DNA from: an uncultured Phycisphaerales bacterium
GTDB taxonomy: Bacteria; Planctomycetota; Phycisphaerae; Phycisphaerales; UBA1924
NCBI GenBank assembly: GCA_937871915.1
Contig: CALMPG010000134.1
Coordinates: 62,001-126,000, forward strand
DNA: 64,000 bases
Direction of reading: 5' to 3'
Positions 1-64,000 of the stretch are shown here, one piece after another. Each line of letters starts with the position of its first letter. The stretch's first letter is position 1. Under the pieces are notes generated by a model, which worked only from the letters and a program-made list of their open reading frames with translations, ran no database searches and was not told where the DNA came from. Position numbers and translations under genes: made by a program.

Positions 1-288
1 AACCCGTTCATCATGGACCAGATCGGCGTCATCGGCGAGCTCATGCAGGGCAGCGAGAACGCCAAGGACGCGCTGGTCATCTGGCCGGCCAACGCCCTGA
101 ATCCCTCGCAGATCACCGTGTACGCCGCCGGCTTCAGCGGCGAGACCAAGACCGTGACCAGCCCCGACGGCAAGGACCGTTTCGTCCTGCGCAAGACCCT
201 CCGGCTGGACTACAAGGCCCCCGGCGATCTCTCCGGCGTGGCCGGGCAGGCCTTCCTGCTCGAGGAACGCTCCTGGATCATGCGGTAG
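1..288 (+). CDS. C-terminal end of an unrecognised protein (5' truncated by window)
   Basis: The reading frame is already open at the first base (N-P-F-I-M...), so the visible part of about 95 residues is probably the C-terminal end of a longer protein and the ATG at 13 need not be the start. The segment ends with E-R-S-W-I-M-R and shows no motif, membrane span or signal that I recognise. It lies about 115 bp upstream of rpmA on the same strand. It is not bL21, the usual neighbour of bL27. No function is assigned. Confidence 0.6.
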
Positions 289-403
289 ATCTCGCACCGA
301 TAGACGCCGCGGGCCGCCGGGCATACAGTCTCGGCCCCGGAAAACGGTCCACCAGGGACCACCCCGGGGCGTTCGCACCACCTTCGATTTGAGAGGCCGC
401 GTC

Positions 404-682
404 ATGGCGCACAAAAAGGGACAGGGCTCGACACAGAACGGGCGCGACTCGAACCCGAAGTACCTGGGATTCAAGCTCTATAGCGGCGAAGAGGCCGGCC
501 CCGGCTCGATCATCCTCCGCCAGCGCGGCACGCTGTTCCGCCCCGGCTTCATGGTGGACATGGGCCGCGACCAGACCCTCTTCGCGCTCGGCCACGGCAA
601 GGTCGTGATCCAGGGTCGCAAGATCAGCATCAACCCAACCGATGCGAACCTCCCCCGCCCATCGTGGCTGGTGGCGAACTGA
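404..682 (+). CDS. rpmA: 50S ribosomal protein bL27
   Basis: bL27 is a large-subunit protein whose flexible N-terminus reaches the peptidyl-transferase centre. The product of 92 residues starts with the family signature [17 protein letters not shown] and contains the conserved ILRQRGT and G-x-D-Q-T-L-F-A segments. The ATG at 404 is chosen over an in-frame TTG at 389 because it gives the canonical N-terminus, with no cleavable extension of the Firmicutes type. bL21 is not adjacent. A strong intrinsic terminator follows 28 bp after the stop codon, so this is the last gene of its transcript. Confidence 0.97.
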
Positions 683-710
683 TCGTTCGGCACATCTCGC
701 GCTCGCCCAC

Positions 711-740
711 AACCGGCCTTGGGGGCCGGTTGTTTTTTTT
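711..740 (+). terminator. Intrinsic terminator of rpmA
   Basis: A perfect 8-bp stem (aaccggcc at 711-718 with ggccggtt at 724-731) and a 5-nt loop are followed by g and eight T (733-740). The last T is also the first base of the kdsA stop codon on the opposite strand, so the two convergent genes abut at the terminator. The reverse direction has no T-tract. Confidence 0.93.
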
Positions 741-1576
741 CAGGCCAGCGCCGCGCGGATGGCCGCGACCTGTTTGAGCACCTCGCCCATGCGTGCCAGG
801 GGGATCATCGTGGCGCCATCGGAGAGCGCGCCCGCGGGTTCGGGATGGCACTCCAGGAACAGCGCGTGCACGCCCGCGGCGGTCGCGGCCCGGGCCAGCA
901 GGGGCGCCAGCTCGGAACGACCGCCCGTCACCTTCCCGCCCTCTCCCTTCCCCGGCTGCTGGGTTGAGTGCGTGCAGTCGAAGCAGACCGGCACGTCGAG
1001 GGCCATCATGTCGGCGAGGCCCAGGAAATCATTGACCAGGCGGCCGTAGCCGAAGAACGTGCCCCGCTCGGTGAGCATGACGTTCGAGCAGCCCGCCTGG
1101 GCCAGCTTCTGCACCGGCCCGCGCATCTCGTCGGGCGAGACGAACTGACCCTTCTTCACGTTCACGGCCCGGCCGTGCGACTTGGCCGCCCTGCCCGCCG
1201 CCACCAGCAGGTCCGTCTGGCGGCACAGAAACGCCGGGATCTGCAGGAGGTCCACCACCCTCGCGGCGATCCCCGCCTGGTCCGGATCGTGGATGTCGGT
1301 GGTCAGCGGGACCCCAAGCGTTCGACCGATCTGGTGCATCCACGCCAGGCCCTGTTCGAGCCCCGGGCCGCGGGCCGAGTCGATGCTGCTGCGATTGGCC
1401 TTGTCGAAAGAGGCCTTGAACACCAGCGGCAGGCCGAGGCGGTCGCAGTGGCCCTTGAGCGTTCGGCCGATCGACAGCCCGAGCTCGAGCGATTCGAGCA
1501 CGCACGGGCCGGCCAGAATAGCGAGCGGACGGCCGGGCCCGATCGACACAGAACCTGCGGTGCACAGTCTCGCCAT
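740..1576 (-). CDS. kdsA: 3-deoxy-D-manno-octulosonate 8-phosphate synthase
   Basis: KdsA condenses phosphoenolpyruvate with arabinose 5-phosphate to KDO-8-phosphate, the first committed step to the KDO sugar of lipopolysaccharide. The 278-residue product has the expected family length and motifs: AGPCVLES near the N-terminus, [55 protein letters not shown] and LECHPEP. The Cys of the AGPC motif is the metal ligand of the metal-dependent class (Aquifex type), where the E. coli metal-independent enzyme has Asn. The ATG at 1576 is preferred over an in-frame TTG at 1597. It is the last gene of a minus-strand run with the kinase and the polyferredoxin. Its presence implies a KDO-containing outer-membrane glycolipid. 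Confidence 0.95.
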
Positions 1577-1622
1577 GCCCCGAGGATATGCGGACAACGG
1601 CGCGAACCGGCCCCACGACCGC

Positions 1623-1796
1623 TCAGGTCGTCCGGTTGGTGACGTTGTTCATCCAGCTCTCGGCCCGGTCGAGCCAGGACTTGAGATTGTGCCGCTGCAC
1701 CACCAGCAGCAGGAGCGTGAGCAGCACCGCCAGCACGCGCCACAGGTTCAGCTTCTTCTCCAGCGTCTCGATCTTTTCGTCGGGTGACTTGGCCAT
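1623..1796 (-). CDS. Small coiled-coil / single-span membrane protein
   Basis: This 57-residue protein has a charged N-terminus (MAKSPDEKIETLEKKLNLWR) predicted to be a short coiled coil. It is followed by a Leu/Val-rich span (about residues 21-35) and a polar C-terminus ending WMNNVTNRTT. The ATG at 1796 is chosen because GGAG lies 9 nt upstream; a longer frame begins at 1850 without such a site. It sits between the polyferredoxin gene and kdsA on the same strand. The layout resembles small FtsL/FtsB-like bitopic proteins, but I see no diagnostic motif and assign no function. Confidence 0.6.
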   Translation of the reverse strand: MAKSPDEKIETLEKKLNLWRVLAVLLTLLLLVVQRHNLKSWLDRAESWMNNVTNRTT

Positions 1797-1971
1797 AGGG
1801 TGAATCTCCGCGTGCCGGCGCGAGAGAGTGCGCCGGCGGATGCTGGGCATCGACCGCGCATTCCTTCATTCGTGAGAAGTCCCCGCCGCCCTGGCCCCGG
1901 CCCGGGCCCGCCCGAAGTTATGGGACGATCCTCGCCCCCCGCCGGGGTGTTTCGCGCCGATCCTGCGCGGC

Positions 1972-4845
1972 CTATGGCTTCCCGGGCGGGGACGCCGAGG
2001 GGCCGGACGCCGGTGCGGGTGCCTCGCCCCGACGCTTGGCCTCCCCGAACCAGAACGCCGCCTCCTGCACCTTGCCCGACTGGTCCAGCAGTTCCGCCAG
2101 CCGCTGGGCCAGGTACGCGCTCGCCGGGGCGAGCTCCGCCCCCGCACGCAGTTCCTTGATCGCCTCTTCGTTCCGCCCCGCCGTGTAGTACGCGATCGCC
2201 AGATCGTGCCGCAGCGACGGCGACTTCGGCTCGGCCGTGCGGGCCCGCTCGAGGATCGAGACCGCCTCGGTCATCAGGTCCGCCCGGCGGGCGGCGGAGC
2301 CCATCTGCAGCAACTGCATGCCGATGGGCTGGAGTTCCCAGCCGCTCCCGGCGTACACCCCGGACGCCTCGTGGACGAGCGCCAGCCCGTCGAAGTTCCG
2401 CCTGGCCCGCTCCGCCGCGACGATCGCGTCCGCGACGGTGCCCGGCGCGTGTTCCGCATCGATGCCCATTTCCTTGGCCCGCGCCGCGAGTTGTTCCGGG
2501 CTCATGGCCCGGACCGCGGCCTCGGCGCGAAGGTCCAGGTCGATCCCCAGCAGGCCCGCGCCGATCAGCGTGGCCGCGTCTTCGCCGCTTCGCGGGCGCT
2601 TCCGGGCCAGCTCGACGGCCTTGGCGGCCTGGGCCGCCGCGTCGTCCAAGCGACCCATCTGCGCCAGCAGCCTCGCCGCGCCGGCCCGGGGGCCCGCGAG
2701 CCGCTTTCCGGCATCCGCGGCCTGCGCGGCCAACCGCGCGGCCCGGTCGATATCGCCGATCGACGCGAGAACTCCCGCCGCCGTGAGCATCTGGTCCGGC
2801 GCCACATCGTGCTGGGCCAAGGCCCTGTCCACCAGCGATCGGGCCTTGGCCGCGTCGCCGATATCGCGGAAGAACCCCGCCGCCACCAGCGGCCCGCCGA
2901 TGCTCCGGGGATGGCGGGCGAGCGTCTGGGTCCACTCCGCCGCCGCGCCCGCCTCGGCCTCGGCCACTCGCCTGGCCGTGTCCACGCCCGGCGCGGGCGT
3001 GCCCGCCTCCTGGAGCCGCCGGCGGATCAGGTGGTCCCGCACGCCGAAGAGGTCGTCGTGCTTCGCGAGCGCTTCGGCGAGCATCGCCCGGATCCGCTCG
3101 TCGGTCGCGGCCCTGAGCTTGGCCGTCTCAAACTCCGGGATGCCCTGGTAGTGCATCCGCTCGATCTCCCGCAGCGAGCGCGCGTCCATGACGCGCGCCA
3201 GCTCGAAGACCAGGGCGTCGCGCGGATGCCCGGTCGCGAGCACCCGGCGCGACGCCTCCTCCGCGCCCTCCCAGTCGCCCACGAGCAAGCGCAGATACCC
3301 GATGTTCAGCCATTCGTCGGGACGCAGCGGCCAGAGGTACGCGATCCCCCCGGGGCCCATCTCTCCGGGCGCGGCGCCGTTGCGGTAGTGCGCCAGCGCG
3401 TCCCGGGCCTTGGCGATTTCCTCGGGGGCGGGCGCAAAGTCGGGCCGCAGCACAAACTCCGTCGGCGTGTCGAGTTTCTGGTAGGCCAGCTGGGCCCGGA
3501 GCAGGTTCCAGCGGACATAGCCGCTCCACCCCGCGACCACCAGCCCCGCCAGCGTCGCGAGGGCGAAGACCACGCCCCACGCCCGGACGCGCCCGTGGTA
3601 CTTGAGCTGGAACCCGTGCACGCGGCTGCTCGCGTCAACGAACAGCCGCCACGTCTTCCAGCACGCCCACGCCCCCAGCCCCGCCATGCCCACCGCCATG
3701 AGCATCGGCACCTGGTTGAACATGCCCCGATAGCACACAAACAGCGCGAGGAAGAGCGCGACGCAGACGAACTCCTCCCCCCACGACAGGTCCCACCGGG
3801 CCTCTCGCATCTCTCTGGCCCTCGCCGCCGTCGCCTGCGCGCCGGCCCGCACGCCCACGAACGCCGCGGGCTTGGCGAAGGCGAAGCTCAGAGCGTCGTT
3901 CGGGCAGACGCTCACGCAATCCATGCACTTCATGCACCCGGGATCGACGACCATCCCGTAGTCGCGGACCTCCTCGCTCACCCGGACGTTGGAGGTGCAC
4001 ACCGCCGTGCAGTGCCCGCAGTGCTCGCAGTCGTCGTTGACCACGATGCGCCCGATCGAGACCTTGTCCACCGGCGTGAACACCCCGCCGTACGGGCACC
4101 CGTACGTGCAGAACCCCTTGGCCCCGAGGAAGTACACCGCCACCACCCCGCACACGAAGATGAACGGGATCGCCACCCACCACGAGGCGAACGTCGCCCA
4201 GAAGTCCTGCACCAGGAACGCGGCCCGATACCCCGGCAGCGGGTCGATCTGCCCCAGCCAGTCCGGGAGTCGCCCGCGCTCATCGGCGAGCATCGGGCGC
4301 ACCACATCCCGCACCACCACCGGCCAGACGAACATGTAGATCGCCAGCCCCAGCGGCACCAGCAGCAGCAGTCGCGACCGGAACGGGCGCGGCTTGATAC
4401 CCAGCTTCATCATGGCCCATCCGCACAGGTCCTGCACGGCCACGATGTGGCAGCCCCACCCGCAGAAGAATCGCCCGAACACGAACGTGGACACGATCGC
4501 CAGCGCGAAGAACACGAACCCCGCGTTCACCGTCCCGTCCCGCAGCGTGTACATGCTCTCGCTGGGCTCCACCGGCGAGACCGTCAGCCCGGTGATCAGC
4601 CACTGCACGATGTGCACCGCGATGAGCAGGTGGACGGTGATGAGCACCGCGGCCCGCCACTTCCCGGCCCTGGAGTGCTTGATGAGCGGGTGGCCCGCGG
4701 TCCAGGCGTTCTTCGAGTGGGCGTGCCCGGCGGGCAGCACGGGCAGGGAGAGCGTCCTGGGCTTTTTCCGCGAGGAAACACACGGGGCCGCGCTGGATGT
4801 CGAGGTCTTGGTCACCGGCTGAATTGTACGAGCACAACTGGACAA
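1972..4845 (-). CDS. Membrane polyferredoxin (NapH/CcoG-like) fused to a C-terminal TPR-like domain
   Basis: The 957-residue product begins with a cytosolic tail. It then has a membrane part with spans near residues 65-88, 108-125, 158-178, 225-242, 358-398 and 428-448, holding paired Cys motifs FCGWGC (128-132) and FCTYGC (246-250). These are followed by two classical 4Fe-4S sets at C273/276/279/283 and C304/307/310/314. This arrangement matches membrane electron carriers of the NapH/CcoG/NosR type. From about residue 460 to the end, Ala/Arg-rich helical pairs resemble TPR repeats (for example LRHDLAIAYYTAGRNEEAI). The start is uncertain: the frame opens at a TTG at 4845, only 19 bp after the kinase stop, and a GTG lies at 4815. 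The electron partner is unknown. Confidence 0.82.
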   Translation of the reverse strand: MSSCARTIQPVTKTSTSSAAPCVSSRKKPRTLSLPVLPAGHAHSKNAWTAGHPLIKHSRAGKWRAAVLITVHLLIAVHIVQWLITGLTVSPVEPSESMYTLRDGTVNAGFVFFALAIVSTFVFGRFFCGWGCHIVAVQDLCGWAMMKLGIKPRPFRSRLLLLVPLGLAIYMFVWPVVVRDVVRPMLADERGRLPDWLGQIDPLPGYRAAFLVQDFWATFASWWVAIPFIFVCGVVAVYFLGAKGFCTYGCPYGGVFTPVDKVSIGRIVVNDDCEHCGHCTAVCTSNVRVSEEVRDYGMVVDPGCMKCMDCVSVCPNDALSFAFAKPAAFVGVRAGAQATAARAREMREARWDLSWGEEFVCVALFLALFVCYRGMFNQVPMLMAVGMAGLGAWACWKTWRLFVDASSRVHGFQLKYHGRVRAWGVVFALATLAGLVVAGWSGYVRWNLLRAQLAYQKLDTPTEFVLRPDFAPAPEEIAKARDALAHYRNGAAPGEMGPGGIAYLWPLRPDEWLNIGYLRLLVGDWEGAEEASRRVLATGHPRDALVFELARVMDARSLREIERMHYQGIPEFETAKLRAATDERIRAMLAEALAKHDDLFGVRDHLIRRRLQEAGTPAPGVDTARRVAEAEAGAAAEWTQTLARHPRSIGGPLVAAGFFRDIGDAAKARSLVDRALAQHDVAPDQMLTAAGVLASIGDIDRAARLAAQAADAGKRLAGPRAGAARLLAQMGRLDDAAAQAAKAVELARKRPRSGEDAATLIGAGLLGIDLDLRAEAAVRAMSPEQLAARAKEMGIDAEHAPGTVADAIVAAERARRNFDGLALVHEASGVYAGSGWELQPIGMQLLQMGSAARRADLMTEAVSILERARTAEPKSPSLRHDLAIAYYTAGRNEEAIKELRAGAELAPASAYLAQRLAELLDQSGKVQEAAFWFGEAKRRGEAPAPASGPSASPPGKP

Positions 4846-4864
4846 CGGCCCGCGCCGCGGGGCT

Positions 4865-6515
4865 CTACCTCGAAGATTCCGGCGTTTGGGCGTCCGCCGG
4901 CCCGTCGGCCGCCCGGGTTTTTCCGATCAACCGCTCGATCTCCTTCAAGGCCTGGGCGCGGGTGGGGCTCTTCCCGCTTTTTTTCTCGATGTCGAGCCAG
5001 GCGCTCATGGCGAGCAGGAGCCGGCTGGTCTCGTCCCGCCCGAGCTCCAGCTCCGCGCCCTTGGCCCGGGCGACCTGCGCCTGGTGGGCGTAGAAGCCGC
5101 TCAGAAAAGACCCGCCCACCACCACCACAAGGCAGATGATCAGCAGCGCGGCCGCCACCGGGCTCCGCTTCATCCACAGCCCGAAGCGGGCGGGCAGCCG
5201 CTCCTGCATCCAGGCGATCGGTCGGTTGTGGAGCCAGGCGTCCAGGTCCGCCGCCACCTCCGCGGCCGTCGCGTAGCGGTCCTCCGGCCTGGCGGCCATC
5301 GAGCGGGCGCAGATGCGATCCAGGCGGGCGTCGGCGTCGGGCCGCCGGGACCGGATCGATGCCCCCGCGGCGCGGGCGCTCTCGGAATCGTGCGCCCGCA
5401 GAACCTCCTCGGCCGTCTGGCCGTTGGGGAACTCCCCCGTCGCCAGGTAGAACAGCAATCCGCCCAGCGCGTACACATCCACCAGCGGCGAGGCCGACGC
5501 CATGCTCTGCCGGATCTGCTCGGGCGCGGCAAAGGCGAGGTTGCCCAGCGGGATGCTCCCGCTCGCGCTCCCCCCGGCCGCGCCCGCGTCGGTGATCGCG
5601 GCCACGCCGAAGTCCGTCACCCGGGCCTGGCCCTCGGGCGTCACGAGCACGTTGGAGGGCTTGAGGTCGCAGTGGACCACCCCCACCGAGTGCGCCGCCT
5701 GCACGCCGCGGGCGATGTCCGCGACCATCCGGGCCACCACCCGCAGGTCCGCCCGGCGCTCCCGCGCCTCGAACCACGCCTGCAGGTCGCCCCCGGCGAC
5801 CAACTCGTAGACGAGGAACAGCTCCCCCGACTCGGCCAGGCCGCGGTCGAGCACCCTCGCCACCCCCGGGTGCTCGATTCGCCGGGCCTTGGTCGCCTCG
5901 GCCGCCTGCCGATGCACGGTGAAATCGTCCACGGCGATGAGCTTCACCGCCACGCGCGCCGCGTGGCCCGAGTCCGAGAGCAGATGGTCCACCGCCTCGA
6001 ACACCTGCCCGCTGCTCCCCCGACCCAGGGCCCGGAGCAGCTCGTATCGCCGCCGTCCATCCCCGAGTTCCGGGCCGATCGACCGGGGCAGCGGCACCGC
6101 CGACGCCGCGACACGCGCCCCCCCCGATGGCCCCGGTCGAGAGCAACTGGTTGCCCAGCAGCGCGGCCAGGCGGATCGGCCCGGCCAGATCCGGGTACGA
6201 GCGGAGCAGGCACTCGGCGTGTTTTTCCAGCGGGACCGGGCACCCGTCCTGGCGCGCCAGCGACCGAAGGCTCACGTCGATCGCGGCATCGAGCGAGACG
6301 GGCCGGGCCGGAAGATCGGGGATCGCCCGGCGGTACCGGGCCAGGTCGCAGGGCAGACCCTGCTCCAGACGCCAGCGGCCATCCTGTTCGATCAGGTCGG
6401 CAAGCTCCGAGTCGTCCGCCGGCGGGCCCGACGCCAGCAGCCGACCGAACTCGAGCCGGTGATCGACGCGCACCCCGGCGGTGCCCTCCTTTCGGCGCGG
6501 CGATGATGTGATCAT
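4865..6515 (-). CDS. Membrane Ser/Thr protein kinase, reading frame broken at a G8 tract
   Basis: The N-terminal part (start ATG 6515, beginning [11 protein letters not shown]) and the kinase part lie in different frames that join at eight G on the coding strand (6118-6125). With seven G the frame would be continuous and encode 549 residues. The N-terminal 130 residues resemble the helical leader of planctomycete kinases. The kinase domain has [11 protein letters not shown], invariant Lys in VAVKL, catalytic loop HCDLKPSN (Cys replaces the usual Arg, so a non-RD kinase) and DFG. One transmembrane span ([20 protein letters not shown]) follows, then a short coiled tail. The start codon overlaps the stop of the sigma factor gene (ATGA), so the two are translationally coupled. 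Either the tract is a sequencing error or the gene is phase-variable or broken. A GTG at 6097 could start the kinase alone. Confidence 0.85.
6118..6125. repeat. Homopolymer C8/G8 at the kinase frame break
   Basis: Eight C on the plus strand, read as G8 in the kinase mRNA. The N-terminal frame runs into the tract and the kinase frame runs out of it one nucleotide out of register, so losing a single G restores one open frame. Confidence 0.9.
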
Positions 6516-7159
6516 GCGGCCCGCTCCGTCAGGCTCTCCTGCAGCATCTGGCATATCCGGCACCATCGCTGACGCACGGCCGCATCGTCGATGCCCAGGT
6601 GGGAGGCGATCTGCGAGTGGTTCGCGCCGCCGGCCCAGAGCCGCGTGATCGTCCGGTCCTCGTCGGACTTGAGCGCGTCGAGCAGGTCGTCCACCTCGAG
6701 CCCATCCGTGCGGGCTCGCTCGTCGGGTTCCTGCCCCCGCAGCCGCCCGAGCATCCATCCCGCGAACTCGCTGTCCTCCCCCTCCTTGGCGCGAAGCGCT
6801 TCCACGATCCTCGCCTTCTCGACCAGCGAGCGCTGCGCCACCCGGAACACCAGGCCCCAGAACTCATCCTCGGTCCGGGCCTGGAACTTCCCGCTCTTCA
6901 CGTACGCGTCGAGCCTGCGGCTCACCGTCGAGAGGATGTCCTGCGAGTCGTAGAGACGACGCACCGACGCACGCAGCTTGCCCCGCACTCGCCGGCGGAT
7001 CAACGGGCCATAACGCCCGAGGAACTCTCCCAGCGCCACGCGATCCCCCTCGCCCATGCGGGCCATGAGGTCCCCTAACAGAGAACTTTCGGGCGTGACG
7101 ACACCGATCGCGACTTTTTTCGCGAATTCGTCGGATCTTCTGTCACACTCGACGCTCAC
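6512..7159 (-). CDS. ECF-family RNA polymerase sigma factor (kinase-associated planctomycete type)
   Basis: The 215-residue protein has a sigma region 2 (GEFLGRYGPLIRRRVRGKL ... LYDSQDILSTVSRRLDAY ... FWGLVFRVAQRSLVEKARI), an acidic linker, and a region 4 helix-turn-helix (DEDRTITRLWAGGANHSQIASHLGIDDAAVRQRWCRI). The GTG at 7159 is chosen because AAGGGG lies 9 nt upstream; an ATG at 7066 is the main alternative and would lose 31 residues. The stop overlaps the kinase start by 4 nt. In planctomycetes such sigma factors are commonly paired with Ser/Thr kinases that are thought to control them. A divergent secreted-protein gene starts 72 bp away and could be a target, which is inference. Confidence 0.87.
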   Translation of the reverse strand: MSVECDRRSDEFAKKVAIGVVTPESSLLGDLMARMGEGDRVALGEFLGRYGPLIRRRVRGKLRASVRRLYDSQDILSTVSRRLDAYVKSGKFQARTEDEFWGLVFRVAQRSLVEKARIVEALRAKEGEDSEFAGWMLGRLRGQEPDERARTDGLEVDDLLDALKSDEDRTITRLWAGGANHSQIASHLGIDDAAVRQRWCRICQMLQESLTERAA

Positions 7160-7231
7160 GCTTCGCTTCCCCTTATGGCCGCAACCCGCGTGTCCATGAG
7201 GGCCACTCGGGGTCGGCACAAAGGAGAGTTT

Positions 7232-7762
7232 ATGCTCAGTCCGCTCAAATCGGAACAGGTTGTTGTTGCGCGCCCGTCCGCCAATGGTCCCGGGAAACCC
7301 CCGGGATCGGCCGCGAGTCCCGGCGGTTGGCTCCGCTGGTCGTGCATGGTCGCCGCCCTCGTGGCCCTTTCCGGGCCCGGGCATGCGGTGGCGAGCCCCC
7401 CGCCCACGCCGTCGAGCCAGCACGCGCTCAGCGCGTCCTCCTGGCAGGACATGCTCCGGGAGTTTCTCCGCGAGGCCCTCAAACGCAACGGGGGCGATCC
7501 CAACTCCTGGCCGGAATCCACCATCGACGATGCCCCGATGAACTTCGTTCAGGCCGTGTACGTGCAGATGGGCGGCGACCCGACGCGCCTCGACATGTCC
7601 AAGACGCCCGACTCGGAGCAGGACGGCGTCCTCCACGACATCTTCGTCGCCGTGGGCGGCCTCGACGCCGGCGACACGCTCGTGGACGATCAGATCGAGT
7701 CCAGGATTCGTTCCCTCTGGGAGTACTTCGTCGGCCGGGGCGGCGAGCTTGTGAAGCCGTGA
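7232..7762 (+). CDS. Exported protein of unknown function next to the sigma/kinase pair
   Basis: The 176-residue product has a long N-region, a hydrophobic segment (WSCMVAALVALSGPGHAVAS) ending in a plausible signal-peptidase site near residue 55, and a mostly helical acidic mature part with no recognised domain. The ATG at 7232 is supported by AAGGAG 5 nt upstream. The gene diverges from the ECF sigma factor gene across a short intergenic region and is followed at once by an HTH gene. It might belong to the same regulatory unit, but nothing in the sequence proves this. Confidence 0.75.
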   Translation: MLSPLKSEQVVVARPSANGPGKPPGSAASPGGWLRWSCMVAALVALSGPGHAVASPPPTPSSQHALSASSWQDMLREFLREALKRNGGDPNSWPESTIDDAPMNFVQAVYVQMGGDPTRLDMSKTPDSEQDGVLHDIFVAVGGLDAGDTLVDDQIESRIRSLWEYFVGRGGELVKP

Positions 7763-7787
7763 CCCGCCGACGCCGGGAGTGTTCCCA

Positions 7788-8270
7788 TTGAGATCCAACA
7801 AAGACTCCGGCCCCAACCCTACCAACGCCCGGGGCGGCGGCGATCCCGCCGCCGCCCTCCCCCGTCGGATCCCCGACGAGGATGAGGAATCCGCCGCGCT
7901 CATACGCCGCATCCGCTCGGCGCTGCGTGCCGACAGCCGTCGCGCCGCCGCGGCACGGCTCTCGCTCGACGCCGGCGTCTTGCGACGAATCCTCGCCGGG
8001 CGTCGCCCGACGGTGGACGTCCTTCGCCGACTGTGCCGCGTCTACGGCATCGACGGCCACTGGCTCCTCACCGGAGAGGGCACGCCGGCGCCGAACACTC
8101 GGACGGCCGACGCGCTCCGGGGCGTTCCGTCGGAGCTGCTCATGGCCGAGTTCGCCCGTCGCCTGGCCCCGGCGCTGGCCCCCGCGGAGCCGCCGCCCAT
8201 CGAGGCCGTGCTGGCCCGCAGCCAGGCCGCGCTCGACACCATGCGCCGCGATCTGCTTCAGCCCCCGTAG
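7788..8270 (+). CDS. XRE/CI-like helix-turn-helix DNA-binding protein
   Basis: The product of about 160 residues has an acidic N-terminus. A helix-turn-helix follows (about residues 45-95: SRRAAAARLSLDAGVLRRIL, then AGRRPTVDVLRRLCRVYGID) and ends in HWLLTGEG, a signature common in phage-repressor-like XRE proteins. A helical Ala/Pro-rich C-terminus completes it. TTG at 7788 is preferred because GGGAG lies 8 nt upstream; GTG at 7779 in the same frame has no such site. It follows the secreted protein gene by 25 bp. Its last 13 bases overlap the end of the convergent tryptophan dioxygenase gene. A role in controlling neighbours is possible but unproven. Confidence 0.78.
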   Translation: MRSNKDSGPNPTNARGGGDPAAALPRRIPDEDEESAALIRRIRSALRADSRRAAAARLSLDAGVLRRILAGRRPTVDVLRRLCRVYGIDGHWLLTGEGTPAPNTRTADALRGVPSELLMAEFARRLAPALAPAEPPPIEAVLARSQAALDTMRRDLLQPP

Positions 8271-9169
8271 CTCCCGCCGAGGCGATCGCGGACCCTCCAC
8301 AGGTCGGGGAAGTACACGCGGCTGAGCGTCGAGGCGAGGTACTTCGCCCCCGACGACCCGCCCGTGCCCATCCCGGCCCCGATCATGCGCTCGACCATCT
8401 TCACGTGGTGGAACCGCCAGATGGCGAACTTCTCGTCGAACTCGAGCAACGCCTCGGCCACGCGGAACTGCGCGTAGTAGCGCTCGCCGCTCTGGTTGCG
8501 GTCCTGGGCGATGTACAACTGGTACAACGCCTCGATGCACCCCTCGTCGGGCTCGTGGGGCTGGTTGGTGTCGCGCTCCAGGAACGCCTCGGGGATCTTG
8601 AACGCCCCGTTGTCCTCGCGCGAGAGGTGGCGGACGAAGTGGTCGTAGGGCGTCGGCTTGTCCAGGAACGTCGCCATCTCCGCCCGGGCCTCGTCGTCCT
8701 CGCCCACGAGGGCGAGCATCTTCGGGTTCTTGTTCCCGCACAGGAACTCGATCTTGCGGAACTGCACCGACTGGAACCCGCTCGCCGGGCGGAGCGAGTC
8801 GCGGAACTTGGCGAACTCCGTCGAGAACATCGTCTCGAGCATCGGGATCTGCTCGATGAGCAGGTGCTGGATCTTGTGGACCCGCTCGAGCAGCTGGGCC
8901 GCGCGCAGCGGCTGGTCCTTGTCGAGAAACTCCCCGATCGCGAAGAGCTCGTGGAGCAACTGCTTGAACCAGAGCTCGTAGACCTGGTGGGCGACGATGA
9001 AGAGCAGCTCGTCGCGGTGCCCGGGCTTGGCCACGGGCCGCTGGAGCGAGAGCAGCTCGTTGATCTTCAGGTACGAGCCGTACGTGAGTTTCCGGCTGTG
9101 GTAGATCGGGCTCTCGCCCGGGGCCTGATCCGGGAACCTCGCATCGCTGGGATTGGTGGGCGCGCTCAT
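8258..9169 (-). CDS. kynA: Tryptophan 2,3-dioxygenase
   Basis: This heme enzyme opens the indole ring of L-tryptophan with O2 to give N-formylkynurenine, the first step of the kynurenine pathway. The 303-residue product shows the family blocks: YHSRKLTYGSYLKINELL, FIVAHQVYELWFKQ (active-site His), GFQSVQFRKIEF (substrate-carboxylate Arg), WRFHHVKMVERMIG (axial heme His) and GTGGSSGAKYL. The ATG at 9169 gives the usual length; a frame extension to 9241 is Pro/Arg-rich and unlike the family. The gene lies 58 bp downstream of the metallopeptidase gene on the same strand and away from the main kyn operon, so it may be regulated separately. Confidence 0.96.
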   Translation of the reverse strand: MSAPTNPSDARFPDQAPGESPIYHSRKLTYGSYLKINELLSLQRPVAKPGHRDELLFIVAHQVYELWFKQLLHELFAIGEFLDKDQPLRAAQLLERVHKIQHLLIEQIPMLETMFSTEFAKFRDSLRPASGFQSVQFRKIEFLCGNKNPKMLALVGEDDEARAEMATFLDKPTPYDHFVRHLSREDNGAFKIPEAFLERDTNQPHEPDEGCIEALYQLYIAQDRNQSGERYYAQFRVAEALLEFDEKFAIWRFHHVKMVERMIGAGMGTGGSSGAKYLASTLSRVYFPDLWRVRDRLGGSYGG

Positions 9170-9227
9170 GCGGGAGGATACCCGCCGCCCGGCGGCGGGC
9201 GAAGGGCCAACGCGATCCGGGCCCGCG

Positions 9228-11417
9228 TCAGCATCCGCCAAACCAGACGTTCAGGAAGTCGAAGATGTCCTGCACCGACAGCCCGTCCACGCCGTTGAAG
9301 TCGGCCCGCGGCGCGCCGGCGAACCAGTCGTTCAGGAAGTCGAAGATGTCCTGCACGGTCAGGCCGTCGGCGCCGTTGAAGTCGCCGGGACACGCCCCGC
9401 TGGCGCGCCACAGCGCCGACGCCGGCACCGTGATCCTCGGCTGCGCCCCATAGGCGTACGACAACACCAGCGTCGAGGTCCCCGAGTACTGCGTGTAGTC
9501 CACCAGGATCTTGTGCCGCCCGGGGGCCAGCGCGATCGTCCCCGTCGCCTCGCCCGCGGACCCCACGCTCCGATTGTCCACCACCGGCGTGCTGCCCACA
9601 AACAGCCGCGACAGGTCGTCCGACGCCAGCCAGAACTGGTAGAACGCCGTCTGCGGCACCTGGATGTACCCCTCGAAGATCGCGCCGACGCCGAAGTTCC
9701 GAGTGCTCCCCACCGCCGAGCCCGTGGTGGGCGGGTAGTTGAGCAGCGCGGGCGTCCCCGTGCCGAACTGCGGATAGCTCGCCACATCCGGCATCGATCC
9801 GTACAGCGTCACCGAGCCGTTGGCGTTGCGGATGTCGTAGTACCTCGCGCCCAGCCCCGACAGCACCGACTGGTACGGCTGGTCCGGCGGGCGCGGCGTG
9901 AGCACCGTGACGTACACCGGCGCGCTCACCCCGCCCGCCGTGTAGTTGAACGTGTCCTCCACGCCGCTGGCCGCCCCGGGCGGCGTGTAGAGCACCTGGT
10001 TCCGACCGCCCGGGCCCGTCCCCACCGACACGCTCGCCGTCCCGCCCAGCGTCGTCGAGCCCGACCCCAGCGTGAACGATGTGACGGCGGTCGCGCACAC
10101 CACGCCCTGCCCGTCGTTGCCGAGCACGTCGATGAGCACCGGCACGCCCGGCAGCGTGACCGCCCCGTCGGGCAGCACGTCCGGCCACGTGTTGTTCAGG
10201 CACGCGTACGACCCGATGTTCGCGTTGTACGTCGCCACCGACGCCGCGCTGAAGGTCGTCGCGGGCGAGCCTGGATTGACCGACGAGGCCATGATGAACC
10301 CGCTCGACGCGTCGTGGCTCATGCCGAAGTTGTGCCCGATCTCGTGGGCCGTCACCGCGTACCGGGCGGCCAGCACCGTCGAGAAGCGCGTCTGCGAGAG
10401 GCCCGCCCCCGAGCTCGACGAGCACATCCCCGGCACGTACGCCAGCCCGATGGTCGAACCGTTCAGGTCGCGCCCCGTGAACAGGTGCACGATGTCGTGG
10501 ACCGGGCTGGGAATCGCGGCCCACCGGCTCGCGCACGTCGAGAGCATCGTCCCCGAGTTCGCGTCCACCAGCGGCAGCGCGTTGTACGGATCGCCCGCGC
10601 TCGTCGTCCACACCGTCACCGCCTTGAGCGCAAGCCGAACCGGCGAGGTGAACGACGCCGTCGTTCCGTAGATCCCGTTCACCCCCAGCATCACCGTCTC
10701 AACGTCCTGCACCGTCCTCGCCGCCGAGTCGCCGTTGGCCTGGTAGAGCGGATAGTCCGCCTCCGCGACGAGTTCGACGTACTTGCAACTCCCGCCGCGC
10801 GGCCCGAAGTCGCCCGCATTTCCGCCCGCCGGCGCGTGCGCGATGCACTCGGGACAATCGTCCACCCCGCACGTGTGATCGGTTCCGATGGCGTCGCCCG
10901 GCGCGTACACGGCGTGCAGCGCAGCGCCCGCGTTCTCCACCGGCTGGATGTACGCGATCGCCTCCCCGCCGCCCGCGGGCAGCACCACGCCGCGCACCCG
11001 GCCGTCGATGATCGACGCCCACACCTGGTCGCCCGTCGCCCGGTCGCGCCCGTGGAAACTCGAGGGGGCCGGCGCGATCGCCTCGTGCACCTTCCCGTCC
11101 GCCCCCGACACGAACATCTTGAAGTCCGGCGCCCGCAGCGCAAACGGAGCCATGTCGAGCGTCGCGATGCGAGGCGCCCCCCTCGTCCCCATGTCCAGCG
11201 TGATCGTCACCGACGAGGACCCCGCCATCGATTGTGCGGCGACATCCACCAACCGCCCGCCCTTGAGCCCCATCGAACGCAGGATCTCCTCCGCCCCGGC
11301 CCGAACTTCGGGCTGCACAACTCCCGCCACACCCTCATCCGCCCGGACAACACTCGGCCCGGCAAGCAGCAACGCCGCGACGACAACTCCGAATCCCATC
11401 CGTGTGTGCTGCATCAT
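9228..11417 (-). CDS. Secreted reprolysin-like metallopeptidase with PA14-like and tandem dockerin-like domains
   Basis: The 729-residue product starts with a signal peptide (MGFGVVVAALLLAGPSVVRA). A propeptide-like region follows, then a metzincin catalytic domain with HEIGHNFGMSHD (zinc His near residue 358) and many Cys. After it come an Ig/cadherin-like segment, a PA14-like domain (GLGARYYDIRNANGS ... FYQFWLASDDLSRLFVG), and two tandem dockerin-like repeats (DFNGADGLTVQDIFDFLN and DFNGVDGLSVQDIFDFLN). The ATG at 11417 follows AGGAG by 7 nt. Such tandem terminal repeats are frequent in exported proteins of Phycisphaerae. The protein is probably exported and degrades proteins outside the cytoplasm. 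Confidence 0.88.
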   Translation of the reverse strand: MMQHTRMGFGVVVAALLLAGPSVVRADEGVAGVVQPEVRAGAEEILRSMGLKGGRLVDVAAQSMAGSSSVTITLDMGTRGAPRIATLDMAPFALRAPDFKMFVSGADGKVHEAIAPAPSSFHGRDRATGDQVWASIIDGRVRGVVLPAGGGEAIAYIQPVENAGAALHAVYAPGDAIGTDHTCGVDDCPECIAHAPAGGNAGDFGPRGGSCKYVELVAEADYPLYQANGDSAARTVQDVETVMLGVNGIYGTTASFTSPVRLALKAVTVWTTSAGDPYNALPLVDANSGTMLSTCASRWAAIPSPVHDIVHLFTGRDLNGSTIGLAYVPGMCSSSSGAGLSQTRFSTVLAARYAVTAHEIGHNFGMSHDASSGFIMASSVNPGSPATTFSAASVATYNANIGSYACLNNTWPDVLPDGAVTLPGVPVLIDVLGNDGQGVVCATAVTSFTLGSGSTTLGGTASVSVGTGPGGRNQVLYTPPGAASGVEDTFNYTAGGVSAPVYVTVLTPRPPDQPYQSVLSGLGARYYDIRNANGSVTLYGSMPDVASYPQFGTGTPALLNYPPTTGSAVGSTRNFGVGAIFEGYIQVPQTAFYQFWLASDDLSRLFVGSTPVVDNRSVGSAGEATGTIALAPGRHKILVDYTQYSGTSTLVLSYAYGAQPRITVPASALWRASGACPGDFNGADGLTVQDIFDFLNDWFAGAPRADFNGVDGLSVQDIFDFLNVWFGGC

Positions 11418-11614
11418 CCGGCGTCTCCTGTTCGGGGCCGTTCGCCCGCGTGCCTGCCCATGGAACACCCCGCCCCGACACCCTGCCCCTGTTCCAGTCT
11501 ACCTCACCAATCACGCGTCGGCACGGCTTGTCGCCCCCATCGACCGCAAAACCGACCCCCGACCCGCCCACTCCGGGGCTTGATCCGCGCATTCGGGATA
11601 CCCATGATCCCCGC

Positions 11615-12403
11615 ATGAATCTCAACCTCCAAGGCAAGCGGGCCCTCGTCTGCGGTTCCACCCAGGGCATCGGGCGCGCCGCCGCCGTTGAACTCGCCCT
11701 CCTCGGCGCCGAGGTCACCCTCCTCGCCCGCAACCCCGAGCGCCTCGCGGCCACACGCGACCAACTCGACGCCTCGCACGGCCAGAAGCACCATTGGGCC
11801 GCCGCCGACTTCGCCAACGTCTCGAGCGTGAGCGAAGCGGGCCGCACACTCATCGAAAGCGGCCGCCAGTTCCACATCCTCATCAACAACACCGGCGGCC
11901 CCCCCGGCGGCACAGCGATCGACGCCGCGCCCGAGGCCTACCTCGCCGCGTTCAACGCCCACCTCCTCTGCAACCAGATCCTCGCCCAGGCCGTCGTGCC
12001 CGCGATGAAGCAGGCCAAGTACGGCCGCATCGTCAACGTCCTCTCCACCAGCGTGAAGGCCCCGATCCCCAACCTCGGCGTGAGCAACACCATCCGCGGC
12101 GCGGTCGCGAGTTGGGCCAAGACCCTCGCGGGCGAGCTCGGCCCGTACGGCATCACCGTCAACAACGTCCTCCCCGGCTACACCAGCACCGACCGCCTCG
12201 GCGCACTCGCCACCGGCCGCGCCCAGAAGGCGGGCACCTCCAAGGAACAGGTCGAAAAGGAATGGCTCGCCACCATCCCCGCCGGCCGCTTCGGCACCCC
12301 CGAAGAGCTCGGCGCGGCCATCGCCTTCCTCTGCACCCCGGCCGCGGCGTACATCAACGGGATCAATCTGCCGGTGGATGGCGGGCGGTTGCAGTCGCTG
12401 TAA
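11615..12403 (+). CDS. Atypical short-chain dehydrogenase/reductase (BKR-like, Tyr missing)
   Basis: The 262-residue protein has an SDR fold: cofactor loop GSTQGIGR, LLARNPERL, ILINNTGGP (instead of NNAG), the serine region NVLSTSVKAPIPNLG, VNNVLPGYTSTDRL and the C-terminal GINLPVDGG. The catalytic YxxxK is replaced by a segment reading GVSNTIRGAVASWAK, as in a known divergent subgroup of FabG-like SDRs, so classical hydride transfer chemistry is uncertain. It diverges from the metallopeptidase gene. Similar SDRs, as I recall, sit in bacterial kynurenine/aminomuconate clusters, which suggests a helper role here; that link is inference. Confidence 0.85.
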   Translation: MNLNLQGKRALVCGSTQGIGRAAAVELALLGAEVTLLARNPERLAATRDQLDASHGQKHHWAAADFANVSSVSEAGRTLIESGRQFHILINNTGGPPGGTAIDAAPEAYLAAFNAHLLCNQILAQAVVPAMKQAKYGRIVNVLSTSVKAPIPNLGVSNTIRGAVASWAKTLAGELGPYGITVNNVLPGYTSTDRLGALATGRAQKAGTSKEQVEKEWLATIPAGRFGTPEELGAAIAFLCTPAAAYINGINLPVDGGRLQSL

Positions 12404-12716
12404 GGTCTTCAGGCTGAAAGCCTGACATGCAATGGCCGTGGGCACAGCAAGTCCGCCAAAGGCGGACGGGCGTCGCCCACGGTAAGCGTCGCGGCGCAAT
12501 CCCCACGCTGAAATCGTGCAATCTGGTCCTACCTGGCGAGCGCGATGGACGGGTTTGGCGCACAAACCCGGCCCTCATTTCCGCGGCCGGCGCAGAATCC
12601 CAAGAAATACTCTTACCCCAACGCCCACCACAACTTGCGCACCATCCCCACCCCGCCCAATGCCACGTTTGGGCGCGCGCCGGCGGCGCCCCGGCCCCTC
12701 TATGGAGGGCCGCAAC
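12404..12716. other. Intergenic region with nested inverted repeats
   Basis: No credible gene. Just after the SDR stop lies a 7-bp hairpin (tcaggct 12409-12415 / agcctga 12419-12425). A nested structure follows, with outer arms ccgtgggc (12436-12443) and gcccacgg (12475-12482) enclosing inner arms gtccgcc (12451-12457) and ggcggac (12461-12467). No T-tract follows, so these look more like interspersed palindromes than terminators. The last bases hold the ribosome binding site GGAGG of the next gene. Confidence 0.7.
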
Positions 12717-13211
12717 ATGTCCCAAACCGCCGACACCACCCACCCCACATCCGAAGCCGATGACATCTTCGCCGAGTGCCTCGCCAATGCCCGCCTCACC
12801 GCGCTCCGCGCCCTGCTCGAAATCATCAACACCACCGACGACCCCATCGAAAAGCGCCCCGCCGCCAACGCCATCCTGCGCACCCCCGATCCCAACGCCC
12901 GGGTGGCTCGGGTGGCCCGCCGCTCCGCGTCGGATTCCTCCCGCGTACCCCGACACTCGGCTCCGGTCTCCTCTCCCCACCTCTACGAACCCGATTTCAC
13001 CATCCCTCCCACTCCACCCAAACGCTCCATCCCCGAATCCGACCGCCTCATCGCCGCGGCCCAATTCGCCCTGAACGATTCCCCCTTCATCGATCCCATC
13101 CCCACCCCCGCCGATCTCGCCGATCTCTCCCCGCGTCCAAGCCCCGCCGCCATTCTCGCCGCCAGCGCGGGCATCGTCCCACCGCCACTCTGCCACAACG
13201 GCGCGCCGTAG
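12717..13211 (+). CDS. Hypothetical Pro/Ala-rich protein
   Basis: The 164-residue product begins MSQTADTTHPTSEADDIFAE. It has an N-terminal helical part (ECLANARLTALRALLEIINT) and a long Pro/Ser/Ala-rich remainder with no membrane span or signal peptide. GGAGG 8 nt before the ATG at 12717 supports translation. The helical start and the DPIEKRPAANAILR segment might belong to a small DNA-associated or adaptor protein, but I recognise no family. It is convergent with the Fic gene. Confidence 0.6.
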   Translation: MSQTADTTHPTSEADDIFAECLANARLTALRALLEIINTTDDPIEKRPAANAILRTPDPNARVARVARRSASDSSRVPRHSAPVSSPHLYEPDFTIPPTPPKRSIPESDRLIAAAQFALNDSPFIDPIPTPADLADLSPRPSPAAILAASAGIVPPPLCHNGAP

Positions 13212-13381
13212 CCCGCGCCGTGCCGACGAGTCGCGCCGGGCTTGCACGGTTGCATGTTTCCCGCCACCCTTTCCCCTTCCTCGTTGCACTCGCCTTCATG
13301 CACACGCTCACTAACGTCCTTGACGGCGGCGACTCCTGCCCGATCTTGAGCGCGCAACCTCTCGTCGACTCCAACCCTTCC

Positions 13382-14467
13382 TCAACTCGTGATCAACGCC
13401 TCCCAAGCCGGCGCGATCCGGTACAGCCTGTTCTTCCGCGACGGGTCCGCCACCACAAGAAACCCCTCGCGAACCCACCTCTGCACCAGCGGTCGCACCG
13501 TCCGCGGGCTCAGGCCCAACTGCTCCGCCAGCGCGGCGACGGCGACCGTGGGCTGCCTGCGAAACAGCTTGACCGCCTCCCGCTGCTTCGGGTCCAGTCG
13601 GCGAATCTGCGCCGACCGATCCCCCGCTCCCCGCCCCGCCGCTTCTGTCGCACGCACACGCACCCGCGCGAACGCGTCGGCCATGCCGCGCAGGAAGTAG
13701 TCGAGGAACGGCGACACGTCCGCCTCCGCCCGCCCCGCGTGGTAGTTGTGCGAGGTCCCGATCGCCAGCGCGCCGTAGTACGAGCCCAGATCCCGCGCGT
13801 AGTACTCCTCGAGCGCGTAGATTCCCTTGAGCCCGTACCCGTGCTGGTGCAGAACAAGCGTCGTCAGCAGGCGCGCCGTTCGACCGTTGCCGTCGTAGTA
13901 CGGGTGGATCGTCGCGTACTGATAGTGCGCCATCCCCGCGACCACCGGCACGGGCAAGTCCGCCGAGATGATCTCCCGCCCGACCCACGCGAACAGATCG
14001 CCCATCAGCGCGGGCACAGCCTTCGCCTCCGGAGGGAGATACACGATCGCGCCCGTCCCGCTGTCGCGAATCACGTTCTGCCCGTCCCGATACGGCGATC
14101 CCTTGGCCCTTCCTTCCATGACCAATCCATGCAGCGCTCTCGCGTCGTCCTCCGAAACTCGCCGCGAGGCCGCGGCCTTTTTCTCGACCCACTCCATCGC
14201 CGCGTAGTAGTTCTTCACCTCCGCCTCGTCGCGCGCCCGTCCGGGAAAGCGTGCGCCCTTGATCGCCTCGGCCACCTGGGCCTGCGTCAGCCGATTCCCC
14301 TCGATCTGGGTCGAGTAGTGCGTCGAGAGCAGCCTCGCCGTCGCGCGCAGGCTCGCGAGCATCTCGACGTCGATCGGCAGGCCGAGCACCGCCTGCCGAT
14401 CCGCCTCGATCGACATCAGGGCCCGCGTCATCGACGGCGAGAGTGTGTATCGCGGATGGAACGCCAT
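13382..14467 (-). CDS. Fic-family adenylyltransferase with intramolecular inhibitory motif and winged-helix tail
   Basis: Fic proteins transfer AMP (or related groups) from a nucleotide to target hydroxyls. The 361-residue product contains the core HPYYDGNGRTAR (consensus HPFxxGNGRxxR), preceded by the flap GSPYRDGQNVIRD. Upstream is the inhibitory motif STQIEGN ([S/T]xxxE[G/N]), which places it in class II with an N-terminal inhibitory helix. The C-terminal 70 residues (VAVAALAEQLGLSPRTVRPLVQRW) form a winged helix-turn-helix, a common arrangement in which the protein may control its own gene. The ATG at 14467 coincides with the predicted transcript start; an ATG at 14485 lies upstream. No partner toxin or antitoxin gene is adjacent. 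Confidence 0.92.
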   Translation of the reverse strand: MAFHPRYTLSPSMTRALMSIEADRQAVLGLPIDVEMLASLRATARLLSTHYSTQIEGNRLTQAQVAEAIKGARFPGRARDEAEVKNYYAAMEWVEKKAAASRRVSEDDARALHGLVMEGRAKGSPYRDGQNVIRDSGTGAIVYLPPEAKAVPALMGDLFAWVGREIISADLPVPVVAGMAHYQYATIHPYYDGNGRTARLLTTLVLHQHGYGLKGIYALEEYYARDLGSYYGALAIGTSHNYHAGRAEADVSPFLDYFLRGMADAFARVRVRATEAAGRGAGDRSAQIRRLDPKQREAVKLFRRQPTVAVAALAEQLGLSPRTVRPLVQRWVREGFLVVADPSRKNRLYRIAPAWEALITS

Positions 14468-14512
14468 GACCCTATCATACTCCATGCGCTGTTAAATGTC
14501 ACATAAATGTCA
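14467..14512 (-). promoter_or_regulatory. Promoter of the fic gene with tandem 9-bp repeats; leaderless start predicted
   Basis: On the coding strand GTGACA (14502-14497), a 17-bp spacer and TATGAT (14479-14474) form a near-consensus sigma-70 promoter. The start point seven bases on is the A of the ATG at 14467, so the mRNA would be leaderless. Two copies of taaatgtca (14493-14501 and 14504-14512), spaced 11 bp apart (one helical turn), overlap the -35 box and could be an operator, perhaps for the Fic winged helix. The segment is strikingly AT-rich for this genome. Confidence 0.6.
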
Positions 14513-14570
14513 ATAAGTGATCGCCCGCATCTGGTCCCGGCTTTCGCCCTGATCGCCGTAAACTCCCCCA

Positions 14571-16037
14571 ATGCTCACGCTCGCCAACTTCATCGGCGGT
14601 CGAAACGTCCCGCCAGCCGGAGGGAGTGGGGCCTACCTTGACGTCACCGAACCCGCAACCGGCCAGGTCTTCGCGCGAGTCCCCGACTCCGGCCCCGCCG
14701 ACATCGACGCGGCCGTGAAGTCCGCCGCCTCCGCGTTCCCCGCGTGGTCCGCCACCTCCGCCAACGAACGTTCCCGCATCCTCTTCAAACTCGCCGACCT
14801 GATCGACGCGAATCTCGATCGCCTCGCCGAGGCCGAGTGCCGCGACACCGGCAAGCCCATCTCCCTCGCCCGCGCTATCGACATCCCGCGCTCGGCGGCC
14901 AACTTCCGATACTTCGCCACCGCCATCCTGCACACAACGGGCGAGATGCACGAGTTCGATGGCGGCGGTGTGCCTGCCGCGCAGGGCGGCGTGCGGGCCT
15001 TGAACTACACCCTCCGCCGCCCACGCGGCGTCGCGGGCCTCATCTCCCCGTGGAACCTCCCGCTCTACCTGCTCACCTGGAAGATCGCCCCCGCGCTCGC
15101 CACCGGCAACACCGCCGTCTGCAAACCCAGCGAGGTCACGCCCCTCACCGCCTCGCTCCTCGGCGACCTCGCCAATGAAGCGGGCCTGCCCCCCGGCGTG
15201 CTCAACATCGTCCACGGCCTCGGACCCACCGCCGGCGGCGCACTCGTCACCCATCCCGACGTCCCGACGATCTCCTTCACCGGCTCCACCGCCGTCGGCA
15301 AGTGGATCGCCCGCGAGGCCGGCGACCGCCTCAAGCGCGTGTCGCTGGAACTCGGCGGGAAGAACCCGTTCGTAGTCTTCGACGACGCCGACTTCGACGC
15401 GGCCCTCTCCACCGCCGTTCGCGCCGGCTTCTCCAACCAGGGCCAGATCTGCCTCTGCGGCTCGCGCCTGATCGTCCAAGAGGGCATCTACCGGCGCTTC
15501 GTCGATGCGTTCGTCGATCGCGTCAAGGCCCTCAAGATCGGCGACCCGATGGACCCCGCCACGCAGTTCGGCGCGCTCACCAGCCAGGCCCACCTCGAAA
15601 AGGTCGAGGGCTACGTGAAACTCGCCCGGGAACTCGGCGGCAAAGTCCTTTGTGGTGGCCAGAGGGTCTCAGGCCAACACGGCTTCTTCTACCCCCCCAC
15701 CATCATCGAAGGCCTCGACCCCGCATGCCGCGTCGAGCAGGAAGAGATCTTCGGCCCCGTCGTCACCATCCAACCCTTCACCACCGACGACGACGCCATC
15801 CGCCTCGCGAACTCCACGCCCTACGGCCTCGCGAGCACCGTGTTCACGCAGAGCCTCGGCCGCGCCAATCGCTTCTCGGCCGAGGTCCAGTCCGGCATCG
15901 TCTGGGTCAACTGCTGGCTTGTGCGCGACCTGCGAACCCCTTTCGGCGGTGTGAAGCAAAGCGGCGTCGGGCGGGAGGGCGGGCTGGAAGCGATCAAGTT
16001 CTTTACCGAGCCAAGAAACGTGTGCGTAAGGGTGTGA
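14571..16037 (+). CDS. 2-aminomuconate-6-semialdehyde dehydrogenase (aldehyde dehydrogenase family)
   Basis: The 488-residue ALDH oxidises an aldehyde with NAD. It has SPWNLPLYLLTWKIAPAL, the cofactor turn FTGSTAVGKWIA, catalytic Glu260 in LELGGKN and catalytic Cys294 in NQGQICLCGSR. The C-terminal PFGGVKQSGVGREGG motif is present. The LCGSR context and the neighbouring ACMSD, KMO, KynU and deaminase genes point to 2-aminomuconate-semialdehyde as substrate (NbaE/AMSDH type) rather than a general aldehyde. The ATG at 14571 gives the normal length. It leads a plus-strand group with the zinc-ribbon gene and the deaminase gene, divergent from fic. Confidence 0.88.
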   Translation: MLTLANFIGGRNVPPAGGSGAYLDVTEPATGQVFARVPDSGPADIDAAVKSAASAFPAWSATSANERSRILFKLADLIDANLDRLAEAECRDTGKPISLARAIDIPRSAANFRYFATAILHTTGEMHEFDGGGVPAAQGGVRALNYTLRRPRGVAGLISPWNLPLYLLTWKIAPALATGNTAVCKPSEVTPLTASLLGDLANEAGLPPGVLNIVHGLGPTAGGALVTHPDVPTISFTGSTAVGKWIAREAGDRLKRVSLELGGKNPFVVFDDADFDAALSTAVRAGFSNQGQICLCGSRLIVQEGIYRRFVDAFVDRVKALKIGDPMDPATQFGALTSQAHLEKVEGYVKLARELGGKVLCGGQRVSGQHGFFYPPTIIEGLDPACRVEQEEIFGPVVTIQPFTTDDDAIRLANSTPYGLASTVFTQSLGRANRFSAEVQSGIVWVNCWLVRDLRTPFGGVKQSGVGREGGLEAIKFFTEPRNVCVRV

Positions 16038-16039
16038 GG

Positions 16040-16456
16040 ATGCCGTCTGAACGAATAGACACTCCTGCCGAGTTTTCGCTCGACGATCGAGTCTGGTATC
16101 TGCATCGGCACCATCGAGACTTTTTCACAGTGAGGGAACTTGCGGCGCTGGAATGGTTCACCATTTCCGCGAAGGCTTGGGCCTCCGAACATCGTTCTGG
16201 CGAATCCGCGGACATCTATCGGGAGTTGCTCGATACTCTTCGGAACAAACACCCGAAACTCAGCAGAGAAGTATCCGCGCGGGGCGTGAAGTCGATACTC
16301 CTAGAAGCAACCGATCGCATCGTGCGCGAACACGGCAACGAGATTCGATGGAATCTCTGCCCGAAGTGTGCTGGCCTGTGTCGCGCCCCGAACGCGCGGC
16401 AGTGTTTCCGTTGTGGTCACAACTGGCACACTCCGAAAGAAAGTAGACCCGAATGA
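16040..16456 (+). CDS. Hypothetical protein with C-terminal zinc ribbon
   Basis: The 138-residue product has a mixed alpha/beta N-terminal part (VWYLHRHHRDFFTVRELAAL) and a C-terminal Cys cluster CPKCAGLC ... CFRCGHNWH, in which two CxxC pairs could bind zinc. The gene starts 2 bp after the dehydrogenase stop and its own stop overlaps the deaminase start (ATGA), so it is wired into the operon. Base and codon use are visibly less GC-rich than those of both neighbours (A/T third positions are frequent), suggesting recent insertion by transfer. I recognise no family. Confidence 0.75.
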   Translation: MPSERIDTPAEFSLDDRVWYLHRHHRDFFTVRELAALEWFTISAKAWASEHRSGESADIYRELLDTLRNKHPKLSREVSARGVKSILLEATDRIVREHGNEIRWNLCPKCAGLCRAPNARQCFRCGHNWHTPKESRPE

Positions 16457-16890
16457 CGAATCCACCGAACACAAAGGCCCCCGAACCCGTCGGCGCCTAT
16501 CCCACCGCCCGGCGCGTCGGCAACCTCCTCTTCCTCTCCGGCCAGGGCCCGCGCCAGCGCGGCAGCAAGGACATCCCCGGCGTCGTCCTCGACGCCTCGG
16601 GCAGGATGATCTCCTACGACATCGCCGCGCAGGTCCGCGCCGTCTTCCAGAACGTCAAGTACGTCCTCGAAGAGAACGGCTCCTCCATGGACCGCATCGT
16701 CGATGTCACCTGCTTCCTCACCAATCTGGAGACGGACTTCGCCGGCTACAACGCCGTCTACGCCGAGCTCTTCCCGCCCGGCCCGAATGGGGGGGGGCAA
16801 CCCTGCCGCACCACGCTCGGCATCGCCGCGCTCCCGCAGGGCGGCAACGCGCCGATCGCGTTTGAAGTGAAGGTCGTCGCGACGGTGTGA
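16453..16890 (+). CDS. 2-aminomuconate deaminase (RidA/YjgF family)
   Basis: The 145-residue protein belongs to the RidA family of imine/enamine hydrolases: PVGAYPTARRVGNLLFLSGQ at the N-terminus, QVRAVFQNVKYVLEENGSSM, VDVTCFLTNLETDFAGYN, and the C-terminal PCRTTLGIAALPQGGNAPIA. The R-T and E-V-K-V positions that bind the carboxylate are present. In aminomuconate clusters this subgroup hydrolyses 2-aminomuconate to 4-oxalocrotonate and ammonia, the step after the dehydrogenase encoded just upstream. The start ATG overlaps the preceding stop, so translation is coupled. A generic RidA detoxification role is the alternative. Confidence 0.87.
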   Translation: MTNPPNTKAPEPVGAYPTARRVGNLLFLSGQGPRQRGSKDIPGVVLDASGRMISYDIAAQVRAVFQNVKYVLEENGSSMDRIVDVTCFLTNLETDFAGYNAVYAELFPPGPNGGGQPCRTTLGIAALPQGGNAPIAFEVKVVATV

Positions 16891-16896
16891 GCCGCG

Positions 16897-17238
16897 TTAA
16901 CGGACAAGGCGACCATTCGCGCGGGCATCGCAGTACCGAATCGCGAGCGTCGCGACAAAGATCGAGAGTGCTGATCCCACGACTCCAAACACCGCGCCCA
17001 GCACGAACTGCGACTGCGACATCGCGGCGGTCTGCGGAGCGTTGCCCAAGATACCCATGATCACCACGAAGACTCCGCCGACCAATCCCAGAATCGTGAG
17101 ACCGCGGTACACCTGAACGGCCCATCCGATCCAGAACCATCGATCTCGCACGGCGGTCTCGCGCCGAAGCAAGGCCAACTTCTCGACCACCTGCTGCTCA
17201 AGATCCGCTTGCGATTGGGGCTGTGCGTGTTGAGCCAT
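16897..17238 (-). CDS. Small two-span membrane protein of unknown function
   Basis: The 113-residue product has a Gln-rich, coiled N-terminus (DLEQQVVEKLALLRRE), two hydrophobic segments (about residues 43-65 GLTILGLVGGVFVVIMGILG and 80-100 FVLGAVFGVVGSALSIFVAT) and a basic tail. It is convergent with the deaminase gene (6 bp apart) and follows kynB by 15 bp, so it may be the last gene of the minus-strand kyn operon. No family recognised. Confidence 0.65.
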   Translation of the reverse strand: MAQHAQPQSQADLEQQVVEKLALLRRETAVRDRWFWIGWAVQVYRGLTILGLVGGVFVVIMGILGNAPQTAAMSQSQFVLGAVFGVVGSALSIFVATLAIRYCDARANGRLVR

Positions 17239-17253
17239 GCCCTATGATATGTC

Positions 17254-17889
17254 TCACATCGTCCGCAGCACCGCCCTTACCGGGCTCGCATCAAACCCCA
17301 TCAGCCGCAGCGGCAGCGCGATCAACTCGTACACCCCCGCCGGCACGCCGTTGAGGGCGAGCCCCTCCAGGATCGCCATGTCGTGGCGCGCGATGGCGTG
17401 GTGGGCCGGCAGGTCCTTTGAGTCCTGCACATCCACGCTCGGCGTGTCCACGCCAATCGTGATCACCCGCTGCCCCGCCAGCCAGTCCACAAGCGCCGGC
17501 TCCAGCCCGGCAAAGTCCGCGTTCCAGTGCTCGAAATCCGGAAACGTCGCCGTCCGGATCAGCACGCGCGGCTGCGTGATCCCGCCGCTCCCCTTCGCCG
17601 GCAATCGCAGATGCTCCACGCCAACCCTTGCGCCGCGCGGCACATCCGCATCGATCACCACGCACGGCCCCAGGTAGTGCTCCAACCGCTGTTCCCCCAC
17701 GCTCCGCCCGTCGCGCACGTAGTGGTTCGGGCCGTCCGCGTGCGCACCCAGATGCACCGTCGAGCGGATCGTCGAGAGCGTGACGCTGTCCCCCTTGGCC
17801 AGATCGCACAGCACCTCGCGCGACATCGGCGTGTCCCCCGGCCACACGCCCAGCCTCGCCGTCACCGGCGGCGTGATGTCGTAGATCAT
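17254..17889 (-). CDS. kynB: Kynurenine formamidase (cyclase family)
   Basis: KynB hydrolyses N-formylkynurenine to kynurenine and formate. The 211-residue protein shows the cyclase-family signature HLGAHADGPNH (HxGxHxDxPxH; metal ligands and catalytic residues), DITPPVTARLGVWPGDTP at the N-terminus, VLIRTATFPDF and ITIGVDTPSVD. The His pair in LPAHHAIARHDM supplies the remaining active-site positions. The ATG at 17889 overlaps the stop of the upstream pentapeptide-like gene by 4 nt (ATGA), so it is translated as part of the kyn operon, downstream of kmo and kynU. Confidence 0.93.
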   Translation of the reverse strand: MIYDITPPVTARLGVWPGDTPMSREVLCDLAKGDSVTLSTIRSTVHLGAHADGPNHYVRDGRSVGEQRLEHYLGPCVVIDADVPRGARVGVEHLRLPAKGSGGITQPRVLIRTATFPDFEHWNADFAGLEPALVDWLAGQRVITIGVDTPSVDVQDSKDLPAHHAIARHDMAILEGLALNGVPAGVYELIALPLRLMGFDASPVRAVLRTM

Positions 17890-18695
17890 GGCCGCCCTCC
17901 GCCTTGCCCATATCCCGTGCCCCCCGCGGCGTACGGGTTCTCGCCCGGCCGCCGACGCCCGACCATCACCACCAGCCCGATCACGAACGCCACGAGCACA
18001 TCGATGGCCAGAATCGGCACGGCCGCGTAGGCGATGTTCGGCACACCCGCGGGCGTCGTCGTGCCCATGATCGGCTCGAGCGTCTTGAACATCTCCACCG
18101 CCGCGGGATCGTTCCGGCCGCCCCCAATCACGTGCGTGCCAAATGGCCCGCCGCCCCGCGCGTACACGCCGAGCGCACCGCCGCCCTGCGCGACATACCC
18201 GGCCGCGCCGCCGCCCGTCGCGAGCACACCCACGGCCCCGCCGCCCATCGCGATCCCGCCGATCGCGCCGCCCCCCAGCGCGGTGAGCACGCCCACGCTC
18301 CACCCGCCGAGCGTGCACACGCCCAGCGCAAAGCCCCCGAACGAGATGATCCCGATCGACATGCCGCCCATCGCGATCCCGCCGATGGCCACATCCCCGA
18401 TCGCCACCACGCCCTTGGCCACGCCGCGCATCTCCCCCGCCTCCGGGCGCGGCCCGATGGCGATGTGGTACAGCGGCCAGCCGAAGACGGTCGCCTCGGA
18501 CTTGATGCGGGTGGCCCGGCGCATGCCCGGCATGGCGTTCCGCGCCAGCACCTCAACGAGCGGCTTGCCGCACTCCGGGCAGCGGGCCGAATCGGTCAGC
18601 CCCGTGAGTTGGTACCCGCAGTTGCCGCAGTACGGCTCGCCGGGGGGGACCGACGATCCCGGCCTGGCGCCGACGGGCGAGGGTGTGGTGGCCAT
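17886..18695 (-). CDS. Zinc-ribbon membrane protein with about 17 glycine-ended pentapeptide repeats
   Basis: The 269-residue product begins with a CxxC ... CxxC zinc ribbon (C23, C26, C39, C42). A linker leads to residues 91-193, an almost perfect pentad series ending in Gly (VVAIG, DVAIG, GIAMG, GMSIG, IISFG, GFALG and so on). A hydrophobic C-terminal span (about 220-250) and a basic Pro/Gly tail follow. A Gly every fifth residue with small hydrophobic residues between suggests a beta-helical or stacked-turn solenoid, though it is not the A(D/N)LxX pentapeptide family. It lies between kmo (40 bp upstream) and kynB (4-nt overlap) inside the kynurenine operon. Its job there is unknown. Confidence 0.72.
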   Translation of the reverse strand: MATTPSPVGARPGSSVPPGEPYCGNCGYQLTGLTDSARCPECGKPLVEVLARNAMPGMRRATRIKSEATVFGWPLYHIAIGPRPEAGEMRGVAKGVVAIGDVAIGGIAMGGMSIGIISFGGFALGVCTLGGWSVGVLTALGGGAIGGIAMGGGAVGVLATGGGAAGYVAQGGGALGVYARGGGPFGTHVIGGGRNDPAAVEMFKTLEPIMGTTTPAGVPNIAYAAVPILAIDVLVAFVIGLVVMVGRRRPGENPYAAGGTGYGQGGGRP

Positions 18696-18735
18696 GCGGA
18701 GAGTCTACGGCATCCCGGGCGGGCCCACAATGCGG

Positions 18736-20232
18736 TCAGACCGTGGTGTCCTCGCGCGTTCGCCAGCGGTCCCACAGCAGCCCCGCGGCCACGATCACGC
18801 CGATGAGCACGAACCACCACGGCACGCGCATCGCCACCAAGGCCACGGCCACCATGATCACCCCGCACACCGCCAGAGCCCGCAGCACCCGGTCGATCCG
18901 CGTCCCCTTCCGCAGCGCCTCCATGTACGGCACGGTGGTGAAACTCACGAGGTTGTACCGGGGCACGAGCGTCCCGGGGAACAGGTCGTGCAGGAAGTGC
19001 TCGAGTTTCTTCTTCCATCGGAAGACCGGCGAGCCGACCTTGTCGCGCATCTCCACGAAGTTGTCGATCGCCATGCGGGCGATCGCGTCGGCGTTGGGCT
19101 TGCGGAGGTTCTGGTACTCGTCGAGCGCGGCCTGCATCCACCCCCCTCCCGCCCCGCCTCGCCCCGCGTGGCGCTCGAAGCACTCGGCCATGATCCGCAC
19201 ATCCTCGAACCCGGCGTTGATCCCCTGCCCGAAGAAGGGCACGATGGCGTGCGAGGCGTCGCCGGCCATCGCCACGGCCCGCCCGCCCTTGGCGTTGTAG
19301 ACCCACGGCCAGCACCGCACCGTCACGAGCGAGCCGTTGGGGTTGCGCAGGAAGTCCTCCACGAGCGTGGGCATGAGCGGTACGGCGTCGGGATAGTGCT
19401 TCTTGAAGAACGCCAGCACATCGCTCTCGGTCTTGAGGTTCGCGAACGAGTGCTCCCCCTCGAAGGGCCAGAAGAGCGTGCACGTGAACGACTTGTCCGG
19501 GTTGGGCAGGGCGATCATCATCGCGCTGCCGCGCGGCCAGATGTGCAGCGAGTTCGGCTCCAGCGCGAAGCCCCCCCACTTGCCTCCCCCATCTGCCCGG
19601 GCCGGGATGTGCAGTTCCTTGTACCCGTGCGTCAGGTACGTCTGGCTGTACTCGAATCGGTCCATCTTCTGCAGCCGCCCGCGCACCGGGCTGAACGCCC
19701 CGTCGGCACCGATGATCAGGTCGCACTCGACCGTCACCATCGGTCCCTCGCCCATCACGCGGGTCTCTTCGTGCTGGAACGTCGCCGTGCAGGCGTCAGG
19801 GTCGATGTCGAGGCACCGATGGTCGAACACCAACCGGACGTTCTCGTACTTTGCCGCGGCCTCGATGAGGGCCAGATTCAACCCGCCGCGCGAGATCGAG
19901 TTGATCCCCTCCCGCGGGTCGTGCGAGTATGCCTGGAACGCGAGGTCTCCGCCCTCGGGCGGCAGCGAGACAGGATGGATCATCCGCCCCTTCATCTTGA
20001 TCGCGTGTTTGAGGATCTCCTGATCGAGGCCGATTCCCTGCAGGCCCCAGAGGCCGCGGGCCGAGAGCGCGAGGTTGATCGACCGCCCGCCGACGTACCC
20101 GGCCGCGCGGGGGTCGGGCCGGCGCTCGTAGACCGTCACCGCGAATCCCTGCTTGGCCAGATAGCACGCCAGCAGCGACCCGGCGAGGCCCGCGCCGACG
20201 ATCGTCACCGTCTTGCCATCGCCAATGCTCAT
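18736..20232 (-). CDS. kmo: Kynurenine 3-monooxygenase with C-terminal membrane hairpin
   Basis: This FAD- and NADPH-dependent enzyme hydroxylates kynurenine to 3-hydroxykynurenine. The 498-residue product has the dinucleotide motif VGAGLAGSLLACYLAKQG at the N-terminus, then GGRSINLALSARG, SRGGLNLAL, IIGADGAFSPVRG (DG motif) and AGDASHAIVPFFGQGINAGF (GD motif with the active-site loop). The last 45 residues form two hydrophobic segments (LAVCGVIMVAVALVAM and WWFVLIGVIVAAGLLW), so the enzyme is probably membrane-anchored, as in eukaryotes. The ATG at 20232 overlaps the kynU stop (ATGA). It precedes the pentapeptide-like gene and kynB. Confidence 0.95.
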   Translation of the reverse strand: MSIGDGKTVTIVGAGLAGSLLACYLAKQGFAVTVYERRPDPRAAGYVGGRSINLALSARGLWGLQGIGLDQEILKHAIKMKGRMIHPVSLPPEGGDLAFQAYSHDPREGINSISRGGLNLALIEAAAKYENVRLVFDHRCLDIDPDACTATFQHEETRVMGEGPMVTVECDLIIGADGAFSPVRGRLQKMDRFEYSQTYLTHGYKELHIPARADGGGKWGGFALEPNSLHIWPRGSAMMIALPNPDKSFTCTLFWPFEGEHSFANLKTESDVLAFFKKHYPDAVPLMPTLVEDFLRNPNGSLVTVRCWPWVYNAKGGRAVAMAGDASHAIVPFFGQGINAGFEDVRIMAECFERHAGRGGAGGGWMQAALDEYQNLRKPNADAIARMAIDNFVEMRDKVGSPVFRWKKKLEHFLHDLFPGTLVPRYNLVSFTTVPYMEALRKGTRIDRVLRALAVCGVIMVAVALVAMRVPWWFVLIGVIVAAGLLWDRWRTREDTTV

Positions 20233-21752
20233 GCGCGTGCCGCCCCCCCACCCCCCGTGATGTGCCGCTTGAGAATCTCGGCAAACCACCAGCAGTCGTG
20301 GAACGTGTTGTAGAGCGGCACCGGGGCCACGCGGATCACGTTCGGCTCGCGGAAATCGCAGACCACGCCGTCGGCCCCGAGCGCCTTGTGGAGGTCCTTC
20401 GGCCGCTCCTTGACCGCGATGGACAACTGGCACCCGCGCGCCCCGGGCTGGCGCGGCGTGATGACCTCGACGAGCCTTTCCGCCCCGGGAATCGCATCGA
20501 TCAACGCCTGCAAGTACCCGGTCATCCGCTCGCTCTTGGCCCGCAGCGCGGGCATCCCGGCCTTGTCGAAGATCTCCAGCGAGACCCGCACCGGCGCGAT
20601 CGCCAGCACCGGCGGATTGGACAGGCTCCACGCATCCGCCGAGGCCACCGGCTCGAACTCCGGCCCCATGACAAACCGCGTCTTCGGGTCGTTCCCCCAC
20701 CACCCGGCGAACCGCTTCAAGGCGCCCGCCTCGCCGAACTTCTTGGTGTTCTTCGAGTGCTTCTCGTGCACGAAGCACCCCGCCACCGCGCCGGGCCCGG
20801 AGTTCAGGTACTTGTACGAGCACCAGCACGCGAAGTCGGCGTTCCAGTCGTGCAGGTTGAGCGGCACGTTCCCCGCCGCGTGGGCCAGGTCCCACCCCAC
20901 CAGCGCGCCCGCCCGGTGCCCCGCCTCGGTCAGTCGCTCCATCTCCATCACCTGCCCGCTCAGGTAGTTCACCCCGCCAATGAGCATGAGGGCAACCGAA
21001 TCGCCCTCCTCCGCAAGAAACTCCTCAATCCGATCCGTCGCGAGCAGTCGAGAAGAGGTGTCCACCTTCGAAAGATCCACGTCTCGCAAACCGCCATAGT
21101 GGCCGAGGTCCCGAAGTTGTTGTCGGACATGCTTGGCAGGGCTTGTGCTCGCTTCACCCAACTGATGCAACCGGCGAAGTTCCTTGAGTAGCTTCGGTAC
21201 TCCCAAATCAGCGGATCGAGGTCGGAGCCGAATCACCGCGTCGCGCGGGTCCAGCCCATGGAACGCCGCCTGGCTCGCCACGGCGTACGAGTCGCTCGGA
21301 AACGCCGAGTCCTCGATCACGATCTTCGTGCGTTTCCCGGATGGCCGGTAGAACGTCGCCATCATCAGGTGCAGGTTCACCGTCAGCGAGTTCATCACCA
21401 CGACCTCGTGCGGCCGCGCCCCCACGAGCCGGGCCGCGGTCTCGCGCACGAACTCGTGCGTGGGCAGCCACGGGTGCCTGGCGTGCAGGTGGCCCTCCAC
21501 GCCCAGCCGGGCCCAGTCGTCCATCTCGGCGTTCACCGCCTCGCGCGTCGCCCGGGGCATGAGCCCCAGCGAGTTTCCGCACAGGTACACGCTCTCCTGA
21601 TCCGGATGGGCCGAGCCGGGCGCGACATCCCGGCAGAGCGGGACATGGAACCGCTCGCGCGAAGAGGCCAGCGGATCGGCCCGGTCCAGCGCGCTCGCGT
21701 GGGCTTCGGACGTGTCGATCGTGCTGGAGCGCGGCGTCGGGTCGGGCGGCAT
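20229..21752 (-). CDS. kynU: Kynureninase with an internal insertion
   Basis: This PLP enzyme cleaves 3-hydroxykynurenine (or kynurenine) to 3-hydroxyanthranilate and alanine. The product has 507 residues against about 415 for typical bacterial enzymes. Motifs include VYLCGNSLGLMPRATRE, MNSLTVNLHLMMATFY, GWDLAHAAGNVPL and the PLP lysine in CSYKYLNSGPG (K314). Residues of about 180-235 (DNA 21050-21215) are an extra segment absent from common kynureninases, encoded by visibly less GC-rich DNA. The start at 21752 is 8 bp after the HExxH gene and the stop overlaps kmo, so it sits in the middle of the operon. Confidence 0.94.
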   Translation of the reverse strand: MPPDPTPRSSTIDTSEAHASALDRADPLASSRERFHVPLCRDVAPGSAHPDQESVYLCGNSLGLMPRATREAVNAEMDDWARLGVEGHLHARHPWLPTHEFVRETAARLVGARPHEVVVMNSLTVNLHLMMATFYRPSGKRTKIVIEDSAFPSDSYAVASQAAFHGLDPRDAVIRLRPRSADLGVPKLLKELRRLHQLGEASTSPAKHVRQQLRDLGHYGGLRDVDLSKVDTSSRLLATDRIEEFLAEEGDSVALMLIGGVNYLSGQVMEMERLTEAGHRAGALVGWDLAHAAGNVPLNLHDWNADFACWCSYKYLNSGPGAVAGCFVHEKHSKNTKKFGEAGALKRFAGWWGNDPKTRFVMGPEFEPVASADAWSLSNPPVLAIAPVRVSLEIFDKAGMPALRAKSERMTGYLQALIDAIPGAERLVEVITPRQPGARGCQLSIAVKERPKDLHKALGADGVVCDFREPNVIRVAPVPLYNTFHDCWWFAEILKRHITGGGGAARA

Positions 21753-21760
21753 GGACGAGG

Positions 21761-22720
21761 TTATGGCCTGCCCGCCGCCCCGGGCGCACCCGGCTTCTGG
21801 GCATCACCCTCCGCCTTCACCACGCATTTCCCCGGGTCCACGATCTGCCCGAGATTGAGCGGCGGGTTCCGCAGGATCGCCCACACCCGCTGAGTGCCCT
21901 TGGGCCCCTCGCCCACCCACGCCAGGTGGTACTCCACGAACGCCCTCCCCAGCGTGTACGCCTCCGCGCTCGGCGCGACCCGCTGGCTCGCCGCCGCGGG
22001 TGCGCCGCCTTTCTCCGGCTCCCCCTCCGCCTGCACGCCCGTCACCACGCCCCACAGCACGGAGTTGGCCGCGCCCCAGTCGAGTTGCTTGGCCAGTTGG
22101 TCGGTCGCCCAGACCGCCTGCCCCTCGGAGACGACGCGGAGCGTGTGCTGCCGCTCGCGCCCGAGTTTCTCGCTCCGCTCGCTCAGGGCGACGGTCTGGT
22201 CCTGCAACGCGTGGACGAGTTCGTGGGCGACGGCCAAGCGGGGCGTGCGCTCCACCGTCTGCTCCGACCACCCGTGGCGCTTGGCGTACGTCCGCACGTT
22301 CTCGGGCACGACGTACACGGTCTTGTCCTCGTAGCGGTACATCCCGAAGGTCCGCGTGGCCACCTTGAAGGCCGCGGCGGTGGCCCGCACATGGATCTCG
22401 ATGGCGCTCATCGGCGATCCATCCGGGCGGGCCGCTCCGGCCATGTCGGCCTCGATGGTCTTGGCGATCAACTGGGCCATCTCGTCCACGCTCACGGCCT
22501 TCACCGGCACATCGCGGCGGAACTTCGCCCCCGTGATCGTTTCGATCGCCGGCTTCTGCCCCGCGACCCACGCGGAAATCGCGACGGACTGTTCGGCGTT
22601 CGTCGCGGGGGCCGCGGTGGAACCGCTCTGGGCTGCCATGCTCGGCTCATCCGCGCCCGCCATCGGCGCCAGGGCCCCGCAGCCGATGATCCCGCCCACG
22701 ATCAATCCCATCGCCTTCAT
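21761..22720 (-). CDS. Exported protein with HExxH zinc-peptidase motif
   Basis: The 319-residue product has an N-terminal hydrophobic export signal (GLIVGGIIGCGALAPMAGA). A Cys at residue 14 makes a lipoprotein possible, though the lipobox is not canonical. The mature part carries AVAHELVHALQDQ (HExxH) followed about 45 residues later by SEGQAVWATDQ, whose Glu could be the third zinc ligand of a gluzincin-type fold. An Ala/Gly-rich tail closes the protein. Its ATG overlaps the ACMSD stop (ATGA) and its stop is 8 bp before kynU, so it is co-translated with tryptophan catabolic enzymes. It may be a general housekeeping peptidase; a role in the pathway is not evident. Confidence 0.75.
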   Translation of the reverse strand: MKAMGLIVGGIIGCGALAPMAGADEPSMAAQSGSTAAPATNAEQSVAISAWVAGQKPAIETITGAKFRRDVPVKAVSVDEMAQLIAKTIEADMAGAARPDGSPMSAIEIHVRATAAAFKVATRTFGMYRYEDKTVYVVPENVRTYAKRHGWSEQTVERTPRLAVAHELVHALQDQTVALSERSEKLGRERQHTLRVVSEGQAVWATDQLAKQLDWGAANSVLWGVVTGVQAEGEPEKGGAPAAASQRVAPSAEAYTLGRAFVEYHLAWVGEGPKGTQRVWAILRNPPLNLGQIVDPGKCVVKAEGDAQKPGAPGAAGRP

Positions 22721-23904
22721 GCCTTCGCCTCCGCGCCGATGCGCCGACCGACCTGGCCCAGGAACTCCGTCGCCGCCCCGGTGAGCATCGACCGGCGGGC
22801 CGATTCGTCAATGCCCTTCATCGACCGAATCAACTCCCCGGGGCGCTCCTCGCCCAGCGGGAACGGATAATCGCTCCCCAGCATGATCCGCTCGGGTCCG
22901 ATCAGGTCCATGAGCATCCGCAGCGCGCCCTCGTCGTGGACCAGCGAATCCACGTAGAACGCGCCGGGCCTGCTCCCGCTCCGCAGCCGCTCGCGCGGCA
23001 TCACCTGGGTCTGGGTCCGGCACAGGTCCGGGCGGGCGTGGGCCCCGTGGTCGATGCGTCCGATAGTCCCCGGGAACGACCCGCCCCCGTGGGCGAAGCC
23101 GATCCGCAGATGCGGCAGGCGATCGAGCAATCCGCTCGAGAGCACCGAGTGCATCGCCAGCGCGGTCTCCGCGGGCATGCCGATGAGCCACGCGCCCCAG
23201 TATTTCCGCAGGCGCACCGACATCTCGGGGGGCTTCGGCGCTCGACCCGTCTCGTGCGCCGGCGCGGGCCCGCAGAGCATCTCCCACGGGTGCACAAACA
23301 CGCACGCCCCGAGTTCCTGGGCCGCCGCGAACACCTCGGCAAACTCCGGCTCGCCGAGATCCTTCCCGTTGATATTCGACCCGATCTGCACACCCGCCAT
23401 GCCAAGATCACGCACGCACCGCTCGAGTTCCTTCACCGCCAGTTGCGGCGCGTTCATCGGGATCGTCCCCAGCCCCACGAACCTGCGCGGCCGCTCGCGA
23501 CACACCCCCGCGATGTGATCGTTGGTCCAGCGCGAGAGTTCCAGAGTGTGCTCCGGGCGGGCCCAGTAGCCGAACATCACCGGCACGGTGCTGAGCACCT
23601 GCACCATCGGCCCCGCGCCCGCGAGGTGGCCCCGTTCCCACGCCTCCATCTCCGCGACCCGCGCCGGCGCATGCCAGCAGTTGGACCCGATCTCGCGGAA
23701 GAACGTCGTCGCCCGCTTCCCATCGGCTCCGACAGCGGCCCGCCCGTCCGGACCTTGTTCCACGCGCAGCATCTTGGCGCACCCGCATTTCCCGGTTCCG
23801 TCGTGGATCGCCTCGAGGGCGATCCACCCCGCGTACCCGAAGCGTTCCGACAGGTCCGGCCATTGCTCGGGCGGGGGCAGGATGTGCGTGTGAACGTCGA
23901 TCAT
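22717..23904 (-). CDS. 2-amino-3-carboxymuconate-6-semialdehyde decarboxylase (amidohydrolase)
   Basis: ACMSD decarboxylates the ring-opened product of 3-hydroxyanthranilate, diverting carbon from quinolinate and NAD synthesis to catabolism. The 395-residue protein has the zinc motif DVHTHILPP at the N-terminus, GLGTIPMNAPQLAVKELER, ACVFVHPWEM (His ligand), IGFAHGGGSFP and LGSDYPFPLGEERPG, the last being a hallmark of this enzyme. The ATG at 23904 starts directly with the zinc motif, as in the family. It is the first gene of the six-gene minus-strand operon ACMSD, HExxH protein, kynU, kmo, pentapeptide-like gene, kynB. Confidence 0.92.
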   Translation of the reverse strand: MIDVHTHILPPPEQWPDLSERFGYAGWIALEAIHDGTGKCGCAKMLRVEQGPDGRAAVGADGKRATTFFREIGSNCWHAPARVAEMEAWERGHLAGAGPMVQVLSTVPVMFGYWARPEHTLELSRWTNDHIAGVCRERPRRFVGLGTIPMNAPQLAVKELERCVRDLGMAGVQIGSNINGKDLGEPEFAEVFAAAQELGACVFVHPWEMLCGPAPAHETGRAPKPPEMSVRLRKYWGAWLIGMPAETALAMHSVLSSGLLDRLPHLRIGFAHGGGSFPGTIGRIDHGAHARPDLCRTQTQVMPRERLRSGSRPGAFYVDSLVHDEGALRMLMDLIGPERIMLGSDYPFPLGEERPGELIRSMKGIDESARRSMLTGAATEFLGQVGRRIGAEAKA

Positions 23905-24027
23905 CCGCCCATTCTACCGGGCGCGTGCGAACGTAAGCCGAATCCGCCCGGGATTGCCACAAGCCCACCGGCTTTGGCCGCGCATGGCCGGGCCGGTTCC
24001 TGTAGACTCTCTCCCAAGGAGACCCCC

Positions 24028-25488
24028 ATGCCCCGTCGCATCGCGCTCGCCCTGTGCATCCCGCTCATCCTTGCCTCGGCCTCGCTGGCCGCGCCCCCCA
24101 CCGACGACCAGATCGATGCGCTCATAAGGGCGATCGACACGGCCAAGGCCCCCGAGGGCGCCGACGCGGCGGCCAAGCGCGCCGCCAAGCGCGACGCCGC
24201 GACCGAGGGCATGAAGGACCTCGCTCTCGACGAGGCCTCGCTCGCCCAGATCCAGAAGCTCATCTCCAAGCGGGCCACGGGCGTCGCCCCCGAGCTCGCC
24301 GCCGCCGCGGATGAGCGTCTGGCCGTGCTCGCCAGGGACACGGGCCCCGATGGCGCCAAGGCCGGCGCGCTCCGCATGCAGGTCGTCTCGGTGTCGGGAA
24401 AGTCCGGCGCCGAGGCCAGCAAGGCCCGGGCCGCGAAGGCCGCCGAACTCGCCGCCGAGGCCCTCAAGCACCCCGGCGCGTCCGCGATGATGGCCTCATC
24501 CGCGGGCGAGGACCTGCTTCGCGCGATCGCCGCGCTCCCCGCGGGCGAGCTCGTGCAGCACCACCTCTTCGAGGCGATCGCCCCGTACATCACCACCGAC
24601 CTTTCCCCCATGATGGTCGCCACGCTCTCCCGATTGGCCAATCCTCTCGTCGAGGCCAAGGCCGACCTCGGGCAGGAGACCTTCGAGTCCATCCGCTCCC
24701 GCCTCTCCTCCGCCGCCGCGGCCGCGCAGCCCAGGGCAGTGAAGGAGCGCGACGATCAGGCCGCGAAGTTCGCCGCGCTCGAGGCCCCGGACGCCGAGAA
24801 CAAGGACGCGGTCGCGAAGTACAAGGTCGCCGAGAACGCCCGGAACTCCGCCGAGTCGATGGTGAAGCGCATGGCCGATACCCGCGCCTTGCTCGACGGC
24901 CCCTGGGCCCACGGCCAGCTCATCGACCACACCGCCCCGCCCATCACGTTCCTGTGGTCCAGCGGCGAGAAGCCCATCCACTCCTTCGCCGACCTGAAGG
25001 GGAAGGTCGTGCTGGTGGACTTCTGGGCCACCTGGTGCGGCCCCTGCCGGGCCGCGTTCCCCAAGATGCGTGAACTCCAGACCCGCTACGACGGCTACCC
25101 GGTGGTCATCCTCGGCGTCACCAGCCCGCAGGGCTACTCGCTGGACTTCAGCGCCGACAAGAAGAAGCCCGCCCGCATCGACTGCAAGGGCGACCCGGCC
25201 AAGGAGTTCGCCCACATGCCCGCCTTCATGGCCGATCAGGGCATGACCTGGACCGTCGCCTTCAGCGAGCAGAACGTCTTCAACCCCGACTTCGGCGTGC
25301 GCGGCATCCCGAGCGTGGCCATCATCGGCCCCGACGGCGTCGTCCGCTTCAACGGCCTGTATCCGAACCCCAAGGAAGAGTCCGAGCACATCGACGCGCT
25401 GCTCAAGGAGGCCAAACTCCCCTACCCCGAGGCCCCGTACGTCGCGCCCAAGAAGGAAGACGCCAAGGAAGAGGCCCGCAAGGACTGA
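24028..25488 (+). CDS. Exported TlpA/ResA-like thioredoxin-domain protein
   Basis: The 486-residue product has a cleavable signal peptide (IALALCIPLILASASLAAP) and a long Ala/Lys/Asp-rich helical region to about residue 300. A thioredoxin-like C-terminal domain follows, with VVLVDFWATWCGPCRAAFP (CxxC at 337-340), GIPSVAIIGPDGVV (cis-Pro region) and an acidic Lys/Glu tail. Such proteins reduce or exchange disulfides outside the cytoplasm. The ATG at 24028 follows AAGGAG by 7 nt. It is divergent from the ACMSD gene and ends just before a strong terminator. The helical domain is unfamiliar. Confidence 0.88.
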   Translation: MPRRIALALCIPLILASASLAAPPTDDQIDALIRAIDTAKAPEGADAAAKRAAKRDAATEGMKDLALDEASLAQIQKLISKRATGVAPELAAAADERLAVLARDTGPDGAKAGALRMQVVSVSGKSGAEASKARAAKAAELAAEALKHPGASAMMASSAGEDLLRAIAALPAGELVQHHLFEAIAPYITTDLSPMMVATLSRLANPLVEAKADLGQETFESIRSRLSSAAAAAQPRAVKERDDQAAKFAALEAPDAENKDAVAKYKVAENARNSAESMVKRMADTRALLDGPWAHGQLIDHTAPPITFLWSSGEKPIHSFADLKGKVVLVDFWATWCGPCRAAFPKMRELQTRYDGYPVVILGVTSPQGYSLDFSADKKKPARIDCKGDPAKEFAHMPAFMADQGMTWTVAFSEQNVFNPDFGVRGIPSVAIIGPDGVVRFNGLYPNPKEESEHIDALLKEAKLPYPEAPYVAPKKEDAKEEARKD

Positions 25489-25519
25489 CGGGCTCGCACA
25501 CGAACGCGACGCTCATCGA

Positions 25520-25551
25520 GGCCCGGGCGTCACGCCCGGGCCTTCTTTTTT
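25520..25551 (+). terminator. Intrinsic terminator of the TlpA-like gene
   Basis: A perfect 10-bp GC-rich stem (ggcccgggcg 25520-25529 / cgcccgggcc 25533-25542) with a 3-nt loop is followed by ttcttttttt. Part of it is also the coding C-terminus (GKKKARA) of the convergent membrane protein gene. Confidence 0.92.
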
Positions 25552-25847
25552 CCCGCGGGCGCGGCCATGGGCGAGAGCAGCCGGCGCATCAGGCCGAAGA
25601 GGCCCATGCCGAGCATGACCGATCCGATGACCATCGGCGGCACACCGATCGCCCCGATGATCACATCCCGGATCATGCGATCGCTCACGCCCCGCTCGGC
25701 GCCGACGCCGGGCGTGTCGGCCATCGGATCGCTGAGCGCCGAGCCGTAGAGGTGGACCAGTTCCATGATCGCCGCGCCGAGGCCGTAGAGGACGACGGCC
25801 GTGCCGGCCAGCAGCAACACCAGTCCGATGAGCGTGCGGAGTTTCAC
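25530..25847 (-). CDS. Small two-span membrane protein
   Basis: The 105-residue product has two hydrophobic segments (LIGLVLLLAGTAVVLYGLGA near the start and IGAIGVPPMVIGSVMLGMGL near residue 70), with an acidic loop between and a basic tail ending KKKARA. It follows the next upstream minus-strand gene by 10 bp. Its end overlaps the terminator of the convergent gene. I recognise no family. Confidence 0.65.
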   Translation of the reverse strand: MKLRTLIGLVLLLAGTAVVLYGLGAAIMELVHLYGSALSDPMADTPGVGAERGVSDRMIRDVIIGAIGVPPMVIGSVMLGMGLFGLMRRLLSPMAAPAGKKKARA

Positions 25848-25857
25848 GGAGACTCCT

Positions 25858-26400
25858 TTATCTGGCCGTCCGCAGTTTCACGTAGATGCACACGCCCTGT
25901 TCGGTTTCGACAACGTCCACCTCCGCCGACCCCTTCGGCTTGACGTTCCACTGCCCGGAGTTGTACGACCATTGCGGCGTTCCCACGCTGCGAATGCTCA
26001 GGTATCCCGCGATGAACTCCGCCGCGCGGGTGTCGGCCGGGCCGAACTCCGTGCCTTGCTGCCCGATGCCCTCGATGATGGACTGCTTGCTCGCCGTCCC
26101 CGGCGGCAGGAACAGGATCCACTCCCGCGTCTGGTCGCCGCCCCACCCGCTGTCGTTGCGGCTCCAGATCAGGCGGGCCCCGGCGGGCGGGGCGTATCCG
26201 ACCGAGGTCTGGATCCCCGCGATCGCCCCCGAGGCGTTGTCGGCCGCGGGCAGGTCGGCCACCGAGCGCATCCACGGGGCGGTGATCGCCCACACCCCGT
26301 ATCCCACCAGCAACACCACCGCCGCCGCGATCGCCAGCGCGACGAGCACGATCCGGCCCCACCGCCGCGGGGGCGTTTCGGCCGCGGCCGCGGCGGTCAT
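25858..26400 (-). CDS. Membrane-anchored hypothetical protein
   Basis: The 180-residue product has a short cytosolic Ala-rich start and one transmembrane anchor (IVLVALAIAAAVVLLVGYGV). A soluble extracytoplasmic part follows with W-rich motifs (LIWSRNDSGWGGDQTREWIL) and a VETEQGVCIYVKLR end. The ATG at 26400 overlaps the stop of the CoA-transferase subunit gene by 4 nt (ATGA). It occupies the place where the B subunit of the CoA transferase would be expected. No function is recognised. Confidence 0.7.
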   Translation of the reverse strand: MTAAAAAETPPRRWGRIVLVALAIAAAVVLLVGYGVWAITAPWMRSVADLPAADNASGAIAGIQTSVGYAPPAGARLIWSRNDSGWGGDQTREWILFLPPGTASKQSIIEGIGQQGTEFGPADTRAAEFIAGYLSIRSVGTPQWSYNSGQWNVKPKGSAEVDVVETEQGVCIYVKLRTAR

Positions 26401-27167
26401 GTGCTCACCGTCCGCTGCTCGATCCGCTTCTCGGGCTTGGTTTTCACGATCCGGTCGATGTACGACCCCGGCGTGTGGATCGAGTCCCCGTCGAGTTCGC
26501 CCATCTCGACGATGTGCTCGACCTCGGCGATCACGAACGCCGCGGCGGTGGCCATCATCGGGTTGAAGTTGCGGGCGGTCTTGCGGTAGATCAGGTTGCC
26601 GAAGGTGTCGGCGGTGTGGGCCTTGACGAGGGCGAGGTCGGCGTACAGCCCCGTCTCCATCACGTAGGGCCGCTTCTGGGCGTTGCCCGCGCTCCCGGGC
26701 ACGCGGTTCTGGCCCTTCGTGTCCTCGCGCGTGCGATAGAACTCGCGGGTCTCCTTCCCCTCCGCCACCGGTGTGCCCACGCCCGTGGCCGTGTAGAAGG
26801 CCGGGATGCCCGCCCCGCCGGCCCGGATGCGCTCGGCGAGCGTCCCCTGCGGGTTGAACTCGACCTCCAGTTCCCCCTTGAGGAACTGGCTCTCGAAGTT
26901 CGCGTTCTCGCCGACGTACGACGAGACCATCTTGCGAATCTGGCGCGTCTGGAGCAACTGCCCGAGCCCGAAGTCGTCCACCCCGGCGTTGTTGGAGATG
27001 CAGGTGAGCCCCTTGACCCCGCTGTCGCGGAGCGCGGCGATCAGGTGCTCGGGAATCCCGCACAGCCCGAACCCCCCCACCATGACGGTGATATCGTCGC
27101 GCAGCACGCCGGTGGACTTCAGGTCGGCGAACGCTTCAACGGCCGTGGCATACACCTTCTTGACCAT
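26397..27167 (-). CDS. scoA: 3-oxoacid CoA-transferase subunit A (B subunit not adjacent)
   Basis: Subunit A of succinyl-CoA:3-ketoacid CoA-transferase works with subunit B, which carries the catalytic Glu, to activate acetoacetate or related acids. The 256-residue product has MVGGFGLCGIPEHLIAAL, ISNNAGVDDFGLGQLL, KMVSSYVGENANFE, GELEVEFNPQGTLAERIRAG, GIPAFYTATGVGT and ADTFGNLIYRKTARNFNP, all typical of subunit A. GGAG lies 5 nt before the ATG at 27167. The next gene downstream (4-nt overlap) is an unrelated membrane protein, so the partner must be encoded elsewhere. It could feed end products of aromatic degradation into central metabolism. Confidence 0.93.
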   Translation of the reverse strand: MVKKVYATAVEAFADLKSTGVLRDDITVMVGGFGLCGIPEHLIAALRDSGVKGLTCISNNAGVDDFGLGQLLQTRQIRKMVSSYVGENANFESQFLKGELEVEFNPQGTLAERIRAGGAGIPAFYTATGVGTPVAEGKETREFYRTREDTKGQNRVPGSAGNAQKRPYVMETGLYADLALVKAHTADTFGNLIYRKTARNFNPMMATAAAFVIAEVEHIVEMGELDGDSIHTPGSYIDRIVKTKPEKRIEQRTVST

Positions 27168-27224
27168 GGGATCTCCAGCAAGTCTGGGGGCTTTCCGACA
27201 CTGCAAACCACAGTGTACCGCCCT

Positions 27225-27620
27225 CTACGGCACCGCCGCCGTCACCCGCACAAACGCCCGGTACAGCCCGTCGTCGGTGATCGCACAATCCGCCCGGACC
27301 CCGGGCTCGCGCGGCAGCGACCCGGCCGCGGCGACGAACGCCCGCATCGCCCCTTCGAGCGCCTTCCGGCGGGCCGCCAGCAGCGTCTCCCCGTCCCCGA
27401 CCCCGCACACGCTCACCGTCGTTCCTTCGCGCACGGGCCCGTCGCTCCACCACGCGGGCGGGTCCGTCGTCGGCAGCAGTTGGATGTTCGGCAACGGCTC
27501 GGCGTGACCCCGCACCACCGGGGCCGTTGCACGCGTGCGGGGAGGCTGACACCCGCCGAGCGCCAGGGCCATCCCCGCCGCCGCACCCAGCATCAGGCTC
27601 GCGCACATCCGCCGGTTCAC
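27225..27620 (-). CDS. Predicted lipoprotein of unknown function
   Basis: The product of about 131 residues has a lipoprotein signal peptide (LMLGAAAGMALALGGC, lipobox LGGC). The mature domain has the pattern VCGVGDGETLLAARRKALEGAM, reminiscent of the alpha/beta fold of LPP20/SIMPL-type envelope proteins; that resemblance is weak. GTG at 27620 follows GGAGG by 7 nt and is preferred over the ATG at 27635. It lies 17 bp downstream of nrdR on the same strand. Confidence 0.7.
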   Translation of the reverse strand: MNRRMCASLMLGAAAGMALALGGCQPPRTRATAPVVRGHAEPLPNIQLLPTTDPPAWWSDGPVREGTTVSVCGVGDGETLLAARRKALEGAMRAFVAAAGSLPREPGVRADCAITDDGLYRAFVRVTAAVP

Positions 27621-27637
27621 GCGCTCGCCTCCCATGT

Positions 27638-28150
27638 TCAGAACAGTTTCGCCTGATCCTTCATCTCGCGCGGGCGCGAGTCGAGTTCCTTCAACTCCTC
27701 GACGAACTGCCCCACGTTCTGGAACTGGTAGTACTCGCTGGCAAACCGCACGTACGCGACCTTGTCGAGCTCGGCGAGTTTCTGCATCACGCGCTCGCCG
27801 ATCGCTCCCGAGGGCACCTCGCGGTCGAACTCGCGGTGCAACTCCTCCTCCACCGTGTCCACCAGCCCGCGCTTGGCCTCATCGGAGATCGGCCGCTTCC
27901 CACACGCCGCGAGCACGCCCTTGAGCACGTTCTCCTTGTTGAACGGCACGCGCGTCCCGTCTCGCTTGACGACCATCAGGCGGGCCGTCTCTTCCACCTT
28001 CTCGTACGTCGTGTACCGCTTCTCGCACGCGATGCACTCGCGCCGGCGGCGGACCACGCGACCGCCGTCGCTGGCGCGGCTGTCGATCACCTTGTCGTCG
28101 TTATGGCCGCAATAGGGGCAGATCAAAAGAAAACCCCGTCTACCGCCCAT
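27638..28150 (-). CDS. nrdR: Transcriptional regulator NrdR
   Basis: NrdR represses ribonucleotide reductase genes in response to dNTP/ATP levels. The 170-residue product has an N-terminal zinc ribbon (CPYCG ... CIACEKRYTTYEKVE) and an ATP-cone (LMVVKRDGTRVPFNKENVLKGV). The start is unclear: ATG at 28150 adds eight residues before the LICPYCG that normally begins NrdR, and an in-frame TTG at 28126 would give the canonical N-terminus. It diverges from thrS. No ribonucleotide reductase gene is in the window. Confidence 0.95.
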   Translation of the reverse strand: MGGRRGFLLICPYCGHNDDKVIDSRASDGGRVVRRRRECIACEKRYTTYEKVEETARLMVVKRDGTRVPFNKENVLKGVLAACGKRPISDEAKRGLVDTVEEELHREFDREVPSGAIGERVMQKLAELDKVAYVRFASEYYQFQNVGQFVEELKELDSRPREMKDQAKLF

Positions 28151-28327
28151 AGGCGGCCGACAAGGCCGCGATACAAGCCAATGGAGTGTCGCATACCACC
28201 CATGCTACGTCAAACCCTCCCGTCCAGAACCCGGCCAGACAACCGCTTTCGCACCCGGCGGACGTACTATCCCGACCCATTCCCCGCTCAGATTCCAAAG
28301 GCCGGATTCCAGCCCTTCGAGACTCCA

Positions 28328-30562
28328 ATGCCCCGCATCACCCTTCCCGACGGTTCCGTGAAAGAGTTTCCCCAGCCCGTGAGCGCCAAGGACGTCGCCG
28401 CGTCCATTGGTCCCGGCCTCGCCAAGGCCGCGCTGGGGGCGAAGATCAACGGCCAACTCAGCGACCTTTCCACGGTGATGTCGTCCGATGCCCATCTCGC
28501 CATCGTCACGCCAACCACCCGCGACAAGAAGCAAGACCCCGACGCCCTCTTCCTCATCCGCCACAGCGCGGCCCACGTCATGGCCGAGGCGATCCAGCGC
28601 ATCGTCCCGGAGGCCCAACTCGTCTACGGCCCGCCGCTCGATACCGGCTTCTACTACGACATCAAGTTCCCCGATGACCGCCCTCTGAAGGACGGCGACT
28701 TCGCGGCCATCGAGGCGGAGATGAAGAAGATCATCGCGGAGGATCGGCCGTTTACCCGCTGCGATTTACCCGCCCTTGATGCGGTCGAACGTCTTGACCG
28801 TGAGGGCAGCAAATACAAGAGCGACAATGCAAAGCGCGCGCTAGATGCTCAAATCGCCCTGGGTGCTCCAGTCGAAGGCCGCGTCACTACAAACCTCCGA
28901 CTCACCCTTCCGGGTGGTCCCCTGACCTTCGAGATTCCGAAGGGCGGCACACTCTCGTACTACTACACAGGACCGGCAAACGAAGGTGTGTGGAACGACC
29001 TCTGCCGCGGCCCCCATGTCCCCTCCACCGGGCGCATCGGCGCCGTGAAGGTCATGTCCCTCGCCTCTTCCTACTGGCACGGCGATGAGAACTCCGACCG
29101 CCTCACCCGCGTGTACGGCACCGCGTTCGCCACACAGGCCGACCTCGACGCCTTCCTCAAGCAGAAGGAAGAGGCCGCGGCCCGCGACCATCGCGTCATC
29201 GGCAAGGCCCTCCGCCTGTTCCACATCGACGAGACCGTCGGCCAGGGCCTCATCCTCTGGACCCCCGCGGGCTCGATCGTCCGCAAGGAACTCCAGAACT
29301 TCATCGGCGGCGAGCTCAGGAAGCAGGGGTACACCGAGGTCTTCACTCCCCACATCGGCTCGCTCGATCTCTACAAGACCTCCGGACACTATCCCTATTA
29401 CAAGGAGTCCCAGTTCCCCCCGATCGTCGAGCGCGATGTCCTCGAGCAGTTCGCCAAGGACGGCTGCTCGTGCGCCGATCTCATGCACCGGGTCGAGGGC
29501 GTTTCCGCCCATCTCGCGGCCGGCATCAACCAGCGCACCCAGAAGCAGACCATCACCCCCGACCGCGTCCTTCCCGACGACCAGCTCATCCCGGGCTTCA
29601 TGCTCAAGCCCATGAACTGCCCGCACCACGCCAAGATCTTCGCCTCCGCCCCCCACTCCTACCGCGACATGCCCGCGCGCCTGGCCGAGTTCGGCACCGT
29701 GTACCGCTGGGAGCAATCGGGCGAACTCAACGGCATGACCCGCGTGCGCGGCTTCACGCAGGACGACGCGCACCTCTTCTGCACCGAGGACCAGATCCCC
29801 GGCGAGATCCAGGGATGCCTCTCCTTGGTCAAGGTCATCTTCGACGTGCTGGGGATGAAGGACTACCGCGTCCGCGTCGGCCTGCGCGACCCGAGCGCGG
29901 ACAAGTACACCGGGACCAAGGAGAACTGGGACAAGGCCGAGGCCGCGTGCATCGACGCGGCCAAGTCTCTCGGCGTCCCCTTCAGCCAGGAGCCGGGCGA
30001 GGCCGCGTTCTACGGCCCGAAGATCGACTTCGTCGTCAAGGACGTCATCGGGCGCGAGTGGCAGCTCGGCACGGTGCAGGTCGATTACAACATGGCCATC
30101 CGCTTCGACCTGACGTACATCGGGCCGGACAACAAGCCCCACCGCCCCGTCGTCATCCACCGGGCCCCCTTCGGGTCGATGGAGCGTTTCTGCGGCGTGC
30201 TCATCGAACACTTCGCCGGCGCCTTTCCCACCTGGCTCAGCCCGGAGCAGGTGCGCGTGCTGCCCATCAGCGAGAAATCCGACGCGTACGCGGCCGGGGT
30301 GGAGCGGGCGCTCCGTGACCGCGGAGTTCGTGTGACCACCGACCTCTCCAACGATCGCATCCAGGGCAAGATCAAGGCCGCGACCGACTTCAAGATTCCC
30401 TACCTGCTCATCGTCGGCCCGCGCGACGCCGAGACCAACTCGGTGTCCGTGCGCATCCGCGGCACGGAAAGGGACGCGGGGGCGATGCCGCTCGATAGGT
30501 TCGTTGCGGCCATCGCCGATGAGATCGCGCAGCGTCGCGCGGAGATGACGGTCAAGCCATAG
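28328..30562 (+). CDS. thrS: Threonyl-tRNA synthetase, enlarged by two insertions
   Basis: ThrRS charges tRNA-Thr and edits mischarged Ser. The 744-residue product has an N-terminal TGS domain (PDGSVKEFPQPVSAKDVAAS), the editing domain with HSAAHVMAEAIQR and DLCRGPHVPSTGRIG, and class II motifs. The motif around MNCPHH (zinc Cys431), FGTVYRWEQSGEL and VIHRAPFGSMER are present, followed by the anticodon domain. It is about 100 residues longer than E. coli ThrRS. One insertion sits between the editing-domain core and DLCRGPH (residues of about 150-220, DNA 28770-28995, less GC-rich than the rest). A second, holding CSCADLMHRVEGVSAHLAAG, lies before MNCPHH. The ATG at 28328 matches the family N-terminus. 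Confidence 0.96.
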   Translation: MPRITLPDGSVKEFPQPVSAKDVAASIGPGLAKAALGAKINGQLSDLSTVMSSDAHLAIVTPTTRDKKQDPDALFLIRHSAAHVMAEAIQRIVPEAQLVYGPPLDTGFYYDIKFPDDRPLKDGDFAAIEAEMKKIIAEDRPFTRCDLPALDAVERLDREGSKYKSDNAKRALDAQIALGAPVEGRVTTNLRLTLPGGPLTFEIPKGGTLSYYYTGPANEGVWNDLCRGPHVPSTGRIGAVKVMSLASSYWHGDENSDRLTRVYGTAFATQADLDAFLKQKEEAAARDHRVIGKALRLFHIDETVGQGLILWTPAGSIVRKELQNFIGGELRKQGYTEVFTPHIGSLDLYKTSGHYPYYKESQFPPIVERDVLEQFAKDGCSCADLMHRVEGVSAHLAAGINQRTQKQTITPDRVLPDDQLIPGFMLKPMNCPHHAKIFASAPHSYRDMPARLAEFGTVYRWEQSGELNGMTRVRGFTQDDAHLFCTEDQIPGEIQGCLSLVKVIFDVLGMKDYRVRVGLRDPSADKYTGTKENWDKAEAACIDAAKSLGVPFSQEPGEAAFYGPKIDFVVKDVIGREWQLGTVQVDYNMAIRFDLTYIGPDNKPHRPVVIHRAPFGSMERFCGVLIEHFAGAFPTWLSPEQVRVLPISEKSDAYAAGVERALRDRGVRVTTDLSNDRIQGKIKAATDFKIPYLLIVGPRDAETNSVSVRIRGTERDAGAMPLDRFVAAIADEIAQRRAEMTVKP

Positions 30563-30592
30563 CGCCGCGGTGGTTGTCGTGGCTCGCGCCAC

Positions 30593-31240
30593 CTACAGCG
30601 TGAACTCGCGGATATGCCCGAGCACCCGGTCCGCCCCGGCGAGCGTCCCCGGCCCGTACGTGTGGCCCACCGCCCAGACCGCCATCCCCGCCGCGCGGGC
30701 CGAGGCGATGCCCGTGGGCGTGTCCTCGATCGCCAGGCACCGCCCGGGCTCCACGCCCAGCCGCTCGGCCGTGCGGAGATACCCGTCGGGCGCGGGCTTG
30801 AGCCTCGCCACATCGTCCCCGCACACCAGCGCGCCCAGCGCATCCATGATCCCCATTCGCCGTACCATCGCCTCGACCGAGCGGCGGAGCGACGAGGAAC
30901 AGACCGCCACCGGCCCCCGGGCCGCGGCCGCGCAAACCGCCGCCTCCGCTCCCTCCTGCACCTCGAACCGCCCCGCCGCGATCCCCTCGTCCATGAGTGC
31001 GAGTTTTCGGGCCAGCAGCGCCCGCAGGCCCGCGTCGTCGAGCGAGGCCCCGTGGGCCCGGGCGATCAGACCGAACGCCCGCTCGTCGCCTCGACCGACC
31101 ACGTTCTCGAAGAACCACTCGGTCGTGAAGTCCCAACCGAGCGGGCGCGCGCTCCCGCGGATGGCCCACTCGTGGAGCGGCTCGGAGTGCACCAGCGTGC
31201 CGTCGAAGTCGAAGATGACCGCCGCATAGTCCGTGGGCAT
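30593..31240 (-). CDS. HAD-superfamily hydrolase (beta-phosphoglucomutase-like)
   Basis: The 215-residue product carries the HAD motifs FDFDGTLVHSEPLH (nucleophile and acid/base Asp), CSSSLRRSVE (motif II), ARLKPAPDGYLR (Lys) and CLAIEDTPTGIASARAAG (motif IV). A helical cap between motifs I and II places it with the beta-phosphoglucomutase/phosphoglycolate phosphatase-like subgroup. The substrate cannot be told from sequence. It is convergent with thrS, 30 bp away. Confidence 0.88.
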   Translation of the reverse strand: MPTDYAAVIFDFDGTLVHSEPLHEWAIRGSARPLGWDFTTEWFFENVVGRGDERAFGLIARAHGASLDDAGLRALLARKLALMDEGIAAGRFEVQEGAEAAVCAAAARGPVAVCSSSLRRSVEAMVRRMGIMDALGALVCGDDVARLKPAPDGYLRTAERLGVEPGRCLAIEDTPTGIASARAAGMAVWAVGHTYGPGTLAGADRVLGHIREFTL

Positions 31241-31310
31241 GGGGCAAAGAGTACGGAGCGAGCGCCTACGAGCCCTCCGCGCAAGCGGAGGAGTCTCCCC
31301 CCACCCTCCC

Positions 31311-31357
31311 CAACAAACACGAACGCCGCGCGCCCGAGAAGGGCGGCGGCGGCGTTC
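31311..31357 (-). terminator. Probable terminator of the PEP-CTERM-like gene
   Basis: On the minus strand a long hairpin (gaacgccgc 31321-31329 with gcggcgttc 31349-31357, inner stem cgccc/gggcg) is followed by gtgtttgttg. The T-tract is weak, so termination strength is uncertain. Confidence 0.5.
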
Positions 31358-31417
31358 GGAGGGTGGGGAATGCGTGGGAGAGGGGGGTCGCCCGCGACCG
31401 CGTGGCGGGTTCTTGCT

Positions 31418-32173
31418 CTACTTCCGCCGACGCCGGGCCACGCCCAGCGCGCCCAGCCCGAGGAGCCCCGCCGTCGCCGGCGCGGGAATCGCGGGACAGA
31501 CCTGGATCGTGATCATGGCGTCGTTGAAGTCGCGATCGGAGGCGCCGTACGGACGATCCTCCCAGAACAGGGCCCACTCGTCGCAGGCCTGGCCGTTGCA
31601 CGAGCCGGACATCTTGTAGGTCACGAGCTGGTCGTAGGTGTTGTCGCAATACTGGCCGGTGCCGTAGTTGTCCGAGGAGCGCGAGGTCCAGGTCTTGCCC
31701 GTGGTGAGGTCCTTGATCGCGAAGCGGAAGGCCGCGGGGAGCGTGATCGTCGCCTCGGCCCCGATCGTGCCGGTGTTGAAGAGCTGGTGGAACGTGCTGC
31801 TCCCGCTCGTGTCATCGAAGTACCCGAACACCGAGTTGTCGCCGGCGTACTTGGCCTTGGCGATCACGGTCGTCATCGCCGGGCCGGTCCAGACGTTGTC
31901 GGTCCCGCTCACGCCCGTGGTCAGCGAGGTCGGCGTGTTCACGCCCTTGTCCGCCAGGCGCGTGGCCGTCATGCCGCTGGTCGAGTAGTCGCGACCGTTG
32001 GAGGCCAGGCTCCACGTCCCGCCGTACACCTGCGAGAGCATCTGCTTGTGGCTCTTCTCGCCCGAGGGCGGGCTCTGCACGAGCGTGTAGCCCGGCGCGG
32101 CCATGGCCGCGCCCGACATGCCCATGCCCACGAGGGCGGCGAAAACAAAGCTGGTTCGGTTCTTGATGTTCAT
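31418..32173 (-). CDS. Exported PEP-CTERM-like protein with DUF4114-like end
   Basis: The 251-residue product has a signal peptide (SFVFAALVGMGMSGAAMAAP) and a Ser/Thr/Asp-rich beta domain. WEDRPYGASDRDFNDAMITI is typical of DUF4114-like modules. The C-terminal sorting-type tail (PAPATAGLLGLGALGVARRRRK) consists of a Pro/Ala motif, a hydrophobic span and an Arg cluster. In PEP-CTERM systems this tail is recognised by an exosortase; none is encoded in this window. The ATG at 32173 was chosen by the signal peptide. The 198 bp upstream hold an 8-bp hairpin (cgcccgct 32249-32256 / agcgggcg 32262-32269). Confidence 0.8.
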   Translation of the reverse strand: MNIKNRTSFVFAALVGMGMSGAAMAAPGYTLVQSPPSGEKSHKQMLSQVYGGTWSLASNGRDYSTSGMTATRLADKGVNTPTSLTTGVSGTDNVWTGPAMTTVIAKAKYAGDNSVFGYFDDTSGSSTFHQLFNTGTIGAEATITLPAAFRFAIKDLTTGKTWTSRSSDNYGTGQYCDNTYDQLVTYKMSGSCNGQACDEWALFWEDRPYGASDRDFNDAMITIQVCPAIPAPATAGLLGLGALGVARRRRK

Positions 32174-32371
32174 GTGGTGCAAACCCCTGATGGCGTTATT
32201 GGTGAGCCGCTCCGGCGGCCCGTTGCACCAGAAGAGATGCCACGCACCCGCCCGCTTCGCCAGCGGGCGAGGCTCTTCCCTCGCGCGCCCCGACCACAGG
32301 CGCGGCACCGCTTCGCCCGTTTGACGTCGCGCGCCCGCACAGCCGTTACCCCCGGCACGCCGCCTGTGTTA

Positions 32372-33361
32372 TCAGCGATTGGCCGCGAACGTGTAGTGCG
32401 CCACCGCGAGCGCCTGCTGGTTCCCGCGGTCGGCCAGCGCCGAGGGCCGCACATCCACGATCGCCGTCGCGGGCTCGAGCGCGATCGCCCGCAGCGTGCC
32501 GGTCGCCCCGGGGATGAACAACTCCGGGTACGCCGTGCCGATCGTCCCGAGCACGAACACCTCGGGATTGAGAATGTCCGTCATGATCGCCATGATTCGC
32601 CCAAGTTCACGGGCCACGCGATCGGTCACACGCTTGGCCGCCGGGTCTCCAGCCCGGGCCGCCTCACACAGCCGCTCCGGCGTGATCGCCCCTTCCTTTT
32701 TCAGCACCTCGCGAAGGACGCTCTCCTCGCCGCGGTGCGTGCAGGCCGTCGCCTCGGCCGCGGCCATCTGGCTCATCCCCGGCCCGGAGCAGTACCCCTC
32801 GACCGTGCCGCGCCGACCGAACCCGACCGGCCCATCGTCGCTGGGGCTGAGTTGGATCCGCCCGATCTCCCCGGCCAGCCCCAGCGGCCCCTCGTAGAGC
32901 CGCCCGTCGATGATCAGCCCCGCGCCCATCCCGGTGGAAACGGTGAGAAACACCGCCGTCCGGGTGCCCCTGGCCGCGCCCCAGAGCCACTCCGCGTACG
33001 CCGCGGCGTTGGCGTCGTTCATCATCGCGCTGGGGCACGCGAAGTTCGCGGCCAGCCAGTCTCGCAGCGCAAAGCCATGCCACGAAGGATTGTTCGGCGG
33101 GTTGATGAACTTGCCGGCTCTGTAGTCCAGCGGCCCGGGGCAGGCCGCGCCGAGGGCGAGCACGCTCGCCCCGCCCACGCCCGCCGCCAACTCCGCCAAC
33201 CGCGTGGTGCACCGCGCCAGCATGGCTTCGGGTTTCAGGGCCGGATCGTTGGGAAATCGATCGCTCGCCAGCACCCGCCCATCGGGCGTGCCCACGCACA
33301 TGCCGATCTTGGTGCCGCCGATGTCCAGCCCGAGATACACGCCGGGTGCGCTCGCGTTCAC
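32372..33361 (-). CDS. ROK-family sugar kinase, zinc cysteines missing
   Basis: The 329-residue product has the ATP-binding start GVYLGLDIGGTKIGMCVG, the sugar-binding stretch MNDANAAAYAEWLWGAARG, FLTVSTGMGAGLIIDG and GEIGRIQL. The ROK signature CxCGxxGCxE reads GFGRRGTVEGYC here, so the usual zinc ligands are lost. The substrate could be glucose or another hexose. The GTG at 33361 overlaps the stop of the preceding membrane protein gene (GTGA), which supports that start. Confidence 0.85.
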   Translation of the reverse strand: MNASAPGVYLGLDIGGTKIGMCVGTPDGRVLASDRFPNDPALKPEAMLARCTTRLAELAAGVGGASVLALGAACPGPLDYRAGKFINPPNNPSWHGFALRDWLAANFACPSAMMNDANAAAYAEWLWGAARGTRTAVFLTVSTGMGAGLIIDGRLYEGPLGLAGEIGRIQLSPSDDGPVGFGRRGTVEGYCSGPGMSQMAAAEATACTHRGEESVLREVLKKEGAITPERLCEAARAGDPAAKRVTDRVARELGRIMAIMTDILNPEVFVLGTIGTAYPELFIPGATGTLRAIALEPATAIVDVRPSALADRGNQQALAVAHYTFAANR

Positions 33362-34008
33362 ATCATGGGCTCCGGGAGCGCGGCCCCGGCCTCCGGACGC
33401 TTGCCCATCGGGCCGAACCACACCAGGCAGAAGACCGGGTAGGCCGCGGCCACCACCGTCATGCACACCGCTTGCGGGATCTGATTCTGCATCCCGCCCT
33501 GACCGTTGAAGAACTGCGACCACGGATCGTCCGGGTGCGACGACAGATATCCGGAGGAAGACGCCTGGTACATGAACGCCCCGACAAACCCGATGAGCGT
33601 GAAGAGCAGACTCAGGCCCGCGTAGCCCAGGTGCAGCGTGCGACCCTTGGCCGCCCGCCTCAGCGTGGCGATCCCCGCGACGATCAGGATGATCGTTCCG
33701 ATGGGCCAGAAGACCGCGCTCGCCATCGAGAGCGGGCCGGGGGCCAGTTCCGCGGGCATGGGCGTGGTCGGGAGCATCGGCCCGCCGCCGCGGGCGCCGC
33801 CCTGCGACTGCGCCTGCTGCTGCAACTCTCCCATTTTCTGCAGGAACGGCCCCATGGCGAACGTGAACACCGCCGCACACAGGCCGCACACCGTGCCGAC
33901 CGAGCCGAGCACGATGCTGATGATGCCCACAACCTTTGGCCACGCCGGCGGATCGGTGGGGACGTTAAACTCGCCGGACACATGGGAAGGGGAACCGTAC
34001 TGGGACAT
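33358..34008 (-). CDS. Four-span membrane protein of unknown function
   Basis: The 216-residue product has about four hydrophobic segments (VVGIISIVLGSVGTVCGLCA, ASAVFWPIGTIILIVAGIAT, LGYAGLSLLFTLIGFVGAFM, AVCMTVVAAAYPVFCLVWFG) with Gln/Gly-rich and Ser-rich loops. The ATG at 34008 is preceded by GGAGGTGAT at ideal spacing, a near-perfect match to the 16S anti-Shine-Dalgarno and the strongest ribosome binding site I saw in the window. It is coupled to the ROK kinase by a 4-nt overlap and lies downstream of pheS. I recognise no family. Confidence 0.75.
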   Translation of the reverse strand: MSQYGSPSHVSGEFNVPTDPPAWPKVVGIISIVLGSVGTVCGLCAAVFTFAMGPFLQKMGELQQQAQSQGGARGGGPMLPTTPMPAELAPGPLSMASAVFWPIGTIILIVAGIATLRRAAKGRTLHLGYAGLSLLFTLIGFVGAFMYQASSSGYLSSHPDDPWSQFFNGQGGMQNQIPQAVCMTVVAAAYPVFCLVWFGPMGKRPEAGAALPEPMM

Positions 34009-34068
34009 GGAATCACCTCCAGAGATGTCCAAGAGCATACCAAAGTCGCTTCGGACGTGCCGCTCGCC

Positions 34069-35097
34069 CTACAACTGCTTCAGGAACCGCAGGTCGTTCT
34101 CGAAGAGCATCCGGATATCCGGGATCGAGTACTTCCCCATCGCCAGCCGTTCGATGCCGAACCCGAACGCAAACCCCGACCACACTTCGGGATCGATGTT
34201 GCACATCGTCAGCACCGCCGGGTCCACCATGCCGCACCCGCCAAGTTCCACCCACCGCCAAGGCTGGTCCGGGCGCAGACGCATGTAGAAGTCCACCTCC
34301 GCGCTCGGCTCGGTGAATGGGAAATAGCTCGGGCGCAGCCGCACGTTTGCCTCCGGCCCGAAGTACGCCTTGGCGAACTGCAAGAGGCATGTCTTCAGAT
34401 CCGCCATCGACACGCCCTTGTCGATGTAGAGGCCTTCGATCTGGTGGAACATGAAGCTGTGCGTCGCGTCCACCGTGTCCGGCCGGTACACCCGACCCGG
34501 AGACACGATCTTGATCGGCGGGGTGCGCGTTTCCATCACGCGGATCTGCACCGTGCTCGTCTGGCTCCGCAGCATGCGGGGCACATCGAACTTGAGCGGA
34601 TCGTCGATGTAGTAGTTGTCGCCGGGATCGCGGGCGGGGTGCTGCTGGGGGATGTTGAGCTTGATGAAGTTGTGCTCGTCGTCCTCGAGCTCGGGGCCCT
34701 GGGCGACCTCGAAGCCCATGCGGGCGAAGACGTCCACCAGCTCATCTCGCACGCGGGAGATGATGTGGCGGCGGCCGAGGCCGGTGGCGTAGTGCAGGCC
34801 GGGCTCGGTCATGTCGATTTGGGTTTCGCCGACTTTCGCGGGCGCGGCCGCTGCGCCGCCCATGGATTCCTGGCGGGCCTTGAAGGCTTCTTCGAGCGCG
34901 ACCTTGATCTGGTTGGCCTTGGCGCCGACGGCGGGCTTCTGGTCCTTGGGGACGTCTTTGAGCCCAGCGAGCGCGGCTTTGACCTTGCCGGAGTTGCCGA
35001 GGTATTCGGTTCGCCATGACTCCATGGCGGCGCCGTCGGCGGCCGCGGCGAGGGCGGCGAGGCCATCGGTTTGGAGTTGTTCGAGAGCTTGGAGCAT
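34069..35097 (-). CDS. pheS: Phenylalanyl-tRNA synthetase alpha subunit
   Basis: PheS is the catalytic subunit of the (alpha-beta)2 PheRS. The 342-residue product has an N-terminal coiled coil (MLQALEQLQTDGLAALAAAA), GRRHIISRVRDELVDVFARMGFEVAQGPELE, LRSQTSTVQIRVME, GRVYRPDTVDATHSFMFHQ (motif 2), LRPSYFPFTEPSAEVD and FGFGIERLAMGKYSIPDIR (motif 3). The ATG at 35097 gives the usual start. pheT, normally directly downstream, is absent: the next gene is a membrane protein, so the subunits are encoded apart. Confidence 0.97.
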   Translation of the reverse strand: MLQALEQLQTDGLAALAAAADGAAMESWRTEYLGNSGKVKAALAGLKDVPKDQKPAVGAKANQIKVALEEAFKARQESMGGAAAAPAKVGETQIDMTEPGLHYATGLGRRHIISRVRDELVDVFARMGFEVAQGPELEDDEHNFIKLNIPQQHPARDPGDNYYIDDPLKFDVPRMLRSQTSTVQIRVMETRTPPIKIVSPGRVYRPDTVDATHSFMFHQIEGLYIDKGVSMADLKTCLLQFAKAYFGPEANVRLRPSYFPFTEPSAEVDFYMRLRPDQPWRWVELGGCGMVDPAVLTMCNIDPEVWSGFAFGFGIERLAMGKYSIPDIRMLFENDLRFLKQL

Positions 35098-35180
35098 CGG
35101 GGCGGAGTGTAGCGGCGTCTGCACGCCGTTTGCGCGAGCGGACACATCCGCGGGATTCGCCGAGCCTCATCCCGGGCGTG

Positions 35181-35218
35181 TAAAAGACAACGGCCCGCCG
35201 GGAGATCCCGACGGGCCG
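35181..35218 (-). terminator. Intrinsic terminator of the Cys-rich lipoprotein gene
   Basis: On the minus strand a 12-bp stem with one mismatch (35207-35218 with 35191-35202) and a 4-nt loop is followed by ttgtctttta. It lies 28 bp after the stop of the lipoprotein gene. Confidence 0.82.
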
Positions 35219-35246
35219 CGTTGATTCGAGTCAGATGTCGGCGGAG

Positions 35247-35495
35247 TTAGTTGGACGCGCCGGTGGAGGGGCAGGTCTTCTTCTCGCCGCTGCAGCCGGC
35301 GGCCTTGTCCTTGCAGCAACCGGGGGTCGCGGCGGGGGTGGCCTGGGCGTCGGTCTTCACGGACGCGGCCTTCTCCTGGCAAGCGGCCTTGTCGCCACCT
35401 TCGCAGCACTTGTCGGCGTTCTTGTTGCAACCACCGAGGAACGCGGCAGCGGCGACGGTACAGACGAGGCCGAACGAGCAGATGAACTTACGCAT
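35247..35495 (-). CDS. Small Cys-rich lipoprotein
   Basis: The 82-residue product has a lipoprotein signal (VCTVAAAAFLGGC). A short mature part has seven further Cys in pairs or near-pairs (KCCEGG, AACQEK, GCCKDK, GCSGEKKTCPS) separated by Lys/Ala/Thr, which suggests metal binding or disulfide cross-linking at the cell surface. GGAG lies 9 nt before the ATG. The gene has its own terminator and is probably monocistronic. No family is recognised. Confidence 0.75.
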   Translation of the reverse strand: MRKFICSFGLVCTVAAAAFLGGCNKNADKCCEGGDKAACQEKAASVKTDAQATPAATPGCCKDKAAGCSGEKKTCPSTGASN

Positions 35496-35675
35496 GGGTC
35501 AGTCTCCGAAAGAGGGTTCGAGTTCTCGCCCCGGGCGACCGCCCGCGGCCGGGTGCCATCGACGAACGTCGATGGATGTCCTGAAAGGTTAGCAAGTTTG
35601 CATCTACCCGGCCACTAAATGCGGGATTTGGACTAAATCGCTGTCGTGGAACGACTGATCATGCCCATCTGGTTC

Positions 35676-37901
35676 CTAGATGACTTGACCGGGAGGGCCA
35701 TGACTTCCGGTTGGATTGCCGGAACCGCCGTTTCCTCCTGATCCAGGCAAACCTCCTCCCGAAGCATCGCCACCTCGACCGCCGTTTCCTCCGGGCTGTC
35801 GGTCTGGAACCGTGCCACCACTGGATCCGCCTGTTCCTCCGTTTCCACCTTTACCACCGCTTTGTCCTTGACCCCCTCTGCCGCCAGGTCCGGGGCTCCC
35901 TCCGTTCGGGCCGTAGCCACCAATCCCTCCGTCACCAGCAGATCCCCCTCCGCTGCCACTATGGCCACCGGTTCCACCCGTACCACCGTCTCCACCGTTT
36001 CCGCCTTGACCGCTTCCGCCACCACCCCCAACTCCGCCGTTGCCGCTGCGACCGGAGCCCGAGCCAACTCCGCCCGTTCCACCGTCTCCGCCCTCACCGT
36101 TTCCATTTGGACCAGTACCCCCGGTCCCACCTTTGCCACCCGTGCCACCAGCTCCATTGCCTCCATTCGCATCGCCACCACCTCCCCCGTCGCCGCCACG
36201 GCCGGGCGCCTTTGTAGGTGAGCCGTCGCCTCCGGTCCCGCCTTGGCCACCTCTCTGCCCGCTCCCGCCATCAGGCCCGCCACCGCCGCCATCCCCGCCA
36301 GTCCCTCCCATTCCCCCGCCCGTACCGCCTTTTCCGCCATCGCCTCCAACCCCTCCAGAGCCTGAGGGCGAACCGCCCGCTCCACCAGTGCCACCTTGTC
36401 CTCCAGTACCGCCGTCGTCGCCTCCTTGACCTCCCTTTCCGCCAGTGCTGCCGGACCCGCTCGGACTTTTTCCGGAACCACCGTCACCGCCTGTTCCACC
36501 TCTTCCAGGTTCGATACCCGGAGCCCTGCCACCGCCCTTTCCACCGTCTCCGCCTTTTCCGGGTCCACCCAGATCGTCCCCATCTCGCCCTTTTCCACCG
36601 GCACCTCCGTCATGACCTGGGGCACCATCTCCACCCTTGCCGCCGTGGGGAAAGTTGGGGTTGTACGGGTCGTCTCCCGGGAAACCGGGTGCACCTTCTG
36701 GTTTGGCTGGGTTGGATGGGTCGCCGCCATTGCATCCGTAGCAATGCGGATTGCAGGCCTTGTGGAACTGGCCGGGGTGGCTTCGGTTCCACGTCTTGCA
36801 GATGGCGCACTGCTGGGCTTCGGTCGGCTCATCGCCAGCTGCGGTCTTGGCCTGAGCAGTCTCGCACTCGCTCGGCATTGAGCTGTCAGGCTTGGACTGA
36901 CCGTTCACGTACTGGGTCACAAATACGGTCACGTCATAGCCATCGATAACTCCGTCCCCATTTGCGTCTGCGATCGTCTGACCAACAAAGAAACTATCGG
37001 CAAACCTCATTGCATCTTGAAGATCGACAGCACCCTCACCGGTCTTGTCGGCCAGTGTCGGCTCAAGCATCACACCTGCGATCGATCCGTCAGGCCTGCG
37101 CGCGGTAGCACAAATGCGCCCCGCCTCATCGATATAGTTGGCCCTCAGGATGGTCCATCCTTCAACCCCCACCAGCGCGGATTCCAATCGCACCCACCCG
37201 GACGTGCGCCACATGTACGCCGCTTCGCGTGATCGAAGTTCGGAAGAGGTCAGCCAGCCCGCCCGTGCACCACCAAGATCGAACGCGTTGGCAACCACAT
37301 CTCCACGCGAGTTCATCGCCGTAAACTCAACATGGGAGAAGTCGCCGGGTGCGGTGAGAACGAGCGAGTCGCCGCTCGATGACCACACAACACCCAACTC
37401 CCGCGGGTTTCCAAAAGAATCCGACGCCGTCTGCGACTCTGCACGGCCAACCAAGTTTCCGAGAATGGATGCCCCAAGAGGATCGCCGTTGGCAACACCG
37501 AACGGCAGCGTCAGTTGATCGTCGATTGGCGAGTCGACCATCCAGGCATAGGCTCGCAGAACCTGTTGTCCCGCGTCGTCTTTCTCAACCTGAGAAAAGC
37601 CCCATCGAACCGGCCCTATGGCCACTGGCTCAATATCGCCCTTGAAAATGCTCGACGCCGTGAACTGAGCACCTGATTGATCCGTTGCGGGTTTCCATTG
37701 CGCAGACAAAAAAAGCCCGTTTCCTGCCGCCAGTCCTCCGACAACCGTCGAGTCGTTCAACACGCGGAGTGGAATGAACTTCGCAGTCGGGTCGCCAGCT
37801 TGGCTGGCAAAGTCAATGATCCTGTAAGACTGACCGTTCGCAACGCTGGAAACCGCCAGAACCAAGGAGACAACCAATCCGGTGTACCAGCGAAAGTTCA
37901 T
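35676..37901 (-). CDS. Large exported Gly-rich (PGRS-like) protein with dockerin-like and Cys-rich modules
   Basis: The 741-residue product has a signal peptide (LVVSLVLAVSSVANG) and a globular beta-rich N-terminal domain to about 280. It then has a dockerin/EF-hand-like pair (GEGAVDLQDAMRFADSF at about 288-304, DANGDGVIDGYDVTVF at about 312-327) and a Cys cluster (C365, C368, C383, C387, C390). From 419 to the end it is almost pure GGxGG repeats with Asp, Thr, Ser, Lys and Pro. The ATG at 37901 follows AGGAG by 8 nt. The N-terminal half uses codons less GC-rich than neighbouring genes. The tail resembles mycobacterial PGRS and other polyglycine-II-like Gly-rich domains. It probably acts at the cell surface or in the matrix; the function is unknown. 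Confidence 0.85.
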   Translation of the reverse strand: MNFRWYTGLVVSLVLAVSSVANGQSYRIIDFASQAGDPTAKFIPLRVLNDSTVVGGLAAGNGLFLSAQWKPATDQSGAQFTASSIFKGDIEPVAIGPVRWGFSQVEKDDAGQQVLRAYAWMVDSPIDDQLTLPFGVANGDPLGASILGNLVGRAESQTASDSFGNPRELGVVWSSSGDSLVLTAPGDFSHVEFTAMNSRGDVVANAFDLGGARAGWLTSSELRSREAAYMWRTSGWVRLESALVGVEGWTILRANYIDEAGRICATARRPDGSIAGVMLEPTLADKTGEGAVDLQDAMRFADSFFVGQTIADANGDGVIDGYDVTVFVTQYVNGQSKPDSSMPSECETAQAKTAAGDEPTEAQQCAICKTWNRSHPGQFHKACNPHCYGCNGGDPSNPAKPEGAPGFPGDDPYNPNFPHGGKGGDGAPGHDGGAGGKGRDGDDLGGPGKGGDGGKGGGRAPGIEPGRGGTGGDGGSGKSPSGSGSTGGKGGQGGDDGGTGGQGGTGGAGGSPSGSGGVGGDGGKGGTGGGMGGTGGDGGGGGPDGGSGQRGGQGGTGGDGSPTKAPGRGGDGGGGGDANGGNGAGGTGGKGGTGGTGPNGNGEGGDGGTGGVGSGSGRSGNGGVGGGGGSGQGGNGGDGGTGGTGGHSGSGGGSAGDGGIGGYGPNGGSPGPGGRGGQGQSGGKGGNGGTGGSSGGTVPDRQPGGNGGRGGDASGGGLPGSGGNGGSGNPTGSHGPPGQVI

Positions 37902-38026
37902 GGAAGCAACTCCTCGGCCAAGGGTATGAAATCTCAATACCTTGACCATGATCGGCTGTGAGTGCTTCGAAACTTTAGGCCAGAGTAAGGGCCAATGTCC
38001 CGCTTCGTTTCACCTGCATGGAGGGC

Positions 38027-38647
38027 TCATTGCGCCGCGATGGAGGCCTTGCGGATCTTGGCGGCAAACGCGGTGCGACGGTCGGCCTGACGACGACGGG
38101 TCGAGGGACGACCGCCGATCTCGGGGCCTTCCTCCGCGCCGACGAACTGGATCAGGCAGATCTCGCCACCATCGCCGATGCGGGCCTTCTGGAGCTTGAC
38201 AATGCGGGTGTACCCGCCCGCCCGATCCTTGAACCGCGGGGCGACGTTCTCGAAAATGTGCTTGACGAGCTTCGGGGCCTTGCGCAGCTCGCCGTAGCGG
38301 TTGCGCTCGACCTTGGCGCCGTCGGGGATTGCGAAGTACTTCTCGGCCCGGTCGCGAAGCGCGGCCACGGCGTCCTTCTCCGCGTCCGTCGCGGACTTGG
38401 AAAGGTACAGCCAGTCGAAGGCGAGCTTGTCGCCGCCGAGCTTGGCGATCACCCGACGGCGGGCGGCCACGGTGCCCTCCTTGGCGTCGGTGACGATCTT
38501 CTCCACGAACGGCTGGAGGCACTTGGCCTTCGGGACGGTCGTGGTGATCTGGCCGTGCTGGAACAGACCCAGCGCAAGGTTGCGCAGGGTGGAAGCCCGG
38601 TGAGCGGTCGTGCGACCGAGTCGATATCCGCCTCTACGGTGACGCAT
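38027..38647 (-). CDS. rplQ: 50S ribosomal protein bL17, enlarged
   Basis: bL17 binds 23S rRNA near the exit tunnel. The 206-residue product starts MRHRRGGYRLGRTTAHR and has ITTTVPKAKCLQPFVEKIVTDAKEGT and AGGYTRIVKL. The E. coli protein has 127 residues; here about 57 residues (LGGDKLAFDWLYLSKSATDA...) are inserted before the FENVAPRFKDR block, and a basic tail of about 35 residues is added. It is the last gene of the cluster, 24 bp after rpoA. Confidence 0.96.
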   Translation of the reverse strand: MRHRRGGYRLGRTTAHRASTLRNLALGLFQHGQITTTVPKAKCLQPFVEKIVTDAKEGTVAARRRVIAKLGGDKLAFDWLYLSKSATDAEKDAVAALRDRAEKYFAIPDGAKVERNRYGELRKAPKLVKHIFENVAPRFKDRAGGYTRIVKLQKARIGDGGEICLIQFVGAEEGPEIGGRPSTRRRQADRRTAFAAKIRKASIAAQ

Positions 38648-38671
38648 GGGAAAACTCCTGCTTCGAACGAA

Positions 38672-39697
38672 TCAGACGGGCTGGCCCGGCGTGAAAGGAC
38701 TGGTGGGATGAACGCCCTCAGGCAGTTTCATGCCGAGGTCGAGACCGATGTCGATGAGCTTCTTCTTCACCTCGCGGAGGCTGGTGCGTCCGAACGAGCG
38801 GACCTTGAGCAGGTCGGCCTCGGAGCGGACGACCAGATCGGCGACGTTCTGGATGCGGGCCGACTCCAGGCAGTTGCTCGCCCGGACAGACAGCTCCAGC
38901 TCGCCGATGGGCATGTTCATCTTGCGGATGAGCTCCTCGTCCACGCCGGCGGCCTTGGCGGCCTCCTCGCTGACGAGTTCCTGCCCGATGTCGAAGTACT
39001 GGACGAAGGGATTGAGGTGCTTGCGGAGGATCTTGGCCGCCTCGACGAGGGCCATCTCGGGCACCACGGTGCCGTTGGTCCAGATGTCGAGGATCAGCTT
39101 GTCGTAGTTGGTCTTCTGGCCCACGCGGGTCTCTTCGACCTTGTAGCGCACGCGCTGCACGGGGGAGTAGATCGCGTCCACGGGGATCAGGCCGATCTCC
39201 TGCTCTTCCTGCTTGTTGTACTGCTCGCTGGCGGGGATGTAGCCGCGCCCTTTGCCGACGCGCAGCTCCATCTCGAAATCAACCTTGTCCGTGAGCGTGC
39301 ACAGGACGAGGTCCTTGTTCATGATGGTGACGGCCGCGTCGCCCTCGATGAGGTCGGCGGTGACGTCGCCCGGGCCGGTGGCGGCGACGGTGAGCACCTT
39401 GGGCTCGTCGGTCTCCATCTTCACGACCAGGTTCTTGACGTTGAGGATGATGTCCGTCACGTCCTGCATGACGCCCGGGAGCGAGTGGAACTCGTGCGGG
39501 GCCCCCTTGATCTTCACGGCCGTGACGGCCGCGCCCTCGAGGGACGAGAGCAGGATGCGGCGGAGCGAGTTGCCGATGGTCGTGCCGAACCCCTGCTCGA
39601 AGGGCTCGACGATGAAGCGGCCGAAAACGTCGCTCTTGAACTTGGGGTCGGTGACGACCTTGCTGGGCAACTCGAGCCCACGCCAGCGGATGCGCAT
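38672..39697 (-). CDS. rpoA: RNA polymerase alpha subunit
   Basis: The 341-residue alpha subunit has the N-terminal assembly domain (FVEPFEQGFGTTIGNSLRRILLSSL-type block) and the C-terminal domain (LSVRASNCLESARIQNVADL ... RSFGRTSLREVKKKL) that contacts UP elements and activators. The ATG at 39697 gives the family N-terminus. rpsD, which often precedes rpoA, is missing: rpsK lies directly upstream across 165 bp that contain an AT-rich palindrome. Confidence 0.98.
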   Translation of the reverse strand: MRIRWRGLELPSKVVTDPKFKSDVFGRFIVEPFEQGFGTTIGNSLRRILLSSLEGAAVTAVKIKGAPHEFHSLPGVMQDVTDIILNVKNLVVKMETDEPKVLTVAATGPGDVTADLIEGDAAVTIMNKDLVLCTLTDKVDFEMELRVGKGRGYIPASEQYNKQEEQEIGLIPVDAIYSPVQRVRYKVEETRVGQKTNYDKLILDIWTNGTVVPEMALVEAAKILRKHLNPFVQYFDIGQELVSEEAAKAAGVDEELIRKMNMPIGELELSVRASNCLESARIQNVADLVVRSEADLLKVRSFGRTSLREVKKKLIDIGLDLGMKLPEGVHPTSPFTPGQPV

Positions 39698-39820
39698 AAG
39701 AAAAACCCTTCTTCGTTCGGCGGAACCTTGCGGATGTGAGCCGCTCCACGCCTGACGAGTCATTCCCGGCCGCCGAACCACCCGGGACGCTCTGCTGTGC
39801 GAGAAACGGACCAGAAACAG

Positions 39821-39852
39821 AATCTGAGATCTCAAATCTGAGATCTCAGATT
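39821..39852. repeat. AT-rich palindromic repeat, family B copy 1
   Basis: Twelve-base arms aatctgagatct (39821-39832) and agatctcagatt (39841-39852) form a perfect inverted repeat with an 8-nt loop in the rpsK-rpoA gap. The words resemble those at 52869-52906 (gatctgaa ... ttcagatc). No T-tract follows. Confidence 0.8.
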
Positions 39853-39862
39853 GGAGAATCGA

Positions 39863-40240
39863 TCAGACACGGCGCTTCTTGCGGGGCCGGCAGCCGTTGT
39901 GCGGGATGGGCGTGTGGTCCTCGACGGCCGTCACGCGGATGCCGGTGGAGACCATGCCCGTCACCGCGGACTCGCGTCCGGCGCCGGTGCCCTTGACGTA
40001 CACCTCGACCTCGGAGACGCCGATCTTGCGGGCCTTCTGCCCGGCGCTCTCGCCGGCGCGGGTGGCCGCGAAGGGCGTGCTCTTGCGGGCGCCCTTGAAG
40101 CCGATCGTCCCCGCCGAGTCCCAGCAGAGGGTCTCGCCGTTGATGTCGGTGATCGTGACGATCGTGTTGTTGTGCGTCGCCTTGACGTGGGCGATGCCGC
40201 GGGTGACGTTCTTGCGGACCTTCTTTGCCTTCTTCGCCAT
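39863..40240 (-). CDS. rpsK: 30S ribosomal protein uS11
   Basis: uS11 sits on the platform and lines the mRNA exit. The 125-residue product has the expected length, with [36 protein letters not shown] and the C-terminal [20 protein letters not shown]. It follows rpsM by 93 bp, a gap that holds a family A palindrome. Confidence 0.98.
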
Positions 40241-40302
40241 CGTGTGCTCCTCGGATCGTCCGACAGGTGTCGTACCCGGGGTGTGTGTGGTGTGTTTTCC
40301 CG

Positions 40303-40322
40303 ATAGGTCCCATAGGACCTAT
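40303..40322. repeat. Palindromic repeat, family A copy 1
   Basis: Eight-base arms ataggtcc (40303-40310) and ggacctat (40315-40322) in the rpsM-rpsK gap. The same words recur at 44374-44411 and 45904-45936, each in another gap of this cluster. Confidence 0.8.
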
Positions 40323-40333
40323 TCCTGGTGTGT

Positions 40334-40714
40334 CTACTTGGCCTTGACGCCCTTCTTGCCGGCGACCGTCTTCTTCTTGCCCTTGCGCGTGCGGGCGTTG
40401 GAGCGGGTCCGCTGCCCGCGGGTGGGCAGGCCGCGCCGGTGACGCTCGCCGCGGTAGGTGCGGACGTCCTTGAGGCGCTGGATGTTCTGCTGCACGGCGC
40501 GTCGGAGGGCGCCCTCGACGACGAGGCCGTTGTCGATGATCTCGTTGATCCGCGCCAGCGCGGTCTCGTCCACCTGGCCGGCGCGCTGGTCGGGGTCGAT
40601 CTTCGCCTCCGTCAGGATGTCCATGGCGACCTTGCGGCCGATCCCGTGGACGTACTGCAGGGCGAAGTAGATCTTCTTCTTCTCGGGAATGTCGATGCCG
40701 GCGATACGGGGCAT
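40334..40714 (-). CDS. rpsM: 30S ribosomal protein uS13
   Basis: uS13 forms part of the head and contacts P-site tRNA and the subunit bridge. The 126-residue product begins MPRIAGIDIPEKKKIYFAL and has YVHGIGRKVA, DVRTYRGERHRRGLPTRGQR and a Lys-rich tail. The ATG at 40714 gives the canonical N-terminus; the frame extends to 40747. Confidence 0.98.
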   Translation of the reverse strand: MPRIAGIDIPEKKKIYFALQYVHGIGRKVAMDILTEAKIDPDQRAGQVDETALARINEIIDNGLVVEGALRRAVQQNIQRLKDVRTYRGERHRRGLPTRGQRTRSNARTRKGKKKTVAGKKGVKAK

Positions 40715-40741
40715 TGGTCGTTCCTGTCTTCCTCGGGGCAC

Positions 40742-40806
40742 CGCCACGCTCCGCGTGGCGATTCTTCCGTAGTTGCTCGTTCAATCCGCCGCGCGGAGCG
40801 CGGCGG
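40742..40806. repeat. Paired GC-rich palindromes, family C copy 1
   Basis: Two hairpins in the rpmJ-rpsM gap: cgccacgc/gcgtggcg (40742-40760, loop tcc) and ccgccgcgc/gcgcggcgg (40786-40806). The same pair of motifs recurs at 42792-42837 in the rplO-secY gap. Confidence 0.75.
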
Positions 40807-40812
40807 CACCCA

Positions 40813-40929
40813 TCAACCCTGGACCTGCTTGTGCTTCGGGTCCGCCTTGCAGATCACGCGGACCTTGCCCTTGCGGCGGACGACCTGGCAGGAGCCGCAG
40901 ATCTTCTTGACACTGGCCTTGACCTTCAT
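40813..40929 (-). CDS. rpmJ: 50S ribosomal protein bL36
   Basis: The product is 38 residues ([14 protein letters not shown] ... [14 protein letters not shown]), the standard size. The zinc ligands C11, C14, C27 and H33 are all present, so this is the zinc-binding (C+) form, unlike the uS14 of the same cluster. It lies between infA and rpsM as in most bacteria. Confidence 0.95.
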
Positions 40930-41084
40930 GGCGGAGACTCGCTTTCAACACTCTTGGAGAGTGCGTTTTTCGGGGCGGAGATAATAGGCGGGACAGGCCT
41001 TCCTTTCCCGCGCTCGGACCGTCGATTGCCGTGCTTCCCTGCACGATTCCACCCCCCGGGTGGCCCCGGGGCACCCGCCCGGAT

Positions 41085-41303
41085 TCAGTGCCGGTAGGTG
41101 ATCCGGGCCTTGGTCAGGTCGTACGGGCTGAGCTCGACGGTCACCTTGTCCCCCGGCAGGATGCGGATGTAGTTCATCCGCATCTTCCCGGACACATAGG
41201 CGAGCACCCGCACGTCGTTGGGGAGTTTGACCTTGAACATCGCGTTCGGGAGAGACTCCTCCACGATCGCGTCGAGACTGACCTTGTCTTCCTGCTTCGT
41301 CAC
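41085..41303 (-). CDS. infA: Translation initiation factor IF-1
   Basis: IF-1 binds the A site of the 30S subunit during initiation. The 72-residue OB-fold protein has [47 protein letters not shown] and ends KARITYRH, matching the family. It lies between secY and rpmJ; adk and map, common in this position, are absent. Confidence 0.98.
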
Positions 41304-41366
41304 TGGGTTCCTTCGGACTGTCGGGTACGAACTGGGAGGGTTGGGGATCGGAGCGAACGGAGAATG

Positions 41367-42752
41367 TTAGGCGGCGGTACGCCCACCCTTGGCCGATTCA
41401 TCCGGCCCAAGGAACCCCGCGTAGTTGCGCATGAGCAGGTTGGCCTCCACGCGCTGGATGACGTCGAGCACGACCGACACCACGATGAGCAGCCCCGTTC
41501 CGCCGAGGAACTGCGTGACCGAGTAGGGGATATTCAGCGAACGGTTGACCACCATGGGGGCCACGGCGATCACGGCCAGGAAGGCCGCGCCGACGTAGGT
41601 GATGCGCTCCATCACGGTTTCGAGATACTCCGCCGTGCGCGGCCCGGGCCGGAGCCCGGGGATGAACGACCCGTGGTCGCGGAGCTGCTTGGACATTTCC
41701 TCGGGATTGAACTGGACGGTGATCCAGAAGTACGAGAAGAAATAGATCAGGACGACCTCGCACACGGTGTAGATGAACTCGCCGTTGCCGAAGTTGGTGC
41801 TCAGCCACTGCGAGGCCTGCTCCCACCACGAGCCGGGGGCCGAGACGCGGGCCTGGGCCGAGAGCATGGACAGGATCACCGACGGGAAGATCATCAGCGA
41901 CGAGGCGAAGATCACGGGCATGACGCCGCCGTGGTTCACCCGGAGCGGCAGGTACGAGCGCTGCCCGCCGAAGACCTTGCGCCCGCGCGTGTGCTTGGCC
42001 TGCTGGATGGGCACCCGTCTCTGGGCCACGGTCATGAGCACCGACCCCGCCACGACGACCACGAACCCCGCGAGGATGAAGAAGACGCTCGACCAGCCGA
42101 TCCGCTGCGGATCGCGCGGGTTGAAGTTGTTGTACATGTACTCGATCGCGCCGGGCATCTGCGTGAGGATGCCCGCCGTGATGATCAGCGAGACGCCGTT
42201 GCCGATGCCGTGCTTGTCGATCTGCTCGCCCAGCCACATCAGGAACATGCACCCGGCCGTCAGCGCGGCCACGGCCATGATCCACCACACCGGGTTCATC
42301 CCGTAGGTGGACTGCACCATGCCCAGCTTGTTGATGTAGCTCAGCCAGCCGATCCCCTGCACGATGCACAGGCCGATCGTGGTCAGGCGGGTCCACTCCA
42401 TGATCTTCTGCCGGCCCGTCGGGCCCTCGTTCTGCAGGGTCTTGAGGCTCGGCAGCACGCTCGCCAGGAGCTGGAAGATGATCGACGCCGAGATGTAGGG
42501 CATCACGCCCAGGCCGAAGATCGTCGACCGTCCGAAGGCGCCGCCCGAGAACACCGACACGAACGTCGCCATCCGGCCCGCCGCCGACCCCTCGGTGTCG
42601 AAGGTGTCGAACTGCTTGGCCAGAAGCGTCTGGTCCAGCCCGGGCAGGGGCACCCAGTGGCCGATGCGGAAGACCGCCAGCATCCCCAGTGTGAAGAGGA
42701 TCTTCGTGCGGAGTTCCGCGATCCGAAAGACATTGACGAGGGCTTGCAGCAT
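41367..42752 (-). CDS. secY: Protein translocase subunit SecY
   Basis: SecY is the channel of the Sec translocon. The 461-residue product has about ten transmembrane spans. It begins MLQALVNVFRIAELRTKILFT and has GVMPYISASIIFQLL, GIGNGVSLIITAGI, LPLRVNHGGVMPVIFASSLM and IPGLRPGPRTAEYLE, the last near the cytosolic loops that bind the ribosome and SecA. The ATG at 42752 is preferred; a GTG at 42797 would add 15 residues. rplO lies about 100 bp upstream. Confidence 0.97.
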   Translation of the reverse strand: MLQALVNVFRIAELRTKILFTLGMLAVFRIGHWVPLPGLDQTLLAKQFDTFDTEGSAAGRMATFVSVFSGGAFGRSTIFGLGVMPYISASIIFQLLASVLPSLKTLQNEGPTGRQKIMEWTRLTTIGLCIVQGIGWLSYINKLGMVQSTYGMNPVWWIMAVAALTAGCMFLMWLGEQIDKHGIGNGVSLIITAGILTQMPGAIEYMYNNFNPRDPQRIGWSSVFFILAGFVVVVAGSVLMTVAQRRVPIQQAKHTRGRKVFGGQRSYLPLRVNHGGVMPVIFASSLMIFPSVILSMLSAQARVSAPGSWWEQASQWLSTNFGNGEFIYTVCEVVLIYFFSYFWITVQFNPEEMSKQLRDHGSFIPGLRPGPRTAEYLETVMERITYVGAAFLAVIAVAPMVVNRSLNIPYSVTQFLGGTGLLIVVSVVLDVIQRVEANLLMRNYAGFLGPDESAKGGRTAA

Positions 42753-42791
42753 TCGTTTGAGTCCGGGGGCCTTCTGTTCCGTCCTGGGTAC

Positions 42792-42837
42792 CACCACGCT
42801 CCGCGTGGTGTCGGGTCCCGCCGCGCCCTGCGCGGCG
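42792..42837. repeat. Paired GC-rich palindromes, family C copy 2
   Basis: caccacgc/gcgtggtg (42792-42810) followed by cgccgcg/cgcggcg (42819-42837) in the rplO-secY gap. The order and motifs match the copy at 40742-40806. The first hairpin overlaps the possible GTG start of secY. Confidence 0.72.
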
Positions 42838-42854
42838 ACGTCAAGCCCTCAACC

Positions 42855-43562
42855 TTACTCCGCCTTCGGAGCCTCCTTGGCCGGAGCCTTCGGCGCGGCG
42901 CCCTTCTCGGGAGCCTCCTTGGCGGGCTTGGCGCCCTTCTTCGCGTCCTTGCCGTCCTTGGCGTCCTTGGCGTCGGCGTCGAGATCCTCGATGACGACCT
43001 TCTTGGGCCCGCTGGAACGCTTGAGCTTCTTGGTCAGGTTCTTCGGGGTCAGGTCGTCGGAGGAGCGGTCGATGCCGCGGACCTTGTCGCGACGCGTGCC
43101 CGTCTCCTTGACCGTGCCGCCCGAGCCGGTCACGAGCGTCTTGACCTTGGCCGAGACGCGGTTGGCGGTGATGGCAAGCTTCACGCCCACCTTCTCGTCC
43201 TTGGCCAGATCGCCGAGGATCTTCAGGTCGCGGCTGTCGTCGCGGACCAGGCCCGCCTTCTGCAGCGTGGCCATGCTCACCTCGCCGCCCTTGGCGAAGG
43301 CGGGGTGCTGCAGGATGGAGCGCAGGTTGACGATCCAGTAGCGCGTGGTGAAGTTGAAGTTGGAGAAGCCGAACTTCCGCAGGCGGCGGAAGTAGGGCAT
43401 CTGCCCTCCCTCGAAGGCGAGCTTGGCCGCGTAGCCCGAGCGCGACGACGCACCCTTCTGGCCGCGTCCGGACCGACGGCCGGTGCCCGAGCCGGTGCCG
43501 CGCCCGACGCGCTTGCGCGCCTTGTACTTGCCGGCGAGGGTGGTGATGTCGTGGATCATCAT
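42855..43562 (-). CDS. rplO: 50S ribosomal protein uL15 with long low-complexity tail
   Basis: uL15 is a core assembly protein of the large subunit. The 235-residue product has KRVGRGTGSGTGRRSGRGQKG, RSGYAAKLAFEGGQMPYFRRL and VNLRSILQHPAFAKGGEV. The E. coli protein has 144 residues; here the C-terminal 80 or so residues are Lys/Ala/Asp/Pro-rich (KDAKDGKDAKKGAKPAKEAP). bL30-type rpmD (uL30), normally between rpsE and rplO, is missing. Confidence 0.96.
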   Translation of the reverse strand: MMIHDITTLAGKYKARKRVGRGTGSGTGRRSGRGQKGASSRSGYAAKLAFEGGQMPYFRRLRKFGFSNFNFTTRYWIVNLRSILQHPAFAKGGEVSMATLQKAGLVRDDSRDLKILGDLAKDEKVGVKLAITANRVSAKVKTLVTGSGGTVKETGTRRDKVRGIDRSSDDLTPKNLTKKLKRSSGPKKVVIEDLDADAKDAKDGKDAKKGAKPAKEAPEKGAAPKAPAKEAPKAE

Positions 43563-43625
43563 GGCGGGAAACTCCCGAAATCAGTGCTGGATGCGTGTGC
43601 GAGTACCAAAACAGAACAAACCAAA

Positions 43626-44357
43626 TCAGGCCTTGGGAGCCTCCGACGCGGGGTTGCCGGCGCTGGGCGAGCCGCCCTCGGGAGCGCCCCCGCCACCGCC
43701 GCCGCCCATGTTCCGGCGCGGGCCGCGCCCGCCGCCGCCCGGACCGCCGCGACCGCGACCCTTGCGCTCGTCGGCCACGGTGTTCACCGGACCGCGGGCC
43801 TTCTTGGGGCCGGCGGTGGCGGTGGCCATGGTGGACTTGGAGGCCTCGATGACCTCGACGATGCGGGTCTTGCCGAGTTCCTGGCCGCGCAGGGCCGCGA
43901 CGTTCTCGGGGATGCTCAGGCGGCCGAGACCGTCGAACACGGCCTTGACCGTGTTTCGGGCGTTGGTCGAGCCGTAGCACTTGGACAGACAGTCGGAGAC
44001 GCCGGCCATGTCCATGATGGCGCGGACCACGCCGCCGGCGACCACGCCCGTGCCGGGCGAGGCGGGGATCAGTCGCACCTTCGAGGCGGAGAACTTCCCC
44101 TCGACCTCGTGGTGGATGGTCGTGCCGATGCGGGTGATGTCCACCATGGAGCGCTTGGCGTACTTCTGGGCCTTCTCGATGGCCTGGGGCACCTCGTTGG
44201 CCTTGCCGTAGCCGTAGCCCACCTGGCCGCGCCGGTTGCCGACGACGACGAGCGCGCCGAAGGAGAACCGGCGTCCGCCCTTGACGGTGCTGGCCGTGCG
44301 GTACACGCCGATCGTGGTGGATTCGAGTTGCGATGATTCGTCGAGGATCTCGGGCAT
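43626..44357 (-). CDS. rpsE: 30S ribosomal protein uS5 with Gly-rich tail
   Basis: uS5 contributes to decoding fidelity and mRNA unwinding. The 243-residue product contains TVKGGRRFSFGALVVVGNRRG, GYGYGKANEVPQAIEKA, LIPASPGTGVVAGGVVRAIM and GSTNARNTVKAVFDGL. The last 65 or so residues are an Arg/Gly- then Gly/Ala/Pro-rich tail (RGGPGGGGRGPRRNMGGGGG), absent from E. coli uS5 (167 residues). Confidence 0.97.
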   Translation of the reverse strand: MPEILDESSQLESTTIGVYRTASTVKGGRRFSFGALVVVGNRRGQVGYGYGKANEVPQAIEKAQKYAKRSMVDITRIGTTIHHEVEGKFSASKVRLIPASPGTGVVAGGVVRAIMDMAGVSDCLSKCYGSTNARNTVKAVFDGLGRLSIPENVAALRGQELGKTRIVEVIEASKSTMATATAGPKKARGPVNTVADERKGRGRGGPGGGGRGPRRNMGGGGGGGAPEGGSPSAGNPASEAPKA

Positions 44358-44373
44358 GGTCTGATTTCCTGCG

Positions 44374-44411
44374 ATAGGTCCTATGGGTCGTATTGGTCGT
44401 ATAAGACCTAT
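44374..44411. repeat. Palindromic repeat, family A copy 2
   Basis: Arms ataggtc (44374-44380) and gacctat (44405-44411) flank near-tandem 9-mers (gggtcgtat, tggtcgtat) in the rplR-rpsE gap. The words are shared with 40303-40322 and 45904-45936. Confidence 0.78.
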
Positions 44412-44420
44412 TCAAACTGC

Positions 44421-44786
44421 TTAGAACTTGAGGCCTTCCTTGCGGGCCGCGTCGCCCAGGGCCTTCACGCGCCCGTGGTACTTGAACCCGCCGCGGTCGA
44501 AGCAGACGGCGGTCACCCCGGCCTTCTTGGCCCGGTCGGCGATGAGCTTGCCCACGGCCTCGGCGGCCTTGGAGTTGCCCGTCTTCCCGTCGAGCCCGGC
44601 GGCCGCCTCCACCGTGCTGGCGCTCACGAGCGTCTTGCCCGCCAGGTCGTCGATGACCTGCACGTGCATGTGCTTGAGCGACTTGTACACGGCCAGGCGG
44701 GGGCGGCTGGGCGTTCCGGTCATTCTGCTCCGCACGCGCTTGTGGCGCTTGACGCGGCGAAGGGCCTTGCTCTTGTTCTTGTTCAT
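44421..44786 (-). CDS. rplR: 50S ribosomal protein uL18
   Basis: uL18 binds 5S rRNA. The 121-residue product has [54 protein letters not shown] and [20 protein letters not shown], as expected. The ATG at 44786 gives the usual size. Confidence 0.97.
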
Positions 44787-44822
44787 GGCTGATTCTCGAT
44801 TCGTCGAACTCGTGTGTGCAAA

Positions 44823-44853
44823 TGCCTTGGTTGCACCGGCGAAGGCCGGCGGA
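44823..44853. repeat. 31-bp interspersed repeat, family D copy 1
   Basis: Starts 1 nt beyond the rplF stop codon in the rplF-rplR gap and contains a ccggc/gccgg hairpin. It matches the copy at 51625-51655 at 28 of 31 positions; both begin tgccttgg and include tgcaccggcg. Confidence 0.85.
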
Positions 44854-44854
44854 C

Positions 44855-45406
44855 TCAGGCCCCGAACTGCTTGCCCTGCTTGCGCTTGATGGTCTCGGTG
44901 GTGTACTTGATCCCCTTGCCGTTGTAGGGCTCGGGCTTGCGGACGGCCCGCGTCTTGGCCGCGAACTGCCCCACCATCTGCTTGTCCGCCCCGGAGATCG
45001 TGATGATCTGCTTGTCCACCTTGACGTTGAGCCCCTTGGGGATGTCCACCATGATGGGGTTGGCAAAGCCGACCACGAGCTTGAGCTTCGGGCCCGCCAC
45101 CGCCGCCGTCCAGCCCACGCCCACCACTTCCAGGGCCTTCTCGTACCCGGTCTGCACGCCCGTGATCGCGTTCTGGATCAGGGCGCGGCTGGTGCCCCAC
45201 AGGGCCCGGGCCAGCGAGTCGTCGCTCTGCGCATCGTCGATCGTGCACTTGATCGACTTCTCGCTCTCGTTCCAGGCGACCTTCACCTCGGGGTGGACGT
45301 TCACCACGAGCGTGCCCTTGGGCCCGGTCGCGGAGACTTCCTGGCCCTTGAGGCTGATCTTGACCCCGGCGGGGACGGTGATGATTTTTCGGCCGATACG
45401 GGACAT
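44855..45406 (-). CDS. rplF: 50S ribosomal protein uL6
   Basis: uL6 lies near the sarcin-ricin loop. The 183-residue product begins [17 protein letters not shown] and has [36 protein letters not shown] and [20 protein letters not shown]. It is the expected size and ends in GKQFGA. Confidence 0.97.
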
Positions 45407-45444
45407 GGTCTTGTGCTCCTCACCGAGCGGGGCTCGGCGGCTTC

Positions 45445-45475
45445 AGAACCCCGGGATTGCCATCCCCGGGGTTCT
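45445..45475 (-). other. Strong hairpin between rpsH and rplF
   Basis: Arms agaaccccggg (45445-45455) and cccggggttct (45465-45475) form a perfect 11-bp stem with a 9-nt loop, 3 nt after the rpsH stop. No T-tract follows on the minus strand, so it may stabilise or mark processing of the mRNA rather than terminate it. Confidence 0.65.
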
Positions 45476-45478
45476 TAG

Positions 45479-45877
45479 TTAGTTCACCTGCGCGAGGAGC
45501 TCGCCGCCGAGCCGCTCGACGCGGCACTTGCGGTCGCTCATCACGCCCTTGGACGTGGACACGATGCAGATTCCCAGGCCCTGGAGCGGGCGGGGGATCT
45601 CCTCGACGCCCTTGTAGACGCGCCGGCCCGGCTTGCTCTCGCGCTTCACCGCGTGCAGGATCGTCTCGCCGCGCGGGCCGTACTTGAGCTTGATCTTGAT
45701 CTTCCCCTGGCGGCCGTCCTCGGCGAGCTCGTAGGAAGTGATGTACCCCTCGTCCTTCAGGACGGAGGCGATGCCGACGCACACCTTGCTCTTGAGGCAG
45801 GTGACTTCCTTGGCGCGGTTGCTCGCCGCGTTGCGGATTCTGGTCAGCATGTCCGAGATCGGATCGTTGATCGCCAT
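45479..45877 (-). CDS. rpsH: 30S ribosomal protein uS8
   Basis: uS8 is a primary 16S rRNA binder and, in E. coli, the repressor of the spc operon. The 132-residue product has DPISDMLTRIRNA, VLKDEGYITSYEL and the C-terminal GLGICIVSTSKGVMSDRKCR (a variant of the G-x-x-STSxGxMT block). Size and ends fit the family. Confidence 0.97.
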   Translation of the reverse strand: MAINDPISDMLTRIRNAASNRAKEVTCLKSKVCVGIASVLKDEGYITSYELAEDGRQGKIKIKLKYGPRGETILHAVKRESKPGRRVYKGVEEIPRPLQGLGICIVSTSKGVMSDRKCRVERLGGELLAQVN

Positions 45878-45903
45878 GTTCTGTTCTCGTCTCGTTCGTT
45901 GCG

Positions 45904-45936
45904 CCCATAGGTCCTATGGGTCGTATGGGTCCTATC
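45904..45936. repeat. Palindromic repeat, family A copy 3
   Basis: Tandem 9-mers (ataggtcct, atgggtcgt, atgggtcct) in the rpsH-rpsN gap. They share words and period with 44374-44411 and include the ataggtcc arm of 40303-40322. Confidence 0.8.
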
Positions 45937-45957
45937 CGTGAGCCTGAGTCCGCACGA

Positions 45958-46143
45958 TCACCAGGAAGACTTCCGCATCCCGGGGATCTTCCCCTCCAGG
46001 GCCAGCTTCCGCAGCATGATGCGGCTGATGCGGAACTTGCGGTACACCCCGCGGGCTCGCCCCGTCAGCTCGCACCGGCGCACGATGCGCGAGGAGAACT
46101 TGGGGGTGCGTGCGGTCTTGGCCATCTGTGCCTTGGTCGTCAT
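45958..46143 (-). CDS. rpsN: 30S ribosomal protein uS14, short form without the zinc cysteines
   Basis: The 61-residue product aligns with the short, normally zinc-binding uS14: [34 protein letters not shown] and the C-terminal [11 protein letters not shown]. In the zinc form two CxxC pairs are present; here the first reads CELT and the second SRIM, leaving one Cys. It is therefore a short, zinc-free variant rather than the long zinc-free form of about 100 residues. It lies between rplE and rpsH as usual. Confidence 0.95.
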
Positions 46144-46204
46144 GGTGCGGGCCTCTGGAGTCGATCGTGCGGGTCTTCTGCGTCGTGCGGGGTGGGGATG
46201 CTGG

Positions 46205-46882
46205 TCAGTTGTTCTTCTCGTCCTTGCGGAACGGGAAGCCGAGTTCGGTGAGCAGGTGCCGGCTCATGTCCGGGGTCGAGCCCGAGAACTGCAGGTTGAT
46301 GTTCATGCCGTGGGTGAAGTTCACCTCGGCCATGTTGATCTCCGGGAACACGCCCTGCTCGGTCAGGCCCATGGAGTAGTTGCCCTGCTTGTCGAAGGCC
46401 TTGGGCGAGAGCCCGCGGAAGTCCTTGATGCGGGGCGTGGCCAGGTGGATCAGGCGATCGAGGAAGTACCACATGCGGTCGCGCCGCAGGGTCACCATCG
46501 CCGAGGTCTCGTAGCCGGCGCGGACCTTGAAGTTCGACACGCTCTTCTTGGCCTTGATCACCACCGGCTTCTGGCCGCTGATCTTCACCAGCGTGTCGAG
46601 CACCGTCTGGCGGACCAGCGGCGGGAGCTTCGTGCCCTCCAGGTGCCGGCCCATGTTCACGTTGATCGTGATGGTCTTCAGGCGGGGGCGCTGCATCGGG
46701 TTCTTGAGCCCGAACTTCTCGCCCACCGAGGCGTCCACCTTCTCGCGGAAGAGCGCCTTGAGGCGCGCCTCGGGGAGCGGACCGACCGGGGCGTCGTCGT
46801 GCTTGCCCTTCTTGCCGCCGCCCCCGCCGGCGCCCTTGGCGCGTTCCGGCTTGGTTCCCTGCTGTGCGTGTTCCTTGGCCAT
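46205..46882 (-). CDS. rplE: 50S ribosomal protein uL5 with N-terminal extension
   Basis: uL5 binds 5S rRNA and contacts P-site tRNA. The 225-residue product has [62 protein letters not shown] and the C-terminal [10 protein letters not shown] Gly/Lys-rich N-terminal extension of about 35 residues ([16 protein letters not shown]) is added to the usual 180-residue protein. Confidence 0.96.
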
Positions 46883-46945
46883 GGTTCAGACTCGTGTTCT
46901 TGGTGCGTGTGTTCGTTCGGGGGGAGTGCGGGCGGGACTGTGGGT

Positions 46946-47308
46946 TCAGGACTTCTTCTTGGCGTCGGCCGAGCGGATCGGCTGGCCGATCGTCTCGCCG
47001 GTGGTCGCGGCCACGCGCAGCTTGCTCCCGTCGGAGTTGAGCTTCACGCGGACGCGCGTCGCCTTGCCGTTCTTGTCCACGGGGCTCACGTTGGAGATGT
47101 GGATCGGGGCCTCGCGCGTGATGATGCCCCCCTGCGGCGCCTTCTGCGTCGGCTTGAGGTGCTTGGTGCGCATGTTGAGACCCTTGATCACCACGCGCTC
47201 GCGCCCGGGTTCATCCCCCGAGATCACGCGGACGATCGTGCCGGTCTTGCCCTTGTGCGAGCCGCTGGTCACCATCACCAGGTCGCCTTTGCGTACGTGC
47301 CGTGCCAT
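46946..47308 (-). CDS. rplX: 50S ribosomal protein uL24
   Basis: uL24 is an assembly initiator at the tunnel exit. The 120-residue KOW-domain protein has KGDLVMVTSGSHKGKTGTIVRV, VVIKGLNMRTKHLKPTQKAPQGGI and IHISNVSPVDKNGKATRV, with a slightly longer tail than E. coli (104 residues). It starts 1 nt after the rplN stop. Confidence 0.97.
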   Translation of the reverse strand: MARHVRKGDLVMVTSGSHKGKTGTIVRVISGDEPGRERVVIKGLNMRTKHLKPTQKAPQGGIITREAPIHISNVSPVDKNGKATRVRVKLNSDGSKLRVAATTGETIGQPIRSADAKKKS

Positions 47309-47309
47309 A

Positions 47310-47696
47310 TCACACCACCTCCGGAGCGAGGGAGACGATCTTCATGTAGTTCTTGTCGCGCAGCTCGCGGGCGACGGGCCCGAAGATGCGTGTTCCCTTG
47401 GGATTGCCGTCGTCCTGGATCAGGACGACCGCGTTCGCGTCGAACTTGACGTACGACCCGTCGGCGCGGCGCGTCGACTTGGTCGTCCGCACCACCACCG
47501 CCTTGGACTTGTCCCCCGCCTTCACGTCCGAGCCCGGGAGCGCCTTCTTGATGGACACGAGCACGCGGTCGCCCACGCCCGCCATCTTGCGCTGGAACTT
47601 GCCCGTGCGCGTCGAGGCGCCGTACACGCGGATCACGTACGCGATCTTCGCGCCCGAGTTGTCCGCCACTTCACATCTGGTTTCTTGCTGCAGCAT
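47310..47696 (-). CDS. rplN: 50S ribosomal protein uL14
   Basis: uL14 contacts 16S rRNA in an intersubunit bridge. The 128-residue product begins [19 protein letters not shown] and has [49 protein letters not shown]-type blocks and ends IVSLAPEVV. Size is normal. Confidence 0.98.
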
Positions 47697-47732
47697 GGTC
47701 TTGTCTTTCTAGGTCTGCTCTCGGCACCACTC

Positions 47733-48062
47733 TCAGGCCTTCGCGTTCGGGTCCGTCCGGACCAGGTCCACCAGGTCCCCCTTCTGAACCACCCGCACCA
47801 GCGTCCAGTGCTTGGTCCGCGACATCGGGCGGCACGGCTTGACCTCCACGGTGTCCCCGGTCTTCGAGTCGTTGGCCTCGTCGTGGACCTGCAGCACCGT
47901 CTTGCGCGAGACGAACTTGCCGTACTTGGGGTGCATCGCCTTGTAGCGCACCACCACCGTGCGCGACTTGGAACGCTTGTCGGACTCCACCGTCCCGACC
48001 ATGGTGACGATCTTCCTGGGCTCGGTGGTGGACGCGGGGGCTTTGTTCGTGGCTGTCGGCAT
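47733..48062 (-). CDS. rpsQ: 30S ribosomal protein uS17
   Basis: uS17 is a primary 16S rRNA binder. The 109-residue OB-fold product has RKIVTMVGTVESDKRSKSRT, VRYKAMHPKYGKFVSRKTVL, HDEANDSKTGDTVEVKPCRPMSRTKHW-type core and a short Ala/Thr N-terminal lead. The ATG at 48062 is preferred over a TTG at 48107. Confidence 0.96.
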   Translation of the reverse strand: MPTATNKAPASTTEPRKIVTMVGTVESDKRSKSRTVVVRYKAMHPKYGKFVSRKTVLQVHDEANDSKTGDTVEVKPCRPMSRTKHWTLVRVVQKGDLVDLVRTDPNAKA

Positions 48063-48128
48063 GGGGAGGTTCGTGTCTGGTGGGTCGGGGGTCTGGTGCT
48101 CGTTCAACTCGCGGGGACTCTGGGGGTC

Positions 48129-48524
48129 TTACTTGCTCGCCTTGGCCGTCCTGGCCGACTTGGCGGATCGGGCCGACGCGCCCGCCTTCCGCGGGGTCTT
48201 CGCGGCCGTGGCCTTGGGGGGCGCCTTGGGCGCGGGCTTGGCCGGGGCCTTGGCCCGCTTGCCCGCCGCGGCGGGGGAGCGGGGGGCTCGCGGGGCGCTG
48301 GGCTCGCCGGTGCCGGCGCGGCCGCGGGCGTTCTGCTCGGTCAGGATCCTCGCGATGTTCCGCTTGGTGATCCCGAACTGCGAGACGTCCTCGACCTTCT
48401 CGGTGACCGACTGCGAGCGGAGCGTGTACATCCGCTCCCGCAGCGCGTTGAGCTCGATGCCGAGCTCCTCGCCCGTCATCTTCTTCACCTTCTCGGCGAA
48501 CGTCTTTTCCTGGTGCTTGGCCAT
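48129..48524 (-). CDS. rpmC: 50S ribosomal protein uL29 with histone-like tail
   Basis: uL29 forms the tunnel-exit docking site for trigger factor and SRP. The core (MAKHQEKTFAEKVKKMTGEE ... LRERMYTLRSQSVTEKVEDV ... RNIARILTEQ) covers about 70 residues. A further 60 residues of Ala/Lys/Pro/Arg (AGKRAKAPAKPAPKAPPKAT) follow, giving 131 residues against 63 in E. coli. The tail resembles histone H1-like low-complexity sequence and would project at the tunnel exit. Confidence 0.94.
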   Translation of the reverse strand: MAKHQEKTFAEKVKKMTGEELGIELNALRERMYTLRSQSVTEKVEDVSQFGITKRNIARILTEQNARGRAGTGEPSAPRAPRSPAAAGKRAKAPAKPAPKAPPKATAAKTPRKAGASARSAKSARTAKASK

Positions 48525-48565
48525 TGTGAAACTCGTGTCTCGTGTAGTCGGGGTTCGGAACTCGA

Positions 48566-48985
48566 TCAGACGCTCAACCGGCGGCCCACGAAGCGGCACT
48601 TCACCGGCATCTTCATCGCCACGCGGACCAGCGCCTTCTTGGCCGAGGCCTCCGGCACGCCGGCGATCTCGAAGAGGATGGTGCCGGGCTTCACGCGGGC
48701 CGCCCAGTACTCCACCTCCGCCTTGCCGGTGCCCATTCGCGTCTCCAGCGGCTTCTTGCTGATGGGCTTGTCCGGGAAGACGCGGATGAACAGCTTGCCC
48801 TCGCGCTTGAGGAAGTGCATCGCGGCGACGCGCCCGGCCTCGATCACGCGAGCGGGGAGCCACTGCCCCTCCATCGCCTGCAGGCCGTAGTCGCCGAAGG
48901 CGACGTAGTTGCCCTTGGTCGCCTTGCGCGGGCGCACCCGGCGCTGCTCCTTGCGAAACTTCACTCTTTTGGGCATCAGGGCCAT
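48566..48985 (-). CDS. rplP: 50S ribosomal protein uL16
   Basis: uL16 organises the A-site tRNA region of the large subunit. The 139-residue product has MPKRVKFRKEQRRVRPRKAT, VAFGDYGLQAMEGQWLPARV, IEAGRVAAMHFLKREGKLFIRVFPDKPISKKPLETRMG-type blocks and FEIAGVPEASAKKAL. Size is normal. Confidence 0.98.
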   Translation of the reverse strand: MALMPKRVKFRKEQRRVRPRKATKGNYVAFGDYGLQAMEGQWLPARVIEAGRVAAMHFLKREGKLFIRVFPDKPISKKPLETRMGTGKAEVEYWAARVKPGTILFEIAGVPEASAKKALVRVAMKMPVKCRFVGRRLSV

Positions 48986-49039
48986 CGAACGATCTCCGTC
49001 AAATCAGGGTCAACTCTGCATTCTGCACTTTGGACCAAC

Positions 49040-49744
49040 TCAGCGACGACCACGGGCACGCGCCCGTCCGCCAGCCGCCTTGGACTCGGCCTCGTCGGCC
49101 TCGCCCTGCTTGTACATCCCCTTGTAGACCCACACCTGCACGCCGATCATGCCGTAGGACATCAGCGCCTCCGCCGTGCCGTAGTCGATGTGCGCCTGCA
49201 GCGTGGAGAGCGGCAGCGAGCCCAGACGCATGTCCAGCGTCCGGCTCATCTCCGCCCCGCCCAGACGGCCGGCCATCTGGATCTTCACGCCCTGGGCCCC
49301 CGCGGCCATCACCGCGTCGGCCTTCATCTTCATGGCGCGACGGAAGGCCACGCGCTTCTTGAGCTGGTCGGCCACGCCCTCGGCGATCAGCTTCGCCTCG
49401 ATGTCCGGGTTCTTGATCTCGAGGATCGAGATCGAGACCTTGCGGCCCGTCTGCAGCTGCAGCTCCTCGGTCAGGCGGTCCACCTCGGCCCCTTTGGGCC
49501 CGATCACCAGGCCCGGGCGGGCCGTCTTGATGATCACCTTGAGCTCCTCGCGGGTGCGCTCGATGTGGATGTCGCTCACCGCGGCGTGCGGTGGCTGGCG
49601 GTTGAGCCGCTTGTCCAGGAAGCGGCGGATCTTCTCGTCCTCGATGAGCAACTCGCCGTACACCGCCTTGGGGGCGTACCAGCGCGAGCGGTGGGCCTCG
49701 GTGATGCCGACGCGGAAGCCGAATGGTTGGGTCTTCTGTCCCAT
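49040..49744 (-). CDS. rpsC: 30S ribosomal protein uS3
   Basis: uS3 lines the mRNA entry tunnel. The 234-residue product begins MGQKTQPFGFRVGITEAHRS and has the KH domain (KTARPGLVIGPKGAEVDRLT), GVADQLKKRVAFRRAMKMKA and VWVYKGMYKQGEADEA. It starts 2 nt after the rplV stop, as in most S10 operons. Confidence 0.98.
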   Translation of the reverse strand: MGQKTQPFGFRVGITEAHRSRWYAPKAVYGELLIEDEKIRRFLDKRLNRQPPHAAVSDIHIERTREELKVIIKTARPGLVIGPKGAEVDRLTEELQLQTGRKVSISILEIKNPDIEAKLIAEGVADQLKKRVAFRRAMKMKADAVMAAGAQGVKIQMAGRLGGAEMSRTLDMRLGSLPLSTLQAHIDYGTAEALMSYGMIGVQVWVYKGMYKQGEADEAESKAAGGRARARGRR

Positions 49745-49746
49745 GA

Positions 49747-50313
49747 TTACTTCCGCTCCTCCAGACCAATGGTGATGTGTGCCATGCGCTTGAGAATGGG
49801 GTGGGCCCGGCCGCGGTCCTTGGGCTGGAACCGCTTCATCCGCGGCGCATCCCCGACCGTCGACTGCGAGACCACCAGCGACTCCACGTCCGCCTCGGCC
49901 AGCTGGGCCTCGGCGAAGGCCGCGTTCAGGGCCTTCTTGATGTCCACCGCCGCCCGCTTGGTGGTGAACGTCAGCAGGTTCAGGGCGGTGTCGTACTTCT
50001 TGCCGCGGATCAGGTCCACGAGCAGCTTGGCCTTGCGGGGCGAGCCCCGGTGGTACTTATAGATGGAGGTGAACGACGCGATGTCCGCGACGGTGCATCC
50101 GAGCGCACCGGCCAGGCCCACGATGTCCTCGCGCTTGCAGCGCGGGTGGTCGCGTCCTCGCATCCAGTTCTGCACCGCGCTGGCGGCGCGGTCCCCGGCC
50201 AGGCCGGTCCGCTCGATCGCCTGCGCGAGCTGCTCCACGCCCAGCCCCTTGGCCGCGGCGACTTTCACCAGATTGGGTCCGTTGATCTTCACGGTGTCAT
50301 CCTCGATCTGCAT
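49747..50313 (-). CDS. rplV: 50S ribosomal protein uL22 fused to an N-terminal XRE-like helix-turn-helix domain
   Basis: Residues of about 82-188 are uL22: YHRGSPRKAKLLVDLIRGKK, FTTKRAAVDIKKALNAAFAE, GDAPRMKRFQPKDRGRAHPI and HITIGLEERK. The first 78 residues, absent from standard uL22 (110 residues), read as an XRE/Cro-type helix-turn-helix: LVKVAAAKGLGVEQLAQAIE, ASAVQNWMRGRDHPRC, EDIVGLAGALGCTVADIA. The NW-x-RGR-x-x-P turn followed by D-I-x-x-LA-x-ALG is characteristic. Frame is uninterrupted and base composition uniform with the rest. ATG at 50313 is preferred; a GTG at 50322 is in frame. A hairpin sits 2 nt upstream of the ATG. The domain may bind rRNA or mRNA, or mediate autoregulation; this is inference. 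Confidence 0.93.
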   Translation of the reverse strand: MQIEDDTVKINGPNLVKVAAAKGLGVEQLAQAIERTGLAGDRAASAVQNWMRGRDHPRCKREDIVGLAGALGCTVADIASFTSIYKYHRGSPRKAKLLVDLIRGKKYDTALNLLTFTTKRAAVDIKKALNAAFAEAQLAEADVESLVVSQSTVGDAPRMKRFQPKDRGRAHPILKRMAHITIGLEERK

Positions 50314-50315
50314 CG

Positions 50316-50340
50316 GTGGCACGGGCGCTGAGCCCGTGAG
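50316..50340. repeat. Palindromic repeat, family E copy 1
   Basis: ggtggcacgggc followed by gcccgtgag forms a 7-bp stem (cacgggc 50320-50326 / gcccgtg 50332-50338) directly before the rplV start. The ggtggcacggg word recurs at 56135-56178. Confidence 0.7.
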
Positions 50341-50370
50341 CCGTTGGCTGTGTCAATCCGACTGGTCCGA

Positions 50371-50679
50371 TCACTTGTTCCCCGCCGGCGCTCCGGTGGC
50401 CCCGCCCTCGATGCCTTCCTTCTTGTTCGTGTGCCCGCGGAACGTGCGGGTGTTCGAGAACTCGCCCAGCTTGTGCCCCACCATGTCCTCGGTGATGAAC
50501 ACGTCGTTGAACTTGTTCCCGTTGTGCACCTTGAAGGTGTGCCCGATGAACTCGGGAACGATCGTGCACGCGCGCTTCCACGTCTTGAGCGGCTCGCGCT
50601 TGCCCATCTGGTTGAGCCTCTCGGCCCGACGAAACAGTCGCTCGTCCACGTACGGTCCCTTCTTGCTGCTGCGGCTCAT
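50371..50679 (-). CDS. rpsS: 30S ribosomal protein uS19
   Basis: uS19 is a head protein that pairs with uS13. The 102-residue product begins [20 protein letters not shown] and has [42 protein letters not shown] and RGHTNKK. A short Gly/Ala tail is added. Confidence 0.98.
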
Positions 50680-50733
50680 GCGTATTCCTCTTCCGAACTC
50701 GATGCCTGGGTGTCTCGTTGCCTTCTGGTTCGC

Positions 50734-51591
50734 TTAGTGCTTCTGGCCGTACCGCTTGCTCACCCGGCGACGGATGATCAGCTTGCTGGAGTGCTTCTTC
50801 GGGTCGCGGGTGTTGCCGCCCTTGGCCTCCACGCCCGACGGGCCCACCGGCGGCCGGTTGCCCTTCGACCGACCCGAGCCGCCGCCCAGCGGGTGGGCGT
50901 TGTGGCTCTTGGCCACGCCGCGGGTGATCGGCCGAACGCCCAGGTGGCGGTTCAGACCGGCCTTGCCCAGCCGGCGGTTCTGGTGATCGATGTTGCCCGT
51001 CTGCCCGAGCGTCGCGCGGCAGTCGATATGAATCTTGCGGACCTCGCCCGAGGGCAACTGCAGTGTCGCGTAGTCACCCTCCTTGTTGAGCAGGCGGGCG
51101 TAGGTCCCGGCGCTGCGGCACATCTGGGCCCCGCGCCCGGGCTGCATCTCCACCGAGTGCACGTCCAGGCCCGTGGGGATGTCCCGCAGACGCATGTTGT
51201 TGCCGACCTTCGGGTCCACCGGGCCCGTGCCGCTCGAGTCGAGCTTCTCGCCCGTCTTGAGGCCCACGGGCGCGATGATGTAGCGCTTCACGCCGTCGGC
51301 GTACTGGAGCAGCGCGATGTGCGACGAGCGGTTGGGGTCGTACTCGACGCCGACGACCGTCGCGACCTGGCCGTCGCGGTCGTTGCGGCGGAAGTCGATC
51401 ATGCGGTACTGCCGCTTGGCGCCGCCGCCGCGCCCGCGCACGGTGATCTTGCCGTGGTGGTTGCGCCCGGAGGTCTTGGGCAGCGGGCCGGTGAGCGACT
51501 TCTCCGAGGTGAACTTGGTCACCTCGGCGTGCAGGTTGACCGACGCGTTGCGTCGGCCGGCGCTGGTGGGTTTGTAAATGCGGATGGGCAT
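50734..51591 (-). CDS. rplB: 50S ribosomal protein uL2
   Basis: uL2 is essential for subunit association and peptidyl transfer. The 285-residue product begins MPIRIYKPTSAGRRNASVN and has GRNHHGKITVRGRGGGAKRQ, YRMIDFRRNDRDG, IEYDPNRSSHIALL-type block, GNNMRLRDIPTG and the C-terminal PHPLGGGSGR variant AHPLGGGSGRSKGNRPP with the functionally important His. Confidence 0.98.
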   Translation of the reverse strand: MPIRIYKPTSAGRRNASVNLHAEVTKFTSEKSLTGPLPKTSGRNHHGKITVRGRGGGAKRQYRMIDFRRNDRDGQVATVVGVEYDPNRSSHIALLQYADGVKRYIIAPVGLKTGEKLDSSGTGPVDPKVGNNMRLRDIPTGLDVHSVEMQPGRGAQMCRSAGTYARLLNKEGDYATLQLPSGEVRKIHIDCRATLGQTGNIDHQNRRLGKAGLNRHLGVRPITRGVAKSHNAHPLGGGSGRSKGNRPPVGPSGVEAKGGNTRDPKKHSSKLIIRRRVSKRYGQKH

Positions 51592-51624
51592 GGCTTGGTC
51601 TCGTTCGTTCGTCTGCTGGAGAGT

Positions 51625-51655
51625 TGCCTTGGCTGCACCGGCGCAGGCCGGCGAA
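51625..51655. repeat. 31-bp interspersed repeat, family D copy 2
   Basis: Lies directly after the rplW stop codon in the rplW-rplB gap, with a ccggc/gccgg hairpin. 28 of 31 positions match 44823-44853, which occupies the same position relative to the rplF stop. Confidence 0.85.
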
Positions 51656-51656
51656 G

Positions 51657-51935
51657 CTAGAACAACTCGATCGTGCTGCCTTCCTTCAGGCGAACAATCG
51701 CCGTCTTCGTCGTGGACATCTGCGTCAGGCCGAACTTCATGCGGCGGAACTTGCCCCGCCGCTTGAGCGTGTTGACCTTCTCGACCTTGACCTTGTACAG
51801 GCTCTCGATCGCCGACTTGATGTCGTTCTTGGTCGCCTTCGGGTCCACCTCGAAGGTGTACCGGTTCTGCTCGTTCATCGCGAACGTGCCCTTCTCGGTC
51901 ACGGTCGGACGCTTGATGACGTAGTGGGCTTGCAT
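51657..51935 (-). CDS. rplW: 50S ribosomal protein uL23
   Basis: uL23 is the main docking site for trigger factor and SRP at the tunnel exit. The 92-residue product has YVIKRPTVTEKGTFAMNEQN, YTFEVDPKATKNDIKSAIE, KVEKVNTLKRRGKFRRM and ends KEGSTIELF. It starts 3 nt after the rplD stop. Confidence 0.97.
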   Translation of the reverse strand: MQAHYVIKRPTVTEKGTFAMNEQNRYTFEVDPKATKNDIKSAIESLYKVKVEKVNTLKRRGKFRRMKFGLTQMSTTKTAIVRLKEGSTIELF

Positions 51936-51938
51936 GGC

Positions 51939-52631
51939 TTACACGCTCTCCTTCGCGGCCTTCGCACGCCCGAGGGGGTTCACCTTCGCCGCCTTGGTGA
52001 TCTGCGACGAGGGGCCCCTGAGGAACGCCTCCAGGTCGGCCCTCGTGATCACCAGGTAGCGGTGGTTGAGCATGTCGAAGCAGGTCAGCTGGTGCGCCGG
52101 CACCAGCGTCACGTTGTCCAGGTTGCGGGCGCTCTTGCGGACCGAGTCGTTCTCCAGGCCCACGGCCACCAGCGCCGAGCGCTCGGCCTTGATGGCCCCG
52201 AGGAACGCCACGAAGTCCTTGGTCCTCGGCGCGCCCAGGGCGAGCGTGTCGAGCACCTTGACCTCGTTGTCGATGAGCTTCGCCAGCAGCGCGTTGAGAT
52301 TCGCCTTGCGGCGCATCTTCTTGGGCATGTCCTTGCGGTAGTCCGACGGGTCGCGCTGCTTGTGGTGCGCGTGGCCGCCGCCGCGGAAGTGCGGGACCTT
52401 GCGGTCGCCGTGGCGGGCGCCGCCCGAGCCCTTCTGCTTGAGGAACTTCTTGGTCGAGCCCTCGACGTTCTCGCGGTTGAGCGTGCGCGACGTGCCCCGA
52501 CGCAGATTCGCGTGGTACATCACGTACGCCTGCTTGATCAGCGAGGCGTTGACCTCGCCGCCAAGGGTCTCGGCGTCGACGGCCAGCTTGCCGACCTCGA
52601 CACCCTTCATGTTCAAGACGGGGACATCCAT
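51939..52631 (-). CDS. rplD: 50S ribosomal protein uL4
   Basis: uL4 lines the exit tunnel and in E. coli autoregulates the S10 operon. The 230-residue product has the tunnel loop region (QKGSGGARHGDRKVPHFRGG and GHAHHKQRDPSDYRKDMPKK), RRKANLNALLAKLIDNEVKV and LDNVTLVPAHQLTCFDMLNH. The start is at ATG 52631. Confidence 0.97.
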   Translation of the reverse strand: MDVPVLNMKGVEVGKLAVDAETLGGEVNASLIKQAYVMYHANLRRGTSRTLNRENVEGSTKKFLKQKGSGGARHGDRKVPHFRGGGHAHHKQRDPSDYRKDMPKKMRRKANLNALLAKLIDNEVKVLDTLALGAPRTKDFVAFLGAIKAERSALVAVGLENDSVRKSARNLDNVTLVPAHQLTCFDMLNHRYLVITRADLEAFLRGPSSQITKAAKVNPLGRAKAAKESV

Positions 52632-52975
52632 CTGTCTTACCTCGTCCGACGCCTTCGTTGACCCCGGGGCCGCTCGGCCCCGCGGGGTGGACTCGGGTGC
52701 CCCCCGACTGTGTCGGAAGGGTCCGTCGTCCTCGAAATCCTCGCCTATCCGGGAAACGCCTGTTATTGAGCGGCGGGCCCCGGAATCGACTCGGCATCAT
52801 CTGCCCACCGGGGCGGTACTCCCCGATGAGCCGAACTCTTGTTTCCGCCCGGCGGTTTCTTCGGATTGGATCTGAAATTTCAAATTTGAAATTTCAAATT
52901 CAGATCTTCCGACCTTCCGGGCCCGCCGACCGGCACGAAGCCGACCGTCGGACACTCACGACCGCTCGCCCCGCG
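52632..52975. other. Unusually long rplC-rplD intergenic region
   Basis: No gene seen in 344 bp, where S10 operons usually have a few bases. It holds a GC-rich inverted repeat near 52662-52690 (ggggcc/ggccc type) and the AT-rich palindrome at 52869-52906. A promoter or an attenuation region for the distal genes is possible, but I cannot identify a convincing -35/-10 pair. Confidence 0.7.
52869..52906. repeat. AT-rich palindromic repeat, family B copy 2
   Basis: Arms gatctgaa (52869-52876) and ttcagatc (52899-52906) enclose alternating atttc/gaaat words that are themselves palindromic. This is an extreme AT island inside a GC-rich operon, with the same design as 39821-39852. Confidence 0.8.
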
Positions 52976-53668
52976 TCACTTCGACGCGCCGTCGGCGAGC
53001 TTCTTCTGCTTGCTCCGATTCAGACGCGTGCACGCCCGAATCGATACGAATCCTGTGTTCGCCCCCGGGATCGGCCCCTTCACCAGAATCAGGTTCTGGG
53101 CCGGGTCGATCTTGATGACATCCAGCGATCGGACCGTCACCTGCTCGTCGCCCATGTGCCCGGGCATCTTCTTGCCCTTCTTCAGGCCGCCGCCGAACCC
53201 GCGGTTCGACGCGTGGGCGCCGATGGAGCCGGGGGAGCGGTGCTTGCGCTCGGTGCCGTGGCTGGCGCACATGCCCTTGAAGCGGTAGCGCTTCATGACG
53301 CCCGCGAAGCCCTTGCCCTTGCTGATGCCGGTGACGTCAACATACTTCTGATCCCCCAGAGCCTCGACCGTCAGCGTCTGACCGAGGGAGTATTCCCCGA
53401 TCTTGTCCGCCGCGACCTTGAACTCCTTGTGCATCCGCTTCGGCCCGGTTCCGGCCTTCGCGTCGTGCGCGATGACCTGGAACGTCGAGTTGCGGGCCTT
53501 CTGGTCGCCGAAGCCGACCTGCACCGCGGCGTACCCGTCGGTCTCGACGGTGCGGAGCTGCGTGACCACGCACGGGCCGCACTCGATGACGGTCACGGGA
53601 ATGCTCGCGCCGTTCTCGCCGAAGACGCGAGTCATGCCGAGCTTTTTGCCAAGGAGCGTGAGAGACAT
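52976..53668 (-). CDS. rplC: 50S ribosomal protein uL3
   Basis: uL3 is an early assembly protein whose loop approaches the peptidyl-transferase centre. The 230-residue product begins MSLTLLGKKLGMTRVFGENG and has IECGPCVVTQLRTVETDGY, VTGISKGKGFAGVMKRYRFKG and HRSPGSIGAHASNRGFGGGLKKGKKMPGHMG-type core. ATG at 53668 gives the canonical N-terminus; the frame extends upstream to 53767 into the rpsJ terminator. Confidence 0.98.
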   Translation of the reverse strand: MSLTLLGKKLGMTRVFGENGASIPVTVIECGPCVVTQLRTVETDGYAAVQVGFGDQKARNSTFQVIAHDAKAGTGPKRMHKEFKVAADKIGEYSLGQTLTVEALGDQKYVDVTGISKGKGFAGVMKRYRFKGMCASHGTERKHRSPGSIGAHASNRGFGGGLKKGKKMPGHMGDEQVTVRSLDVIKIDPAQNLILVKGPIPGANTGFVSIRACTRLNRSKQKKLADGASK

Positions 53669-53751
53669 AGTTCCGTCCAAACCCTTCTGCCCATCGCACC
53701 CGAAGGTGGCGGGCGCTTCATGCACACGGCAGAGGAAGCGAAAAACGATCC

Positions 53752-53782
53752 GAAAAAACAACCCCACGCGCGGGCGTGGGGT
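53752..53782 (-). terminator. Intrinsic terminator between rpsJ and rplC
   Basis: Six nt after the rpsJ stop, a perfect 9-bp stem on the minus strand (ACCCCACGC at 53782-53774, GCGTGGGGT at 53769-53761, loop of 4) is followed by TGTTTTTT. It is a textbook terminator placed between the first two genes of the S10 operon. Confidence 0.9.
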
Positions 53783-53788
53783 CGCAAA

Positions 53789-54097
53789 TCAAGCCTTGAT
53801 CTTCACGAACACACCGGCGGGCACAACCAGCCGATTCAGAGCCTCCACCGTGCGCGCGTTGGGCTCGATGATGTCGATGATCCGCTTGTGCGTGCGGATC
53901 TCGAACTGCTCGCGGCTTTTCTTGTCGATGAAGATCGACCGCAGCACCGTGTAGCGCTCGATGCGCGTCGGCAGCGGAACCGGGCCCGCGACCTTGGCGT
54001 TCGTGCGCTTGGCGTGATCGACGATTTCCTTCGCCGACGCGTCCAGCGCCAGATGGTCGTAGGCCTCCATGCGAATTCGAATCTTGCCGCCGGTCAT
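53789..54097 (-). CDS. rpsJ: 30S ribosomal protein uS10
   Basis: uS10 is a head protein that also acts as NusE in antitermination. The 102-residue product begins [19 protein letters not shown] and has [35 protein letters not shown] and ends in GVFVKIKA. The ATG at 54097 is chosen by the family N-terminus. It is the first gene of the cluster; tuf, fusA, rpsG and rpsL are not upstream. Confidence 0.97.
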
Positions 54098-54633
54098 CTT
54101 TGGTGCGCCTCGTTCAAGTCCGACTCGATCCCGATCCCGAACATTCCCATCCGACCAACAGCCCTCGCCGCTCGGGCCGATGGGGCGGGCCCTTCGCAGC
54201 GACTTCTCCGGACCCTCAGGCGATCCTCGCCCTCGATTCCAGCGGCCGCACCCGGTGAAGAGCGCCGACCCGCCCGCGCCCTTCCTTTTCTTGCGGCCCC
54301 TGTCCACGGGCCGGCGAATCGTGACTCCGACAGCCGCGGCCAAGGCCGCTTCGTGTCGGACGGAGATTCACGGAAGGAACCAGGCAACGAACGTCGCCCG
54401 GTTGCGAGCCGACAAGGCTAGGTGGCCGCGCTTCAATGTCAATCCGCGGTCACCTCGCCGCTCCACAATTGACCCGCCACCCCCGTTCGCCCAACCCTCG
54501 CGCAAGTCCCGCCGCCCGCGCCACCCCCCCACCGTATCCTTATGACGGATTCGCCGATGCCCCGCCCCACCCGCGAGCCGATCCTCAACCGGGGTTCGCT
54601 CGCCGCCCAATCGCTCACCCAGGGAAACTCCCG
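54098..54633. other. Divergent control region between the S10 operon and an exported-protein gene
   Basis: No gene supported in 536 bp. The minus-strand half would be the leader of rpsJ (about 310 nt from the promoter at 54415-54442); the rest precedes the plus-strand gene at 54634. I see no clear riboswitch or terminator. Confidence 0.65.
54415..54442 (-). promoter_or_regulatory. Candidate promoter of the S10 operon
   Basis: TTGACA (54442-54437, exact -35 consensus), a 16-bp spacer and TAGCCT (54420-54415, weak -10) read toward rpsJ. It is the best-placed such pair in the intergenic region and would give a leader of about 310 nt. Confidence 0.45.
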
Positions 54634-56127
54634 ATGTTCCGCATTGCCCGCCTCGCACTGTCAACCGCTTCGATTCTCTGCCTCAGCGCGCTCGCCCCCG
54701 CGCAGCCAGGCGCAGGCCCCGGTTCCGGTGGATCCGAGGTCCGCGTCCCCGCCAAGGCCGGCCAACCCGCCACCGGCGCGCTGGTCCTCTCCGACGAGGC
54801 CTTCCGCCTCGACTCGGTCGGCCTCTCCGTCCGCTTCCCCGTCGGTTGCCAGGTCCGCTCAAACCGGGTGGGCGATCGCCAGACCGTGCAGATCGTGCCC
54901 GAATCCAGCACCTGGATACTCAACATCCAGACGCCCCAGACGACCAACGCGGGCGCGACCATCCAGGAGGCGATGGACCAGACCATCACCCTCATCCAGG
55001 GTTCCAACGCCGTCACCGACAAGGACCAGCAGAACTTCTACGACAACTCCGTCGAGGCCAAACTCCTCGAAAAGACCGACAACCTCACCCTCCCCGGCGG
55101 CCCCGCCGCTCGCTTCTACATCTCCGTCCCCCGCGGCGACAAGTCCTACCTCAACAAGGGCTACACCATCTTCAAGCCCACCGCCCACCAGTTCGTCGTC
55201 TTCGAGTTCATCTGCCACGAGGTCGATTTCCCCAAGCTCCGCGGCACGTACGAGACCATCGTCGGCACCGCCAACTTCGAGAAGGCCGACGCCCTCATGC
55301 TCTCCCGCGGCACGGCCATCAAGGCCGGCGCCGCCCTCATCGCCGGCCTGTCCGAGCAGGACTACGCCGCCGCCATGGGCGACAAGGAACTCTGGTTCCG
55401 CCTCTACCGCCCCGCCAAGAGCGGCCTGAAGGTGGACGACACCGAGATCGGCTACAAGGGCCTGAAGTTCTGGAAGGGCAAGCGCGGCGAGATCAACCCC
55501 GACAAGCCCCGGGCCAACTGGAGCAAGTCCGAGCAGCAGGAGGGCTACCTCGCCCAGCTCCGCACCCGGATCATGCGCGAGGACAACAAGATCATCGACG
55601 CCGTCTCCATCGCCTACATGACGCCCGATCGCTCCGAGGAGACGTGGATGATCGTCACGAGCGTGAAGGAGCCCGACGGCCGGGAGGTCGCCCACGCCTC
55701 CGAGACCGGCGCCCGCAACAAGTCCAACATCATGATCTCCAAGTCCGAGGCCCGCCGCCCCCCGATGACCCTCAACCCCCCGATGCCCCCCGAGGGCTAC
55801 CTCTCGCAGTTCGAGTGGATGATCCTCCCGCGCCTGCTGGTGCTGAAGAGGACCCTTGTCGAGACCGGCTTCTACTGGTGGGGCGACTTCGTCGGGGCCG
55901 ACGGCGGGGCGGTCTCGTTCCACCGGTGCTCGCTGACCCAGCAGGGCCCGCTCCTGACGCTCACGATCACCGCCCGCGACGCCACGCAGTCGCAGACCTC
56001 TCTCTACGGCGAGAAGGGCGAGTTCATCCGTTCCGACCTCTCCGGCGGAGCGTTGGTCTGGGAGCCCACCGAACTCTCGCCGCTCAAGCAACTCTGGGAG
56101 CGCAAGGGCCTCCCCGTGGACCGCTGA
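54634..56127 (+). CDS. Exported protein of unknown function
   Basis: The 497-residue product has a signal peptide (IARLALSTASILCLSALAPA), a Gly/Ser linker, and a long domain of mixed beta structure (FRLDSVGLSVRFPVGCQVRS, PESSTWILNIQTPQ, LPGGPAARFYISVPRGDKSY, FVVFEFICHEVDFPKLRGTY). The last block recalls the PsbP/Mog1-like fold seen in some lipoproteins, but the match is only by pattern. Two later beta domains follow. It is followed 74 bp downstream by an M28 peptidase gene on the same strand. Confidence 0.78.
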   Translation: MFRIARLALSTASILCLSALAPAQPGAGPGSGGSEVRVPAKAGQPATGALVLSDEAFRLDSVGLSVRFPVGCQVRSNRVGDRQTVQIVPESSTWILNIQTPQTTNAGATIQEAMDQTITLIQGSNAVTDKDQQNFYDNSVEAKLLEKTDNLTLPGGPAARFYISVPRGDKSYLNKGYTIFKPTAHQFVVFEFICHEVDFPKLRGTYETIVGTANFEKADALMLSRGTAIKAGAALIAGLSEQDYAAAMGDKELWFRLYRPAKSGLKVDDTEIGYKGLKFWKGKRGEINPDKPRANWSKSEQQEGYLAQLRTRIMREDNKIIDAVSIAYMTPDRSEETWMIVTSVKEPDGREVAHASETGARNKSNIMISKSEARRPPMTLNPPMPPEGYLSQFEWMILPRLLVLKRTLVETGFYWWGDFVGADGGAVSFHRCSLTQQGPLLTLTITARDATQSQTSLYGEKGEFIRSDLSGGALVWEPTELSPLKQLWERKGLPVDR

Positions 56128-56134
56128 GCCCCCG

Positions 56135-56178
56135 GTGGCACGGGTCGCTTCGTGGCACGGGTCTCCAGACCCGTGCCC
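56135..56178. repeat. Palindromic repeat, family E copy 2
   Basis: ggtggcacgggtc appears twice in register. The second copy forms an 11-bp stem (ggcacgggtct 56154-56164 / agacccgtgcc 56167-56177). It lies between two plus-strand genes, and the ggtggcacggg word is shared with 50316-50340. Confidence 0.8.
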
Positions 56179-56201
56179 CGTCCGCGCGCCTACAAACCCC
56201 G

Positions 56202-57929
56202 ATGCACCACACCTTCCGCACCCTGCTCTGCGCCGCGCTGGCCCTCCCCCTGGTCGCCTGCTCATCCTCTCCCGGCCCCGCCGCGTCCGGCTATCCGCGG
56301 CCCGTGTGCATCCGCGAGGGCAAGGAGTGCGTCGTGCCGCCCATCCCGATGGGCGACCCCGCCACCATCCGGCGAATCCTCGACGAGGGCAAGCACCGCA
56401 ACCAGGTGATGAGCCACCTCCACTATCTGACCCAGAACATCGGCCCCCGCCTCACCGGATCGACCAACGCCGAGAGGGCCAACAACTGGACCCTCGAGAA
56501 GTTCCGCTCCTGGGGCCTCGACGCCTCCCTCTTCCAGTGGGGCACCGCCAACACCCGCTTCGACCGCGGGCCATCCTCGGGCAAACTGCTCGTGAAAGAG
56601 GTCAAGAAAAACGAGGACGGCTCCGCCGAAGACACCTGGAAGCCCGTCCGTGATTTCGAGTTCACGACCCTGTGCTGGACCCGCGGCACCGACGGCCCGA
56701 AGCGCGGCCCCGTGGTCCGCATGCCCGAGACCGAAGAGGAGTACGCCAAGGTCAGAGAATCGCTCCGCGGCGCGTGGGTCCTGCTCGAGCCCGTCTCGAT
56801 CGAAGGACGCACCGGCGTCCGCCAGCCCGGCCAGCGCGCCGGCGACCGCGCCTTCGCCCGCAAGGAGGCCCGCCAGCAGGTCGCCGCGGGAAAGAACCCC
56901 GCCGAACTCTCCATCGAAGAGCGGGTGATCTTCGACGGGATTCTCGGGTTCATCTCTTCCTCCACCGACGCCCGCAACCGCGTCTGGACCACCTCCGCCG
57001 AGCCCTCTCGCGACGGCCCGTACAAGGACACGCCCAAGGCGATGTTCCGCGCCCTCGAAGACATCACCCCGGACGTCGAGGCCATCGTCCGCCTGTGCGA
57101 CTACGACAACATGCGCGTCCGCATGGCCGACAACAAGGAGTTCCAGGTCGAGTTTGATCTCCGGCACAGCCTCACCCCCGGACCCATCCCTCTCTACGAC
57201 ACCATCGCCGAGATCAAGGGCACGGAAAAGCCCGGCGAGGTCGTCGTCGTCTGCGGCCACCTCGACTCCTGGAACGGCCCCGGCTCGCAGGGCGCCACCG
57301 ACAACGGCACCGGCTCCATGGTCGCCCTCGAGGCCGCCCGCATCCTCTCCGCCGCCGGCGCCCGCCCCAAGCGCACCATTCGCTTCTGCCTCTGGACCGG
57401 CGAGGAGCAGGGGCTTCTCGGCTCCGACGCCTATGTCAAGTCGATCGGCGACGCCGCCGGCACCATCTCCGTCTGCCTCAACGACGACGGCGGCACCAAC
57501 TACGAGGGCGGCCTGCAGTGCACCGCCGACATGGCCGACTACCTCGCCGCCGCCACCGCCCCCATCAACCACCAGTTCACCGATTCCATGGACGGCAAGC
57601 CCCTGAACGTCAACATCCGCGTCGTCAAGAAGTTCCTGCGCGGCGGGAGCAGCGACCACGCCTCGTTCACCAAGGTCGGCGTCCCCGGCTTCTTCTGGGA
57701 CGAGTCCGGGCGCGCCGACTACGGCTACGGCTGGCACACCCAGCACGACCGCCTCGACCTGGCCATCCCGGAGTACCTCCAGCAGTCGGCCACCTGCCAG
57801 GCGATCACGGCGTACAACCTCGCCTGCGCCCCGGACCTGCTCCCGCGCGTCCCGCCGGCCAATCCCGAGGACGAAAAGGCCGCGCAGGCGCAGCGCGAGG
57901 AACGCCGCCGCCAGCGTGAATCCCGGTAG
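56202..57929 (+). CDS. M28-family zinc aminopeptidase, lipoprotein
   Basis: The 575-residue product has a lipobox (LALPLVAC, Cys20). The M28 zinc-site residues are in VVVCGHLDSWNGPGSQGATDNGTGS (His, Asp), WTGEEQGLLGSDAY (catalytic Glu and ligand), LNDDGGTN (Asp) and GYGWHTQHDRLD (His). A PA-like insert of about 200 residues precedes the catalytic domain. Such enzymes release N-terminal residues from peptides outside the cytoplasm. A Gln/Arg-rich tail (EEKAAQ-like, QREERRRQRESR) ends the protein. Confidence 0.92.
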   Translation: MHHTFRTLLCAALALPLVACSSSPGPAASGYPRPVCIREGKECVVPPIPMGDPATIRRILDEGKHRNQVMSHLHYLTQNIGPRLTGSTNAERANNWTLEKFRSWGLDASLFQWGTANTRFDRGPSSGKLLVKEVKKNEDGSAEDTWKPVRDFEFTTLCWTRGTDGPKRGPVVRMPETEEEYAKVRESLRGAWVLLEPVSIEGRTGVRQPGQRAGDRAFARKEARQQVAAGKNPAELSIEERVIFDGILGFISSSTDARNRVWTTSAEPSRDGPYKDTPKAMFRALEDITPDVEAIVRLCDYDNMRVRMADNKEFQVEFDLRHSLTPGPIPLYDTIAEIKGTEKPGEVVVVCGHLDSWNGPGSQGATDNGTGSMVALEAARILSAAGARPKRTIRFCLWTGEEQGLLGSDAYVKSIGDAAGTISVCLNDDGGTNYEGGLQCTADMADYLAAATAPINHQFTDSMDGKPLNVNIRVVKKFLRGGSSDHASFTKVGVPGFFWDESGRADYGYGWHTQHDRLDLAIPEYLQQSATCQAITAYNLACAPDLLPRVPPANPEDEKAAQAQREERRRQRESR

Positions 57930-58055
57930 CGGTATTCCCCGCCGGCAACGAGCCCCGAACGAAGCAAGCGGGCCGGGATTCGAGCGAACGCCGACCCCGA
58001 ACCGCGTTCGGGGCTCGTCACAACTCTTCGCCGACGGTTCGGGTATCCTCGCACC

Positions 58056-58544
58056 ATGCCCACGGACGGCGACTCGCAACCACTCCCCCACGTCCTCCTC
58101 TTCACCGACGGCGCGTGCTCGGGCAATCCCGGCCCGGGCGGCTGGGCCTACATCCTCCGCCACCCCACCTCCGCCGCCGAGCGCGAGGACTCCGGCGGCG
58201 AGGCCCGGACGACGAACAACCGCATGGAGCTCATGGCCGCAATTATGGGCCTTTCCGCGCTCACCAAACGCTCACGCGTCGAGCTCTGGTCCGATAGCAA
58301 GTACGTTCTCGACGGCCTCAAGTCCTGGCTCCCCGGCTGGAAGGCCAAGGGCTGGAAGACCGCCAACAAGAAACCGGTGAAGAACCAGGACCTCTGGATG
58401 CGTCTGGACGACCTGCTTTCCAAGCACCAGATCACTTTCCACTGGGTGCGCGGCCACGACGACCACCCGGAGAACGAGCGCTGCGACCAGCTCGCCGTCG
58501 CCGCGCGAGACGCCGCCGCCGCGGGTTCTCGGCCCTCGCGATAA
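58056..58544 (+). CDS. rnhA: Ribonuclease HI
   Basis: RNase HI degrades the RNA strand of RNA-DNA hybrids. The 162-residue product has the catalytic carboxylates in [20 protein letters not shown] (Asp18), [12 protein letters not shown] (Glu), [13 protein letters not shown] (Asp) and [12 protein letters not shown] (Asp), plus the handle segment [15 protein letters not shown] and [12 protein letters not shown] (His). Size is normal. Confidence 0.96.
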
Positions 58545-58695
58545 CCGCCGGCCCGCCCCACTCCCGTCGCCCCATAACGGCGCGGGCCCGCGACTCTGCC
58601 GTCTATGCGGCCTGCTCCGCGTGCGCGGCGCGGGCCGTCCGCAAACGCCCCATCAACCCTGAACACCTCTCCGGCGTGCGCCGATCTTTCCGGCC

Positions 58696-59877
58696 ATGTC
58701 CCCCACCTCCACAAACTCGCCGGCCTCTCCCTCCCCCCGCGGCTCGTCCACCATGGACGGGCCCATCGGCACCGCTCCCGCGCCGCACATGACGGCCGAG
58801 AAGCCCAAGAGCGAGGCGGGCATCAAGCTCCTCGAGCTCCTGCGCTCGGCGCAGGAGAACGACGCCTCCGACGTGCACCTGGTCACCGGGCACGTCCCGA
58901 TGATGCGCGTCCACCAGGTCATGGCCCCGATGGACTACCCCGTCCTCACGGCCGACCTGGTCCGCTCGATGGTCGAGCACATGGCCTCCAAGGAGGCCTT
59001 CGCCAAGTTCGACCAGGTCAAGGACAGCGACTTTTCGTACGCCGCGCCGGGCCTGGCCCGCTACCGCGTGAACGCCCACATGCAGCGGTCGTGCTCGGCG
59101 ATCGCCATGCGTTCGATCAAGACCAAGGTCCCGCCGCTGGCGGCGTTGAACCTCCCCGAGGTCATCGCCCGCCTCACGTACCTCCCCCGCGGCCTCGTGC
59201 TCGTCACGGGCGACACCGGCTCGGGCAAGTCCACCACGCTCGCGGCCATGATCCAGGCGATGAACGAGCGCTACCGCAAGCACATCATCACGCTCGAGGA
59301 CCCCGTCGAGTACGCCTTCACGTCCAACCGCTGCCTGATCGAGCAGCGCGAGCTCGGCGCCGACATGCCGTCGTTCGCCTCGGGCCTCAAGCACGCCCTG
59401 CGTCAGGACCCGGACATCGTGCTCGTGGGCGAGATGCGCGACCTCGAGACCACGGCCCTGGCCATCTCGGCCGCCGAGACGGGCCACCTGGTGCTCTCGA
59501 CCCTGCACACCGTCAACGCCTCGCAGACCGTCGAGCGCATCATCGATATGTACCCGGCCGGCCAGCAGAACCAGATCCGCTCCATGCTCGCCAACACCCT
59601 GCAGGCCGTCATCTCGCAGACCCTCTTCAGCCGCATCGACAAGCCGGGCATGGTCCCCGCCGTCGAAGTCCTTCTCTGTACTCCGGCTGTTCGCAACCTC
59701 ATCCGCGAGAACCGCTCCTTCGAGATCCCCAACGTCATCGAGACCAACCGCGCCCTGGGCATGTGCTCGCTCGACACGGCCATCGCCGAGCTCTACTTCA
59801 ACGGCATGGTCAGCCGCGAGGACGCCATCGCCCAGGCCGCGTACCCGGACAAGCTGGAGCGCATGCTCGTCGCGTAA
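58696..59877 (+). CDS. pilT: Type IV pilus retraction ATPase PilT-like
   Basis: PilT powers pilus disassembly. The 393-residue product has a Ser/Pro-rich N-terminal lead and the PilT N-domain (QENDASDVHLVTGHVPMMRV). Walker A is VTGDTGSGKSTTLAAM, the Asp box LEDPVEYAF, the Walker B region DPDIVLVGEMRDLET and the His box TGHLVLSTLHTVNA. The PilT hallmark AVRNLIRENR is near the C-terminus (AIRNLIRE in classical PilT). It leads a cluster with pilC/gspF-like and prepilin genes; PilB/GspE is not in the window. Naming PilT rather than GspE rests on AVRNLIRE. Confidence 0.93.
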   Translation: MSPTSTNSPASPSPRGSSTMDGPIGTAPAPHMTAEKPKSEAGIKLLELLRSAQENDASDVHLVTGHVPMMRVHQVMAPMDYPVLTADLVRSMVEHMASKEAFAKFDQVKDSDFSYAAPGLARYRVNAHMQRSCSAIAMRSIKTKVPPLAALNLPEVIARLTYLPRGLVLVTGDTGSGKSTTLAAMIQAMNERYRKHIITLEDPVEYAFTSNRCLIEQRELGADMPSFASGLKHALRQDPDIVLVGEMRDLETTALAISAAETGHLVLSTLHTVNASQTVERIIDMYPAGQQNQIRSMLANTLQAVISQTLFSRIDKPGMVPAVEVLLCTPAVRNLIRENRSFEIPNVIETNRALGMCSLDTAIAELYFNGMVSREDAIAQAAYPDKLERMLVA

Positions 59878-59881
59878 GGCC

Positions 59882-60018
59882 AGGTGTCGAGGTGTCAAGG
59901 TATCAAGGTGTCGAGTGAACGCCCAGATCAGGAGACAACGAGCGTGAAGAGACCGCGGTCGTCGGATGCTCGGGGAACAGGCCCCTTGACACCTTGACAC
60001 CTCGGCATCTCGACACCT
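59882..60018. repeat. Long inverted repeat of short tandem words between pilT and pilC
   Basis: The left arm (59882-59915) is built of aggtgtcga, ggtgtcaagg, tatcaagg and tgtcgag words. The right arm (59984-60018) is their inverse (ccttgacacc, ttgacacctc, tcgacacct). The outermost 10 bases are exactly complementary, and the arms are 68 nt apart. A folded transcript could pair over most of the arms. Confidence 0.75.
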
Positions 60019-60027
60019 CCGCCCACC

Positions 60028-61254
60028 ATGCCCAACTACCGCTACCAGGTCAAGACCACCGCCGGGGACCTCCAGATCGGCGTCCTCGCCGCCGACTCGG
60101 TCGCCACCGCCGCCAGCGTCCTGCGCAACCAGGGCCATCGCGTCGTCTCCGTCAGCCCCGTCCTCTCGGGCGCGTCCTCCAGCGGCCTGGGCGCCCGCCT
60201 GGCCGAGATCAACGCCGGCAAGCCCAAGCAGCGCCACGTCCTGGAGTTCACCACCCAGCTCGCCGTCATGATCCGCGCCGGCATCAACCTGCGCGCCGCC
60301 CTCGACGGCATCGCCGACCAGACCGAGCACCCCAACTTCAAGAAGATCATCATCGGCCTCAAGACCGACGTGGAGAGCGGCAAGCAGTTCTCCGAGGCCC
60401 TCGCCCGCCACCCCAAGCTCTTCGGCCCCCTCTACATCAACATGACCCGGGCCTCGGAAATGTCCGGCTCGTTCTCCAAGATGCTCGACCGGATCTCCGG
60501 ATACATCGCCCAGGAGATCGAGACCCGCAAGATGGTCGTCGGCGCCTCCATCTACCCCGGCGTCATCGGCACCATGGCCGTCGCCGTCACCATCTTCCTC
60601 CTCACCTTCGTGCTCCCCAAGTTCCGCGCCGTCTTCCAGGGCAAGGAAGAGGTCCTCCCCTGGGCCACCAAGTTCCTCATGGGCCTCTCCGACTTCATGG
60701 TGAACTACTGGTACTTCGTCATCGCCGCCATCCTGCTGGTCATCGGCTCCATCTACGCCGTCGCCAAGACCGAGGTCGGCGGGTGGTGGTTCGACAAGAT
60801 GCGCCTCACCGTCCCCGTCGTCAAGGGCATGTTCCGCGCCCTCTACATCGGCCGCTCGCTCCACACCATGGGCCAGCTCATCAACGCCGGCGTGCCCATG
60901 CTCGACACCCTCGCCATCACCGGCGATATCTCCGGCAACCGCATGTACAAGGCCATGTGGCGCTCGGTCTACTCCAGCGTCAAGCAGGGCAAGAAGATCG
61001 CCCAGCCCCTCCAGAAGACCGGCCTGCTCCCCCAGGCCGTCGGCCAGATGATCGCCGCGGGCGAGGAGTCCGGCAAGCTCGGCGAGGTCCTCGACGAGAT
61101 CTCCGCCTACTACCAGAAGCAGCTCCGCGAGAAGATCAAGGCCGTCACCAGCATGATCGAGCCCATCATGATCATCCTCATGGGCTCCGTCGTCGGGTTC
61201 ATCGCCATGGCCATCATCCTCCCGATCTTCAAGATGTCGTCCCTCGTCAAATAA
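60028..61254 (+). CDS. pilC: Type IV pilus / type II secretion inner-membrane platform protein
   Basis: PilC/GspF couples the ATPases to pilin assembly in the inner membrane. The 408-residue product has the two repeated GspF domains: FTTQLAVMIRAGINLRAALD and GRSLHTMGQLINAGVPMLDT. Three spans follow the usual pattern (IGTMAVAVTIFLLTFVLPKF, YFVIAAILLVIGSIYAV, IEPIMIILMGSVVGFIAMAI). The conserved IEPIMIILMG motif is in the last one. Whether it serves a pilus or a secretion system is not resolvable here. Confidence 0.93.
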   Translation: MPNYRYQVKTTAGDLQIGVLAADSVATAASVLRNQGHRVVSVSPVLSGASSSGLGARLAEINAGKPKQRHVLEFTTQLAVMIRAGINLRAALDGIADQTEHPNFKKIIIGLKTDVESGKQFSEALARHPKLFGPLYINMTRASEMSGSFSKMLDRISGYIAQEIETRKMVVGASIYPGVIGTMAVAVTIFLLTFVLPKFRAVFQGKEEVLPWATKFLMGLSDFMVNYWYFVIAAILLVIGSIYAVAKTEVGGWWFDKMRLTVPVVKGMFRALYIGRSLHTMGQLINAGVPMLDTLAITGDISGNRMYKAMWRSVYSSVKQGKKIAQPLQKTGLLPQAVGQMIAAGEESGKLGEVLDEISAYYQKQLREKIKAVTSMIEPIMIILMGSVVGFIAMAIILPIFKMSSLVK

Positions 61255-61368
61255 CACGGCGAGGGCGGAGCCCGGACGGCACACCAGCGATCTCGGACGT
61301 GGCACGCCCGCCGTCCGAATTGGACATACCGATAGCCCCCGCCCCCGCGCGCCGCCCCGAGCCCGCCC

Positions 61369-62109
61369 ATGAACCACCTCCCGCCAGCCAACCCCCTGAC
61401 GACGCAGCGCCCGGCGGCGGCGCGACCCGCCGCGACCCGCCCTCGCCCCGCCCCCCTCCGGCGCGGCTTCACCCTCATCGAGACCGCCCTCGCCACCGTC
61501 ATCATCGGCGTCGGCGTCCTCGCCCTGGTCCAGGCCCAGGAGTCCTTCATCAAGTCCAACGCCTGGTCCAGCCAGGCCGCCACCGCCAACTACCTCGCCG
61601 GAGAGATCCGCGAGCTCACCCGCAGGCTCCCCAAGTTCGATCCCGTCAACGGCCTCTTCGTGGACGGCGCGGGCACGCTGCGCGGCTGGATCCCCCGCCC
61701 CACCGACACGGGCCCGCGCGACTTCGCCTACGTCACCGCCTTCGACGGCCTCAAGTTCGCCTCCGGAGGCAGCACCGGCTGGGCCGACGGCGACCTCCCG
61801 GGCCCCATCGACGCCTTCGGCACCGTCATCCCCGACGTCGACGGCAACGGCGAGATCCGCACCACCTTCGGCGGCGCGCCCATCCCCCTCCAGGGCTGGT
61901 CGCAGGAGGTCTTCGTCACCAAGATCGACCCCTTCAACAACTCCATCACCTACGCCAAGACCGACACCCTCGCCGCCAACCCCACCACCGGCTTCAAGGG
62001 TCTGGCCATCGACAAGTTCCCCCTCCGCGTCACCGTCGTCGTCAAGTACCGCGGGCCCTTCGATTCCGCCGACTCCGAGATGGCCCGCGTCAGTTGGATC
62101 GTTCCATGA
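61369..62109 (+). CDS. Type IV prepilin-like protein (PilV/GspI type)
   Basis: The 246-residue product has a 33-residue leader rich in Pro/Ala/Arg. The prepilin peptidase site is RRG/FTLIETALA (cleavage after Gly33, Glu at +5), followed by a hydrophobic helix (LATVIIGVGVLALVQAQES) and a beta-rich C-terminal domain (FGTVIPDVDGNGEIRTTFGG). The leader is longer than in classical pilins. It probably forms a minor (pseudo)pilin assembled by the adjacent PilC-like platform. Confidence 0.87.
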   Translation: MNHLPPANPLTTQRPAAARPAATRPRPAPLRRGFTLIETALATVIIGVGVLALVQAQESFIKSNAWSSQAATANYLAGEIRELTRRLPKFDPVNGLFVDGAGTLRGWIPRPTDTGPRDFAYVTAFDGLKFASGGSTGWADGDLPGPIDAFGTVIPDVDGNGEIRTTFGGAPIPLQGWSQEVFVTKIDPFNNSITYAKTDTLAANPTTGFKGLAIDKFPLRVTVVVKYRGPFDSADSEMARVSWIVP

Positions 62110-62158
62110 CCAGCAGCCCGACCGCCAGGGATGGCCCAACGGCCCCGAGGTGTTCACC

Positions 62159-64000
62159 GTGACCACGCCGCTCAACCGCAACTCGCGCCCGAAGGCCCGG
62201 CCCTCCCGGCGCCAGGAGGTCCGCCAGAGGGCCGTCGCCAGCATCCTGGCCATGATGTTCCTGGTCATGTTCGGCTCGCTCTCGGTCGCCATGGCCATCG
62301 CCAGCCAGGGCAACCTCCGCACCGCCGCCACGCACCTCCACGTCGTGAAGGCCATGGGCGCGGCCGAGACCGGCATGGCCATCGCCCAGAAGCAGCTCGG
62401 CAACGCCATCGCCCGATTCGTGTGCAGCAAGGGCGTCGTGGACTCCGGCATGGGCGGGCGCCTCTGGACGGGCACCACCACCTCCTCCGACGGCACCGTC
62501 ACCATCCTGCCCGCCTCCAACGGGCGCATCGACTCGGTCCTTGTCCGCGGCGTCGCCGACGCCCTCATCAGCGCCCACTCGGCCGACGCCAACATCGTCA
62601 CCGCCTCCGGCTTCCCCACCACCCCCGGCATGTTCACCCCCGGCAGCGTCGATACGCTCGTCTACAAGGCCTCCGACTGGGTCCGCACCCCGCTCATCGG
62701 CCTCGACACCGACGTCTCCGTCGCCGGCTCCAAGGCCAGCGCCTACCAGATCACCTACGCGCCGCTGGCCAACGGCACCGACGTCCGCATCATCGTCACC
62801 GGCTACTCCAGCGTCGGCGCCTCGGGCTCGGGCTACCTCTACCAGGGCAGCACCACCGACACCTCCGCCCGCCTGGTCGGGCGCACCATCCAGCAGGACG
62901 TCCGCATCGCCAAACGCCCCCGCCAGGCCATGCTCAGCCCCAGCCGCATCATGCTCGGCAAGAACGTCGTCGTCAACGGCAACCTCGGGGCACGCTACAC
63001 CGACGTGGCCCGCACCAACGGAGACCCCATCCAGACCAAGGGCGACTTCGACAAGCTCAACAACTCCCTCGACGCCAAGCTCGCCCGCTTCCGCCTGGGA
63101 TGCAAGCAGTACGACACCGACGGCGACAACCGCCTGCGCATCTCCCACCCCACCGAGAGCCAGGGCCTCCCCGGCGCGGCCGAGCTCACCTCCAACGGCT
63201 GGCCCGCCGGGGCCTTCGCCGACGCCACCCACGACGGCTACGTCGATGAGTTCGACATCTTCCTCAACCACTACGACACCAACGGCGACGGCGACGTCGT
63301 CCTCTCCTCCCGCTTCACCACCGGCACCATCAACGCCGGCCGCTCGCCCGAGTTCACCGACGACGACGACCTCGCCCTCCTCATCGACTCCGGCAACGCC
63401 GACCGCAACCGCAACGGCGTCTCCGGCTTCGCCGACCCCAACGACAACAACCGCATCACCCCCGTCTCCTCCATGCTCGACCCCGGCGACCGCGGCCTCG
63501 GATGGCGCGACGGCGTGATCAACTACAAGGACCAGTACGCCAAGATCCGCGGCCGCATGCTCTTCAGCGCGAACTCCGGCGATTGGGCCGCCGCCCGCGG
63601 CGGGTCCTACGCCGACCTCCTCCAGGGCCCCGTCATCCCCGCCGCCGGCGACACCGCCACACACTTCGACGCGGGCGCCGACGAACTCCCCGCGCTCGAC
63701 CAGACCTCCTTCAACTCCGCCGGCGATTCCCTCAAGGCCATCGCCAACGGCACCGCCTTCGACACCCAGGTCGCCGCCAACCTGGGCATCTCCACCGTCT
63801 CCCTGGCCACCTATACCGAGGCCGCGGCCAGCCTCACCGCCCCCATGTACTTCCGCAAGGACCTCGCCGACTCCTACGTGGTCGGCAAGGTCGGCCAGCA
63901 CATCTGGGAGAAGATGCCCTTCAACTCCCCGGCCTACGCCGACTACTACTACCGGCCCCGCTACCAGAACATGACGTTCAAGAACGTGCAGATCCCCATG
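62159..64000 (+). CDS. PilX-like pilus assembly protein, continues beyond the window
   Basis: 614 codons are open from the GTG at 62159 to the last base; no stop is reached. GAGG lies 8 nt before the GTG; a GTG at 62150 is the alternative. The N-terminus is basic (RPKARPSRRQEVRQRAVA), followed by one membrane span (SILAMMFLVMFGSLSVAMAI) and then a long Thr/Ser/Asp/Gly-rich extracytoplasmic part. This layout is typical of PilX-type proteins, which lack the prepilin site. EF-hand-like Asp clusters occur (DATHDGYVDEFD, DTNGDGDVVL, DTDGDNRLRI), suggesting calcium binding. It starts 50 bp after the prepilin gene. Confidence 0.75.
   Translation, partial: MTTPLNRNSRPKARPSRRQEVRQRAVASILAMMFLVMFGSLSVAMAIASQGNLRTAATHLHVVKAMGAAETGMAIAQKQLGNAIARFVCSKGVVDSGMGGRLWTGTTTSSDGTVTILPASNGRIDSVLVRGVADALISAHSADANIVTASGFPTTPGMFTPGSVDTLVYKASDWVRTPLIGLDTDVSVAGSKASAYQITYAPLANGTDVRIIVTGYSSVGASGSGYLYQGSTTDTSARLVGRTIQQDVRIAKRPRQAMLSPSRIMLGKNVVVNGNLGARYTDVARTNGDPIQTKGDFDKLNNSLDAKLARFRLGCKQYDTDGDNRLRISHPTESQGLPGAAELTSNGWPAGAFADATHDGYVDEFDIFLNHYDTNGDGDVVLSSRFTTGTINAGRSPEFTDDDDLALLIDSGNADRNRNGVSGFADPNDNNRITPVSSMLDPGDRGLGWRDGVINYKDQYAKIRGRMLFSANSGDWAAARGGSYADLLQGPVIPAAGDTATHFDAGADELPALDQTSFNSAGDSLKAIANGTAFDTQVAANLGISTVSLATYTEAAASLTAPMYFRKDLADSYVVGKVGQHIWEKMPFNSPAYADYYYRPRYQNMTFKNVQIPM

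Follow-up and report, generated by a model that had tools for sequence, protein, structure and literature searches.

A Cro/CI-type helix-turn-helix domain on ribosomal protein uL22 of Phycisphaerae and its possible place on the large ribosomal subunit

Every ribosome contains the protein uL22, part of the wall of the protein exit tunnel. In the window (the whole stretch of DNA analysed, 64,000 nucleotides from an uncultured Phycisphaerales bacterium) the uL22 gene, rplV, continues upstream in frame into a segment resembling the helix-turn-helix (HTH) domains of Cro-like regulators. This locus raises the questions of whether the segment is a translated part of the protein, how widely it occurs among relatives and which role a fold of the transcription-factor type could have on a ribosomal protein.

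The rplV gene and its translation start

The longest rplV open reading frame (49747-50322, minus strand) is flanked in the S10 operon by rpsS (uS19; 50371..50679, minus strand) upstream and rpsC (uS3; 49040..49744, minus strand) downstream, the gene order of this operon being retained. The C-terminal 110 residues of the product form a complete uL22, which reaches 105.4 bits with Ribosomal_L22 (PF00237; cut-off 28, matching residues 89-187 of the longest frame) and 91.3 bits with TIGR01044, above its cut-off of 73.65. No second uL22 gene was found in the genome of the window and, with few exceptions, the sampled genomes of the class have one copy; both the single copy and the position between rpsS and rpsC identify the product as uL22.

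Judging from aligned sequences, translation most likely starts at the GTG at 50290..50292 (minus strand) rather than at ATG 50313. A Shine-Dalgarno-like GAGGA (50300..50304, minus strand) lies 7 nt before the GTG, while ATG 50313 lacks such a site and lies shortly after a hairpin. The start position is conserved: in relatives the extension begins at one homologous codon, which precedes the core by 72 codons in most members of the window's family and by 69-75 codons in nearly all remaining relatives, 71 and 69 being the values of other families. The codon is usually GTG within the family (ATG in L017, L028 and L055) and ATG in the members of families f4 and f13-f27 examined, and is usually preceded by GAGG or AGGA. 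From this start the fusion gene spans 49747..50292 (minus strand; 181 codons and the stop). In alignments, residue 1 of E. coli-type uL22 and of solved, standard uL22 chains falls on residue 72 of the 181-residue protein, and therefore the extra part comprises residues 1-71 (50080..50292, minus strand) and uL22 proper residues 72-181 (49747..50079 with the stop, minus strand). The sequence-only reading had counted about 78 extra residues from ATG 50313; the extension stands, and its length is corrected to 71 by the aligned starts.

The 7-bp hairpin between rpsS and rplV (50320..50338, minus strand), previously placed 2 nt before the start codon, is separated from ATG 50313 by 6 nt and from GTG 50292 by 27 nt. 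In relatives, the rpsS-rplV spacers, about -4 to 124 nt long, share no structure and hold no counterpart of the hairpin at a fixed place; a regulatory role of this unconserved and probably incidental element was therefore rejected.

Could translation begin at the uL22 core, the upstream frame being an artefact of annotation? The fact that the window's HTH on its own falls under the Pfam cut-off would agree with this, but the start codons aligned 69-75 codons upstream in relatives, usually with Shine-Dalgarno sites, argue against it, as does the distance from rpsS to the core, which is 17-107 nt in families without the HTH and 212-340 nt in bearers. In a few genomes, L126 and L161 among them, the end of rpsS touches the rplV start or extends about 4 nt past it, which makes the HTH segment part of the translated unit. 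At the codon level, dN/dS values of the HTH segment are mostly 0.03-0.4, below 1 and higher than those of the uL22 core, and point to purifying selection weaker than that on the core. An annotation artefact can thus be practically dismissed.

The predicted fold of the extension

Searched alone, the window's extension gives 20.1 bits with HTH_31 (PF13560; E 8e-4), which does not reach the Pfam cut-off of 27 bits. The profile evidence for an HTH comes instead from the relatives: 25 of 40 extensions match HTH_31 at E<0.01 (best E 6.5e-8), 10 match HTH_26 and 6 match HTH_3, and by these sequences the extension is not assignable to any one Pfam HTH family. Structure prediction with AlphaFold2 yields a five-helix HTH (residues 5-15, 19-26, 34-44, 54-64 and 68-71) with a mean pLDDT of 95.6, and of 91.5 over the whole protein. 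In the model, helix 5 passes linker-free and with high pLDDT at the junction into the first uL22 strand. Helices 2 and 3 are connected by 7 residues, and by the profile alignment, in which 58 residues cover 50 positions, this linker exceeds the length expected by HTH_31 by about 7 residues. The predicted domain superposes on solved Cro/CI members over about 60-66 residues at 1.5-2.3 A, with Z of 8-9.9 (C.Csp231I 9.9, P22 c2 9.6, C.AhdI 9.4, SinR 9.0, 434 Cro 8.4), and its Foldseek matches include yeast Mbf1 (9f9s). Motifs, profiles, model and structure comparison agree with the proposal of an XRE/Cro-like HTH fused in frame to a complete uL22, and the predicted structure confirms a Cro/CI-type (lambda-repressor-like) five-helix fold.

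Helix 3 (residues 34-44; 50161..50193, minus strand) occupies the position of the recognition helix and contains N42 and W43, which are invariant or nearly so in both clades of bearers described below. The conserved residues that the two clades share and that are probably exposed, as judged from the fold, are K/R7, R28, K/R41 and N42 (98-100%), and mean net charge is +3 to +5 across clades. W43 and P50, invariant, and G46, near-invariant, may be merely fold residues of this superfamily.

A standard uL22 core with a terminal segment also occurs in chloroplast uL22c, in the uL22 of Deinococcus and Mycobacterium and in NCBIfam NF008917, a model of L22 fused to an unknown domain. Similarity to NF008917 is confined to the uL22 core, which alone gives 55.9 bits, far from the cut-off of 526 over 311 positions. 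Chloroplast ribosomal protein extensions are reported to be mostly extended chains (PMC5071890), whereas this one is predicted to be folded. No solved uL22 chain bearing this HTH extension was found by sequence.

Distribution and history of the fusion

The extension is conserved family-wide, contrary to the lack of conservation in relatives that would have spoken against it, being present in every full-match relative of the same family in the first survey. In the class survey the same 397 genomes were searched for the HTH and for uL22, and the two output lists were matched by eye: HTH-uL22 occurs in 138/138 uL22-bearing sampled genomes of nine Phycisphaerae families (f1 45, f4 3, f13 7, f18 5, f20 24, f23 41, f24 11, f26 1, f27 1) and in 0/240 genomes of the remaining 19 families. 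The one further HTH match in the class (G049) is an unrelated 497-aa ORF. Outside the class, the sample of the phylum Planctomycetota gave just four weak matches, all of them unrelated ORFs. The best 80 matches in a full-length scan of named genomes belong nearly all to Phycisphaerales, Phycisphaerae or Planctomycetota records, and the named records in which the fusion occurs are MAGs of Phycisphaerales and Planctomycetota. Two records titled Cyanobacteria bacterium CYA (L110) and Leptolyngbya sp. PLA1 (L128) carry ribosomal operons of the Phycisphaerales type and are probably mislabelled bins.

A four-protein tree places the bearers in two regions with families lacking the domain between them, and its well supported branches require at least two changes in domain presence. 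The HTHs of the two clades are clearly homologous (70 columns gap-free, E 1.6e-26, 41% identity), whereas the uL22 cores differ, each clade forming its own group (99/85). On the basis of these two separate groups of cores, a transfer of the complete gene from one clade to the other was rejected, with the one-clade hypothesis rejected by a narrow margin (p-AU 0.03). The alternatives are an exchange of the gene's 5' part and an ancestral fusion that was repeatedly lost. An apparent case of domain loss in an f4 genome (L037 of G051, on a long contig) was discarded: the frame breaks inside the HTH and the two halves continue in different frames, which is probably an assembly error. L073, L069, L063 and other f13-f27 loci carry, close to the tunnel-hairpin tip of the uL22 core, an insertion (..DGAGRRIGTKRW.. 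as against ..DEGPTMKRF..) that is not present in the window's clade.

Possible roles of the domain on the ribosome

We consider it moderately probable that the HTH is an accessory domain constitutively present on the 50S surface, on the side of the tunnel exit, and holds rRNA or a neighbouring protein. A translated Cro/CI-type HTH would have become a fixed component of the large subunit in two Phycisphaerae clades, displayed on its solvent surface beside the tunnel-exit ring of uL22, uL23, uL24 and uL29. The helix-3 face would most likely contact an rRNA helix close by or a neighbouring ribosomal protein, and this contact may stabilise that region of the subunit or form part of the exit platform. 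Because the cell has no other uL22 and the HTH leads directly into residue 1 of uL22, the domain should be exposed on each 50S, and we infer that every ribosome carries it unless it is cleaved off; its presence in mature ribosomes, location, rRNA partner and function are inferred as well. This reading is supported by family-wide retention (all bearer families against none of the others), the single copy with its exact linker-free junction, purifying selection, and conserved K/R7, R28, K/R41 and N42 together with the positive mean charge. The sequence-only suggestion of a lineage-specific ribosome element accords with the HTH profiles, the predicted fold and the family-bound distribution. The net charge is only modestly positive, which counts against the proposal.

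A precedent that further supports it is EDF1/Mbf1, whose Cro/C1 HTH is sandwiched between 18S h16 and h33, and the HTH of archaeal MBF1 binds 30S/70S (PMC7486125). In eukaryotes and archaea this type of HTH thus serves as a ribosome- and rRNA-binding module, as is proposed here by analogy, which makes binding of rRNA at the exit, one of the roles suggested from the sequence, plausible. MBF1/EDF1 is, however, a separate and transient small-subunit factor with an MBF1 or zinc-ribbon domain, whereas in HTH-uL22 the HTH belongs to a constitutive large-subunit protein, its first helix starts at residue 5 with no such domain before it, and uL22 follows behind.

Among 23 full 23S genes no position or indel separates bearers from non-bearers, so that no rRNA co-adaptation is seen, which counts against the accessory-domain reading. 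Compensation for lost rRNA was rejected, as indels in 23S (the regions of E. coli 261-300 and 1480-1520) are not distributed like the HTH, and so was replacement of a missing neighbour, since both bL32 and bL17 occur in each of the 25 genomes tested, with or without the HTH. The 23S genes of L184 and other f1 members are short, about 2750 nt, and lack sequence at E. coli 261-300, 1480-1520 and elsewhere, and that of L169 (G077) has about 290 additional nucleotides near E. coli position 1861-1880. In the window, bL17 (38141-38587, minus strand) is interrupted by about 40 inserted codons, its profile match falling into two parts (positions 2-53 and 46-97), and is of similar length in f1, f2, f8 and f22 and not in f18, f20 and f23; uL29 (48129-48524, minus strand), which likewise sits at the tunnel exit, has a low-complexity C-terminal tail, about 65 residues long and with much Ala, Lys and Pro.

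Autoregulation is common among operons of ribosomal proteins, and free HTH-uL22 could use the HTH to bind S10-operon DNA or mRNA and repress the operon when ribosomal proteins are in excess. The predicted Cro/CI fold, shared with phage repressors and restriction controllers (P22 c2, 434 Cro, C.Csp231I, C.AhdI), and the invariant N42 at the recognition-helix position would suit such a role. Those proteins bind operators; here, the rpsS-rplV spacer holds no conserved element. No palindrome common to the rpsJ leaders of the window and 20 genomes was found, the palindromes present being sporadic, differently placed and mostly at chance level, for which reason they were rejected as an operator, and an Rfam search for a leader element gave no match. 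The lack of a conserved operator palindrome in the leaders is weak negative evidence on DNA binding of the repressor type. Helix 5 is the usual pairing site of Cro/CI-type repressors, and its fusion to uL22, together with the longer turn between helices 2 and 3, argues against a free dimeric repressor. Operon regulation, as put forward from the sequence, is thus unsupported; it appears improbable, and a DNA regulator is less likely than an accessory ribosomal domain.

Rather than rRNA, the domain might recruit a clade-specific factor for chaperoning, targeting, quality control or hibernation to the exit site. Factors dock at the exit-site ring to which uL22 belongs (PMC5071890), the domain is not tracked by any rRNA change and it is common to lineages with differing uL22 cores; on the other hand, no partner was identified, and the occurrence of bL32 and bL17 regardless of the domain indicates that the HTH does not replace them. 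We regard this as unlikely, though it ranks directly after a surface domain and before autoregulation, an order that follows from the lack of an operator or leader, the long turn, the helix-5 junction and the 23S comparison. That the extension is translated and then removed by proteolysis, or kept as a passive neutral appendage, would be compatible with its weaker constraint and with several sister families lacking it, but its retention throughout nine families, the fold-determining residues kept across deep divergence and dN/dS well under 1 make this quite improbable. Very improbable, finally, is binding of nucleic acid in trans (chromosomal DNA, nascent mRNA or the rRNA of another ribosome), by which the exit face would tether ribosomes to the nucleoid or transcript.

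No published report of an HTH-bearing uL22 was found in the open-licence literature and, to our knowledge, this domain on uL22 was previously undescribed; extensions of ribosomal proteins are already known, and what is new is a complete HTH of the transcription-factor type on uL22. If a surface domain of this kind is permanently present in whole families, this would show the bacterial ribosome to be capable of recruiting transcription-factor folds, which would act as structural or docking parts in parallel to Mbf1/EDF1. Related families with and without the domain offer a clean contrast for probing the role of exit-site extensions and, if the domain is not cleaved, every ribosome of these cells would carry a DNA-binding-type domain near the exit of nascent proteins.
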